A stretch of 39,599 nucleotides of DNA. It comes from Streptomyces sp. SID4985 (lineage in GTDB: Bacteria; Actinomycetota; Actinomycetes; Streptomycetales; Streptomycetaceae). Numbering within the stretch: position 1 is the first letter of the stretch; every line of letters starts with the position of its first letter. Where the stretch lies: positions 1 through 39,599 of the forward strand of contig NZ_WWIR01000391.1 in the NCBI RefSeq assembly GCF_009863025.1. The letters run 5' to 3'. Of this stretch, positions 1-39,599 are shown piece after piece. The notes below the pieces were generated by a model. The model was not told the origin of the DNA. It searched no databases and saw only the letters and a list, made by a program, of their open reading frames with translations. Both the position numbers and the translations under genes were made by a program.

Positions 1-2
1 CG

Positions 3-647
3 GACGCGGCGGCGTTCGCGGACGCGCTGGAGCGGCTGGCGGACGGTTCCGGCGGCGGGCGCGGGCGGTGGCGCGGGCCACGCCGGGTGCGGGCCAGGTA
101 CGCCGTCGTGGCCGGGGCGGTGGCGCTGGGGGTGGCCGCCGGGGCGGTGGCCGTGGTGCTGCACCGGCCCGCCGCCGGGGACGCCGGGCCGGTGCGGGTG
201 CGGGACGCCTCGGGCCGGATCAGCGTCCAGGTGCCCGCCGGATGGGCGCGCGAGGTGCGCGACTCGGGCTGGAACCCGGCGGCGGTCGGGCTGCCGTCCG
301 GGCAGGAGCCGGGGCTGGTGGTGGCGGGCGACCTGGCGCGCTGGCCGGACCTGGACGCACCGGTGGACGGCGTGTTCGTCGGCGTGTCCGACCACGGGGA
401 CATGGCGGTGCGGGTGGCCGCGCTCACCCACACGGGGTGCCGTGACGCGGGCGCCCGTGCCTTCACCGGCGGCGGCTGGCGCGGCACGGTGCACACCTGG
501 GCGGACTGCCCGGACGGCGGCTCGGTGGCCGAGTCGGCGCTGCGCCCGGCGGACGGCGCGGACGAGCCGCAGGTGTACGTCCAGGTGCGCCGCCGGGGCG
601 GCGGGGACGCCACCGACGGCATCCTGCGCTCCCTGCGGGTCGGCTGA
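3..647 (+). CDS. C-terminal part of a probable Ser/Thr protein kinase (5' end outside window)
   Basis: The frame is open from the left edge and ends at 647. It begins with a short helical stretch (AFADALERLA) of the kind that closes the kinase domain in actinobacterial Ser/Thr kinases. A basic stop-transfer segment follows, then one hydrophobic helix (YAVVAGAVALGVAAGAVAVV, about residues 33-52 of the visible part) and about 150 residues of extracytoplasmic domain starting near VQVPAGWAREV. This tail type is common behind Streptomyces kinases and probably faces the outside as a sensor domain. No catalytic motif lies in the window, so the kinase assignment rests on the tail and topology. A membrane protein with an unknown N-terminal domain is the alternative. 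Confidence 0.6.
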   Translation, partial: DAAAFADALERLADGSGGGRGRWRGPRRVRARYAVVAGAVALGVAAGAVAVVLHRPAAGDAGPVRVRDASGRISVQVPAGWAREVRDSGWNPAAVGLPSGQEPGLVVAGDLARWPDLDAPVDGVFVGVSDHGDMAVRVAALTHTGCRDAGARAFTGGGWRGTVHTWADCPDGGSVAESALRPADGADEPQVYVQVRRRGGGDATDGILRSLRVG

Positions 648-814
648 CCGGGTACGCAGGCCCGACGGGGCACGAAAGTACCGGGAGCGGGAAAATACTC
701 TTCGCGCGCTCCGAACTTTTCCCCCGGTCCGCGCATCGGAGTGTGGTGATGGCGCACCCGGCGCCGGAGGCACGCGTACGGCGCGTGCCGCGACTACCAG
801 GAGTGTCGAGCGAC

Positions 815-1537
815 ATGGCGAACTCATCTCCCTCCGCGCGGCGCGGGGCCCTCATCGCGGGGTCGGTCGCCGTACTGGGTCTGCTGACCGCCTGCGGCGG
901 CCAGGGCGTCCGGGCCGAACCGGTGAAGACGGAGTCGGGCACGGCCGCGCCCGCGACCGAGCGCTCCCCGGGCGCCTCCCCGCCCGCGTCGGCGGCGACG
1001 GCCACACCGTCGGACCAGGCATCCGCCTCGGCCCACGAGTCCCAGCGCGGCGACGGCACGAAGGACGACGACGGCACCAAGGGCGACGCGACGAAGCCGG
1101 GCACGCGGCCCGCCGCGAACTCCCGCTGCCACACCTCCGAATTGCGCGCCTCGGTCGGCCGCAACGACCCGGGGGCCGGGCAGGAGAACTTCCCCGTCGT
1201 ACTCACCAACAAATCCGCCCGCACCTGCACGGTGCACGGCTATCCGGGAGCGGCCTTCGTCGACGCCTCGGGCAAGCAGCTCGGGCCCGACCCGAAGCGC
1301 TCCTCCGGCTCCGCGGTGACGGTCACGCTGCGGCCGGGGGCGAGCGCCTGGGCGGGGCTGACCTTCTCCAACCCCGAGATCAGCGGCGCCACCAAGGCAC
1401 AGCCCGCCGCCCTTGTGGTCACCCCGCCGGACGAGCGCGACTCGCTGAAGGTGGCGTGGTCGGCCGGGGCGGTGCCGGTCGGCGGCAACTCCTCCTCCGT
1501 GTTCCTGAGCGTGTTCCGGCCGGGCACCCAGCCCTGA
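815..1537 (+). CDS. DUF4232 domain lipoprotein
   Basis: Predicted 240-residue exported lipoprotein. The start ATG at 815 is chosen because it places a lipoprotein signal (RR, hydrophobic core, LTAC lipobox with Cys at about residue 27) at the N-terminus; an AGGAG lies about 12 nt upstream. An upstream in-frame start at 743 would bury the signal. A low-complexity Ser/Thr/Asp/Lys linker (about 30-105) precedes the DUF4232 fold, which opens at CHTSELRASVG, continues through PVVLTNKSARTCTVHGYPG and ends near VFLSVFRPG. Two conserved cysteines of the domain are present (CHT and CTV). DUF4232 proteins are abundant in Streptomyces and their function is unknown. The gene stands alone between the kinase and a permease. 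Confidence 0.85.
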   Translation: MANSSPSARRGALIAGSVAVLGLLTACGGQGVRAEPVKTESGTAAPATERSPGASPPASAATATPSDQASASAHESQRGDGTKDDDGTKGDATKPGTRPAANSRCHTSELRASVGRNDPGAGQENFPVVLTNKSARTCTVHGYPGAAFVDASGKQLGPDPKRSSGSAVTVTLRPGASAWAGLTFSNPEISGATKAQPAALVVTPPDERDSLKVAWSAGAVPVGGNSSSVFLSVFRPGTQP

Positions 1538-1590
1538 CCGGCGGGATCGGCCCCGACGGATGCGCGGTGCCCCGCGCGTGATCTGTTTTC

Positions 1591-2883
1591 ATGGGCGGGC
1601 ACCAACCACGTCCGACCCGGAGGAACACCCTGAACACCCCGCTCGCCGAGGCCCTGTCCGCCGTCCTGCTCGTGGCGGTGCTCGCCTGGGCGGTCGTACG
1701 GCCCTTCGGCCGCTCCGAGGCCGTCCTCGCGGTCCCCGCCGCCGGGCTCGCCATCGCCCTCGGCGTCATCTCGCCGGAGCACGCCCGCGAGGAGGTGGCG
1801 CGGCTCGGCCCGGTGGTCGGGTTCCTCGCGGCGGTGCTGGTGCTCGCCCACTTCTGCGACGTGGAGGGGCTGTTCCGGGCGTGCGGGGCGTGGATGGCGC
1901 GCTGGTCGCGGGGGCGCCCGGTGCGGCTGCTCACGGCGGTGTTCGCGCTGGCCTCGGTGATCACGGCCGTGCTCAGCCTGGACGCGACGATCGTGCTGCT
2001 GACCCCGGTGGTGTTCGCGACGGCCGCACGGACCGGCGTACGGCCGAAACCGCAGGTGTACGCCTGTACGCATCTGTCGAACACCGCCTCGCTGCTGCTG
2101 CCGGTGTCCAATCTGACGAACCTGCTGGCCTTCGCGGCGAGCGGGCTGAGCTTCACCCGGTTCGCGGCGCTGATGGCGCTGCCGTGGCTGGCCGCGATCG
2201 GGGTGGAGTACGTGGTGTTCCGGCGGTTCTTCGCCGGGGACCTGGCGGTCTCGGCGCCGGGTGCCGGGGAGACGGGCGAGGAGCCGCCGCTGCCGCTGTT
2301 CGCGCTGGTGACGGTGGGCTGCGCGCTGGCCGGGTTCGTGGTGGCGTCGGGGTTCGGTGTGGACCCGGCGTGGGTCGCGGCGGCGGGTGCGCTGGTGCTG
2401 GCCGGGCGGGCGCTGATCCGGCGGCAGGCGACCCCGCTGACGGTCGTACGGGCGGCGGCGCCCTCCTTCCTGTTGTTCGTGCTGGCGCTCGGAGTGGTGG
2501 TGCGCGCGGTGGTGGACAACGGGCTCGCGGACGCGCTGAAGCACGTACTGCCCGGCGGCACCGGCCTGCTCGCGCTGCTGGGCACCGCCGCGCTGGCCGC
2601 CGTCCTGGCGAACCTGATCAACAACCTCCCCGCCGTCCTCGTCCTGCTGCCGCTGGCGGCCCCGGCGGGTGCGGGCGCGGTGCTCGCCGTGCTCCTCGGG
2701 GTGAACATCGGCCCGAACCTCACCTACGCCGGTTCGCTCGCGACCCTGCTGTGGCGGCGGATCGTGCACCAACACGACCACGGGGTGGACCTCGGGGAGT
2801 TCACCCGGCTCGGTCTGATCGCCGTGCCCTCGGCGCTGGCCGTGTCGGTGGTGGCACTGTGGGGTGCGCTGCACCTGTTCTGA
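1591..2883 (+). CDS. SLC13 / ArsB-NhaD type ion transporter permease
   Basis: Polytopic membrane protein of up to 430 residues with about ten hydrophobic segments. It resembles the ArsB/NhaD/SLC13 permease superfamily: motifs include LSLDATIVLLTPVVFATA and SNTASLLLPVSNLTNLLAF in the first half, and LANLINNLPAVLVLLPLA and GVNIGPNLTYAGSLATLLW in the second. These form the family's inverted repeat with paired N-x-x-N helical hairpins. The substrate (arsenite, sodium/proton, dicarboxylate or other anion) cannot be told from sequence, and no ars genes adjoin. ATG 1591 has no ribosome site; an in-frame CTG at 1630 sits 6 nt after a perfect GGAGG and gives LNTPLAEAL, which may be the real start. The universal stress gene follows after about 50 nt, so the two may be co-transcribed. 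Confidence 0.85.
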   Translation: MGGHQPRPTRRNTLNTPLAEALSAVLLVAVLAWAVVRPFGRSEAVLAVPAAGLAIALGVISPEHAREEVARLGPVVGFLAAVLVLAHFCDVEGLFRACGAWMARWSRGRPVRLLTAVFALASVITAVLSLDATIVLLTPVVFATAARTGVRPKPQVYACTHLSNTASLLLPVSNLTNLLAFAASGLSFTRFAALMALPWLAAIGVEYVVFRRFFAGDLAVSAPGAGETGEEPPLPLFALVTVGCALAGFVVASGFGVDPAWVAAAGALVLAGRALIRRQATPLTVVRAAAPSFLLFVLALGVVVRAVVDNGLADALKHVLPGGTGLLALLGTAALAAVLANLINNLPAVLVLLPLAAPAGAGAVLAVLLGVNIGPNLTYAGSLATLLWRRIVHQHDHGVDLGEFTRLGLIAVPSALAVSVVALWGALHLF

Positions 2884-2936
2884 AGCCGCGGTGGTCCGGG
2901 GCACCGGCCGCCGTACGTCGAGAGGGGCCCGACCGG

Positions 2937-3419
2937 ATGCGTGTGATCGCCTGGCTCGTCGAGGGCACCTGGCCCGCCTGTGTGGACGCCGTACGGGAGC
3001 ACACCCCGGCCGGTGCCGAGGTGGTGCTGCTGCACGTGAGCGGGCCCGAGGTGCCCGGGGTGGCGCACGGGGCGTTCGCGGGGCTGCTCGGCCGGGGACG
3101 CAGGAACGATCCGGGCGATCTGATGGAGACGCTGAACGACGGCTCGGCGGCGGAGCTGCTCGCGGCGGCCGCCGAACGGCTCGGCCGCCCCTGCGTCCGC
3201 GAGGAGCGGTCCGGCCGGGTCGAGCGCGAGGTCGTCGCGGCGGCCGAGGGCGCCGATCTGCTGGTCCTCGCCCGCGACGGCGACCACACCCGGCTCGGCC
3301 CGCACAGCCTGGGCCCCGCCTCCCGCTTCACCGTGGACCACGCGCCCTGCCCGGTCCTGCTGGTCTGGCCGGACCGGGCGCCTTCCCTGCGGACCCTGCC
3401 GCCACCGCCGCCCCATTGA
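2937..3419 (+). CDS. Universal stress protein (UspA-like)
   Basis: A 160-residue single-domain protein with the Usp fold. It has a beta strand and short loop at MRVIAWLVEGTWPACVDAV, a central helix (SAAELLAAAAERLGRP), the strand-turn ADLLVLARDGDHTRLGPHSLGPASRF matching the family's nucleotide-loop region, and the conserved C-terminal strand HAPCPVLLVWP. The classic G-x2-G-x9-G-S/T loop is altered (GDHTRLGPHSLGPASRFTV), so ATP binding is uncertain. The ATG at 2937 follows an AGAGGGG ribosome site, about 50 nt after the permease stop, suggesting an operon. It ends convergent to the lectin/sigma fusion gene, 7 nt apart. Confidence 0.8.
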   Translation: MRVIAWLVEGTWPACVDAVREHTPAGAEVVLLHVSGPEVPGVAHGAFAGLLGRGRRNDPGDLMETLNDGSAAELLAAAAERLGRPCVREERSGRVEREVVAAAEGADLLVLARDGDHTRLGPHSLGPASRFTVDHAPCPVLLVWPDRAPSLRTLPPPPPH

Positions 3420-3426
3420 CGGCCGG

Positions 3427-5340
3427 TCAGCGGCGGTGACCTCCGTAGGAACCCCCGTAGGAGCCGCCGTACGAGCCCCCGTAGGAACCGTAGGACCCGC
3501 CGTGGTCCCAGTCGCCGTACTGGCCGTCCCGGAGACAGGCGTCCTGGTGGTCGGCGCAGCGGTAGGAGACGGGGAAGCCCTCCCGGGTGGGCCCCGGCTG
3601 CTCGGTGGGGGTGGTGCTGGGGGCGGGCCGTGCGCTCTGGGTGGGAGCCGGTGCGGCGGTCCGGGTGGGAGCGGTGGGCGCGCCGGTGGTGCCCTTGGCG
3701 GGCGGGGTGGTGCCGTCCCAGTTGACGGTCTGCATCTGCGGGTCGGTACGGCTCGTGTCCATCACCCAGCGCTGCGCCCCGGTGTCCTCGCGGTTCTTGA
3801 CGACCAGCGCGCCCGAGCCGTCGGTGGCGGCCGGGGTGAGGGCGAGGTCCTGGTCCCAGCGCGGGACGAGGACGCCCTGGAGGGTGAAGTCGTAGCGGAG
3901 GTTCTTCGCGGTGCGTCCGGTGGCCGAGCAGGGGGCGAGGCGGACCGAGTAGCCGAGGTGGGAGTCGAGGCAGAGGTCGGGGGCGGCGTCGCTGCGCAGC
4001 AGCCCGTTGGTCTCGTACGTCCAGCGCTGCGACGGTGCCGCGGAGCAGGCGGCCAGTGCGGTCTCGGCGCCCTCGACCGCGTCGCCGACGACACCGACGC
4101 AGTCGCCGGAGGCCACGTTGTGCAGCCTGCCGTGCAGGGCGCCCTCGCGGGTGCTCGCCCCGGCCCAGGACGGGCCCGGCGAGGGCGGCTGGGTGTCCGG
4201 TGCCTCGGAGGGGGTGGCGCCGTGGGCGCGGGCGGACTCGTCGCCGGAGCCGAACGCCGACCACAGCACCAGCGGGAGGACGACCAGGCCGCCGACGGTG
4301 GCGACGGCCATGCCGAGGTTGCGGCGGCGGGCGCGGCGCACGGCACGGTGCGCGGAGCGGACGGTCGCCCCGTGGGGCGTGATGTCCCGCTGCGCGGGCG
4401 GAAGTCCCGGGGCGGCGGGCGACGGGCCGAAGTCCTCGCCGCCCGTGAGCGCGGGAATGGCGGGCGCCTCCTCGGCGCGGTTGATACGGGCCTCGCGGTA
4501 CTCGGCGGCGGCCCAGCCGAGGACCGACTCCGCGAGCGCGAGCCCGAGCCCCTGCTTGAAGCGGGCGAGCTGCTCGGCGGTCTCCATGCAGTGGCGGCAG
4601 CCCTCGAGATGGGTCCGCAGATCGGGGTCCATGTCCATGGCGCCGCGCCGGAAGGTCACGTCCAGCATCCGCAGATAGCGCCCGCACTCGGGGTCGGCGG
4701 CCAGCTCGCGGTGGGTCTGGAGGCACTCCTCGCGCAACCGCTCGCGGGCACGGCGCAGTTCGATGAGGGTGTTCTCCTCGTCCAGGCCGAGGAGTTCGGC
4801 GGGGACGGAGAGGGGCTCGCCCTCGACCTCGGCGTGCCAGAGCACGGCGCGGTAGGACTGGGGCAGCCGCTGGAAGGCGCGGGACAGCAGCCGCCTGCCG
4901 GAGGACGGGAGCAGCCGGGCGGCGGCGCGCTCCGTGCTGCCGGGGACCGGGCGCAGCGCGGGGTGCAGCAGGTCCTGGCGGCCGTCGCCGTCCCACTCGG
5001 CGGCGACGCGGCGCACGGTGACCAGCAGATGGGGGCGCCAGGCGGCGGACGGTCCGGTCTGGCGCAGGGTCTCGCCGAAGAGCCGGGTGAAGGCGGCGGT
5101 GGTGAGCATCCCGGCCGCGCGCGGCCCGGCGGTGCACAGCCGGGCGTAGGCGTAGCCCGCGGCCCAGTGCCGGTCGAGGAGTTCGCCGACGGGGTGCAGC
5201 GCGGGCGCCGCTCCCGTCCAGTTCTTCAGCTCGGCACTGAGTTCCCGGTCCGATACCGGAGTCCGCCTGCCGTGCTCATAATCGACGGAATCCGGGGACT
5301 GGGGGAAATCAGGGAAATTCTCCGGTCCTTCGCCTTTCAC
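3427..5340 (-). CDS. Sigma-factor-like / zinc anti-sigma-like / membrane / ricin-lectin fusion protein
   Basis: 637 residues from GTG 5340, chosen because GGAGG lies 9 nt upstream; longer upstream reading has no ribosome site. Order of parts: sigma-70 region-2-like helices (about 55-115), region-4-like helix-turn-helix (RLPQSYRAVLWHAEVEGEP, about 145-208), a zinc anti-sigma-like motif (Cys219, then H244-x3-C248-x2-C251), an Arg-rich stop segment, one membrane helix (about 342-364), an external ricin-type beta-trefoil with QRW motifs near 438 and 523, a Pro/Thr linker (about 540-590) with a Cys pair at 595/602, and a C-terminal run of GGSY repeats (about 614-634). The cytoplasmic half would bind core polymerase or DNA; the external lectin would bind glycan. 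Ricin-domain proteins with sigma-like heads occur in Streptomyces but I know of no assigned function. It could equally be a degenerate, non-transcribing sensor. Confidence 0.75.
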   Translation of the reverse strand: MKGEGPENFPDFPQSPDSVDYEHGRRTPVSDRELSAELKNWTGAAPALHPVGELLDRHWAAGYAYARLCTAGPRAAGMLTTAAFTRLFGETLRQTGPSAAWRPHLLVTVRRVAAEWDGDGRQDLLHPALRPVPGSTERAAARLLPSSGRRLLSRAFQRLPQSYRAVLWHAEVEGEPLSVPAELLGLDEENTLIELRRARERLREECLQTHRELAADPECGRYLRMLDVTFRRGAMDMDPDLRTHLEGCRHCMETAEQLARFKQGLGLALAESVLGWAAAEYREARINRAEEAPAIPALTGGEDFGPSPAAPGLPPAQRDITPHGATVRSAHRAVRRARRRNLGMAVATVGGLVVLPLVLWSAFGSGDESARAHGATPSEAPDTQPPSPGPSWAGASTREGALHGRLHNVASGDCVGVVGDAVEGAETALAACSAAPSQRWTYETNGLLRSDAAPDLCLDSHLGYSVRLAPCSATGRTAKNLRYDFTLQGVLVPRWDQDLALTPAATDGSGALVVKNREDTGAQRWVMDTSRTDPQMQTVNWDGTTPPAKGTTGAPTAPTRTAAPAPTQSARPAPSTTPTEQPGPTREGFPVSYRCADHQDACLRDGQYGDWDHGGSYGSYGGSYGGSYGGSYGGHRR

Positions 5341-5657
5341 TACCGTATTCCTCCAGACCCGACACGGAATCGGCCCATACCGACGGCAGGACCCCGAACG
5401 CGACAGCCCCAACGCCCGCCTGGGGAAGCTCATTTGAGACAGGGGGGACGCACCGGAGCGGACCGGCGCTCGCGGCGGAAAAACAATTGTCCGGGCGCCG
5501 GCAGCGCACACTTTCGCACAGGCCGGCGGCACGGAACAAGAGATCTCCCGTTCGCGGGCATGGAAAACGGAACAGGCGAGAAGGAAGATGATCACTGACC
5601 GGGATTCAATCCCCGGGAATCCTGTTGATCACTCAAGGAAAAAATAGGCGGCGGAAA
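5341..5657. other. Intergenic region with repeat element, promoter of the sigma/lectin gene expected here
   Basis: 317 nt without a convincing gene, less GC-rich than its surroundings. TGATCAC occurs twice (5589-5595 and 5626-5632) flanking an inverted repeat GGATTC / GAATCC (5602-5607 and 5615-5622 region). The minus-strand gene starting at 5340 must be transcribed from here. I could not pick a convincing -35/-10 pair. Open reading on both strands lacks ribosome sites and typical codon use. Confidence 0.45.
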
Positions 5658-6626
5658 TCAGTGCCCGCTCACCGCGCGCGGGGTGTACGGCCGCTCCAGC
5701 TCCTCGGCCTCCTCGTCGGTCAGCTCCAGCCGCACGGCGGCCACCGCGTCCTCCAGATGTCCGGGCCGCGACACCCCGACGATCGGCGCCGCCACCGTGT
5801 CCTGACGCAGCAGCCAGGCCAGCGCCACCTGGGCGCGCGGCACACCCCGCGCCTCGGCGACCCGGGTCACCGCCTCCACGATCTCCCGGTCGCTCTCCAG
5901 ATACAGCCGGCTGCCGAAGTCGTCGCCCGCGCTGCGTCCGGTGACGGTGCCCCAGTCACGGGTGAGCCGCCCGCGCGCCAGCGGGCTCCACGGCAGCACG
6001 CCGACCCCCTGGTCCGCGCAGAACGGCAGCATCTCCCGCTCCTCCTCGCGGTAGAGGAGGTTGTAGTGGTTCTGCATGGACACGAACCGGGTCCAGCCGT
6101 TCAGCTCGGCCGTGTACTGCGCCTTGGCGAACTCCCACGCGTACATCGAACTCGCCCCGAGATAGCGGACCTTGCCCGCCTTCACCAGGTCGTGCAGGGC
6201 CTCCATCGTCTCCTCGACGGGGGTCTCGTGGTCGTAGCGGTGGATCTGGTAGAGGTCGACGTAGTCGGTGCCGAGCCTGCGCAGGCTGTGGTCGATCTCG
6301 GACATGATCGCCTTGCGGGACAGGCCCCCGCCGTTGGGCCCGGGGCGCATCCGGCCGTGCACCTTCGTGGCGAGCACGATCTCGTCGCGGTGCCCGTAGT
6401 CCCGCAGGGCCTGGCCGACGATCTCCTCGCTGGTGCCGTCGGAGTAGACGTTGGCGGTGTCGAAGAAGTTGACCCCCGCCTCCAGCGCCTGCCGGATCAG
6501 CGGCCGGGCCGCCTCCTCGTCGAGCGTCCACTCGTGGACGCCCCGGTCGGGCTCGCCGTAGGTCATGCAGCCCAGACAGATCCGCGAGACGTCCAGGCCC
6601 GTGGAACCCAGCTTCACATACCGCAT
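5658..6626 (-). CDS. Aldo/keto reductase
   Basis: 322-residue NADPH-dependent oxidoreductase of the AKR superfamily, (beta/alpha)8 barrel, cytosolic. Visible catalytic residues: Asp and Tyr in NFFDTANVYSDG, Lys in ATKVHGR, and His in YQIHRYDHETP. The cofactor end (PWSPLARGRLTRDW, then ALAWLLRQD and PIVGVSRPGHLEDAV) is intact. The sequence opens MRYVKLGSTGLDVSRICLG, typical of the AKR group that includes YajO-like and general stress protein 69-like enzymes. ATG 6626 is preceded by an AGGAG 9 nt upstream. Divergent from the GH114-type gene. Substrate unknown. Confidence 0.93.
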   Translation of the reverse strand: MRYVKLGSTGLDVSRICLGCMTYGEPDRGVHEWTLDEEAARPLIRQALEAGVNFFDTANVYSDGTSEEIVGQALRDYGHRDEIVLATKVHGRMRPGPNGGGLSRKAIMSEIDHSLRRLGTDYVDLYQIHRYDHETPVEETMEALHDLVKAGKVRYLGASSMYAWEFAKAQYTAELNGWTRFVSMQNHYNLLYREEEREMLPFCADQGVGVLPWSPLARGRLTRDWGTVTGRSAGDDFGSRLYLESDREIVEAVTRVAEARGVPRAQVALAWLLRQDTVAAPIVGVSRPGHLEDAVAAVRLELTDEEAEELERPYTPRAVSGH

Positions 6627-6692
6627 CGTTGCCGCTCCTGCCGTCGGGGAGGTGCTGTCACCGCGAGGGTACGTCGGCCTGGTCAGGGCGAG

Positions 6693-6722
6693 TTGACGCA
6701 CGCGGCGCGCGGCCGGTTGGAT
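6693..6722 (+). promoter_or_regulatory. Possible promoter of the GH114-type gene
   Basis: TTGACG at 6693-6698 and TTGGAT at 6717-6722 are 18 nt apart, ahead of the GTG at 6779. The -35 is good and the -10 is weak. Confidence 0.3.
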
Positions 6723-6778
6723 CACGACAGTGCCGTACGGCGGTCCCACCGCCCCACCCGAGAACCGAGGGAGCGGAC

Positions 6779-7579
6779 GTGGCCCGCCAGGCTGTCCCGC
6801 GCGCCGCCGCCGCGCTGCTCGCCCTCGCCGTCGCCCTGACCGGCTGCGGATCGGGGCAGAAAGCGGACGGGGTGCGACTCCCGCCGCGCCACGCCGGGTT
6901 CGACTACCAGATCGGCGGCGCCTACCCGCCGCCCGCCGGAGTCCGGATCGTCACCCGCGACCGCTCCGACTCCCCCGCCCCCGGCCACTACAACGTCTGC
7001 TATGTCAACGCCTTCCAGGCCCAGCCCGACGAACGCGCCGACTGGCCCGCCGACCTGCTGCTGCGCGACGCGGACGGCCGCACGGTGATCGACGAGGACT
7101 GGGACGAACCCCTCCTCGACCTGCGCACCCCCGCCAAGCGGGAGCGGGTCGCGCGCCGGGTGAACGGCTGGATCGACGGCTGCGCCCGGAAAGGCTTCGA
7201 CGCCGTCGAGCCCGACAACTACGACAGCTACACCCGCTCCCACCGTCTGCTCACCGCCGCCGACGCGGTCGCGTACATGCGCCTGCTGACCCGGCACGCG
7301 CACACCCGCCGGCTGGCCGTCGGCCAGAAGAACACCGCCGAGCTGACCGGGCGCCGGGAAGCGGCCGGGCTGGACTTCGCGGTGACGGAGGAGTGCGGGC
7401 AGTACGACGAGTGCGGGGTGTACGCGAAGGCGTACGACGACCGGGTGCTGGACGTCGAGTACACCGACGCGGGCCTGCGCAAGGCGCTGGCGCGCTGGGG
7501 CGGCAGACTGGGCATCGTCCGCCGGGACCTGCAGGTCTCCACGCCCGGCGATCCGGGGTACGTCCGCCGGACCCGCTGA
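6779..7579 (+). CDS. GH114-type (endo-alpha-1,4-polygalactosaminidase-like) lipoprotein
   Basis: 266 residues. GTG 6779 is chosen because a GAGGGAG ribosome site precedes it and it gives a lipoprotein signal peptide (ARQAVPRAAAALLALAVALTGC, Cys near residue 23). The mature part follows the GH114 TIM-barrel pattern: FDYQIGGAY near the start, YNVCYVNAFQ, DWDEPLLDLR, GCARKGFDAVEPDNYDSY (family acidic residues after strand 4), GQKNTAEL, and AVTEECGQYDECGVY. GH114 enzymes cleave galactosamine-rich polymers; many homologues are uncharacterised. As a lipoprotein it would act on the outer face of the membrane or cell wall. Its stop is one base from the convergent flavoprotein gene. Confidence 0.85.
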   Translation: MARQAVPRAAAALLALAVALTGCGSGQKADGVRLPPRHAGFDYQIGGAYPPPAGVRIVTRDRSDSPAPGHYNVCYVNAFQAQPDERADWPADLLLRDADGRTVIDEDWDEPLLDLRTPAKRERVARRVNGWIDGCARKGFDAVEPDNYDSYTRSHRLLTAADAVAYMRLLTRHAHTRRLAVGQKNTAELTGRREAAGLDFAVTEECGQYDECGVYAKAYDDRVLDVEYTDAGLRKALARWGGRLGIVRRDLQVSTPGDPGYVRRTR

Positions 7580-7580
7580 C

Positions 7581-8096
7581 TCAGCGGGGCGGCGACTCCA
7601 GCAGGTCGAGGGCCGACTCCCAGGGGAAGCCGCCGTCCCCGCCGCCCTCCCCGAACCGGACGCCGAGCCCGGTCAGCCGCGCCACGCTCTCCCCGTAGGC
7701 GGGGTGGGCGGCCAGCGCCTCGCCGACGCGGGGCAGCACCACGATCGGCACGCCGAGACCGAGTGCCTCGCACAGGGTGCCGACTGCCAGGGTGTCGGCG
7801 ATCCCGGCCGCCCATTTGTTGACGGTGTTGAAGGTCGCGGGCGCCACCACGACCGCGTCCGGCGGTGGGAAGGGGCGCGGGTCGCGCGGGGTGCGCCAGG
7901 CGGACCGCACGGTGCGGCCGGTCAGCCGTTCGGCGGCGGCCAGGTCGAAGAAGCCGTTGGTCGCCGCCGGGGTGGCGATGACGCCCACCTCCCAGCCCCG
8001 GTCCCGCGCGGCCGCGATCAGGGTGCCGACGCCGTCGGCGATCCCGGCCGCGCAGACGACGACGTAGAGGAACGGCTTGCCGGTGCGGTCGGTCAT
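7581..8096 (-). CDS. HFCD-family flavoprotein (phosphopantothenoylcysteine decarboxylase-like)
   Basis: 171-residue protein with the HFCD flavoprotein fold: an N-terminal strand-turn (FLYVVVCAAGIADGVGTL), TPAATNGFF, and the flavin-binding signature VAPATFNTVNKWAAGIADTLAVG (about 93-115). The family's usual active-site His near the first helix is not obvious (CAAGIADG replaces the common G-x-I-A pattern), so coenzyme A synthesis is unlikely to be its job; a stand-alone flavin-dependent decarboxylase or dehydrogenase is more plausible. ATG 8096 has AGGG upstream. It lies 54 nt after the ferredoxin gene on the same strand and may be co-transcribed with the P450-ferredoxin pair. Confidence 0.8.
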   Translation of the reverse strand: MTDRTGKPFLYVVVCAAGIADGVGTLIAAARDRGWEVGVIATPAATNGFFDLAAAERLTGRTVRSAWRTPRDPRPFPPPDAVVVAPATFNTVNKWAAGIADTLAVGTLCEALGLGVPIVVLPRVGEALAAHPAYGESVARLTGLGVRFGEGGGDGGFPWESALDLLESPPR

Positions 8097-8150
8097 CCGG
8101 GCACCCTACCGGGACCGTTGACCCGCACCGGCGGCCGTACTCGGTCGTAC

Positions 8151-8378
8151 TCAGTCGTCCGTGACGGTCACCGCCGCCCGGGACGAGTCCTCCGTGACGG
8201 TGATCGCGCCGACGGGGCAGGCCCGCGCCGCCTCTCGCACCATCGGGTTGTCGGTGGCGTCCTCGCGGCCCGGGATCAACGAGCTGTAGCCGTCGTCGTC
8301 CTGGGTGAAGACCGCCGGGGCGGCCAGCGCGCACTGTCCCGCGCCGATACAGGTGTCCGTGTCGATGTCGATGTGCAT
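8151..8378 (-). CDS. 3Fe-4S ferredoxin, P450 partner
   Basis: 75-residue acidic ferredoxin. Cysteines are at 10, 16 and 54: C10-IGAGQ-C16 and C54-P. The middle position of the usual C-x2-x2-C set is not Cys, so a single [3Fe-4S] cluster is expected, as in the small ferredoxins beside Streptomyces CYP105 genes. It delivers electrons to the P450 encoded 12 nt upstream on the same strand; no ferredoxin reductase lies in the window. Its ribosome site (AAGAGG) overlaps the end of the P450 gene region, consistent with coupled expression. Confidence 0.93.
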   Translation of the reverse strand: MHIDIDTDTCIGAGQCALAAPAVFTQDDDGYSSLIPGREDATDNPMVREAARACPVGAITVTEDSSRAAVTVTDD

Positions 8379-8390
8379 GGCCTGAGCCTC

Positions 8391-9620
8391 TTACCAGGTC
8401 ACGGGGAGGTCCAGCATCCCCTGGATCGTGTCGCCGGGTTTGAAGGGGATCTCCTCGGCCGGAACGGCGAGGCGCAGCCCGGGCAGCCGGGTCAGCAGCG
8501 AGCCGAGGGCGATCTCCAGCTCGGCCCGCGCGAGGTTCTGCCCCAGGCACTGGTGGATGCCGAAGCCGAAGGCCACGTGGTGGCGGGCGGAGCGGTGCCA
8601 GTCCAGGCTGTCGGGGTCCTCGTACACGGCCGCGTCGCGGTTGATGACCGAGGTGGAGAAGAGCACGCCCTCCCCGGCCCGGATGGTCTGCCCCTCGACC
8701 TCGATGTCCTCCAGGGCGATCCGCACCAGGCCGTCCGCGATGGACAGCATCCGCATCAGCTCCTCGACCGCGCCGGGCAGGAGCGCGGGGTCGGCGCGCA
8801 GCTCGGCCAGCCGCTCGGGGTGCCGGAGCAGGGTGAAGGTGCCCAGCGAGATCATGTTGGCGGTCGTCTCGTGCCCGGCGACGAGCAGGATGAGCCCGAG
8901 CGAGACGGTCTCCGCACGGTCCAGGGCGCCCTCGAGCAGCTGCTGGTGCACGAGGTCGTCGAGCACACCGTCGCCCGGCCCGGACGCGGCGGCCTTGCGG
9001 TCGACGAGAGCGCCGAGGTATTTCTCCAGCTCCACCCGGGCGGCCTGGGTGTCCTCGGCGGTCGGGCCGCGCAGCAGCCTGCGGGACTGTTCCTCGAAGA
9101 ACTCGTGGTCGTCGTACGGCACCCCGAGCAGGCCGCAGATCACCATGGACGGCACGGGCAGCGCGAAGGCGGAGACCAGCTCGGCGGGCGGGCCCTGCTC
9201 GATCATCGCGTCGAGGATGTCGTCCACGATGCGCTGGATGGCCGGCCGCAGCGCGGCGGCGCGCTTGACGGTGAACGACGGGATCATCATCCGCCGCTGG
9301 ACCTTGTGCTCGGGGTCGTCCAGGCCCAGCAGCGCGACCCGCCGGTCCCGCACCCCGGCGAAGCGGGCCGAGGGGACGGGAAAGCCGGGCCTGGTGCGGT
9401 CGCTGGACAGGCGGGGGTCGGCCAGCAGCGCGCGGGCCGCGGTGTGCCCGGTGACGGCCCAGACCTCGCGGCCGTCGAACAGCGTGACCCGGGACAGCGG
9501 CCGTGCCTCGCGCAAGGGGCCGTACCCGGTGGGCGGGTGGTAGGGACAGGTGCGGTCCTGCGGGAAGGCGACGGGGGAGGCCGGGGTGTCCGGCTCGATG
9601 ATGTCCGTCAGTTCCGTCAT
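8391..9620 (-). CDS. Cytochrome P450, CYP105-like
   Basis: 409 residues from ATG 9620 (GAGG 7 nt upstream). The P450 landmarks are complete: I-helix AGHETT (248-253), K-helix E287-x2-R290, and the haem loop FGFGIHQCLG with ligand Cys358. The N-terminal CPYHPPTGYGPLRE and LLGLDDPEHKVQRRMMIPSFTVKR match the soluble class I bacterial P450s of the CYP105 type. It would hydroxylate small molecules with electrons from the adjacent ferredoxin. CYP105 enzymes are usually xenobiotic- or antibiotic-modifying; the substrate here cannot be read. No dedicated regulator adjoins, but a perfect 10-bp inverted repeat lies upstream at 9699-9734. Confidence 0.93.
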   Translation of the reverse strand: MTELTDIIEPDTPASPVAFPQDRTCPYHPPTGYGPLREARPLSRVTLFDGREVWAVTGHTAARALLADPRLSSDRTRPGFPVPSARFAGVRDRRVALLGLDDPEHKVQRRMMIPSFTVKRAAALRPAIQRIVDDILDAMIEQGPPAELVSAFALPVPSMVICGLLGVPYDDHEFFEEQSRRLLRGPTAEDTQAARVELEKYLGALVDRKAAASGPGDGVLDDLVHQQLLEGALDRAETVSLGLILLVAGHETTANMISLGTFTLLRHPERLAELRADPALLPGAVEELMRMLSIADGLVRIALEDIEVEGQTIRAGEGVLFSTSVINRDAAVYEDPDSLDWHRSARHHVAFGFGIHQCLGQNLARAELEIALGSLLTRLPGLRLAVPAEEIPFKPGDTIQGMLDLPVTW

Positions 9621-9698
9621 GGAAAGACCTCGCAGACGAGAAGGTGCGTCGTGCCGATCTTCATTAGATGCCTGCGGCACCCATGGGGCGACGGCAAG

Positions 9699-9734
9699 TT
9701 CGGCCAGATCGGCGGTCCCCCGGGTCTGGCCGAA
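9699..9734. promoter_or_regulatory. Inverted repeat, candidate operator of the P450 unit
   Basis: Arms of 10 bp, TTCGGCCAGA and TCTGGCCGAA, match perfectly with a 16-nt spacer. The distance upstream of the minus-strand P450 start suits an operator. No protein can be named. Confidence 0.35.
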
Positions 9735-9944
9735 GAGCGTGGCCGTCATGAGCACGGAAGCACCGGTTCCGGCCGTTCCGGAGCGCACATCGCTTCTTCC
9801 CGGCCAGGTTACTCGGTTGCTTTCGGCCACTTTCAGTCTCCTGGACACGGGGGTGTTCCGGCCACCGCTGCGCGGTACGGATGATTGCGGCGCCCGCCGC
9901 TGTTGTGGCAGGTCGCAGAAGACAGCCGTACGAGCAAGAAGCCG

Positions 9945-9970
9945 TCTGAACGAGAACGTCTGAACGAGAA
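9945..9970 (+). repeat. Tandem 14-nt repeat in the leader of the F420-type gene
   Basis: TCTGAACGAGAACG is followed directly by TCTGAACGAGAA, then by GAGGACGAGG and ATG 9983. The second copy abuts the ribosome site. Confidence 0.55.
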
Positions 9971-9982
9971 GAGGACGAGGCA

Positions 9983-10432
9983 ATGCCGCTTGAGGGCGAG
10001 TACGAGCCCAGCCCGACCCAGTGGGTGCGCGAGCAGGTCGAGCTGTACGAGGGGTCCGGCGGGACCAAGGGGACGACGCTGCGGGACACCGGGCTGCCGG
10101 TGATCGTCCTGACCACCCGGGGCGCGCGCAGCGGCAAGATCCGCAAGACGCCGCTGATGCGGGTGGAGCACGACGGGAAGTACGCGGCGGTCGCCTCCGT
10201 CGGCGGCGCGCCCAAGCACCCGGTCTGGTACTTCAACGTCACGTCGGACCCGGCGGTCGAGCTCCAGGACGGCCCGGTCAAGCAGGACATGCGGGCCCGT
10301 GAGGTGACCGGCGCGGAGAAGGCCGAGTGGTGGGAGCGGGCGGTGGCCGCCTTCCCGCCGTACGCCGAGTACCAGGAGAAGACGGACCGGGAGATCCCGG
10401 TGTTCGTGCTGGAGCCGGTGGACGCGGACTGA
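9983..10432 (+). CDS. Nitroreductase-family deazaflavin (F420)-dependent oxidoreductase
   Basis: 149-residue protein of the DDN/FDOR-B type split-barrel fold. Typical motifs are [21 protein letters not shown] (phosphate-contacting strand-loop), [17 protein letters not shown] and the C-terminal PVFVLEP. Mycobacterial Ddn-like enzymes use reduced F420 to reduce quinones or nitro compounds; the actinobacterial set is large and mostly of unknown substrate. ATG 9983 follows GAGGACGAGG. Divergent from the CYP105-like unit. Confidence 0.88.
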
Positions 10433-10450
10433 GTCCGGCGCGGACAGGGG

Positions 10451-10534
10451 CCGCGGGACCTTGTCGCGATCCGGGTCCGCGGGCTTTGTCGCAGTCCGGG
10501 TCCGCGGGCTTTGTCGCGGTCCGGGTCCGCGGGG
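10451..10534. repeat. 25-bp tandem repeat, about 3.3 copies
   Basis: Units begin at 10451 (26 nt), 10477 and 10502 (25 nt each), followed by a partial copy at 10527. The core is CCGCGGG-CTTTGTCGC-GTCCGGGT, with few substitutions. It lies between convergent genes just after the stop at 10432. Confidence 0.8.
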
Positions 10535-10541
10535 AGTTTTT

Positions 10542-10569
10542 CGGGGGCGGTGCGCATGAACCGCCCCCG
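10542..10569. terminator. Perfect 10-bp hairpin between convergent genes
   Basis: CGGGGGCGGT (10542-10551) pairs with ACCGCCCCCG (10560-10569) across an 8-nt loop. A T-run sits on the 5' side in the plus direction, so neither direction has the classical U-tract after the stem. It may still terminate both genes, as many Streptomyces terminators lack U-tracts. Confidence 0.4.
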
Positions 10570-10586
10570 GGCCGGGCACTCGCCGG

Positions 10587-11582
10587 TCAGGCCCCGCCGC
10601 GCTCCCCCGTCGCGGCGGGGCTCTCGCGTGTCCCGGTGGCCCCGTCGCGGTCGGTGACGTCGAGGAAGATCCGGTCGGCCTCGGGGAACATCTCCGCGAC
10701 CGATCGCTTGATCCGTACGGCGACCTCCTCGACCCGCTCGCTGTCCAGCCCCGGCACGAGGTCGACACGGGCGGCCACCAGCGTGGAGTCGATGCCGGTC
10801 TTCATCGTGAACAGCGCCTCGACGCTGTCGATCTCCGGCTGCGCGCCCAGCAGCGCGCGGATGCGGGCGGTCAGTTCGGGGTCGGCGGCCTCGCCGATGA
10901 GCTGGTCGCGGGCCTCGCGGCCGAGCCGGTAGGCGATGTGGACGAGCAGCGCGCCGATCACCATGGAGGCGGCCGCCTCCCAGGCCACCTGCCCGGTCAC
11001 CATGTGCAGGAACATGCCGACGGCCGCGAAGGTGACGCCGAGCACCGCCGTGCCGTCCTCGGCGATCACCGTGCGCAGGGCGGGGTCGCTCAGATCGGCG
11101 GAGCCACCGCCCTTCCGGCGTGCCTGGTACAGCGCGCGGAGCAGGGAGAGCCCCTCCGCGACGAAGGCGACACCGAGCACGACGAGGCCCGCGACATAGC
11201 CGCTGAACTTCTCCTCCGCGCCCGAGCGCAGCGCCTCGAAGCCCTGGAAGAAGGAGAAGCAACCGCCCATCACGAAGATCCCGACGGCCGCGAGCAGCGA
11301 CCAGAAATACCGCTCCTTGCCGTACCCGAACGGGTGGCGCGGATCGGCCGGACGGCGGCTGCGGCGCAGCGCGGCCAGCAGGAAGACCTCGTTGAGGCTG
11401 TCGGCGACCGAGTGGGCCGCCTCCGAGAGGAGCGCGGGCGAGCCGGCGAACACTCCGCCGACGGCCTTGGCCACCGCGATCACCAGATTCGCGGCGAGCG
11501 CCACCAGAACGGTGATCCGGGTGTGCCGGTCGGCCCTGGTCCGCCGGGTCTGCTTCTTCCGCTTCGAGGATGTCCCGCTCAT
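10587..11582 (-). CDS. Cation diffusion facilitator (CDF) metal transporter
   Basis: 331-residue inner-membrane divalent-metal/proton antiporter. A basic N-terminal tail (SKRKKQTRRTR) precedes about six membrane helices. The metal-site helix 2 reads SEAAHSVADSLNE with His57 and Asp61, and helix 5 carries an acidic site at AEDGTAVLG. The C-terminal cytosolic domain (from about PELTARIRALL) has the CDF ferredoxin-like fold, with VEALFTMKTG and a C-terminal IFLDVTDRDGATG. The helix-2 HxxxD is the zinc/cobalt/iron-type site. ATG 11582 has a weak ribosome site. Metal identity is not determinable. Confidence 0.9.
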   Translation of the reverse strand: MSGTSSKRKKQTRRTRADRHTRITVLVALAANLVIAVAKAVGGVFAGSPALLSEAAHSVADSLNEVFLLAALRRSRRPADPRHPFGYGKERYFWSLLAAVGIFVMGGCFSFFQGFEALRSGAEEKFSGYVAGLVVLGVAFVAEGLSLLRALYQARRKGGGSADLSDPALRTVIAEDGTAVLGVTFAAVGMFLHMVTGQVAWEAAASMVIGALLVHIAYRLGREARDQLIGEAADPELTARIRALLGAQPEIDSVEALFTMKTGIDSTLVAARVDLVPGLDSERVEEVAVRIKRSVAEMFPEADRIFLDVTDRDGATGTRESPAATGERGGA

Positions 11583-11694
11583 CCGTCACCGAATGCCCCG
11601 GACCGGGCGGTTCATACGGCGTCGGGGAGGGCGAAACGGGTGGCGCGTCCCGCTCGGCCGACAAGAGGTCCGTGACGTGAGGAAGGAGTGATCC

Positions 11695-11994
11695 ATGGCG
11701 AAGAACAAGACCAAGCTTCCCCTCCACTACCAGCCGGTCGGCTTCCTGCTCAGCTGGGCGGGCGGCGCGCTCGCGGGGCTGGCGTTCCGCAAGGTGTGGA
11801 CGGTCGTCCGGCACGAGGAGCACGCGCCCGACCCCCTGGACCCGGACCGGGGCTGGGGCGAGATCCTGCTCGCGGCGGCGGTGCAGGGCGCGATCTTCGC
11901 GGTGGCGCGCAGTGCGGTGGACCGCACCCGGGCGAAGGCGGTCGCCCGCTCGACGGGGAGCTGGCCGCAGCCGCACGCGGCGAAGCAGCACTGA
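11695..11994 (+). CDS. DUF4235 membrane protein
   Basis: 99-residue protein with hydrophobic helices at about 15-32 (GFLLSWAGGALAGLAFRKVW) and 52-70 (EILLAAAVQGAIFAVARSAV), matching DUF4235, a small actinobacterial membrane family of unknown function. Ribosome site AGGAAGGAG lies 6 nt before ATG 11695. Divergent from the CDF gene. A Lys/His-rich C-terminus (PHAAKQH) is probably cytosolic. Confidence 0.85.
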   Translation: MAKNKTKLPLHYQPVGFLLSWAGGALAGLAFRKVWTVVRHEEHAPDPLDPDRGWGEILLAAAVQGAIFAVARSAVDRTRAKAVARSTGSWPQPHAAKQH

Positions 11995-12053
11995 GCGACG
12001 GCGGCACCGCGCCAGACACCGCATCGGGCACCGCACCAGGCACCGTCGGGCGC

Positions 12054-12146
12054 CATGATCGAGCCACGCAATCGCTTACGTATCCGCAGCTCGATCATGT
12101 TCGAACGACATGCGTCAAAGTCGAAGACATATGTCAATCGAACATG
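12054..12146. promoter_or_regulatory. Nested inverted repeats upstream of the STAS gene
   Basis: A comparatively AT-rich patch holds three symmetric elements: CATGATCGAGC (12054-12064) paired with GCTCGATCATG (12089-12099), a perfect 11-bp repeat; CATGTTCGA (12096-12104) paired with TCGAACATG (12138-12146), a perfect 9-bp repeat; and the palindrome GACATATGTC (12126-12135). The first two share CATG at 12096-12099, so alternative pairings are possible. It could be a promoter with operators, or a folded leader RNA. The nearest downstream gene starts at 12222. Confidence 0.5.
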
Positions 12147-12221
12147 CTCAAATTCCTTCTGTCGAAGGCGAGTAGGCGGGCGCGGAGTGCGTCACGGGCG
12201 CGGGTGGGAGGTGATGTCGTC

Positions 12222-12602
12222 GTGCGACAGGACCCCACCCCGCCCACCCGGCATCTGCGGGTGCACGAGGACCGGGGCCACACGGTCCTGGAGTTACGCG
12301 GCGAGATCGACATCGCCACGGCCGCCGAGATCGCCCCGCTGCTCGACCGCCTCACCGGCCGCCCCGGCGTCCGGCTCGTCCTCGACCTGCGCCCCGTGGA
12401 GTTCTTCGACTGCTCGGGGCTGCGCCTGGTCCACCGCGCCCGCGGCCGCCTCCTGGAGCGCGGCGGCCGTCTCCATCTGGTCTGCACCCACCCCCTGACC
12501 CTCCGTGTCTTCCGCGTCACCGGTCTGACCCGCCTGCTGCCCCCGCACCCCACCCTGGAGTCGGTGATCAACGCGTCGGACGGGAACGGGAAGCCCCGCT
12601 GA
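12222..12602 (+). CDS. STAS-domain anti-sigma factor antagonist, contains a TTA codon
   Basis: 126-residue STAS protein. GTG 12222 is chosen for GGGAGG 10 nt upstream; another GTG at 12204 is possible. Motifs: TVLELRGEIDIATAAEI (strand and helix 1), RLVLDLRPVEFFDCSGLRLVHRA (strand and phosphorylatable Ser region, with Ser after the conserved Asp-Cys) and the C-terminal strand VFRVTGLTRLLP. Such proteins bind and release anti-sigma kinases when unphosphorylated. No RsbW-like kinase adjoins, so the partner is elsewhere. Leu25 is encoded by TTA (12294-12296), read by the developmentally controlled bldA tRNA in Streptomyces; I noticed no other in-frame TTA in the window. A 6-bp hairpin (12594-12608) straddles the stop. 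Confidence 0.88.
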   Translation: MRQDPTPPTRHLRVHEDRGHTVLELRGEIDIATAAEIAPLLDRLTGRPGVRLVLDLRPVEFFDCSGLRLVHRARGRLLERGGRLHLVCTHPLTLRVFRVTGLTRLLPPHPTLESVINASDGNGKPR

Positions 12603-12632
12603 GCGGGGTACGGCCGTCACCGCGCGCCCGGT

Positions 12633-13586
12633 TCACTCGTTCTTCGGTTCCTCGAACAGCGCGCTCACCGATTCTCCGTTGTGGATGCGGCGTACGGCCT
12701 CGGCGAGGGCCGGGGCGATGGAGAGGACGCGGAGTTTCTCGGGGTGGTCGTCGAGGGGCACCGGGACCGTGTTGGTGCAGACGATCTCCAGGACGTCCGG
12801 CTGTTCGCTGAGCCGCTTCAGCGCACCGGCGGCGAACAGCCCGTGGGTGCAGGCGACCCGGATCGAGCGGGGGCCCAACTCACGCAATTTGTCGAGCAGT
12901 TCGAGCACGGTACTGCCCTTGGCGATCTCGTCGTCCAGCACGATGACGTCCCGCCCGGCCACCTCGCCGATGACGGAGCTGATGCTCACCCGGTCGTCCG
13001 CGAACCGCTGCTTGGCGCCCGCCGCCACCTGCGCCCCGATGAGCCGCGCGAAGGCGGCCGCCTCCTTGGCGTTGCCGAGGTCCGGGGAGACGACGGTGGT
13101 GCGGGAGAGGTCGTACCGCGAGAAGTGCGCGGCCAGTTCGCGCAGCGCGTGCAGATGGTCGACGGGGACGGAGAAGAAGCCGTGCACCTGAGGGGCGTGC
13201 AGGGTCATGGCGAGCACCCGGCTCGCCCCGGCCGCCACCAGCAGGTCGGCGACGAGGCGGCCGCCCAGCGAGATGCGGGGCGCGTCCTTCTTGTCGGAGC
13301 GGGCGTAGGAGTAGTGGGGCATCACGACGGTGATCCGGGCGGCCGAGGCACCCCGCGCCGCGTCGCACATCAGCAGCAGCTCGACCAGATGCTCCTGCAC
13401 CGGCTTGACCAGCGGCTGGATCAGGAACACGTCCCGTTCCCGGCAGTTGGCCTGGAGCTGCACCTCCAGGCAGTCGTTGGCGAAGCGGCTCACCCGCGTC
13501 GGGCTGAGCGGCACCCCGAGATGCGCGCAGACCTCCTCGGCCAGCCGGGGATGGGCACTGCCACTGAAGACGGCGATGTCTCGCAC
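12633..13586 (-). CDS. prs: Ribose-phosphate pyrophosphokinase (PRPP synthetase), divergent paralogue
   Basis: 317 residues, the usual length for class I Prs, which makes PRPP from ribose-5-phosphate and ATP for nucleotide, His and Trp synthesis. Motifs: HYSYARSDKKDAPRISL (ATP/R5P region), TLHAPQVHGFFSVPVDHLHA (catalytic His130), VVSPDLGNAKEA, and the PRPP loop VIVLDDEIAKGST (214-226). That loop differs from the common DDMIDTAGT form, and the flexible loop AKQRFADDR (191-199) replaces KRRP-type sequence. This looks like a secondary paralogue rather than the housekeeping enzyme beside glmU. GTG 13586 follows GAGGAG. Convergent with the STAS gene, 30 nt apart. Confidence 0.88.
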   Translation of the reverse strand: MRDIAVFSGSAHPRLAEEVCAHLGVPLSPTRVSRFANDCLEVQLQANCRERDVFLIQPLVKPVQEHLVELLLMCDAARGASAARITVVMPHYSYARSDKKDAPRISLGGRLVADLLVAAGASRVLAMTLHAPQVHGFFSVPVDHLHALRELAAHFSRYDLSRTTVVSPDLGNAKEAAAFARLIGAQVAAGAKQRFADDRVSISSVIGEVAGRDVIVLDDEIAKGSTVLELLDKLRELGPRSIRVACTHGLFAAGALKRLSEQPDVLEIVCTNTVPVPLDDHPEKLRVLSIAPALAEAVRRIHNGESVSALFEEPKNE

Positions 13587-13674
13587 GATCCGCTCCTCGC
13601 ATGATCCGTACGGGCTGCGGCGGCCATGCTAGCGGCGTCCCGCGCCTCCCCCGCGCCACCGACCCGCACGTGAT

Positions 13675-13686
13675 CCGGACGTCCGG
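13675..13686. promoter_or_regulatory. 12-bp perfect palindrome between prs-like and DUF4230 genes
   Basis: CCGGACGTCCGG lies between divergent starts at 13586 and 13745, close to where the plus-strand promoter would be. A possible minus-strand -10 for the prs-like gene is TAGCAT at 13626-13631. Confidence 0.3.
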
Positions 13687-13744
13687 TCAACTCACCGGTC
13701 TGTGAAGGGATTTGGCGGGCATCTGTTCGGGGGAAGGAGGACCC

Positions 13745-14413
13745 GTGGACAAGACCAGTTCCGTCAGAGACCTGCCCCGCCGCCTGCCCGGCTGGGCCAA
13801 GGTGGTGACCGCGATCGCCGTCGTCCTGGTGCTGCTGCTGGCGGGGATACGGCTGGCCGTACTCCCGGGCATCAAGGACCTGTTCGGCACCGAGACGCAC
13901 GACCGTTCCGGCCCGGCACTTCTCAAGTCCATCCAGGACATGAGCCGTTACGACGCCGCCTCCGGCAACTTCCAGGTGGTGGTGGACCTGGAGAAGGACG
14001 CCAAGCTCCTCCCGGACGCGCTCCGGGGCACCCGCACGCTGTACGTCGGCGCGGGCACCGTGGACGCCTATGTGGACCTGGGGAAGCTGGGCAAGCAGGA
14101 CGTGAAGGTCGACAAGGACCGCACCTCCGCCACCCTCCGCCTCCCGCACGCCCGGCTCGGCAAGGCGGCCCTCGATCCGGACCGCTCCTACGCCGTCTCC
14201 AAGCAGCGCGGACTCCTCGACCGCCTCGGCGACTTCTTCTCGGACAACCCCAACGGCGAGCAGGCGGTGCAGAAACTCGCCGTCAAGCACATCGGCGAGG
14301 CCGCCAAGGACAGCGAGCTGACCACGCGCGCCGAGACCAACACCACCGACATGCTCCAGGGTCTGCTGCACTCCCTCGGCTTCGACAAGGTGAGCGTCAC
14401 CTACGGCTCCTGA
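13745..14413 (+). CDS. DUF4230 membrane-anchored protein
   Basis: 222 residues from GTG 13745, preceded by GGAAGGAGG. One N-terminal membrane helix (about 18-38, WAKVVTAIAVVLVLLLAGIRLAV), then a soluble DUF4230 domain: GPALLKSIQDMSRYDAASGNFQVVVDLEKD near the start, TLYVGAGTVDAYVDLGKL, then repeated beta strands and a C-terminal helix ending HSLGFDKVSVTYGS. Function is unknown. The orientation (N-in, domain outside) is inferred from the basic N-terminus. It precedes the VanZ-family gene by about 95 nt on the same strand. Confidence 0.85.
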   Translation: MDKTSSVRDLPRRLPGWAKVVTAIAVVLVLLLAGIRLAVLPGIKDLFGTETHDRSGPALLKSIQDMSRYDAASGNFQVVVDLEKDAKLLPDALRGTRTLYVGAGTVDAYVDLGKLGKQDVKVDKDRTSATLRLPHARLGKAALDPDRSYAVSKQRGLLDRLGDFFSDNPNGEQAVQKLAVKHIGEAAKDSELTTRAETNTTDMLQGLLHSLGFDKVSVTYGS

Positions 14414-14509
14414 ACGCAAGTCCCCGGGGACGAGCACCCGCACGGCCCCCGCACGCCCGCACCCGTACAGCCCCTGAACACACACCCGCATCCCCGACCG
14501 GAGGACCGC

Positions 14510-15178
14510 ATGGCCCGTACCGCCCCCCGCCTGCCCGCCGCGCTGCGCCTGCCGAGGCGAGGTGAGCGGCCCGAACGGAAGGCGAAGACAGGCCGGGCGA
14601 GCGCTCCCGGGAAGGCCGCCGCACCCGTGAAGACCGGACGAGCGGGCTTCCTCGGGAAGCTCCGGCGGACGAGCGCCCCCGAGAAGGCGGCGCCGCCCCC
14701 GGGCCCCCGGCCGCTCCCGCTCCCGCTGCGGCTGCCGATCATGCTGCTGGCCTTCGTCTTCATGGTGGCCTTCGCCATCCTCCTCGCCCGGGTCACCCTG
14801 GAGCCCTCCCCGGCCTCGGTGGCACTGACCCACAGCAATCTGCATCCGGGCCGCTCCCTGCGGGCGTACCTCGACTACGCGTCCGTGCGCGACGTGGTCC
14901 GGCAGCTCGGCGGGAACATCCTGCTCGGCGTGCCGTTCGGCGTGCTGGTGCCGGTCCTCGCGCCGCGCGCCCGGGGTGTCCTCCAGGTTCTCGCGCTCAC
15001 GGCGCTGGTGATGCTGATGGTCGAGCTGACGCAGGGCGCGCTGATCACCGGGCGGGCCTTCGACATCGACGACGTGATCCTCAACACCGGTGGTGCGCTG
15101 ATCGGTTGGGCGTTGCTGGGCCGTCGCCTCGGCCGGGCGGTGCACGCGCGACGGGTGCGGGAGCCCGCCGACGCCTGA
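14510..15178 (+). CDS. VanZ-family membrane protein with basic N-terminal extension
   Basis: 222 residues. A 70-residue Lys/Arg/Ala/Pro-rich cytosolic tail precedes about four membrane helices starting at LPIMLLAFVFMVAFAILLA. VanZ-domain hallmarks are HPGRSLRAYLDYASVRDVVRQLGGNILLGVPFGVL and the final ELTQGALITGRAFDIDDVILNTGGALIGW. VanZ of the vanA cluster gives low-level teicoplanin resistance, but this family is widespread in actinobacteria without glycopeptide links. No van genes are near. ATG 14510 follows GGAGG. Confidence 0.88.
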   Translation: MARTAPRLPAALRLPRRGERPERKAKTGRASAPGKAAAPVKTGRAGFLGKLRRTSAPEKAAPPPGPRPLPLPLRLPIMLLAFVFMVAFAILLARVTLEPSPASVALTHSNLHPGRSLRAYLDYASVRDVVRQLGGNILLGVPFGVLVPVLAPRARGVLQVLALTALVMLMVELTQGALITGRAFDIDDVILNTGGALIGWALLGRRLGRAVHARRVREPADA

Positions 15179-15192
15179 GGCTTCCCAACTTC

Positions 15193-15238
15193 TGGTCCGC
15201 ACCAAGGTATTGACGTGTCATCAGTTCACTCCTTGAAT
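15193..15238 (+). promoter_or_regulatory. Promoter with DasR-like site ahead of the GH16 gene
   Basis: TGGTCCGCACCA (15193-15204) is an inverted repeat with TGGT/ACCA arms and matches 9 of 12 positions of the DasR dre core TGGTCTAGACCA. It sits directly upstream of TTGACG (15210-15215), and 17 nt further lies TTGAAT (15233-15238), a plausible -10. Streptomyces glycosidase genes often carry such sites beside the -35. The element precedes ATG 15276. Confidence 0.5.
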
Positions 15239-15275
15239 CGAGGTGCAGCAGACCCCCCACGGGAAACGGAGAGTC

Positions 15276-16508
15276 ATGGCCACCCCACGCCTGCTCCGCA
15301 GATGCCTGTTCGCGGCCCTCTCGGCCGCGTTGATCGGCACGGCGGCCGTCGCACCCGCGCACGCCAGTACGGCGGCGCCCACCGCGGCGGCCGTCACCAC
15401 GTTCTCCGACACCTTCGACGGACCCGCGGGCGCCGCGGTCAACTCCTCGAAGTGGTCGCAGGAGACGGGTGACAACGTCAACAACCACGAGCGGCAGTAC
15501 TACACCTCGGGCACCAACAACGCGGCCCTGGACGGCCAGGGCCATCTGGTGATCACCGCCAAGCGGGAGAACCCGGCCAACTACCAGTGCTGGTACGGAG
15601 CTTGCCAGTACACCTCGGCCCGGCTGAACACCTCGGGCAAGTTCAACGCGCAGTACGGCCATGTCGAGGCGCGGATGAAGATCCCGCGCGGGCAGGGCAT
15701 GTGGCCCGCGTTCTGGATGCTCGGCACTCCGGTGAACTGGCCGGACTCCGGTGAGATCGACGTGATGGAGAACGTCGGCTTTGAACCCTCCACGGTGCAC
15801 GGCACGATCCACGGCCCCGGCTACTCCGGCTCGGGCGGCATCGGCGCGGGCTACTCGCTGCCGAACGGACAGGCTTTCGCGGACGCCTTCCACACCTTCG
15901 CGGTCGACTGGGCGCCCGACTCGATCACCTGGTCGGTGGACGGCAATGTCTACCAGCGGCGCACCCCGGCCGACCTGGGCGGCAGGACCTGGGTGTTCAA
16001 CAAGCCGTTCTTCCTGATCCTGAACCTCGCGGTCGGCGGCTACTGGCCGGGCGACCCGGACGGTTCGACGCAGTTCCCGGCACAGTTGGTGGTCGACTCG
16101 GTGTCGGTGACGACGTCCGACGGCGCCGCGGGCAAGGCCATCCGGGGCCTGGCCGGCAAGTGCGTGGACGTGGCCGCCGCGAACTCCGCGAACGGCACCC
16201 CGGTCCAGCTCTACGACTGCAACGGCACCGCCGCGCAGCAGTGGACGGTCGGCTCGGACGGCACGATCCGGGCGCTCGGCAAGTGCCTCGACGTCGTGGA
16301 CAACGCCACGGCGGACGGCTCGAAGGTCCAGCTGTGGGACTGCACGGGCGGCCCCAACCAGAAGTGGGTCGTGTCGTCGGCCAACGACATCGTCAATCCG
16401 CAGGCCGACAAGTGCCTGGACGTGACCGACAACAACCCGGCCAACGGCACCCGGCTCCAGATCTGGACCTGCGGCGGGGGCGCCAACCAGAAGTGGACGG
16501 TCGGCTGA
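15276..16508 (+). CDS. Secreted GH16 endo-beta-1,3-glucanase with C-terminal ricin-type (CBM13) domain
   Basis: 410 residues. ATG 15276 is chosen because it gives a Sec signal ending at AHA near residue 30, and GGAGA lies just upstream. The GH16 catalytic domain runs about 42-283, with the catalytic signature GEIDVME (nucleophile E160, D162, acid/base E165) and surrounding MWPAFWML and HTFAVDW. The C-terminal part (about 287-410) is a ricin-type beta-trefoil with QQW, QKW and QKW motifs at about 332, 373 and 407, binding beta-glucan or other polymers. It would hydrolyse beta-1,3-glucan of fungi or plants outside the cell. The upstream DasR-like site fits nutrient-responsive control. Confidence 0.93.
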   Translation: MATPRLLRRCLFAALSAALIGTAAVAPAHASTAAPTAAAVTTFSDTFDGPAGAAVNSSKWSQETGDNVNNHERQYYTSGTNNAALDGQGHLVITAKRENPANYQCWYGACQYTSARLNTSGKFNAQYGHVEARMKIPRGQGMWPAFWMLGTPVNWPDSGEIDVMENVGFEPSTVHGTIHGPGYSGSGGIGAGYSLPNGQAFADAFHTFAVDWAPDSITWSVDGNVYQRRTPADLGGRTWVFNKPFFLILNLAVGGYWPGDPDGSTQFPAQLVVDSVSVTTSDGAAGKAIRGLAGKCVDVAAANSANGTPVQLYDCNGTAAQQWTVGSDGTIRALGKCLDVVDNATADGSKVQLWDCTGGPNQKWVVSSANDIVNPQADKCLDVTDNNPANGTRLQIWTCGGGANQKWTVG

Positions 16509-16520
16509 GCGGCCCCGGGC

Positions 16521-16766
16521 TCAGCGCGGCCTCCAGGTGAACTTGTCGCCGCCGACCCAGCGGATCGCGTCCGGATCGTCCAGGTCGTGGATGACGATCC
16601 CCCGGGCGGCGGCGACCTCCAGTACCTCGGTGATGGACGTGACCTCGCCGATCACCTCCCCGTCGATCTCCATGATCCGGAAGGGCGGCCGTCCCGGCTT
16701 GCCCGGACACACACCGAGCACCATGATCCGCGGCTTCGACATGTACGGAGCTGATTGTTCGGTCAT
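16521..16766 (-). CDS. Small protein of unknown function, probably leaderless
   Basis: 81 residues from ATG 16766: IMVLGVCPGKPGRPPFRIMEIDGEVIGEVTSITEVLEVAAARGIVIHDLDDPDAIRWVGGDKFTW. It looks like a compact alpha/beta protein; I do not recognise the family. There is no ribosome site. Instead TAGGCT (16774-16779, minus strand) lies exactly 7 nt before the ATG, so transcription should begin at the A of the start codon, making a leaderless mRNA. An internal ATG at 16742 also lacks a ribosome site. Its 3' end faces the GH16 gene. Confidence 0.7.
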   Translation of the reverse strand: MTEQSAPYMSKPRIMVLGVCPGKPGRPPFRIMEIDGEVIGEVTSITEVLEVAAARGIVIHDLDDPDAIRWVGGDKFTWRPR

Positions 16767-16773
16767 GCTCTAG

Positions 16774-16809
16774 AGCCTAAATCGCCACGGACCTGGACGA
16801 CTCGTCCAG
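16774..16809 (-). promoter_or_regulatory. Leaderless promoter with 17-bp palindrome over the -35 region
   Basis: On the minus strand the -10 hexamer TAGGCT is followed by 7 nt and ATG 16766. A perfect palindrome CTGGACGA-C-TCGTCCAG (16793-16809) occupies the -35 region, ideally placed to be a repressor operator. No TTGAC-type -35 is evident. Confidence 0.45.
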
Positions 16810-16928
16810 CTGAGCCGGACCGGCGGCGCCCGCCGTGCGCCGGGCGCGGGGCTGGGGAACGCTGGAGGTCCCCGTGGGCCGAGAACTGCCCGCCGACCGC
16901 CCGGAGTGCCCGAAGCCGGAGGTGACCC

Positions 16929-17969
16929 ATGAAGCCCGTCGCGGCCCTGGACCGGATCGCCTTCCTCCTGGAGCGCTCGCTGGCGCCCACCTACCGGGTG
17001 AAGGCCTTCCGCACCGCCTCCCGGGTCCTCTCGGCGCTGCCCGAGAAGGAGGTCGCCCAGCGGGCGTCGGCCGGATCGCTGGAGTCACTGAAGGGCATCG
17101 GCCCGAAGACCGCGCAGGTGGTGCGGGAGGCGCTGGCCGGTGAGGTGCCCGGCTATCTGAGCGCCCTTGAGGAGGAGGCCGGGGCGCCGCTCACCGACGG
17201 CGCGGGCGAGGGGCTGCGGGCGCTGCTGCGCGGCGACTGCCACACCCACTCGGACTGGTCGGACGGCGGCAGCACCATCGAGGAGATGGGCCTGGCGGCG
17301 GCCGCGCTCGGCCACGAGTGGACCGCGCTCACCGACCACTCCCCCAGGCTCACCGTGGCCCGCGGGCTGTCCCCGGAGCGGCTGCGCGAGCAGCTGGACG
17401 TGATCGACGAGCTGAACGCCCGCTGGGCGCCGTTCCAGCTGCTCACCGGCATCGAGTGCGACATCCTGGACGACGGCTCGCTGGACCAGGAGCCCGAGCT
17501 GCTCGACCGGCTCGACGTGGTGGTGGTCTCGGTGCACTCCAAGCTGCGGATGGACGCCCGCGCGATGACCCGCCGGATGGTGAAGGCCGTGCGGAACCCG
17601 CACGCCGACATCCTCGGCCACTGCACCGGCCGTCTGCTCGCCGGGAAGAAGCGGCCCGAGTCCACGTTCGACGCGGCCGAGGTGTTCGCCGCCTGCGCCG
17701 AGTCGGGCACCGCCGTGGAGATCAACAGCCGCCCCGAGCGACTCGACCCGCCCAGGCGGCTGCTGCGGGAGGCGGTGGCGGCGGGCACGCTGTTCTCGAT
17801 CGACACCGACGCGCACGCGCCCGGCCAGCTGGACTGGCAGATCCTGGGCTGCGCCCGCGCCGAGGCGTGCGAGGTGCCGCCGGAGCGGGTGGTGACGACC
17901 TGGACGGCCGACGAGTTGCTGGGCTGGACCCGCGAAAACCGGGTTCCCGAGCGGGTGGCAATGCGCTGA
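16929..17969 (+). CDS. Helix-hairpin-helix plus PHP-domain protein (PolX-like without polymerase palm)
   Basis: 346 residues from ATG 16929 (GGAGG just upstream). The N-terminus (about 1-75) resembles the PolX 8-kDa and helix-hairpin-helix region (GSLESLKGIGPKTAQVV). A PHP domain starts directly afterwards, with all expected metal ligands visible: CHTHSDWSDGG, ALTDHSP, GIECDI, VVVSVHSK, ILGHCTG and DTDAHAPGQLDW. Bacterial PolX has polymerase fingers and palm between these parts; they are missing here. PHP domains are metal-dependent phosphoesterases, often 3'-5' exonucleases or histidinol-phosphate phosphatases. DNA repair is inferred, not shown. Confidence 0.9.
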   Translation: MKPVAALDRIAFLLERSLAPTYRVKAFRTASRVLSALPEKEVAQRASAGSLESLKGIGPKTAQVVREALAGEVPGYLSALEEEAGAPLTDGAGEGLRALLRGDCHTHSDWSDGGSTIEEMGLAAAALGHEWTALTDHSPRLTVARGLSPERLREQLDVIDELNARWAPFQLLTGIECDILDDGSLDQEPELLDRLDVVVVSVHSKLRMDARAMTRRMVKAVRNPHADILGHCTGRLLAGKKRPESTFDAAEVFAACAESGTAVEINSRPERLDPPRRLLREAVAAGTLFSIDTDAHAPGQLDWQILGCARAEACEVPPERVVTTWTADELLGWTRENRVPERVAMR

Positions 17970-18036
17970 CCTGCGCTCATGGACGTGACACGGGTCACCG
18001 CTCCCGCAGGAACGACCGGGCGGCGTGAACCGTTGT

Positions 18037-18077
18037 AGGAGGTGTGGGACGCGGTCGACCGACCGACCGTGTCCCAC
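18037..18077 (+). ncRNA. Strong hairpin beginning just after a perfect AGGAGG, possible leader or small RNA
   Basis: AGGAGG at 18037-18042 is followed at once by a 14-bp stem, 18044-18057 with 18064-18077, containing a single G-U pair and a 6-nt loop. It lies between the PHP stop and the terminator at 18081. The GTG at 18042 would be only a few nt from the ribosome site, so no real ORF is evident. It may be part of the terminator complex or a small transcript. Confidence 0.3.
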
Positions 18078-18080
18078 CCC

Positions 18081-18127
18081 GCCCCGGCCGTGCGTCCCCC
18101 CGTCACGGCCGGGGCTCCTCTTTTTTC
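18081..18127 (+). terminator. Rho-independent terminator
   Basis: GCCCCGGCCGTG (18081-18092) and CACGGCCGGGGC (18104-18115) form a perfect 12-bp stem with an 11-nt loop, followed by TCCTCTTTTTTC. The U-tract is on the plus strand, so it ends the PHP gene transcript or any small RNA starting after 17969. Confidence 0.85.
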
Positions 18128-18174
18128 AGGCTTTTACCGCCCTTTGCCTCGGTTTGCGGTCGTTTTCCGCGCGT

Positions 18175-19464
18175 TCAGCGTGGCGACCGCTCCTCCAGTG
18201 CCGTGTGCCAGGCGGGCAGCCGGTCCCCGGGAGCGGGCTCGGCCCGGCGGCCGCCGCGCGCGAAGAAGTCGGCCAGCGGCAGGATCGCCGCGCCCACGGT
18301 CACCGCGTCCGGCCCGAGACGGCCGAGCTCGATGGTCACCCGGTCGGCGGGGTGGCGCAGCGCGTAGGTGGCCGCGTGGCGGCGTACGGCGGGCAGGAAG
18401 CGGGTGCCGAGCTGGAGTCCGGCCCAGCCGCCGATCAGGATGCGCTCGGGCTGGAAGAGGTTGATCAGGTCGGAGAGCCCGGCGCCCAGGTACTCGGCGG
18501 TCTCCTCCAGTACCGCGAGGGCCACCGGGTCGGGCTCGGCGCCGTCGGCCGGGTAGGCGGCGGCAAGCATCGCTGTGAGCGCGGTCTCCTCGTCGGTGTT
18601 CTCCGGCGGCCGTCCGCCTTCCTCGCGCCAGCGGGCGAGCAGCGACTCGGCGCCCGCGTACGCCTCCAGACACCCCGGCGCCCCGCACCGGCACCGGCGC
18701 CCGCGCACCCGTACGGTCAGATGCCCCCACTCCACGGCCCGCCCCTGCTCCACGTCGGGGGCGACCAGGCAGGCGCCGACGCCGGAGCCGAAGAGGACGA
18801 CCAGGGCGTTGCGCGCGCCGCGTCCCGCACCGAACCACATCTCGGCCTGGCCGAGCGTCTTGGCGCCGTTGTCGATGAAGTACGGGACGTCGTCCGGGAG
18901 TTGGGAGGTCGCGCGGAGCAGCCGCTCCAGCGGGACACCGTCCCAGCCGATGGTCTGACCGTGCACCACGGCTCCCCGGTCGGCGGTGTGCTCGATGATG
19001 CCGGGGACGCCGACCCCGACGCCGAGCAGCCGGGCGGGTACGGCCGCCTCGGAGGCGAGGACCTCGGCGATGCCGTCGCGGATGTGGCCGACGATCACAT
19101 CGACGTCGTAGCTCTGCGGAGCCAACGGGTGTTCCACGCGGGCGAGTTCGGTGAGGGCGAGGTCGAACAGCTCGACGCGGACGCGGGTCTCGCCCACGTC
19201 GACGCCGATCATCTGGCCGCTGTGCGGGGCGACGCGGAGGAGGGTGCGCGGGCGGCCGCCGTCGGAGTCGACGCTGCCCGCCTCCTCGACCAGGCCGTCC
19301 GCGACGAGGTCGGCGACCACGTTGCTCACCGAGCCGGAACTGAGTCCGGTGGCCGGGCCGAGCTCGAAGCGGCTCAACGGCCCGTCGAAGTACAGCCGTT
19401 GGAGCACGGCCGTGCGGTTGCCCCGCCTCAGATCGCGTACCGTGCGCCCGTTCCGCCCCGCCAT
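18175..19464 (-). CDS. ROK-family transcriptional repressor with degenerate kinase site
   Basis: 429 residues: N-terminal winged helix (about 15-62, LYFDGPLSRFELGPATGLSSGSVSNVV), then a ROK sugar-kinase-like domain with phosphate loop GVDVGETRVRVELFD (87-101) and zinc motif H248 plus C258-x-C260-x4-C265 (CRCGAPGCLEAYAG). The catalytic END-type motif reads DNG (198-200), with the active Asp replaced by Gly, so it probably senses but does not phosphorylate a sugar. ATG 19464 follows AAGGGG. No sugar transporter adjoins, making it an orphan regulator; likely targets include its own gene and distant carbohydrate genes. Two palindromes lie just upstream. Confidence 0.9.
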   Translation of the reverse strand: MAGRNGRTVRDLRRGNRTAVLQRLYFDGPLSRFELGPATGLSSGSVSNVVADLVADGLVEEAGSVDSDGGRPRTLLRVAPHSGQMIGVDVGETRVRVELFDLALTELARVEHPLAPQSYDVDVIVGHIRDGIAEVLASEAAVPARLLGVGVGVPGIIEHTADRGAVVHGQTIGWDGVPLERLLRATSQLPDDVPYFIDNGAKTLGQAEMWFGAGRGARNALVVLFGSGVGACLVAPDVEQGRAVEWGHLTVRVRGRRCRCGAPGCLEAYAGAESLLARWREEGGRPPENTDEETALTAMLAAAYPADGAEPDPVALAVLEETAEYLGAGLSDLINLFQPERILIGGWAGLQLGTRFLPAVRRHAATYALRHPADRVTIELGRLGPDAVTVGAAILPLADFFARGGRRAEPAPGDRLPAWHTALEERSPR

Positions 19465-19481
19465 GTGGCCCCTTCCGAACC

Positions 19482-19522
19482 GTGCCCGACCTGCAACATA
19501 CCTCTCCTGGCAGGCCGGGCAC
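19482..19522 (-). promoter_or_regulatory. 13-bp stem in the leader of the ROK gene
   Basis: GTGCCCGACCTGC (19482-19494) pairs with GCAGGCCGGGCAC (19510-19522) with one mismatch, around a 15-nt loop, 17 nt before the start codon. It would form a stable leader hairpin or act as a DNA operator. Confidence 0.4.
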
Positions 19523-19536
19523 GATGTCGGGGCGCC

Positions 19537-19559
19537 CTTATCTCATGCTGTGAGCTAAG
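19537..19559 (-). promoter_or_regulatory. Palindrome, candidate ROK autoregulatory operator
   Basis: CTTATCTCA (19537-19545) and TGAGCTAAG (19551-19559) are inverted arms with one mismatch and a 5-nt spacer. The site is AT-rich compared with its surroundings and lies about 75 nt upstream of the ROK start, in the expected promoter region. Confidence 0.5.
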
Positions 19560-19596
19560 GCGTGGAGCCATGAGTCACCGCACGAGGGGCCCGGGA

Positions 19597-22500
19597 TCAC
19601 CCGGCGGCGTACACGTCCTCGACGTAACGCCCGTCCGCCACAAGGGAGTCGAGCCAGCGGACGGCGTCGGCCTCCTCGGCACCGGGAACGCGCTCCCGGT
19701 ACAGGGTACGGAAGGCCTCCCGTACACCGGGGGCCATCCGGGAGCCGTCGCCGCAGACGTACACCCGGGCCCCGGAGTTCAGCAGGTCCCAGACCTCGTC
19801 CGCCTCGGCCGCGATGCGGTGCTGGACGAAGAGGGCGCCGTTCTCGGGGGCCGCGCTGAAGGCGGGGCGCAGCGAGACGGCTCCGGCGGCCTCGGCGGCG
19901 CGCAGTTCGTCGGCGTGGAGGTAGTCGGCGTCGGGGGCGTCGCAGCCGAAGTAGAGGAACGCGGCGGGCAGTTCGGCGCCCTGGGCGCGGGCGGCCGCAC
20001 GGTCCGCCACCGCTCCCCGGAAGGGGGCGAGGCCGGTTCCGGCACCGATCATCACGACCGGGGCCGAGCCGTCGATGCGGAACACCTCGCGGCAGGGCTG
20101 GACGCGGGCGTACACCGTGTCGCCGGGCTTGAGGGAGGCCAGGTGGTTCGAACCGGTTCCCCGGTAGCGGCCGTTGCCCGAGCGGGCGGGGGCGTCGAGC
20201 ACGGAGACCATGAGGTCGGCGTGGTGCGGGTCGGCCGCCGGGGAGGAGGAGACGGAGTAGTGGCGCGGCCGCAGCGGGGTCAGCAGGTCGAGCAGCAGGG
20301 GCCAGCCGAGGGCGCCGCGCAGGGCGGGGTGGTCCTCGATGATCTCCAGCAGCGTGCGCGGGTCGTCGCCGGGCAGGGCGGCGAGGGCGGCGCGCTCGGG
20401 CGGGCAGGGGTTGGCCCCGGCGAGCAGGTCGAGCTGGCGGCGGTTCGGCTTCTCCTGCAACTCGACGTGTTGGGTGAGGAGTTCGCGTACCGTCACCGGC
20501 CGGTCGATGGCGAGGCCGTCGCGGCGCGGGCGGGTGGCGCGGATGTCGAGGATCGCCCCGGGGTCGACGCCGAGGGCGGCGACGGCGCGGTCCACGAGGT
20601 CCGGGTCGTTCGCGGGCAGCACGGTCAGATGGTCGGCGGTGCGGTAGGTGACGCCCTCGGGGAGAGCGACGCGCAGGAACCGCTTGACGCGCGGGTGGCC
20701 GGGCGCGGTGAGGTCGTGGGCCTCGGTGACGGTCATCGGGACCAGGCCGTGGCGTTCGGCGGCGGCGTCGAGGGGACCGCCGGTCAGGGCGCGGACCTCG
20801 TAGGCGGCCTCGGGCTCGTCGGTGGTGGCGGAGCCGATGGCGTCGGGGTCGCCGTACTCCTGGAGCAGGGCGGTGCGCAGGCCCGCGGTGAAGTCGCGGA
20901 CGGTGCCGGTGAGGTCGCCGGAGGCGTCGGCGGCGGCGCGCTCGGTGAGGCGGGTGGCGCCGAGTTCGGCCAGGCGGGTGTCGATCCGGGTGGGGACGTG
21001 CTGGTAGGTGGCGGCCCAGTTGCGGTCGCCGACGCCGAGGACGGCGTAGGTGACGCCGGTCAGGTCGTGCTCGCCGTCGAGCCAGGCGTGGAAGGCGGTG
21101 GCGTCGTCGGTGGGGCGGCCGTTGTAGGAGGCGGCGGTGATGACGACGGGCCGGTCGGTGGGCAGGCCGTCGGCGTAGGCGTCCAGCGGGGCGACCTCGG
21201 TGGCACAGCCGACGGCGGCGGCCTCGTCCGCGAGCTGGGCGGCGAACTCGCGGCAGGTGCCGTAGTTGCTGCCGTGCAGGAACAGCGCGGCGGTACCGGG
21301 GCGGACGCGGGCCGGGAGGGTGTCGGTGGCGCTGTCCTGGGCGGCCGCGGCCGGGGCGGCACCGGGGAGCTGCGCGTGGGCGCGGTCGGCGGGGGTGCGC
21401 GGGGTCAGGGCGAGCGTGAAGCCCTCGGGCTTGAGGGTCAGCGTCTCCTTGATGTCGAGCGTGTAGTCGGCGTGGTCGTGCAGCCGGTAGCGGTGGACCA
21501 GCATGGCGAGCAGCATGGTGGCCTCGTGCAGCGCGAACTGCCGTCCGATGCAGGCGCGTTCGCCGGTACCGAAGGGCTTGAAGGCGTGCACCGGGCGGGC
21601 CGCCTCGGCCTCGGCGGTGAACCGCTCGGGGTCGAACAGCTCGGGGTTGTCGCCCCACACGTCCTGCCGGTGCAGCATCGGCACGAGCACGCTGACGGCC
21701 TGCCCGGCGCGCAGCGGTATGCGGCCGCCGAGCAGGGTGTCCTCGCGGGCCTCGCGGCTGAAGGCGGCGGCGGTGGGCCACAGCCGCAGCGCCTCGTTGA
21801 GCACCTGGCGGGTGTAGGTGAGCCAGCCGACCTCGTCGTACGTCGGCTCGGGGTCGGCGGTGTCGCCCCACAGGGCGTCGGCCTCGCGCTGGACGAGCCG
21901 GAGCGCGGTGGGGTGCTTGGCCAGGTAGTAGAGGGCGAAGGACATCGCGCCGGAGGTGGTCTCGTGTCCGGCGATCAGGAAGGTGATGACCTGGTTGCGG
22001 ATGTTCGCGGTGTCGAGTGTGGTGCCGTCGGCGGGGTGCCGCGCGGTGAGCATCAGGCCGAGGAGGTCCTGGGCGTCGCTCTGGTCGGTGCCGGTGCGGG
22101 CGGCGATCACCTCGTCGACGACGCCCGCGAGGTAGTCGGCGTCCGCCTTGAAGGCCGCGTCGACCGCCGCGTAGTCGCCGCCCGGGACACGGGCGAGGCG
22201 GGTCATGCTCCACTCCAGGCAGCGCACCATCGCCTCGACGAAGGGGTGCGGCTCGTCCCGGTCGAAGGAGCCGAAGTCGTAGTCGAACCCAGCCAGGCCG
22301 ATGGTGTCGAGCGTCATCCGGGTCATGTCGTCCGGGACGTTCACCGGGCGGCCGGCACCGGCGGAGCGGTCCCAGGACTCGATCAGCCGACGGGCGACCT
22401 TGAGCATCACCGGGTGGTAGGCGCGCATGGAGCCGAGCGCGAAGGCGGGCATGAGGATGTCGTGGGCCTTGGCCCAGTTCGGCTCGTCGTTGTAGGCGGT

Positions 22501-22773
22501 GAACAGGCCGTCCGCGGCGAAGGCGCGCACGTTCTCCAGCGCGGGCCCGATGTGCTTGGCGAACCGGTCCTCGTCGGCCAGCTCGGCGACGAGGTCGGCG
22601 TCGGCGACGAACAGCGCGTCCCGCCCGTGCAGCCGGCGCACCAGCGCCGGGCCGTGCTCGCGCATCAGGCCCATGACCTGCTGGATGGGGGTGCGGCCGG
22701 GACCGGTGGCGGTGATGTCCACGACGGGGACGCCGGGGTCGGTGGGCTCGGGAAGCGGTGCGGTGGGGGGCAT
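19597..22773 (-). CDS. Bifunctional P450/NADPH-P450 reductase, CYP102 family
   Basis: 1058 residues from ATG 22773, the length of Bacillus P450 BM3. The P450 part has DGLF (Phe91, equivalent to BM3 Phe87), AGHETT (268-273), E327-x2-R330, PERF and haem ligand Cys408 (FKPFGTGERACIG). A linker at about 456-494 leads to an FMN flavodoxin domain (GSNYGTCREF, 501-510), then FAD/NADPH-reductase (RHYSVSSSP near 837-845, MIGAGTGLAPFRG 908-920, VCGDG near 1006). Known CYP102 enzymes hydroxylate medium and long fatty acids at sub-terminal carbons without a separate reductase. All electron-transfer parts are intact. Divergent from a PAS-LuxR regulator; a palindrome lies between. Confidence 0.95.
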   Translation of the reverse strand: MPPTAPLPEPTDPGVPVVDITATGPGRTPIQQVMGLMREHGPALVRRLHGRDALFVADADLVAELADEDRFAKHIGPALENVRAFAADGLFTAYNDEPNWAKAHDILMPAFALGSMRAYHPVMLKVARRLIESWDRSAGAGRPVNVPDDMTRMTLDTIGLAGFDYDFGSFDRDEPHPFVEAMVRCLEWSMTRLARVPGGDYAAVDAAFKADADYLAGVVDEVIAARTGTDQSDAQDLLGLMLTARHPADGTTLDTANIRNQVITFLIAGHETTSGAMSFALYYLAKHPTALRLVQREADALWGDTADPEPTYDEVGWLTYTRQVLNEALRLWPTAAAFSREAREDTLLGGRIPLRAGQAVSVLVPMLHRQDVWGDNPELFDPERFTAEAEAARPVHAFKPFGTGERACIGRQFALHEATMLLAMLVHRYRLHDHADYTLDIKETLTLKPEGFTLALTPRTPADRAHAQLPGAAPAAAAQDSATDTLPARVRPGTAALFLHGSNYGTCREFAAQLADEAAAVGCATEVAPLDAYADGLPTDRPVVITAASYNGRPTDDATAFHAWLDGEHDLTGVTYAVLGVGDRNWAATYQHVPTRIDTRLAELGATRLTERAAADASGDLTGTVRDFTAGLRTALLQEYGDPDAIGSATTDEPEAAYEVRALTGGPLDAAAERHGLVPMTVTEAHDLTAPGHPRVKRFLRVALPEGVTYRTADHLTVLPANDPDLVDRAVAALGVDPGAILDIRATRPRRDGLAIDRPVTVRELLTQHVELQEKPNRRQLDLLAGANPCPPERAALAALPGDDPRTLLEIIEDHPALRGALGWPLLLDLLTPLRPRHYSVSSSPAADPHHADLMVSVLDAPARSGNGRYRGTGSNHLASLKPGDTVYARVQPCREVFRIDGSAPVVMIGAGTGLAPFRGAVADRAAARAQGAELPAAFLYFGCDAPDADYLHADELRAAEAAGAVSLRPAFSAAPENGALFVQHRIAAEADEVWDLLNSGARVYVCGDGSRMAPGVREAFRTLYRERVPGAEEADAVRWLDSLVADGRYVEDVYAAG

Positions 22774-22853
22774 GGCGCGGCAACTGCCTTTCGCGGGGCG
22801 GGAGTCCTGCGTTCCAGACTGGCCTCCCGGCGGCCCGGACCCGCGCCAGGGCA

Positions 22854-22869
22854 CTACATGATCGTGTAG
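22854..22869. promoter_or_regulatory. Imperfect palindrome between CYP102 and PAS-LuxR genes
   Basis: CTACATGATCGTGTAG is symmetric except for one base pair. It lies in the 208-nt divergent region, about 80 nt from the CYP102 start and 113 nt from the regulator start, a position suiting an operator shared by both genes. Confidence 0.45.
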
Positions 22870-22981
22870 CCGAAAGTCATCGGAAGGACTTGCGCGAAGT
22901 GCGCTTCTGAGGCCCGTAAGTTGCCGCTGACCTGTGCTTTCGTCTTGGATGGGACTGGCTTTGCACAGCGGGAGGCACCGG

Positions 22982-23626
22982 ATGGACCTGGGGCGGACGG
23001 ACGGCGTGGTGTGGCGCAACCGCGCCCTCACCCTCTTCGACCGGGTGCCGCTACCCGTCGCCGTCTGCGATGTGTACGGCACGGTGATGCTGGCGAACCC
23101 GGCGATGGCGGCCGAGTGCGGTACGACCCCGGGGCAGCTGCGCGGCCGGGACGTGCTGAGCGTGTTCCGGCCCCGCGAGGCCGGTCAGGTGGAGCGGATC
23201 GCCGAGGCGCTGCGGCTGCGGCACCGCTCACGGTACGAGGTCGCGGTGAGCTGGAGCACACCGGGCGGCGCGGAGCGGTTCGGCGAGCTGACGGCGGACC
23301 CGGTGAGCGACAGTGTGGACGCGACCCCGGCGCTCCTCGTCATGCTGCGGGTGCGCGGGGAGCGGGGCGCCAGGCGGGGCCCGGAGCCCGCGCGGGTCAC
23401 GGAGACCGAGGGCCGGGTGCTCGCCCTGCTGGCCGGGGGCGCCACGACGGACCGCGCCGCCCGCGAGCTGGCCCTCAGCCGGGACGGCGTCGCCTACCAT
23501 CTGCGCCGCCTGTCGGCCCGCTGGAACGCGGCCAACCGCACGGAGCTGATCGCCCGCGCCTACGCGCTGGGGGTGCTGGTGCCGGGGGTGTGGCCGCCGG
23601 AGGCGCGGGGAGCGGGTGCGGAGTAG
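22982..23626 (+). CDS. PAS-domain LuxR-type transcriptional regulator
   Basis: 214 residues from ATG 22982 (GGGAGG 6 nt upstream). A PAS-like sensor domain (about 20-115: FDRVPLPVAVCDVYGTVMLANPAMAAE, then GRDVLSVF) is followed by a C-terminal LuxR/GerE-type helix-turn-helix at about 145-195 (ALLAGGATTDRAARELALSRDGVAYHLRRLSARWNAANRTEL). There is no receiver domain. It is divergent from the CYP102 gene and may control it in response to a ligand of the PAS domain; the shared palindrome supports this, but only by position. Confidence 0.88.
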   Translation: MDLGRTDGVVWRNRALTLFDRVPLPVAVCDVYGTVMLANPAMAAECGTTPGQLRGRDVLSVFRPREAGQVERIAEALRLRHRSRYEVAVSWSTPGGAERFGELTADPVSDSVDATPALLVMLRVRGERGARRGPEPARVTETEGRVLALLAGGATTDRAARELALSRDGVAYHLRRLSARWNAANRTELIARAYALGVLVPGVWPPEARGAGAE

Positions 23627-23686
23627 GGCTCGGTGCCCACGAAAACCGTTGGCCCCTCCCCCACTCCCTACATATGCTCACCCTGC

Positions 23687-23703
23687 ACCTAGACCCCCTA
23701 GGT
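23687..23703. promoter_or_regulatory. Short inverted repeat upstream of the FBP gene
   Basis: ACCTAG and CTAGGT flank ACCCC, 29 nt before ATG 23732. The size and position suit an operator or leader hairpin. It is not a good iron box. Confidence 0.3.
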
Positions 23704-23731
23704 TCCCCGAGCCGCACCCGAAGGACCCCTC

Positions 23732-24226
23732 ATGCGACCGCTCACCGAGCAGGACATCCGCGCCTCGTTCGTCAACTGCTCCAAGGGCGAGGCCAAACGG
23801 CTGACGGTCCCGCGCGATCTGGCCGAACGCCCCTGGGACGACCTCGACTTCCTCGGCTGGCGCGATCCCGGGGCGCCCGACCGCAGCTATCTGGTGGTGG
23901 AGCGGGCGGGCGGCCTCACCGGGGTGGCCCTGCGCTTCCCGCCCGCGCGCCACGGCTTCCTGCACCGCAGCATGTGCTCGGTGTGCCTGACGACCCATCG
24001 CGGCGGCGGGGTCTCCCTGATGACGGCCCGCAAGGCGGGCGCGGCCGGGCGCGAGGGCAACTCGATCGGCGTGTACATGTGCGCGGACCTGGCGTGTTCC
24101 CTGTACGTGCGCGGCCGGAAGGTGCCCGACTCCGGCACCCGCTTCGAGGAGAGCCTCACCGTCCAGGAGCAGATCGACCGGGCCAACGCCAACCTGGCGG
24201 CGTTCGTGGACAAGCTGTGTACGTGA
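23732..24226 (+). CDS. FBP-domain (FusB-like zinc-binding) protein
   Basis: 164 residues with the treble-clef zinc finger of the FBP/FusB family: Cys82 and Cys85 (MCSVC) and Cys117 and Cys122 (MCADLAC). The N-terminal part (MRPLTEQDIRASFVNCSKGEAKRL) and the C-terminal helix (ESLTVQEQIDRANANLAAFVDKLC) also match. FusB binds elongation factor G and rescues it from fusidic acid. Actinobacterial homologues are chromosomal with unknown physiological function; a role in EF-G release or drug tolerance is inferred. ATG 23732 follows AAGGA. Confidence 0.88.
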   Translation: MRPLTEQDIRASFVNCSKGEAKRLTVPRDLAERPWDDLDFLGWRDPGAPDRSYLVVERAGGLTGVALRFPPARHGFLHRSMCSVCLTTHRGGGVSLMTARKAGAAGREGNSIGVYMCADLACSLYVRGRKVPDSGTRFEESLTVQEQIDRANANLAAFVDKLCT

Positions 24227-24299
24227 GTCACCTACGTCACACGAACGGTCCTCTTTCGGCCCCGTTCACCGCCCGCCCGGAACGGGAACAGGGCAAGGG

Positions 24300-25544
24300 A
24301 TGCCAGACGTACGGAAGTGGACAGCCGAGCTGCGGCGCCTGATCGCGCGCCGCCGCGAACCGGTGGTCGTGCAGACGCTGCGGTCGGCCTTCGCGGCGAC
24401 GATCGCCTACGTCATCGCGCTCCGGCTCAGCCCCGAGCCCGCCCCGCTGACCTCGCCCCTGACCGCGCTGCTGGTCGTCCAGGTCACGTTCTACGCGACG
24501 CTCACCAACGGCATCCGCCGGGTGAACGCGGTGGTCGCGGGGGTCGTGGTCGCCATCATCTTCAGCCTGCTCGTCGGGCTGACCTGGTGGAGTCTGGCCC
24601 TGCTGATCGTGTCCGCGCTGACGGTGGGCCACCTGGTGCGCGTGCACGAGTACGTGGTCGAGGTGGCGATCAGCGCCATGCTGGTGCTCGGGGTCACCAC
24701 CGTCGGCTTCACGGCGTGGGCGCGGATCGTGGAGACGCTGATCGGCGCCATCACGGGCATGGCCTGCAATCTGCTGCTGCCGCCGCCGGTGTGGGTGGAC
24801 GAGGCGGGCCGCTCGATCGACGGTCTGGCCCGCCGGGTACGGCAGTTGATGCTCCGGATGGGTGAGGAGGCCGCGGGCGCCGTCCCCTGGCAGCAGGCGG
24901 CCGAGCGGCTGCACGAGGCCCGCCGCATGGACCACGAGATCGTCGAGGTGGACGCCTCGCTCAGGCAGGCCGAGGACAGTCTGCGGCTCAACCCGCGCGT
25001 CAAGGAGGGGCTCCTGCACCGGGTGGTGCTGCGCACCGGCCTGGACACTCTGGAGATCTGCACCGTCGTCCTGCGCGTGATGGCCCGCTCCTTCACCGAC
25101 CTGGCGAAGGCGCGGGGCGGCCGGGAGCTGTTCCCGCCGCCGATCGGGGCGACCGTGCAGCAGGTGCTGTCCGAGATCGCGGACGCGGTGGTGAGCTTCG
25201 CGGTGCTGGTCACCACCGACCTCAGCGCGAACGCCGAGTCGGCGGAGGCCCGGCTCACGGCCGAGCTGCACACGGCGGCCGCCACCCGCGACCGGCTCGC
25301 GGAACAGATCAAGCGGGAGATCGGCTCGGACTGGGCCAACTGGCAGCTGATGGGCGCGGTGCTTGCCGAGGTGAGCCGCATCATCGACGAGATGGACACC
25401 GAGCACCGCAGCCGCCGCCTCCTGGAAGAGCTGGACCGGGTGTCCCGGCAGCAGCGGGCGCGGCTGCCCCGGATGAACCGCCTGCGCGAACGGCTCGGCG
25501 TCCAGGAGGACTTGTGGCGCAATCGCACGGGAGCCGGGCGCTGA
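24300..25544 (+). CDS. FUSC/aromatic-acid-exporter-like membrane protein
   Basis: 414 residues. The N-terminal half has about six hydrophobic segments (AAFAATIAYVIALRL; PLTALLVVQVTFYATLTNGI; VVVAIIFSLLVGLTWWSLALLIVSAL; AISAMLVLGVTTVGF; LIGAITGMACNLLLPPP), matching the ArAE/FUSC family. The long C-terminal half is cytosolic and helical, rich in Arg/Glu (MGEEAAGAVPWQQAAERLHEARRM onward), probably coiled-coil. Family members export aromatic acids or similar compounds, but actinobacterial members are untested. ATG 24300 has AAGG 4 nt upstream. Confidence 0.8.
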   Translation: MPDVRKWTAELRRLIARRREPVVVQTLRSAFAATIAYVIALRLSPEPAPLTSPLTALLVVQVTFYATLTNGIRRVNAVVAGVVVAIIFSLLVGLTWWSLALLIVSALTVGHLVRVHEYVVEVAISAMLVLGVTTVGFTAWARIVETLIGAITGMACNLLLPPPVWVDEAGRSIDGLARRVRQLMLRMGEEAAGAVPWQQAAERLHEARRMDHEIVEVDASLRQAEDSLRLNPRVKEGLLHRVVLRTGLDTLEICTVVLRVMARSFTDLAKARGGRELFPPPIGATVQQVLSEIADAVVSFAVLVTTDLSANAESAEARLTAELHTAAATRDRLAEQIKREIGSDWANWQLMGAVLAEVSRIIDEMDTEHRSRRLLEELDRVSRQQRARLPRMNRLRERLGVQEDLWRNRTGAGR

Positions 25545-25646
25545 TGCCTCCGCCCGGCCGGCCCGCCTTGCTTTCCCGGGTCGCGCCGCGCCAAGGTGGC
25601 CGTGACGTACGGGGCTGAGCGGACCGAGGGGCGGCTGAGGGCACGG

Positions 25647-26915
25647 ATGTACGGCAGGGACGACGCCGGGTACAGGAACGCGGGCCCACGGCCACGCGGC
25701 GGCTGGAACAGGCGCCGGTTCGTCGGCGCCCTGGCAGGCGCGGCGGCCGTGGTGGCGGTGCCCTCCCCGGCACCTCCGCCGGAGCCCCGCGCGGACGGCA
25801 CGCCACCGCACGGCACTCCGCCGGACGGCACTCCGGCAGGCGCCGGGAATCCGGCCCCGGAGAGCCGCCCAACACACCCCGCCGCCACCGGCCCCCGCCC
25901 CCTCTACCTCGGCACCTACACCTCGGGCGAGAACGGCGGCAAGGGCATCGGCAGGGCGTCGTACGACCCGGCGACCGGCACGGTCACCGGTGCGGGCGTC
26001 CTGGCGGAGGTCCCCGACCCGTCGTATCTGGCCGTGCACCCGGACGGCCGCACGCTGTACGCGGTGGACGAGCGCGAGGACGGCGCGGTGACCGCCGTAC
26101 GGCTCGCGGACGGCACGGTTCTCGGCAGCCGGAGCACGGGCGGTTCGGCCCCCTGCCATGTGTCGGTGCATCCGGGCGGACGCTGGCTGCTGAGCGCGAA
26201 CTACGGCTCGGGCAGCGTCGCCGTGCACCCGCTGGACGCCTCGGGCGCCCCCGGTGAGCGCACCGCGCTGGTCACCCACTCGGCCCCGCCCCCGGGTCCG
26301 GGTCAACAGGGCCCGCACGCGCACCAGTTCCTCACCGCCCCGGACGGGAAGCACGTCCTCGCGGTCGATCTCGGCACCGACACGGTCTACACGTACCGCC
26401 TCGACACCACGCACGGCACGCTCGCCGAGGTGTCCCGGGCGGCGGCCCGGCCCGGCGCGGGGCCGCGCCATCTGACCTTCCACCCGGGCGGCCGGTACGC
26501 CTATCTGGCCAACGAGGTGGACGACACGGTGGCCGTCTGCGCGTACGACCTCGAGAGCGGCCGTCTGACGATCGGCGACCCGCAGCCCACCGGCTCACGG
26601 GCCGGGGTGACCAACTATCCGGCCCAGTTCGTGGTGAGCGCCGACGGCGCGCACGCGTTCCTCGCCAACCGGGGTGACAACAGCATCGCCCGGTACGCCG
26701 TCGAGGCCGACGGCGCCCGGCTGCGACTGCTCGGCACCGTGCCGGTGGAGGGGGACTTCCCGCGCCAGATCGCGCTGTCCCCGGACGGCCGCCTGCTGTT
26801 CGCGGCGAACCAGCGCTCCGGCACGGTCGGCGTGTTCCACGTGGACGGCGGGGAACTGCGGCTCGCGGGCGAGCCGTTCGCGTCACCCGTCGCCGTCTGC
26901 GCGGTGCCGCTGTAG
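25647..26915 (+). CDS. Tat-exported lactonase-family beta-propeller protein
   Basis: 422 residues from ATG 25647 (GAGGG upstream). The N-terminus carries a twin-arginine signal (NRRRFVGALAGAAAVVAV), so the protein should be folded and exported by Tat. A Pro-rich spacer precedes a seven-bladed propeller of the 6-phosphogluconolactonase/lactonase family: repeats include HPDGRTLYAVDE, HPGGRWLLSANYGSGSVAVHPL, GPHAHQFLTAPDGKHVLAVDLGTDTVYTYRL, HPGGRYAYLANEVDDTVAV and SPDGRLLFAANQRSGTVGVF. Substrate may be an extracellular lactone; a role in the pentose pathway is unlikely outside the cytosol. Its 3' end overlaps the convergent DUF2470 gene by 33 nt. Confidence 0.88.
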   Translation: MYGRDDAGYRNAGPRPRGGWNRRRFVGALAGAAAVVAVPSPAPPPEPRADGTPPHGTPPDGTPAGAGNPAPESRPTHPAATGPRPLYLGTYTSGENGGKGIGRASYDPATGTVTGAGVLAEVPDPSYLAVHPDGRTLYAVDEREDGAVTAVRLADGTVLGSRSTGGSAPCHVSVHPGGRWLLSANYGSGSVAVHPLDASGAPGERTALVTHSAPPPGPGQQGPHAHQFLTAPDGKHVLAVDLGTDTVYTYRLDTTHGTLAEVSRAAARPGAGPRHLTFHPGGRYAYLANEVDDTVAVCAYDLESGRLTIGDPQPTGSRAGVTNYPAQFVVSADGAHAFLANRGDNSIARYAVEADGARLRLLGTVPVEGDFPRQIALSPDGRLLFAANQRSGTVGVFHVDGGELRLAGEPFASPVAVCAVPL

Positions 26916-27605
26916 GGCGCGCGGGCAGGCGGCGGCCGCCTGGGTGAGCAGGGCGTGCATCCGCTCGGTGAGCTGCGAGACGTCGTCGGCGGGCGTGTGG
27001 AACGCCAGGCGTACGTCGCCGTGGGCGCGGCTGCGCTCGATGCGCAGGGTGAGTCCGTGCCGGTCCACGGCGACGGGGGCGACCCGGGTCGCGGCGTGCA
27101 GGCTCTCGGGCCGCACCAGGCGGGTCAGCCGCTCCACCGCGTCCGGGTGGGAGTCGGCCAGATGGGTGAGCAACTGGGCCTCGGCGAGGGCCAGCGGGTC
27201 GGGCCGGGCGGCGGCGAACTCCTCCAGGCCGACGACCTGGGCGCCGGAGGGCAGCCGGAGGACCACGCGGGTGGGCCGGAAGTGCAGCGCACCGCTGCCC
27301 TGCGAGAGCCAGCCGGCGATCCAGAGCCGGGCCCGGATGCGCTGGCGCACCGGCACCGGGGCCACGTCGGCGAACTCCAGTACGGCGCTGGGCTCACCGC
27401 GCGGCGCACAGAGGGCCGCCGTGTGCAGGGCGCTGTCCTCGGGCACGTCGAGGAGCACCCCGCCGTCCTCGGTCACGGAGTGCGCGCCGACGTACTCCTC
27501 CCGGGCGCCCTCGGCGGTCACCGCGCACGACCACGCGGCCGCGAGGACCGACCTCGCCCGCTCCGCCGCTCCGGGTCCGGCCGCCCAGTCCTGCGTGTCA
27601 CCCAT
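26883..27605 (-). CDS. DUF2470 (haem-utilisation related) protein under an iron box
   Basis: 240-residue soluble protein. The C-terminal DUF2470 domain (about 160-240: SHPDAVERLTRLVRPESLHAATRVAPVAVDRHGLTLRI through FHTPADDVSQL and ERMHALL) matches the domain found in haem-degrading HugZ/HutZ-like proteins; the N-terminal half looks like a split-barrel relative but lacks a clear flavin or haem signature. ATG 27605 is preceded by AAGGAGG, and the iron box at 27618-27636 lies just upstream. The 3' end overlaps the lactonase gene by 33 nt on the opposite strand. A role in iron or haem handling is inferred from the box and the domain. Confidence 0.85.
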   Translation of the reverse strand: MGDTQDWAAGPGAAERARSVLAAAWSCAVTAEGAREEYVGAHSVTEDGGVLLDVPEDSALHTAALCAPRGEPSAVLEFADVAPVPVRQRIRARLWIAGWLSQGSGALHFRPTRVVLRLPSGAQVVGLEEFAAARPDPLALAEAQLLTHLADSHPDAVERLTRLVRPESLHAATRVAPVAVDRHGLTLRIERSRAHGDVRLAFHTPADDVSQLTERMHALLTQAAAACPRALQRHRADGDG

Positions 27606-27617
27606 CCCGAGTCCTCC

Positions 27618-27636
27618 TTAGGTAAGCCTTGCCTAA
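27618..27636. promoter_or_regulatory. DmdR/IdeR-type iron box
   Basis: TTAGGTAAGCCTTGCCTAA agrees with the DtxR-family box TTAGGTTAGGCTCACCTAA at 15 of 19 positions and is itself an almost perfect palindrome. It directly adjoins the ribosome site of the DUF2470 gene, so a bound DmdR/IdeR would block transcription in iron-rich cells. Confidence 0.8.
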
Positions 27637-27713
27637 CTTATCGAAGATCCGGGCGCGCGCCAACCACGCCGCGCCGAACGGGTGACGAGAGAGTTCCCGG
27701 GGAAACGCCAACG

Positions 27714-27742
27714 GGCCGCCGTCCCACAGGACTTCGGCGGCC
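27714..27742 (-). terminator. Hairpin downstream of the TetR gene
   Basis: GGCCGCCG (27714-27721) pairs with CGGCGGCC (27735-27742) across 13 nt, about 50 nt after the TetR stop. A GUU-rich run follows on the minus strand. It may terminate the TetR transcript. Confidence 0.35.
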
Positions 27743-27791
27743 GTGCGGGGACTGCGAACTGGCCGCGGGTGCTACGGAATGACCGCGGGGG

Positions 27792-28397
27792 CTACGAGAT
27801 GACGCCCAGCAGCGCCCGCGCGCACAGCTCGCGGACCTCGTCGCGGTCCGGGGTGCCCTCGCGCAGCCACTCCAGGCAGACGGCGGTGGTGAACGCCAGC
27901 CAGCCGCGCACCGCGAGCCGGGCGGGCGCCGCCTCCTCGAAGCCGGGCCCGAACTCCGGGTCGGCGGCGAGCGCGGCGAGGATCTGCCGCTCCTGGGCGG
28001 CGAGGGCCCGCTGATAGACCCGGCGTACGGCCTGGTCACCGGCCGCGTCGGCGCGATGGAAGGCGCGGAAGCCGTGGGCGTGGGTCTCGACGTAGGTCAG
28101 ATAGGTGTCCAGACCGGCGGCGAGCTGCTCGCGTACCGGAACCCCGGGCACGGGCGCGGTCATGCGCAGCATCCGCTCGCTCTCGCGCTCGACGACCGCC
28201 GCGAAGAAGTCCCGCTTGTTCGGGAAGTAGTGGTAGAGCAGCCCGCGCGAGACCCCGGCGATCTCGGCGACGCGCTCGATCCACACGTCGTCGTAGGGGC
28301 TCTCGGAGAACAGCCGGGCGCCGACCGAGAGCAACTGCTCGCGGCGCTCCTCGGTGCTGAGTCTGCGCCGGGCGCGTTCCCCCTCGTTCGCGGCCAT
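27792..28397 (-). CDS. TetR-family transcriptional regulator
   Basis: 201 residues from ATG 28397 (AAGGTGG upstream). N-terminal TetR helix-turn-helix at about 14-62: RREQLLSVGARLFSESPYDDVWIERVAEIAGVSRGLLYHYFPNKRDFFAAV. The C-terminal domain (from about 75) is helical and ligand-binding, with no identifiable specificity. It is divergent from the CYP102-like P450 gene and is its likely repressor; related TetR proteins (FadR/BscR type) often control fatty-acid hydroxylase P450 genes. Symmetric elements fill the shared 120-nt intergenic region. Confidence 0.92.
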   Translation of the reverse strand: MAANEGERARRRLSTEERREQLLSVGARLFSESPYDDVWIERVAEIAGVSRGLLYHYFPNKRDFFAAVVERESERMLRMTAPVPGVPVREQLAAGLDTYLTYVETHAHGFRAFHRADAAGDQAVRRVYQRALAAQERQILAALAADPEFGPGFEEAAPARLAVRGWLAFTTAVCLEWLREGTPDRDEVRELCARALLGVIS

Positions 28398-28410
28398 GCG
28401 GCCACCTTAC

Positions 28411-28457
28411 TTGACGCCGGTTCAACAAGCGGACCAGACTGAACCGGCTATTGAACT
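28411..28457. promoter_or_regulatory. Candidate operator of the TetR/P450 pair
   Basis: GCCGGTTCA (28416-28424) and TGAACCGGC (28440-28448) form a perfect 9-bp inverted repeat with 15-nt spacer. TTGAC-N4-GTTCAA (28411-28425) gives an overlapping half-symmetric site, and TTGAAC recurs at 28451. Several TGAAC/GTTCA half sites therefore sit between the divergent starts at 28397 and 28518. Confidence 0.55.
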
Positions 28458-28517
28458 CGCGTACAACACGCACGGATCGCAGGCACAACCGTCCGCTGGA
28501 TCAAGGGAGATCACGCC

Positions 28518-30128
28518 ATGGCGGAGACGACGGAGAGCGGGCTGCCGAAGGGTTTCCGCAGCGCCGAGCACGGCTGGCCGGAGCTGGGCCGCATCCCGCA
28601 CCCTTCACGCCGGCTGCCGCTGGTCGGTGACGTGGTGGGCGTGGACCGGCGCCGCCCGCTCCAGGACTCGATGCGCTTCGGGCGGGAGCTGGGACCGATC
28701 TTCCGGCGGCGGGCGTTCGGCAGGGAGTTCGTGTTCGTGTGGGGCGCGAAGCTCGCCGCCGATCTCGCTGACGAGTCGCGCTTCGCCAAGCACGTCGGCC
28801 TCGGGGTCGCCAATCTGCGGCCGGTCGTCGGGGACGGCCTGTTCACGGCGTACAACCACGAGTCCAACTGGCAGCTCGCGCACGACGTCCTGGCCCCCGG
28901 CTTCAGCCGCGAGGCGATGGAGACCTACCACGGGATGATGCTGTCGGTCGCCGCGCGGCTGACCGCGCACTGGGACGGCGAGCTGGCGGCCGGGCGCACC
29001 GTGGACGTGCCCGGGGACATGACCAAGCTGACCCTGGAGACCATCGCGCGCACCGGCTTCGGGCACGACTTCGGCTCCTTCGAGCGGGACCGGCCGCACC
29101 CCTTCGTCCGGGCGATGATCGGCACCCTCACCTACGCCCAGCGCCTGAACAGCGTGCCAGGACCGCTGGCCCCGCTGCTGCTGCGCACCGCCGCCCGGCG
29201 CAACGCGGCCGACATCGCCCACCTCAACCGCACGGTGGACGCGCTGGTGGCCGCGCGGCGCGGCTCCGGCGGCGGTGGCAGTGGCGGCTCCGGCGGTGGC
29301 ACCGGTGACCTCCTCGACCGGATGCTGGAGACCGCCCACCCCGTCACCGGGGAACGGCTCTCGGCGGAGAACGTCCGCAAGCAGGTCATCACCTTCCTGG
29401 TCGCGGGCCACGAGACGACCTCCGGCGCGCTCTCCTTCGCCCTGTACTACCTCGCCCGGCACCCGGAGATCGCCGCCCGCGCCCGCGCCGAGGTGGACCG
29501 CGTCTGGGGCGACACACCGGAGCCGGGCTACGACCAGGTCGCCAAGCTGCGGTACATGCGCCGGGTCCTGGACGAGTCGCTCCGGCTGTGGCCGACCGCG
29601 CCCGCCTACGCCCGGGAGGCCACGCGGGACACCGTGCTCGCCGGGGAGCACCCGATGCGCCGGGGCGCGTGGGCGCTGGTCCTGCTGCCGCTGCTGCACC
29701 GCGACCCCGAGGTGTGGGGCGAGGACGCCGGGCGCTTCGACCCGGACCGCTTCGACGCCAAGGCGGTACGCGGCCGGGCGCCGCACACCTTCAAGCCGTT
29801 CGGCACCGGCGCGCGGGCCTGCATCGGCCGCCAGTTCGCGCTGCACGAGGCGACACTCGTGCTCGGCCTGCTGCTGCGCCGCTACGAGCTGCGGGCCGAC
29901 CCCGGCTACCGGCTGGAGGTCACCGAGCGGCTGACGCTGATGCCGGAGGGGCTGCGGCTGGGGCTGGAGCGGCGGGGGCCGGTCGCGGCGGGCGTCTCGG
30001 CGGGACGTGCGGAGGGGGCGGGTTCCGACTCCGGGTCCGCCGCGTCGGGGGCGGGTTCCGGGTCCAAGTCCGCCCCGTCCGGGGCCGGTTCAGTCGGCGG
30101 TTGCCCAGTGCACCGGGCGGACCAGTGA
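28518..30128 (+). CDS. CYP102-like cytochrome P450 lacking a reductase domain
   Basis: 536 residues from ATG 28518 (AGGGAG upstream). It closely tracks the haem domain of CYP102 enzymes: DGLFTAYN (Phe109), LTLETIARTGFGHDFGSF, AGHETT (296-301), E353-x2-R356 and ligand Cys435 (FKPFGTGARACIG). There is no flavodoxin domain; the sequence instead ends in a 48-residue Gly/Ser/Ala tail ending GGCPVHRADQ. A Gly/Ser run at about 249-263 sits in the loop before the I-helix. It is likely a fatty-acid hydroxylase needing a separate redox partner; a CYP147-like assignment is possible. Controlled, by position, by the divergent TetR. Overlaps the pentapeptide gene at its 3' end by 39 nt. Confidence 0.92.
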   Translation: MAETTESGLPKGFRSAEHGWPELGRIPHPSRRLPLVGDVVGVDRRRPLQDSMRFGRELGPIFRRRAFGREFVFVWGAKLAADLADESRFAKHVGLGVANLRPVVGDGLFTAYNHESNWQLAHDVLAPGFSREAMETYHGMMLSVAARLTAHWDGELAAGRTVDVPGDMTKLTLETIARTGFGHDFGSFERDRPHPFVRAMIGTLTYAQRLNSVPGPLAPLLLRTAARRNAADIAHLNRTVDALVAARRGSGGGGSGGSGGGTGDLLDRMLETAHPVTGERLSAENVRKQVITFLVAGHETTSGALSFALYYLARHPEIAARARAEVDRVWGDTPEPGYDQVAKLRYMRRVLDESLRLWPTAPAYAREATRDTVLAGEHPMRRGAWALVLLPLLHRDPEVWGEDAGRFDPDRFDAKAVRGRAPHTFKPFGTGARACIGRQFALHEATLVLGLLLRRYELRADPGYRLEVTERLTLMPEGLRLGLERRGPVAAGVSAGRAEGAGSDSGSAASGAGSGSKSAPSGAGSVGGCPVHRADQ

Positions 30129-30929
30129 CCCCGGCAGCCGCGTACCCGGGCCGCCCTTGGCCGCGTTGACCTGCGGCTGGGTGACGAAGAGGGCGCCGGT
30201 GAGGTCGGCGTCGGTGAGATCGGCGTCACGCAGGTCGGCGCCTATCAGGTCCGCGCCCCGGAGATCGGCGCCGGTGAGGTCGGCCGCTATCAGACAGGCA
30301 CCGCGCAGACTGACCCCGCGCAGATCGGCGTCCTTGAGACGGGCGCCGACCAGATCGGCACCCCGGCGGTCCCTGCCCTTCTTCCGGCCGACCCCGCGCC
30401 GGGCCGACTCGCTGACCTGAAGCAGGAGTTGGGCCACCTCGTGCCAGTGGGCGTCGAGGTCCAGCGCGACCAGCTCCTCGGCCTCCCGCCCGGCCAACTC
30501 CTCGGTCCGCTCCCGTGCTTGCCGCAGCTCGGGGTGGAACGGCCGGGCGGCGTCCAGTTCCAGTGCCTCGGCGAGGTACCAGAGCAGTTCGTGCAGACGG
30601 CGGACCACGGGGAACACGTCGAACATCAGCCGGGCCCCGGCCCGTTCGCCCCCGCGCCAGTCCCGGCCGCCGAAGGTGACCTGGGAGACCCGCTGGCCCG
30701 CGCCGAAGCAGTCGTAGACCGTGCAGCCGGTGAAGCCCCGCTCGCGCAGGCCGGTGTGGATGCCGCAGCGGTGGTCGCCGCGCAGGTTGGGGCAGGGCTT
30801 CCCGGCGGGCTTGTCCAGGGCGAAGCCGGAGGAGGCGGCGAACGGCAGCGCGACACAGCACAGGGCGAAGCAGCGCGTGCAGTCGGCGCGCAGGGCGGAA
30901 CGGTCGCTCATACGTTCGCGATCGGGCAT
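30090..30929 (-). CDS. Cys-rich plus pentapeptide-repeat protein, probably leaderless
   Basis: 279 residues from ATG 30929; another ATG at 30911 is also without ribosome site. The N-terminal part (about 15-75) has a Cys cluster, CTRCFALCC, then CPNLRGDHRCGIH and GFTGCTVYDCFG, resembling zinc/iron-chelating YkgJ-type modules. A helical middle part follows. The C-terminal third (about 200-255) holds about ten A-D/N-L-x-x pentapeptide units (ADLVGARLKDADLRGVSLRG, ADLTGADLRGADLIGADL), forming a right-handed beta-helix. This domain pairing recurs in Streptomyces; no function is assigned. TAGGCT lies 7 nt before the ATG. Confidence 0.85.
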   Translation of the reverse strand: MPDRERMSDRSALRADCTRCFALCCVALPFAASSGFALDKPAGKPCPNLRGDHRCGIHTGLRERGFTGCTVYDCFGAGQRVSQVTFGGRDWRGGERAGARLMFDVFPVVRRLHELLWYLAEALELDAARPFHPELRQARERTEELAGREAEELVALDLDAHWHEVAQLLLQVSESARRGVGRKKGRDRRGADLVGARLKDADLRGVSLRGACLIAADLTGADLRGADLIGADLRDADLTDADLTGALFVTQPQVNAAKGGPGTRLPGSLVRPVHWATAD

Positions 30930-30935
30930 GGAGGC

Positions 30936-30996
30936 CAGCCTAGCGACCTCTGACCTGCGGGCTTCTGTTTTTCGGGGGCGCTGCCGGGCTAGGCTG
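30936..30996. promoter_or_regulatory. Divergent promoters with mirrored TAGGCT -10 hexamers
   Basis: CAGCCTAGC (30936-30944) and GCTAGGCTG (30988-30996) are a perfect inverted repeat with 43 nt between. Each arm contains TAGGCT in the correct sense: 7 nt before the minus-strand ATG 30929 (leaderless), and 47 nt before lutA ATG 31042. Shared, coordinated control of the two genes is possible. Confidence 0.5.
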
Positions 30997-31041
30997 CGGA
31001 TGTCCGCCTGCCGAGTGGGAGCCGAGCCCCGAGGAGCCGCG

Positions 31042-31797
31042 ATGCGTGTCGCCCTGTTCCTGACCTGTGTCAACGACACGCTCTATCCGGACACCGGCCG
31101 TGCCGTGGTGCGGCTGCTGGCCAGACTGGGTGTCGACGTGGACTTCCCCATGGCGCAGACCTGTTGCGGCCAGGCGCACTACAACACCGGCTACCGGCAC
31201 GAGACGGAGCCGCTGGCCCGGCACTACGCCGAGGTCTTCGGGGAGTACGACGCGATCGTGACCCCCTCCGGCTCCTGCGCGGCGATGGTCCGCGAGCTGT
31301 ATCCACGCCTGGGTGAACGGGCGAGCGCCGAGGGGCGCGGCGACGGTCTTACGGCCACGCTGGCCCCGGTGATCCCGAAGACGTACGAGCTGACCGAGTT
31401 CCTGGTGGACGTGCTGGGGGTGACCGACGTGGGCGCCTGGTACCCGCACACCGTCACCTACCACCCCACCTGTCACGGCCTGCGCTCCCTCGGCCTCGGC
31501 GACCGGCCGCGCAGGCTTCTCCAGGCCGTCAAGGGGCTGGAGTTGATCGAGCTGCCGGGCGCCGACGAGTGCTGCGGGTTCGGCGGCACCTTCTCGGTGA
31601 AGAACGCGGACGTGTCGGCGGCGATGGGCGCGGACAAGGTGCGCAACGCCGAGTCGACCGGCGCCGAGGTGCTGTGCGCGGCCGACAACTCCTGTCTGAT
31701 GCACCTCGGCGGCACGCTGAGCCGGTCGGGTTCGGAGCTGCGGCCGGTGCACATCGCGGAGATCCTGGCGAGCACGGAGGAGGACCCGGCCGTATGA
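31042..31797 (+). CDS. lutA: Lactate utilisation protein A (CCG-domain Fe-S subunit)
   Basis: 251-residue cytosolic protein. It has two CCG cysteine-rich domains, each binding a catalytic-type [4Fe-4S] arrangement: LTCV near residue 9 with TCCGQAHYNTG at 40-50, and YHPTCHG with DECCGFGGTFSVKNADVS further on. LutA, LutB and LutC together oxidise L-lactate to pyruvate (LutABC complex, or LldEFG). ATG 31042 follows GAGGAG. The stop overlaps the next start by 4 nt (ATGA), giving translational coupling. Confidence 0.95.
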   Translation: MRVALFLTCVNDTLYPDTGRAVVRLLARLGVDVDFPMAQTCCGQAHYNTGYRHETEPLARHYAEVFGEYDAIVTPSGSCAAMVRELYPRLGERASAEGRGDGLTATLAPVIPKTYELTEFLVDVLGVTDVGAWYPHTVTYHPTCHGLRSLGLGDRPRRLLQAVKGLELIELPGADECCGFGGTFSVKNADVSAAMGADKVRNAESTGAEVLCAADNSCLMHLGGTLSRSGSELRPVHIAEILASTEEDPAV

Positions 31798-33272
31798 ACG
31801 CGACGCCCATCGGAATGCCCGCCTTCCCGGAGGCGGCACGGGAAGCGCTCAACAACCGCACCCTGCGCGGAAATCTGCGCCACGCCACCCACACCATCCG
31901 CGCCAAGCGGGCCAGAGCCGTCGCGGAGGTGTCCGACTGGGCGGAGCTGCGCGAGGCGGGCAAGCGGATCAAGGACCACACGCTGGCCCATCTCGACCGG
32001 TATCTGGAGCAGTTGGAGGAGACGGTCACGGCGGCGGGCGGCTCCGTCCACTGGGCGGCGGACGCGGCCGAGGCCAACCGGATCGTCACCGAACTCGTGC
32101 GCGCCACAGGCGAGTCGGAGGTCGTGAAGGTCAAGTCGATGGCCACGCAGGAGATCGAGCTCAACGAGGCGCTGGAGGCTGCGGGCATCCGCGCCTACGA
32201 GACCGACCTGGCCGAACTGATCGTGCAGTTGGGCGAGGACCGCCCCTCGCACATCCTGGTCCCGGCCATCCATCGCAACCGGGGCGAGATCCGCGACATC
32301 TTCCGCACGAGGATGGCGAGTTGGGGCCGTTCCGCGCCCGAGGGCCTGTCCGACGACCCCGCCGAGCTGGCGGAGGCGGCCCGGCTCCATCTGCGGGAGA
32401 AGTTCCTGCGGGCCAAGGTGGGCATCTCCGGCGCCAACTTCATGGTCGCGGAGACCGGCACCCTCGTGGTCGTGGAGTCCGAGGGCAACGGCCGGATGTG
32501 CCTGACCCTGCCCGAGACGCTGATCTCGGTCGTGGGCATCGAGAAGGTCGTCCCGACCTGGCGCGACCTGGAGGTGTTCCTGCAGCTCCTCCCCCGCTCC
32601 TCCACCGCCGAGCGCATGAACCCGTACACCAGCATGTGGACCGGCACCACCGACGGCGACGGCCCGCGCGCCTTCCATCTGGTCCTGCTGGACAACGGCC
32701 GCACCGACGCCCTCGCCGACGAGGTGGGCCGCCAGGCGCTGCGCTGCATCCGCTGCTCGGCCTGCCTCAACGTGTGCCCGGTGTACGAGCGCGCGGGCGG
32801 CCACGCCTACGGCTCGGTCTACCCCGGCCCCATCGGCGCCGTCCTCAGCCCCCAACTCCGGGGCACCACAAGCGAGATCGACGCCTCCCTGCCGTACGCG
32901 TCCTCGCTGTGCGGGGCCTGCTACGAGGTGTGCCCGGTCGCCATCGACATCCCCGAGGTGCTGGTGCGGCTGCGCGAGCGGGTCGTCGAGGGCGGCCCGG
33001 CGGTACGCGACGGCAACCGGGTGCTGCTCAAGCCCGCCAAGGGGCACGCGGCCGAGCGGGCCGCCATGCGCGCGGCGGGCTGGGCACTGGCCCGGCCCGG
33101 TGTCCTGCGGACCGGGCAGCGGCTGGCCTCCCGCACCCGCGGCTTCCGCCCGCGCACCCTGCCCGGACCCGGCCTGGCCTGGACGGCGACCCGCGATCTG
33201 CCGGCCGTACCGGCCGAACCCTTCCGGGACTGGTGGCTGCGCACGCGCGGCGGAAAGGACGACGCCCGATGA
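31794..33272 (+). CDS. lutB: Lactate utilisation protein B (LutB/LldF)
   Basis: 492 residues. The N-terminal alpha/beta half contains the LUD domain (KSMATQEIELNEAL, ISGANFMVAETGTLVVVESEGN), and two [4Fe-4S] ferredoxin motifs follow: C318-x2-C321-x2-C324-x3-C328P and C373-x2-C376-x3-C380P. The C-terminal tail (FRDWWLRTRGG) is typical of the family. It relays electrons from lactate oxidation. Coupled by ATGA overlaps to lutA and lutC on both sides. Confidence 0.95.
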   Translation: MNATPIGMPAFPEAAREALNNRTLRGNLRHATHTIRAKRARAVAEVSDWAELREAGKRIKDHTLAHLDRYLEQLEETVTAAGGSVHWAADAAEANRIVTELVRATGESEVVKVKSMATQEIELNEALEAAGIRAYETDLAELIVQLGEDRPSHILVPAIHRNRGEIRDIFRTRMASWGRSAPEGLSDDPAELAEAARLHLREKFLRAKVGISGANFMVAETGTLVVVESEGNGRMCLTLPETLISVVGIEKVVPTWRDLEVFLQLLPRSSTAERMNPYTSMWTGTTDGDGPRAFHLVLLDNGRTDALADEVGRQALRCIRCSACLNVCPVYERAGGHAYGSVYPGPIGAVLSPQLRGTTSEIDASLPYASSLCGACYEVCPVAIDIPEVLVRLRERVVEGGPAVRDGNRVLLKPAKGHAAERAAMRAAGWALARPGVLRTGQRLASRTRGFRPRTLPGPGLAWTATRDLPAVPAEPFRDWWLRTRGGKDDAR

Positions 33273-33970
33273 GCTCCAGGGACCGGGTCCTCGGCCGGGT
33301 GCGCCGCGCGCTGGCGGACGTACCCCGCGACGACACCCCCTACGACCGCGCGATCCCCCGCCCCTATCTGCGCGAGCACGGCGAGCGCACCGCCGAGGAG
33401 ACCGTCGAGCTGCTGGCGGAGAACCTGGCGGACTACCGGGCCGTCGTGCACCGCTGCACGGAGGACGAACTGCCGTCCCTCATCGGCCGGTTGCTGACCG
33501 AGCGGGGCTCCCGGTCCGTGCTCGTGCCGGACGGGCTGCCGCCGGAGTGGCTGTCCGCCGCCGACGCGACCCGTGTCGCCGACCGGGCCGCGAGCACCCC
33601 GCACGAACTGGACACGGTGGACAGCGTGGTCACCGGCTGCGCGGTCGCCGTCGCGGAGACCGGCACGATCGTGCTGGACGGCGGGCCGGGGCAGGGCCGT
33701 CGCCGGATCACCCTGATCCCCGACCACCACATCTGCGTCGTCCGCGTCCCCTCACAGGTCGTGGCGTCCGTGCCACAGGCCCTCGAACGCCTCTCCCCCA
33801 CCCGCCCGTCCACCTGGATCTCCGGCCCCTCGGCCACCAGCGACATCGAACTGGACCGGGTGGAGGGCGTGCACGGGCCGCGCACACTGGAGGTCGTCCT
33901 GGCCGGGGTCATCCCTTCGGTCGGCGGGGCCGGGCGGCCGGAGGGGAGCGCGGCTAGCGTGGGGGAATGA
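33269..33970 (+). CDS. lutC: Lactate utilisation protein C (LutC)
   Basis: 233 residues of the LUD domain: the N-terminal helical segment (RVLGRVRRALADV), SVVTGCAVAVAETGTIVLDGG and the final strand ITLIPDHHICVVRVPSQVV are the family's core. It acts with LutA and LutB in lactate oxidation. Its start overlaps lutB by 4 nt. The last codons overlap the ABC ATPase start, again as ATGA (33967-33970), an unexpected extension of the operon. Confidence 0.94.
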   Translation: MSSRDRVLGRVRRALADVPRDDTPYDRAIPRPYLREHGERTAEETVELLAENLADYRAVVHRCTEDELPSLIGRLLTERGSRSVLVPDGLPPEWLSAADATRVADRAASTPHELDTVDSVVTGCAVAVAETGTIVLDGGPGQGRRRITLIPDHHICVVRVPSQVVASVPQALERLSPTRPSTWISGPSATSDIELDRVEGVHGPRTLEVVLAGVIPSVGGAGRPEGSAASVGE

Positions 33971-35121
33971 TCCGGTTCGAGCAGGTCACCAAGCGCTACC
34001 CGGACGGTACGACGGCCGTGGACGGGCTGTCGTTCGAGGTGGCCGAGGGCGAACTGGTCACGCTCGTCGGCCCGTCCGGCTGCGGCAAGACGACGACCAT
34101 GATGATGGTGAACCGGCTCATCGAGCCCACCTCGGGGCGGATCACGGTGGGCGGCGAGGACATCGCCCGCGTGGACCCCGTTCGACTGCGCCGCCGTATC
34201 GGCTACGTCATCCAGCAGGTCGGTCTCTTCCCGCACCGCACCGTCCTCGACAACACCGCGACCGTGCCCACCCTGCTCGGCTGGAAGCGGGCCCGCGCCC
34301 GCGCCCGCGCCGCCGAACTCCTCGACCTGGTCGGGCTCGACCCCAAGACGTACGGCTCCCGCTACCCGGAGCAGCTCTCCGGCGGCCAGCGGCAGCGGGT
34401 CGGGGTGGCGCGGGCGCTCGCGGCCGATCCGCCGGTGCTGCTCATGGACGAGCCGTTCGGCGCGGTGGACCCGGTGGTGCGCGAGCAGTTGCAGGACGAG
34501 TTCCTGCGGATGCAGGCCGCGGTGCGCAAGACGGTGCTCCTGGTCACCCACGACATCGAGGAGGCCGTACGGCTCGGGGACCGGATCGCGGTGTACGGGG
34601 AGGGCCGGATCGAGCAGTTCGACACGCCCGGCACGGTCCTGGGCGCGCCCGCCACCTCGTACGTCGCCGGGTTCGTCGGCGCCGACCGGGGTCTGAAGCG
34701 GCTGTCGGTCACCGAGATCGAGCCCGACGACCTCGAACAGCCGCAGGTGGCCCGCCCCGACGAGCCCGCCGAACGCGCCCTGGCCCGGCTGCGTGCCGAG
34801 GGGGCGCGCTGGGCGGTGGTCCTGGACGCGGACGGGAATCTGCACGGCTGGGTGGGCATCGACGAGCTGACGGCCGGAGGCACGGTCGGCGCCCTCGCCC
34901 ACCGGATGACCGCATGGGTGCCGGTGGGCGCGCCGCTGAAGCAGGCGTTCGGCGTGATGCTCCAGTACGACGCCGGGTGGGTCGCGGTGCTCGACGGGGC
35001 GCGGTTCCTGGGCGTGCTGACCCCGGCCAAGCTGCACGAGGCGCTGCGGCGGTCGGTGGACGCGGACGCGCTGGGGGTGGCGCGGGGGCAGGTGCGGTTC
35101 GATTCGGTGGCGGATGCGTGA
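33967..35121 (+). CDS. OpuCA-like glycine betaine/carnitine/choline ABC transporter ATPase
   Basis: 384 residues. ABC motifs are complete: Walker A GPSGCGKTT (35-43), Q-loop near 83, signature LSGGQ (137-141), Walker B LLMDE (158-162) and switch His195. The extra C-terminal region (about 265-370) looks like a CBS-pair regulatory domain as in OpuCA/OpuAA, which senses ionic strength or cyclic di-AMP. It hydrolyses ATP for uptake of compatible solutes. It is translationally coupled to lutC by a 4-nt overlap, while the cognate binding protein and permeases lie on the opposite strand with 25 nt between stops. Confidence 0.93.
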   Translation: MIRFEQVTKRYPDGTTAVDGLSFEVAEGELVTLVGPSGCGKTTTMMMVNRLIEPTSGRITVGGEDIARVDPVRLRRRIGYVIQQVGLFPHRTVLDNTATVPTLLGWKRARARARAAELLDLVGLDPKTYGSRYPEQLSGGQRQRVGVARALAADPPVLLMDEPFGAVDPVVREQLQDEFLRMQAAVRKTVLLVTHDIEEAVRLGDRIAVYGEGRIEQFDTPGTVLGAPATSYVAGFVGADRGLKRLSVTEIEPDDLEQPQVARPDEPAERALARLRAEGARWAVVLDADGNLHGWVGIDELTAGGTVGALAHRMTAWVPVGAPLKQAFGVMLQYDAGWVAVLDGARFLGVLTPAKLHEALRRSVDADALGVARGQVRFDSVADA

Positions 35122-35146
35122 GAGGTGTTCCGGCGGGCGCGGGCGG

Positions 35147-36091
35147 TCACTTGAGCAGGCCCTTGCCCTTGAGGTAGGTGCGGGCCACGTCGGCGGGCAG
35201 CCGCCGCCAGCTGTCCACCTGCCGGTTCATGTCGGCGAGGTCCTGCGTGGTGAGGACGTCGTTGAGCTGGTCCAGAGCCTTGGCGACGCGGGGGCTGCCC
35301 GCGCGGGCGCGGTTGACGACCGGGACGATGTAGTCGGCGTTCTGGAGGTGCTTGTCGTCGGCGAGCAGGACCAGGCCGAAGGAGTCCAGGGTGGCGTCCG
35401 TGGTGGTGGTCAGCACCATCTGGTCGTGGCCGGACTGCACCGCGCGCTTGGCCTGTGTGGTGCCGACACCCTTGGGATCGACGCCGGTGATGTGGATTCC
35501 ATACACCTTCTTCAGCCCGGGTGCGCAGTATGGGCGCCGCACACACTCGTCCCCGGCGGCCAGGCGCACCTTCAGTCCGGAGGCGCCGAGGTCGCTGAGG
35601 GTCTTGAGGTGGTGTTCGCGGGCGTAGGAGGCGCGTACGGCGAAGGCGTTCTGGTCCACGGCGCGGCCCGGCGGGAGGACGGTGAGTCCGCGCGGGGCGG
35701 CGAGGGCGCGCAGGGACTTCATGGTGGCGTCGAGGTCGGGCGATCCGGCCGGGGGCGCGTCGGCGCCGTGCTTCTTGGCGTTGAGCCAGTCCGCGAGGGT
35801 GGCGGCGTACTCGGGCACGACGTCGATCTGGCCCGACTCCAGGGCGGGTTCGTACAGTTCGCGGTTGGCGACGGTGAGCATCGAGGTCGTGTACCCGGCG
35901 TGGTCGAGCAGTTGGGCGTACATCTGGGCGAGCAGATCGCTCTCGGTGAAGCCCGCCGAGCCGATGGTGAGGTGGTGGCTGTCCCCGGGCGAGGCGGTGA
36001 CCTGGCTGCGGTTCTCCAGGGAGGGCCCGGAGGCGCAGCCCGCGAGCGCACACAGCAGGACCGTGGCGGCCGCCGCCGTACGGAATCTCAT
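35147..36091 (-). CDS. OpuAC/OpuCC-type substrate-binding lipoprotein
   Basis: 314 residues from ATG 36091, which overlaps the permease stop by 4 nt. Lipoprotein signal: AAAATVLLCALAGC (Cys about 19). The mature part is the osmoprotectant/quaternary-amine binding fold: TIGSAGFTESDLLAQMYAQLLDHAGY, ESGQIDVVPEYAATLADW, VRASYAREHHLKTLSDLG and NADYIVPVVNRARA. Aromatic ligand-cage residues (Tyr/Trp) are plausible at YAAT and DW but unproven. It captures glycine betaine, choline or a related solute outside the membrane. Confidence 0.93.
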   Translation of the reverse strand: MRFRTAAAATVLLCALAGCASGPSLENRSQVTASPGDSHHLTIGSAGFTESDLLAQMYAQLLDHAGYTTSMLTVANRELYEPALESGQIDVVPEYAATLADWLNAKKHGADAPPAGSPDLDATMKSLRALAAPRGLTVLPPGRAVDQNAFAVRASYAREHHLKTLSDLGASGLKVRLAAGDECVRRPYCAPGLKKVYGIHITGVDPKGVGTTQAKRAVQSGHDQMVLTTTTDATLDSFGLVLLADDKHLQNADYIVPVVNRARAGSPRVAKALDQLNDVLTTQDLADMNRQVDSWRRLPADVARTYLKGKGLLK

Positions 36092-36759
36092 CGCCCGGCC
36101 CGGGACCGGGCGGGCGCCAGCCGCTCCACGACCTCGAACACGGCCTCCACGAGCAGCGCGAACCCGGCCACGAGCACGGCCCCCGCGACCACCTGCGGGG
36201 TGCTGGCCAGGTTGAATCCCGCGGTGATGATCCGGCCGAGCCCGCCGCCGCCCGCGAGCGCGGCGATGGTGGCGGTGGCGACGAGCTGCACGGCGGCGAT
36301 CCGCACCCCGTTGAGGATCATCGGCAGCGCGAGGGGCAGCTCCGCCCGCACGAGGACCTGCCGCCCGGTCATCCCCATGCCCTTCGCCGCCTGGACCACG
36401 CCCCGGTCGACCTCGCGCATCCCGACGTAGGCGTTGGTGAGCAGCGGCGGTACGGCGAACAGCACCAGCGCGACCACGGTGGGGCCCTCGCCCCACTTGC
36501 CGACCGGGGTCAGCAGGAGCAGCACCAGGACCGCGAAGGTGGGGACGGCCCGGCCGACGTTGGAGATGTTGACGGCGAGCGCGCCGCCCTTGCCGATGTG
36601 ACCGAGGACGAGCGCGACGGGCAGCGCGATCAGACAGCTGACGACGAGGCAGACGACGGTGAGGACGAGGTGCTGGATCAGCCGGTGCCACACCCCGTCC
36701 TCGCCGCTCCAGTGCGCGGGGTCGGCGAGCCAGTCCCAGGTGGCGGCGAGGGTGTTCAC
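36088..36759 (-). CDS. OpuCD-type ABC permease
   Basis: 223 residues from GTG 36759, chosen because GGGGAG lies 8 nt upstream (a GTG at 36768 lacks that spacing). About five membrane helices; the ABC coupling loop reads EVDRGVVQAAKGMGMTGRQVLVRAELPLALPMILNGVR. It partners with the neighbouring permease to form the membrane channel. Stop overlaps the binding-protein start by 4 nt. The next gene upstream ends 28 nt away, so the three genes form one operon. Confidence 0.92.
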   Translation of the reverse strand: MNTLAATWDWLADPAHWSGEDGVWHRLIQHLVLTVVCLVVSCLIALPVALVLGHIGKGGALAVNISNVGRAVPTFAVLVLLLLTPVGKWGEGPTVVALVLFAVPPLLTNAYVGMREVDRGVVQAAKGMGMTGRQVLVRAELPLALPMILNGVRIAAVQLVATATIAALAGGGGLGRIITAGFNLASTPQVVAGAVLVAGFALLVEAVFEVVERLAPARSRAGR

Positions 36760-36787
36760 GCGGGGCACTCCCCGCCGCCCGCCGACC

Positions 36788-37468
36788 TCACGCCCGCCCC
36801 TTGCGCACCCAGGGCGTGATCAGCCACTGCACGCCGAGCAGCAGTAGGTCGGCCGCGACGGCGATGAGCACGCACAGCACGGACGCGGTGAGCACCTGCG
36901 CCTTGAAGAAGGTGTTCATCCCGGAGTAGATGAGATTCCCGAGCCCCCCGAACCCGACGATCGCCCCCACCGTGACCAGCGAGACCGCCGACACGGTCGC
37001 GATCCGCAGCCCGGCCATCGCGGCGGGCAGAGCGAGCGGCAATTCCACGGTCAGCAGCAGCCGTACAGGCCCGTACCCCAGCCCCCGCGCCGCCTCCCGC
37101 GTCTCCTCCGGCACGGCCCGCAGCCCGGCCAGGATGTTCCGCACCAGCAGAGTCAGCGAGTACAGCACCAGCCCGGCCACGACGAGCGTCGCCGAGAGTC
37201 CGTACACGGGCAGCAGCAGGGAGAACATCGCCAGCGAGGGAATCGTGTACAGCACCGTCGTCACGGCGAGCACGGGCCCGGCCGCCCACCCCCACCTACG
37301 CGCCACCACGGCCAACGGCACGGCGATCACCAGCCCGATCACCACGGACAACACCGTCAGCTCAAGATGCTGCACGACCGCGTCGACCAGAATCTGCCGC
37401 CGACTGCTCAGATAGGCACCACAGATCCACTCGTTACGCGCGAGACAGTCGTCGGGGGGCGCGGTCAC
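36788..37468 (-). CDS. OpuCB-type ABC permease
   Basis: 226 residues from GTG 37468; ribosome site is weak (GGACAG). About five membrane helices. The coupling loop RAVPEETREAARGLGYGPVRLLLTVELPLALPAAMAGLR is of the EAA type. First gene of the operon with the second permease and the binding lipoprotein, so the promoter should lie in the 213-nt region up to 37682, which contains a tandem repeat. Confidence 0.92.
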   Translation of the reverse strand: MTAPPDDCLARNEWICGAYLSSRRQILVDAVVQHLELTVLSVVIGLVIAVPLAVVARRWGWAAGPVLAVTTVLYTIPSLAMFSLLLPVYGLSATLVVAGLVLYSLTLLVRNILAGLRAVPEETREAARGLGYGPVRLLLTVELPLALPAAMAGLRIATVSAVSLVTVGAIVGFGGLGNLIYSGMNTFFKAQVLTASVLCVLIAVAADLLLLGVQWLITPWVRKGRA

Positions 37469-37556
37469 CTGTCCATTGGAGCGGGTGGGGTGGTGGGGGG
37501 CGCGTCGGAGTGGGCCGGACGGGGGGCGTGGCGGCGGCCGAGCGGTTCCGCCGCAA

Positions 37557-37619
37557 CACGGCTCCGGTCCGGTGCGCCATGCCTCCGGTCCGCCGTACCA
37601 CGCCTCCGGCCCGGCGGGG
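37557..37619. repeat. Three tandem 21-bp repeats upstream of the permease operon
   Basis: Copies at 37557-37577, 37578-37598 and 37599-37619 share CAYGCCTCCGGYCCG-type cores with a few substitutions. The 21-bp period equals two DNA turns and also seven codons. The repeat lies about 90-150 nt upstream of the permease start. Confidence 0.6.
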
Positions 37620-37681
37620 ACGCCCCGACAAGCGCGCCGTTCCTACGGGCGCTGCCAGGGCCTTCCCCGCGTGACCGGTGC

Positions 37682-38113
37682 TCAGCCGGCCGAGATCCCC
37701 GTGCCGGACGGCGCGGCCGTCTTGCGGGGCGTGCCCGCGACGACCAGGAGGCCGCCGAGCATCACGGCGTTCTTCAGGAACTGGGTGCGCTGGGCCTTGC
37801 GCTGGGCGGGGTCCTCGACGGTCCAGAAGGCGTGACCGGCGTAGGTGGTCGGGATCAGCGATCCGGCCAGCGCGAGGGCGGAGGTGCGCGGGAAGAGGCC
37901 GATGGCCAGGGCCGCGCCGGCGCCGGCCTGGACGGCGCCGTTGACGCGTACGAGCAGTTCGTCGTCCTTGGGGAGCGGGACGACCTTGCGGATCTGCTCC
38001 AGCGTCGGACCGGCGAGCTTGGCCAGTCCGGCGGGCTCACGCACGGCGCCGGAACCGAACACCGCGAAGCTTCCGCCGAGCAGCGCGCCGCCGAGTCTAC
38101 CGAGGATGTTCAT
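37682..38113 (-). CDS. DoxX-family membrane protein
   Basis: 143 residues from ATG 38113; AGGGA lies about 12 nt upstream, a GTG at 38122 would overlap it. DoxX family: helices at about 8-25 (GGALLGGSFAVFGSG), 60-78 (GAVQAGAGAALAIGLFPRTSAL), 80-100 (AGSLIPTTYAGHAFW) and 113-130 (LKNAVMLGGLLVVAG). Members of the wider family are linked to redox or sulfur metabolism, but most are unassigned. Divergent from the FdhF/YdeP-like gene, so the two may share a promoter region of 148 nt. Confidence 0.88.
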   Translation of the reverse strand: MNILGRLGGALLGGSFAVFGSGAVREPAGLAKLAGPTLEQIRKVVPLPKDDELLVRVNGAVQAGAGAALAIGLFPRTSALALAGSLIPTTYAGHAFWTVEDPAQRKAQRTQFLKNAVMLGGLLVVAGTPRKTAAPSGTGISAG

Positions 38114-38261
38114 GCCACTCACTTTCCCTAGGGGTACGGATGTTCATGCTACGCAGCGCCCTTCGCCGGAGGGCCCGGTGCCGCCCGCGTCCCTCACCCG
38201 ACGAGGATTCCAGTGGAGATATAGCCTCGAATGAGGGGTAATCGGCACGAAGGGGATAGTC

Positions 38262-39599
38262 GTGAGCGATCAGGGACTGTTCGAGGACGACGCCGAGATC
38301 CGACGGCAGGAGCGGGCGGCCGCCGACCAGCCGCTGGAGCCACGGGTGGGCCCGGTGCCGAAGGGGCCGCCGGTCTCGAAGCCGTACACGCACCCGGCGG
38401 CGGGCTGGGGCGCGGCCAAGGCCGTCACCGAGGTCCTGATCGACGAGCGCGAGGTCGTGCTGGGCTCGCTCGAGATGCTGAAGATGAACCAGGAGGACAG
38501 CGGCGGCTTCGACTGTCCGGGCTGCGCGTGGCCCGACACCAAGGGCCTGGCGCTGGACCTGTGCGAGAACGGCATCAAGCACACCACCTGGGAGATGACA
38601 CGCAAGCGGGTCACCCGCGAGTTCTTCGCGAGCCACTCCGTCACGTCGCTGTTCGACTGGAACGACCACGACCTGGAGGCCGAGGGCAGGCTGACCGAGC
38701 CGATGGTCTACGACCCGAAGACCGACCATTACGTGCCGATCGGCTGGGCGGACGCCTTCAAGCTGTTCGGCGACAGCGTCCGGGCCCTGGAGAGCCCGGA
38801 CCAGGCCGCGTACTACACCTCGGGACGGCTGGGCAACGAGGCGTCCTTCCTCTACCAGCTCATGGCGCGCGAGCTGGGCACCAACAACCAGCCGGACTGC
38901 GCCAACATGTGCACGGAGGCAGGCAGCCGCGCGATGCTCGCCTCGCTCGGCACCGGCAAGGGCACCGTCGACCTCAAGGACTGGGAGGCCACGGACGCCG
39001 TCTTCGTGGTCGGCATCAACGCCGCGTCCAACGCGCCCCGCATGCTCACCCCGCTGGCGCAGCTCTACCGCAAGGGCAAGAAGGTCGTCCACATCAACCC
39101 GCAGGTGGAGGCGGGCGCCACCCGTACGATCATCCCGCACGAGATCCTGGCGATGGCGACCTTCCACGCCACCCCGACCAGCAACCTCAACATCCAGCCG
39201 CGCTCCGCGGGCGACATGGCGCTGATGCGCGGTATCGCCAAGGCCACCCTGGAGCGGGCCGAGAGCGACGAGCACGCGATCGACCGGCAGTTCCTGGAGC
39301 GCCACACGGAGGGGTTCGAGGCGTACCGCAGGGTGGTCGAGGCGACCTCCTGGGACGAGATCGTCCACCAGTCGGGCGTGGCCAAGGAGGACATCCTCAA
39401 GGCCGCCGCGATCTACCGCGAGGCCGACCGGTCGATCATCACCTGGGGACTCGGCGTCAACCAGCACGAGCACGCCGTCGACACCATCCGCGAGATCGTC
39501 AACGTCCTGCTGCTGCGCGGCAACCTAGGCCGCGAGGGCGCGGGCGCCGCGCCCAACCGGGGCCACAGCAACGTGCAGGGCAACCGCACCTGCGGCATC
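38262..39599 (+). CDS. FdhF/YdeP-type molybdopterin oxidoreductase (N-terminal 446 residues; continues beyond window)
   Basis: GTG 38262, with AAGGGGA 9 nt upstream, opens a frame running to the window end. The N-terminus has a [4Fe-4S] motif with Cys85, Cys88 and Cys101 (CPGCAWPD and CENG), followed by the molybdopterin-binding oxidoreductase core: YYTSGRLGNEASFLYQLMAREL, NMCTEAGSRAMLASLG, VFVVGINAASNAPRMLTPL and WGLGVNQHEHAVDTIREIVNVLLLRGNLGREG. This is the FdhF/YdeP-like alpha subunit, widespread in actinobacteria. The physiological substrate (formate or another) is uncertain. The C-terminal cofactor domain lies outside the window. Confidence 0.9.
   Translation, partial: MSDQGLFEDDAEIRRQERAAADQPLEPRVGPVPKGPPVSKPYTHPAAGWGAAKAVTEVLIDEREVVLGSLEMLKMNQEDSGGFDCPGCAWPDTKGLALDLCENGIKHTTWEMTRKRVTREFFASHSVTSLFDWNDHDLEAEGRLTEPMVYDPKTDHYVPIGWADAFKLFGDSVRALESPDQAAYYTSGRLGNEASFLYQLMARELGTNNQPDCANMCTEAGSRAMLASLGTGKGTVDLKDWEATDAVFVVGINAASNAPRMLTPLAQLYRKGKKVVHINPQVEAGATRTIIPHEILAMATFHATPTSNLNIQPRSAGDMALMRGIAKATLERAESDEHAIDRQFLERHTEGFEAYRRVVEATSWDEIVHQSGVAKEDILKAAAIYREADRSIITWGLGVNQHEHAVDTIREIVNVLLLRGNLGREGAGAAPNRGHSNVQGNRTCGI

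What the first reader, a model, noticed from the sequence alone, without database searches (positions are those of the whole stretch)
3427..5340. Single polypeptide combining sigma-like, zinc anti-sigma-like, membrane and external lectin modules
Seen: sigma region-2/4-like helices, then C219/H244-x3-C248-x2-C251, a membrane helix at 342-364, a ricin trefoil and a GGSY tail. Known: ECF sigma factors and ZAS anti-sigma proteins are normally separate, and the external sensor is on the anti-sigma. Inference: the fusion could tether its own sigma part to the membrane and release it by cleavage when the lectin binds wall glycan. It may instead be non-transcribing.
Basis: partly seen in the sequence, partly recalled or inferred. 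Interest (0 to 1): 0.65.

Follow-up and report, generated by a model that had tools for sequence, protein, structure and literature searches.

The report
Lectin receptor built from sigma factor
A soil bacterium makes a membrane protein whose inner half descends from a gene-switching sigma factor and whose outer half looks like a sugar-binding lectin; the layout is already known, but this widespread branch has lost the residues that sigma factors use to grip RNA polymerase, so it may signal in another way.

Summary
In detail: window 5340-3427 (minus) encodes 637 residues with a sigma-2/sigma-4-like half, a C/HxxxCxxC zinc site, one membrane helix, a ricin-type lectin domain and a Gly/Tyr tail. 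The layout is not new: it is that of the actinobacterial group ECF52 (SCO4117), for which release by cleavage is already proposed in print. Profile comparison ties the inner half to ECF52 over 255 columns. What differs is region 2. Pfam's sigma-2 model is matched by 0 of 35 window orthologs (clade A) and 0 of 20 paralogs (clade B), against 22 of 22 ECF52 proteins. The acidic D...E pair of the polymerase-binding motif is gone in all 45 A and 21 B rows; regions basic in ECF52 are near neutral and the HTH is acidic. The 47 rows without the pair form one group, yet the half is conserved. Best reading: a glycan receptor whose sigma/anti-sigma module no longer makes an ordinary holoenzyme and acts by protein contact (inferred). 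Most A and B genes share a palindromic operator close to DasR sites; the window's copy is degenerate. A link to contractile injection systems was tested and rejected. New variant of a known kind.

The parts
3427..5340 (-). gene for the 637-residue sigma-like / zinc / membrane / ricin-lectin protein (clade A)
   Evidence: GTG start with GGAGGAA at 5348-5354, region conserved in orthologs
4966..5193 (-). altered sigma region 2-like domain, residues about 50-125
   Evidence: hhalign to ECF52 99.8%; Sigma70_r2 matched by 0 of 35 orthologs; folding low confidence
5089..5118 (-). AAGMLTTAAF (residues 75-84), in place of TADDLTAEVF of ECF52; acidic pair lost
   Evidence: lost in 45 of 45 A and 21 of 21 B rows, kept in 23 of 23 ECF52 rows
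4705..4914 (-). sigma region 4-like helix-turn-helix domain, residues about 143-212, net acidic
4546..4704 (-). zinc anti-sigma-like segment, residues about 213-265, C219/H244/C248/H250/C251
   Evidence: invariant in 35 orthologs; aligned to the ECF52 zinc finger
4249..4317 (-). single transmembrane helix, residues 342-364, N-terminus inside
   Evidence: hydropathy and flanking charges
3766..4134 (-). ricin-type beta-trefoil lectin domain, residues 403-525
   Evidence: Pfam E 2.3e-14; profile matches in the PDB to ricin-type lectin and xylanase domains
3430..3501 (-). Gly/Tyr-rich GGSY tail, residues 614-637
   Evidence: by a crude count (15 Gly and 4 Tyr or more in the last 60 residues) 25 of 40 complete clade-A C-termini have one, 0 of 19 clade B
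5370..5383 (-). operator-like palindrome, degenerate copy TCGGTATGGGCCGA of WTGGTRYGKACYWW

Best explanation
It is a single-pass membrane receptor descended from the ECF52 kind of membrane-tethered sigma factor. Outside, a ricin-type domain binds a glycan, plausibly of chitin, fungal or bacterial wall. Inside, the sigma-2/sigma-4/zinc anti-sigma module is kept as one conserved unit but has lost the acidic clamp-binding motif and the basic stretches of region 2, so it no longer forms an ordinary RNA polymerase holoenzyme. Glycan binding most likely frees, hides or sheds this module so that it binds another protein: a sigma mimic that takes up an anti-sigma domain, or an anti-sigma that takes up a sigma domain, the paralogous ECF52 protein being the first candidate partner. 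Shown: architecture, descent, loss of the motif, charge change, low dN/dS, an operator shared by most clade A and B genes. Inferred: loss of polymerase binding, glycan gating, the partner and the direction of the effect.
For: ECF52 homology across sigma2-sigma4-zinc finger: 99.8% over 255 columns. Sigma70_r2 matched at E up to 1 by 0 of 35 (A), 0 of 20 (B) and 22 of 22 (ECF52). Acidic D...E pair lost in 45 of 45 A and 21 of 21 B, kept in 23 of 23 ECF52; a tree built without these columns puts all 47 'lost' rows on one side of a branch, support 94/96. That motif is described as the beta-prime clamp contact (PMC8999054 section 12; PMC8103513 passage), and sigma32 contacts include D77 and E81, same spacing (PMC10216364 passage). 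Mean net charge A/B/ECF52: region 2.1 -0.6/0.4/3.1; 2.3-2.4 0.5/0.3/2.8; HTH -3.0/-1.8/0.2. HTH dN/dS 0.04 and 0. Operator scoring 12 or more of 14 in 39 of 44 A (4 shuffled) and 14 of 21 B (0 shuffled) upstream regions, 1 of 25 ECF52-type. TTGGTATGGACCAA, one or two bases from typical clade-A sites, stands before CBM4_9/fn3 chitinase-like genes in 4 of 8 genomes and is one base from a listed S. coelicolor chiB DasR site (PMC4398421 passage).
Against: No experiment bears on it. Sigma-4 is still weakly recognised in 15 of 35 A proteins, and Foldseek ranks ECF sigma factors first for the predicted module, though none at E below 0.001. The region-2 model has low confidence (pLDDT about 37-57) and on its own finds no sigma fold. 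HMMER's filters drop most matches above E 0.1, so 0 of 35 means no match of note, not no resemblance. The group of 47 rows falls just short of full support (92% of 200 bootstrap trees). No partner is identified. The charge argument compares with ECF52 only, whose own HTH is near neutral. The zinc segment gives dN/dS 0.07 and 0.32 on very few changes. The window's operator copy is degenerate, the clade-B copy of its genome (L002) lacks one, and the pattern finds 0 sites in that genome. Over 8 genomes the pattern finds 25 sites against 15 for its reversed control, so genome-wide the enrichment is modest.
Confidence: 0.5

Rival explanations
1. A conditional sigma factor: tethered and silent, then released by cleavage and given its missing negative charge by phosphorylation at T80/T81 (as ECF43 EcfP is at its STTA motif) or by a helper protein, and then it does transcribe.
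For: ECF43 lacks the DAED motif and is activated by a kinase (PMC8999054 section 12). T80 and T81 are invariant in 35 clade-A proteins. Sigma-4 is still recognisable in 15 of 35. Proteolytic release is proposed for ECF52 (PMC5826349). A PAS/GAF/SpoIIE protein with a HATPase_c_2 domain (a domain kind that includes anti-sigma serine kinases, recalled) has relatives in 21 of 25 loci examined, 20 of which were picked for having A and B close together.
Against: The Thr pair lies after, not at, the DAED positions (AAGM here); T80 is shared with ECF52. L110-L112, of clade-B kind, have Ala at both places. Basic stretches of region 2 are lost as well and the HTH is acidic. No Ser/Thr protein kinase family appeared among the neighbours scanned by Pfam.
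Confidence: 0.27
2. A surface lectin or adhesin whose cytoplasmic sigma-like half is only a vestigial anchor.
For: Lectin domain and Gly/Tyr tail; loss of the sigma-2 profile match.
Against: The HTH is better conserved than the lectin domain: dN/dS 0.04 and 0 against 0.24 and 0.23, and the altered motif is nearly invariant across 45 rows.
Confidence: 0.14
3. An effector of the Streptomyces contractile injection system, like Sco4256-4258 (single membrane helix, two with ricin C-terminus).
For: Similar description in PMC10066040 (section 11).
Against: No association: marker PF14065 in 54 of 90 genomes with clade A and 135 of 205 without, Fisher p 0.36; none in the window's genome. Of 30 loci at or beside such markers only one (L139) gave a family hit, to the lectin domain alone; the genes there that fit the published description have a different N-terminus. 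Sco4256-4258 themselves were not at hand.
Confidence: 0.02

Closest known systems
ECF52 sigma factors (SCO4117 of Streptomyces coelicolor)
   Same: Order of parts: sigma domain, zinc finger, membrane helix, proline-rich stretch, carbohydrate-binding domain; homologous over the inner half. The window's genome has its own ECF52-type gene (L004) beside a gene that looks TetR-type by eye, as SCO4117 lies beside atrA.
   Different: Acidic core-binding motif and sigma-2 profile lost, charges shifted; ricin-type instead of NPCBM outer domain; operator found before only 1 of 25 ECF52-type genes.
ECF43 sigma factors (EcfP, EcfK)
   Same: Both lack the acidic DAED motif.
   Different: Described as kinase-activated; the section read mentions no membrane or lectin part. 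Here the Thr pair lies beside, not at, the motif, and no Ser/Thr protein kinase was recognised among the neighbours scanned.
PhyR-type sigma mimics
   Same: Sigma-like domain used for binding an anti-sigma instead of polymerase (PMC8999054 passage); a working analogy only.
   Different: No receiver domain found, membrane-bound, fused to its own zinc anti-sigma-like segment.
L093-type ECF52 relative with ricin domain
   Same: Ricin-type outer domain, sigma and zinc parts in the same order.
   Different: Region 2 intact (Pfam E 9.9e-12); lies outside the group that lost the motif.

Membership tests
ECF sigma factors | Sigma region 2 with acidic core-binding motif | tested here: not met
   Sigma70_r2 in 0 of 35; motif AAGMLTTAAF
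ECF sigma factors | Sigma region 4 helix-turn-helix | tested here: inconclusive
   Pfam E 0.0013 under the cut-off; 15 of 35 orthologs match at E up to 1; structure matches on model residues 104-228, best Z 7.3, rmsd 3.5, 70 residues
ECF sigma factors | Binds core RNA polymerase and starts transcription | not testable with these tools
   none
ECF52 | Homology over sigma and zinc-finger half | tested here: met
   hhalign 99.8%, 255 columns; the ECF52 set is defined by similarity to L004, not by comparison with SCO4117 itself
ECF52 | Zinc finger, membrane helix, proline-rich stretch and carbohydrate-binding domain in that order | tested here: met
   the outer domain is ricin-type and not NPCBM
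ECF52 | Intact sigma region 2 | tested here: not met
ZAS zinc anti-sigma domain | HxxxCxxC with an upstream His or Cys (motif as recalled) | tested here: met
   C219...H244-x3-C248-x2-C251 invariant in 35; but Pfam zf-HC2 in only 1 of 35
Ricin-type lectin (CBM13) | Beta-trefoil profile with QxW repeats and paired Cys | tested here: met
   Pfam E 2.3e-14; Q438, W440, W525, C414, C432, C457, D459, C471 invariant in 35; QxW seen in two of three repeats; sugar binding not tested
ECF43 phospho-activated sigma factors | Phosphorylatable Ser/Thr at the DAED positions and a neighbouring Ser/Thr protein kinase gene | tested here: not met
   AAGM at those positions; no such kinase among the neighbours scanned, though not every neighbour was scanned
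Contractile injection system effectors (Sco4256-4258 kind) | Shared N-terminus and genomic link to the injection locus | tested here: not met

The most novel reading that the evidence does not exclude
A widespread Streptomyces family of membrane-bound pseudo-sigma receptors: ECF52-type one-component sigma factors that gave up polymerase binding and became glycan-gated sigma mimics or anti-sigmas, expressed under a DasR-like (chitin / N-acetylglucosamine) operator and acting on the still-working ECF52 protein in the same cell.
Probability: 0.3. Interest if true: 0.78.

Novelty: new variant of a known kind. Interest (0 to 1): 0.5.

Why it matters
The tethered sigma/anti-sigma/lectin layout is known, but a conserved branch that keeps the sigma domains while losing its polymerase grip would be a membrane-bound counterpart of sigma mimicry. 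Intact, partial and lost forms still exist in the genus (L093, L094 and L104, clades A and B), so the step from sigma factor to something else can be tested directly. The operator shared by most A and B genes points to polysaccharide (chitin) sensing as the setting.

Tried and rejected
Contractile injection effector idea: raised by PMC10066040, rejected by co-occurrence and by reading genes beside injection loci. Structure of region 2: two folding jobs, low confidence; the second (region 2 alone) found no sigma fold, which neither supports nor refutes. Profile search of clade A against the PDB listed only ricin-type lectin and glycosidase domains at E up to 0.1, no sigma factor. Paper searches on a ricin-bearing sigma fusion, ECF52 and the DAED motif listed nothing on this clade; the primary classification papers behind ECF52 were not read. 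A search for sigma70 contact residues found nothing useful; another led to the sigma32 paper. A first tree was built on 24 columns by a script error and replaced.

Rows left out: one clade-A locus with a broken frame (L022) was dropped when the 45 A rows were made. A1 held 35 of 45 A rows (five truncated and five others left out), A2 20 of 21 B, A3 22 of 23 ECF52. The tree held 24 A, 15 B, 15 ECF52, 2 family-f3 and 15 further rows. Gene neighbourhoods used 25 loci, 20 of them picked because A and B lie near each other, so linkage counts from them are biased.

Full report
WHAT IS THERE. The frame 5340-3427 on the minus strand codes for 637 residues. The GTG start has GGAGGAA seven bases ahead, and this region is conserved in orthologs. 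Pfam finds a ricin-type lectin at 403-525 (E 2.3e-14) and a sub-threshold sigma region 4 at 150-202 (E 0.0013); the NCBIfam sigma models that match do so only within residues 129-211. No region 2 match appears. The only stretch with mean hydropathy above 1.6 peaks at 342-364, with seven Lys/Arg just before it and one after, which by the positive-inside rule puts the sigma-like half inside. C219, H244, C248, H250 and C251 are invariant in 35 orthologs. GGSY repeats start at 614.

WHAT IT DESCENDS FROM. Papers describe group ECF52: sigma domain, zinc finger, membrane helix, proline-rich stretch, carbohydrate-binding module, only in Actinobacteria, with SCO4117 as the studied member; release of the sigma part by proteolysis after carbohydrate sensing is proposed there (PMC5826349, abstract and passages; PMC8999054, passages; PMC10766802, passage). 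The window's genome has its own ECF52-type gene (L004) beside a gene that looks TetR-type by eye, as SCO4117 lies beside atrA. That L004 is the SCO4117 ortholog rests on this neighbour and on similarity, not on a comparison with SCO4117 itself. A profile of 35 window orthologs (A1) aligns with a profile of 22 such ECF52 proteins (A3) over 255 columns at 99.8% probability, window residues 25-285.

WHAT HAS CHANGED. Three groups were compared: A (window orthologs), B (paralogs 41-47% identical to the window in the inner half) and ECF52. Sigma70_r2 was matched at E up to 1 by 0 of 35 A, 0 of 20 B and 22 of 22 ECF52 proteins; Sigma70_r4_2 by 15 of 35, 2 of 20 and 20 of 22; zf-HC2 by 1 of 35, 1 of 20 and 21 of 22 (HMMER's filters drop most matches above 0.1). 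ECF52 reads TADDLTAEVF where A reads (A/S/P/G/Y)AG(M/I)LTTAAF. The D of DL and the E three residues after L are lost in 45 of 45 A and 21 of 21 B rows and kept in 23 of 23 ECF52 rows and in the two family-f3 rows L084 and L085; five B rows keep an acidic residue one position before the lost D. Reviews state that this acidic motif contacts the beta-prime clamp (PMC8999054 section 12; PMC8103513 passage), and in sigma32 the clamp contacts include D77 and E81, which have the same spacing (PMC10216364 passage). Mean net charge for A, B and ECF52: region 2.1 -0.6, 0.4, 3.1; region 2.2 0.0, 0.4, -2.1; region 2.3-2.4 0.5, 0.3, 2.8; region-4 HTH -3.0, -1.8, 0.2 (24, 22 and 16 rows). Yet the half is conserved: dN/dS against L006 and L007 is 0.29 and 0.25 overall, 0.04 and 0 in the HTH, 0.26 and 0.05 in region 2, 0.07 and 0.32 in the zinc segment, 0.24 and 0.23 in the lectin domain; the counts per domain are small.

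HISTORY. A tree of 71 rows and 204 columns, with the motif columns left out, puts all 47 rows without the acidic pair on one side of a branch (94/96; 92% of 200 bootstrap trees). Just outside it lie L104 (partial motif, LamG-type outer domain), L094 (partial) and L093 (intact motif, region 2 at E 9.9e-12, ricin-type outer domain). So a ricin-type outer domain exists with an intact sigma part, and the loss of the motif probably happened once. L104 and L094 are long branches and their places are unsure.

HOW COMMON. A match of any family member at E up to 1e-10 is found in 285 of 295 genomes of the genus, the window's own included. Clade A, taken as best E below 1e-75, is in 90 of 295 (my count, used). 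In a set of 11 genomes, most of them picked for many matches, one gave up to 12 matches, some being two pieces of one gene.

OPERATOR. Upstream regions of A share a palindrome near TTGGTATGGAC(C/T)WW, 73-149 bases before the conserved LSAE codons in the 29 regions aligned, with the reading frame starting in between. Scored as WTGGTRYGKACYWW on both strands, 12 or more of 14 positions match in 39 of 44 A regions (4 of 44 shuffled; window not counted), 14 of 21 B (0 shuffled) and 1 of 25 ECF52-type regions; at 13 or more, 36 of 44 and 13 of 21 against 0 shuffled. L092 and L109-L113 match 13-14; L093, L097, L102 and the clade-B copy of the window's genome (L002) match 9-10. A rows are related by descent, so the count alone proves little; that the separately placed B genes have it too is the stronger point. 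The pattern finds 25 sites in 8 genomes against 15 for its reversed control. By my reading of the loci, 11 lie before family members, 4 before genes of one kind (two of the four scanned: CBM4_9 and fn3 domains in both, a GH18 match below the cut-off in one, both cut by the locus end), one before a transporter sugar-binding-type protein, others before a GH64, a pectate-lyase-like or other gene, and some inside genes. S. coelicolor DasR sites listed for chiB and chiC read attggtctggaccaaa and ataggtctggaccaat (PMC4398421, passages): over 14 bases one and two differences from TTGGTATGGACCAA. I infer control by DasR or a close relative. The window's own copy, TCGGTATGGGCCGA at 5370-5383, is degenerate, and the pattern finds no site in the window's genome, so this inference is weaker for the window itself.

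NEIGHBOURS. In the window, an arsenite/citrate-type transporter (1591-2883), a DUF4232 protein (803-1537) and a Usp protein (2943-3419) run towards the gene; an aldo/keto reductase gene (5658-6626, minus) and a GH114 gene (6779-7579, plus) lie upstream. Among 25 loci, 20 of them chosen because A and B are near each other, relatives of a PAS/GAF/SpoIIE/HATPase_c_2 protein occur in 21, of a GH9 protein in 15 and of a GH2 protein in 13 (domains read on the L041 copies). The first is of interest because such domains serve in anti-sigma partner switching (recalled); no relative of it was clustered from the window, whose contig ends 3.4 kb from the gene.

STRUCTURE. With only five sequences allowed, AlphaFold2 gives region 4 plus the zinc segment at block pLDDT 72-89 and region 2 at about 37-55. 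Foldseek lists ECF sigma factors first (best E 0.018, none under 0.001). The second look gives best Z 7.3 (3.5 A over 70 residues) to the entry of SigL region 4 with RslA, covering region 4 only. Region 2 alone folds poorly (mean 57) and finds no sigma fold.

MECHANISM. Outer lectin, membrane helix and inner sigma/anti-sigma module are shown by sequence. That the module cannot bind core polymerase in the usual way is inferred from the lost motif and charges. That it works by binding another sigma or anti-sigma, gated by glycan, is inference, about even odds. A conditional sigma factor (charge restored by phosphorylation of T80/T81 or by a helper) stays possible at about one in four.

NOVELTY. 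Not a new architecture; a new variant of ECF52. I found no paper on the motif-less branch in the listings, and did not read the classification papers that might list it.

Noticed in passing
L041:3598-4212 and equivalents (clusters 3 and 4, 19 of 25 loci): Two small genes (about 76 and 125 residues) directly upstream of clade B, same strand; they look like an antitoxin and a Doc/Fic-like protein by eye, but Pfam gives no match.
   Followed up: partly
upstream of clades A and B (window about 5500-5560): A second conserved block, CTTGTT followed some 15-19 bases later by TGTGCAAAG, is shared in similar form by the upstream regions of A and B; it may be their promoter, type unknown.
   Followed up: no
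G193:C1:24040-24867 and 10349994-10350821 (L097, L108): Identical copies of a family member near both ends of a chromosome, in a shorter frame with no lectin match.
   Followed up: no
L139:2606-7014: Three tandem genes beside a contractile injection locus with a shared N-terminus (Ig-like by eye), a membrane helix by eye and varied C-termini, fitting the published description of Sco4256-4258.
   Followed up: partly
L104, and plasmid protein WP_053763456.1 (L172): Family members with a LamG-type outer domain instead of ricin or NPCBM; the plasmid one, 32% identical in the inner half, is annotated only as a LamG protein.
   Followed up: no
L002 and L003 (own genome, contigs C168 and C716): The clade-B inner half and a matching membrane-lectin half each end at a contig break in the window's genome; they may be two parts of one gene. 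Not joined.
   Followed up: no
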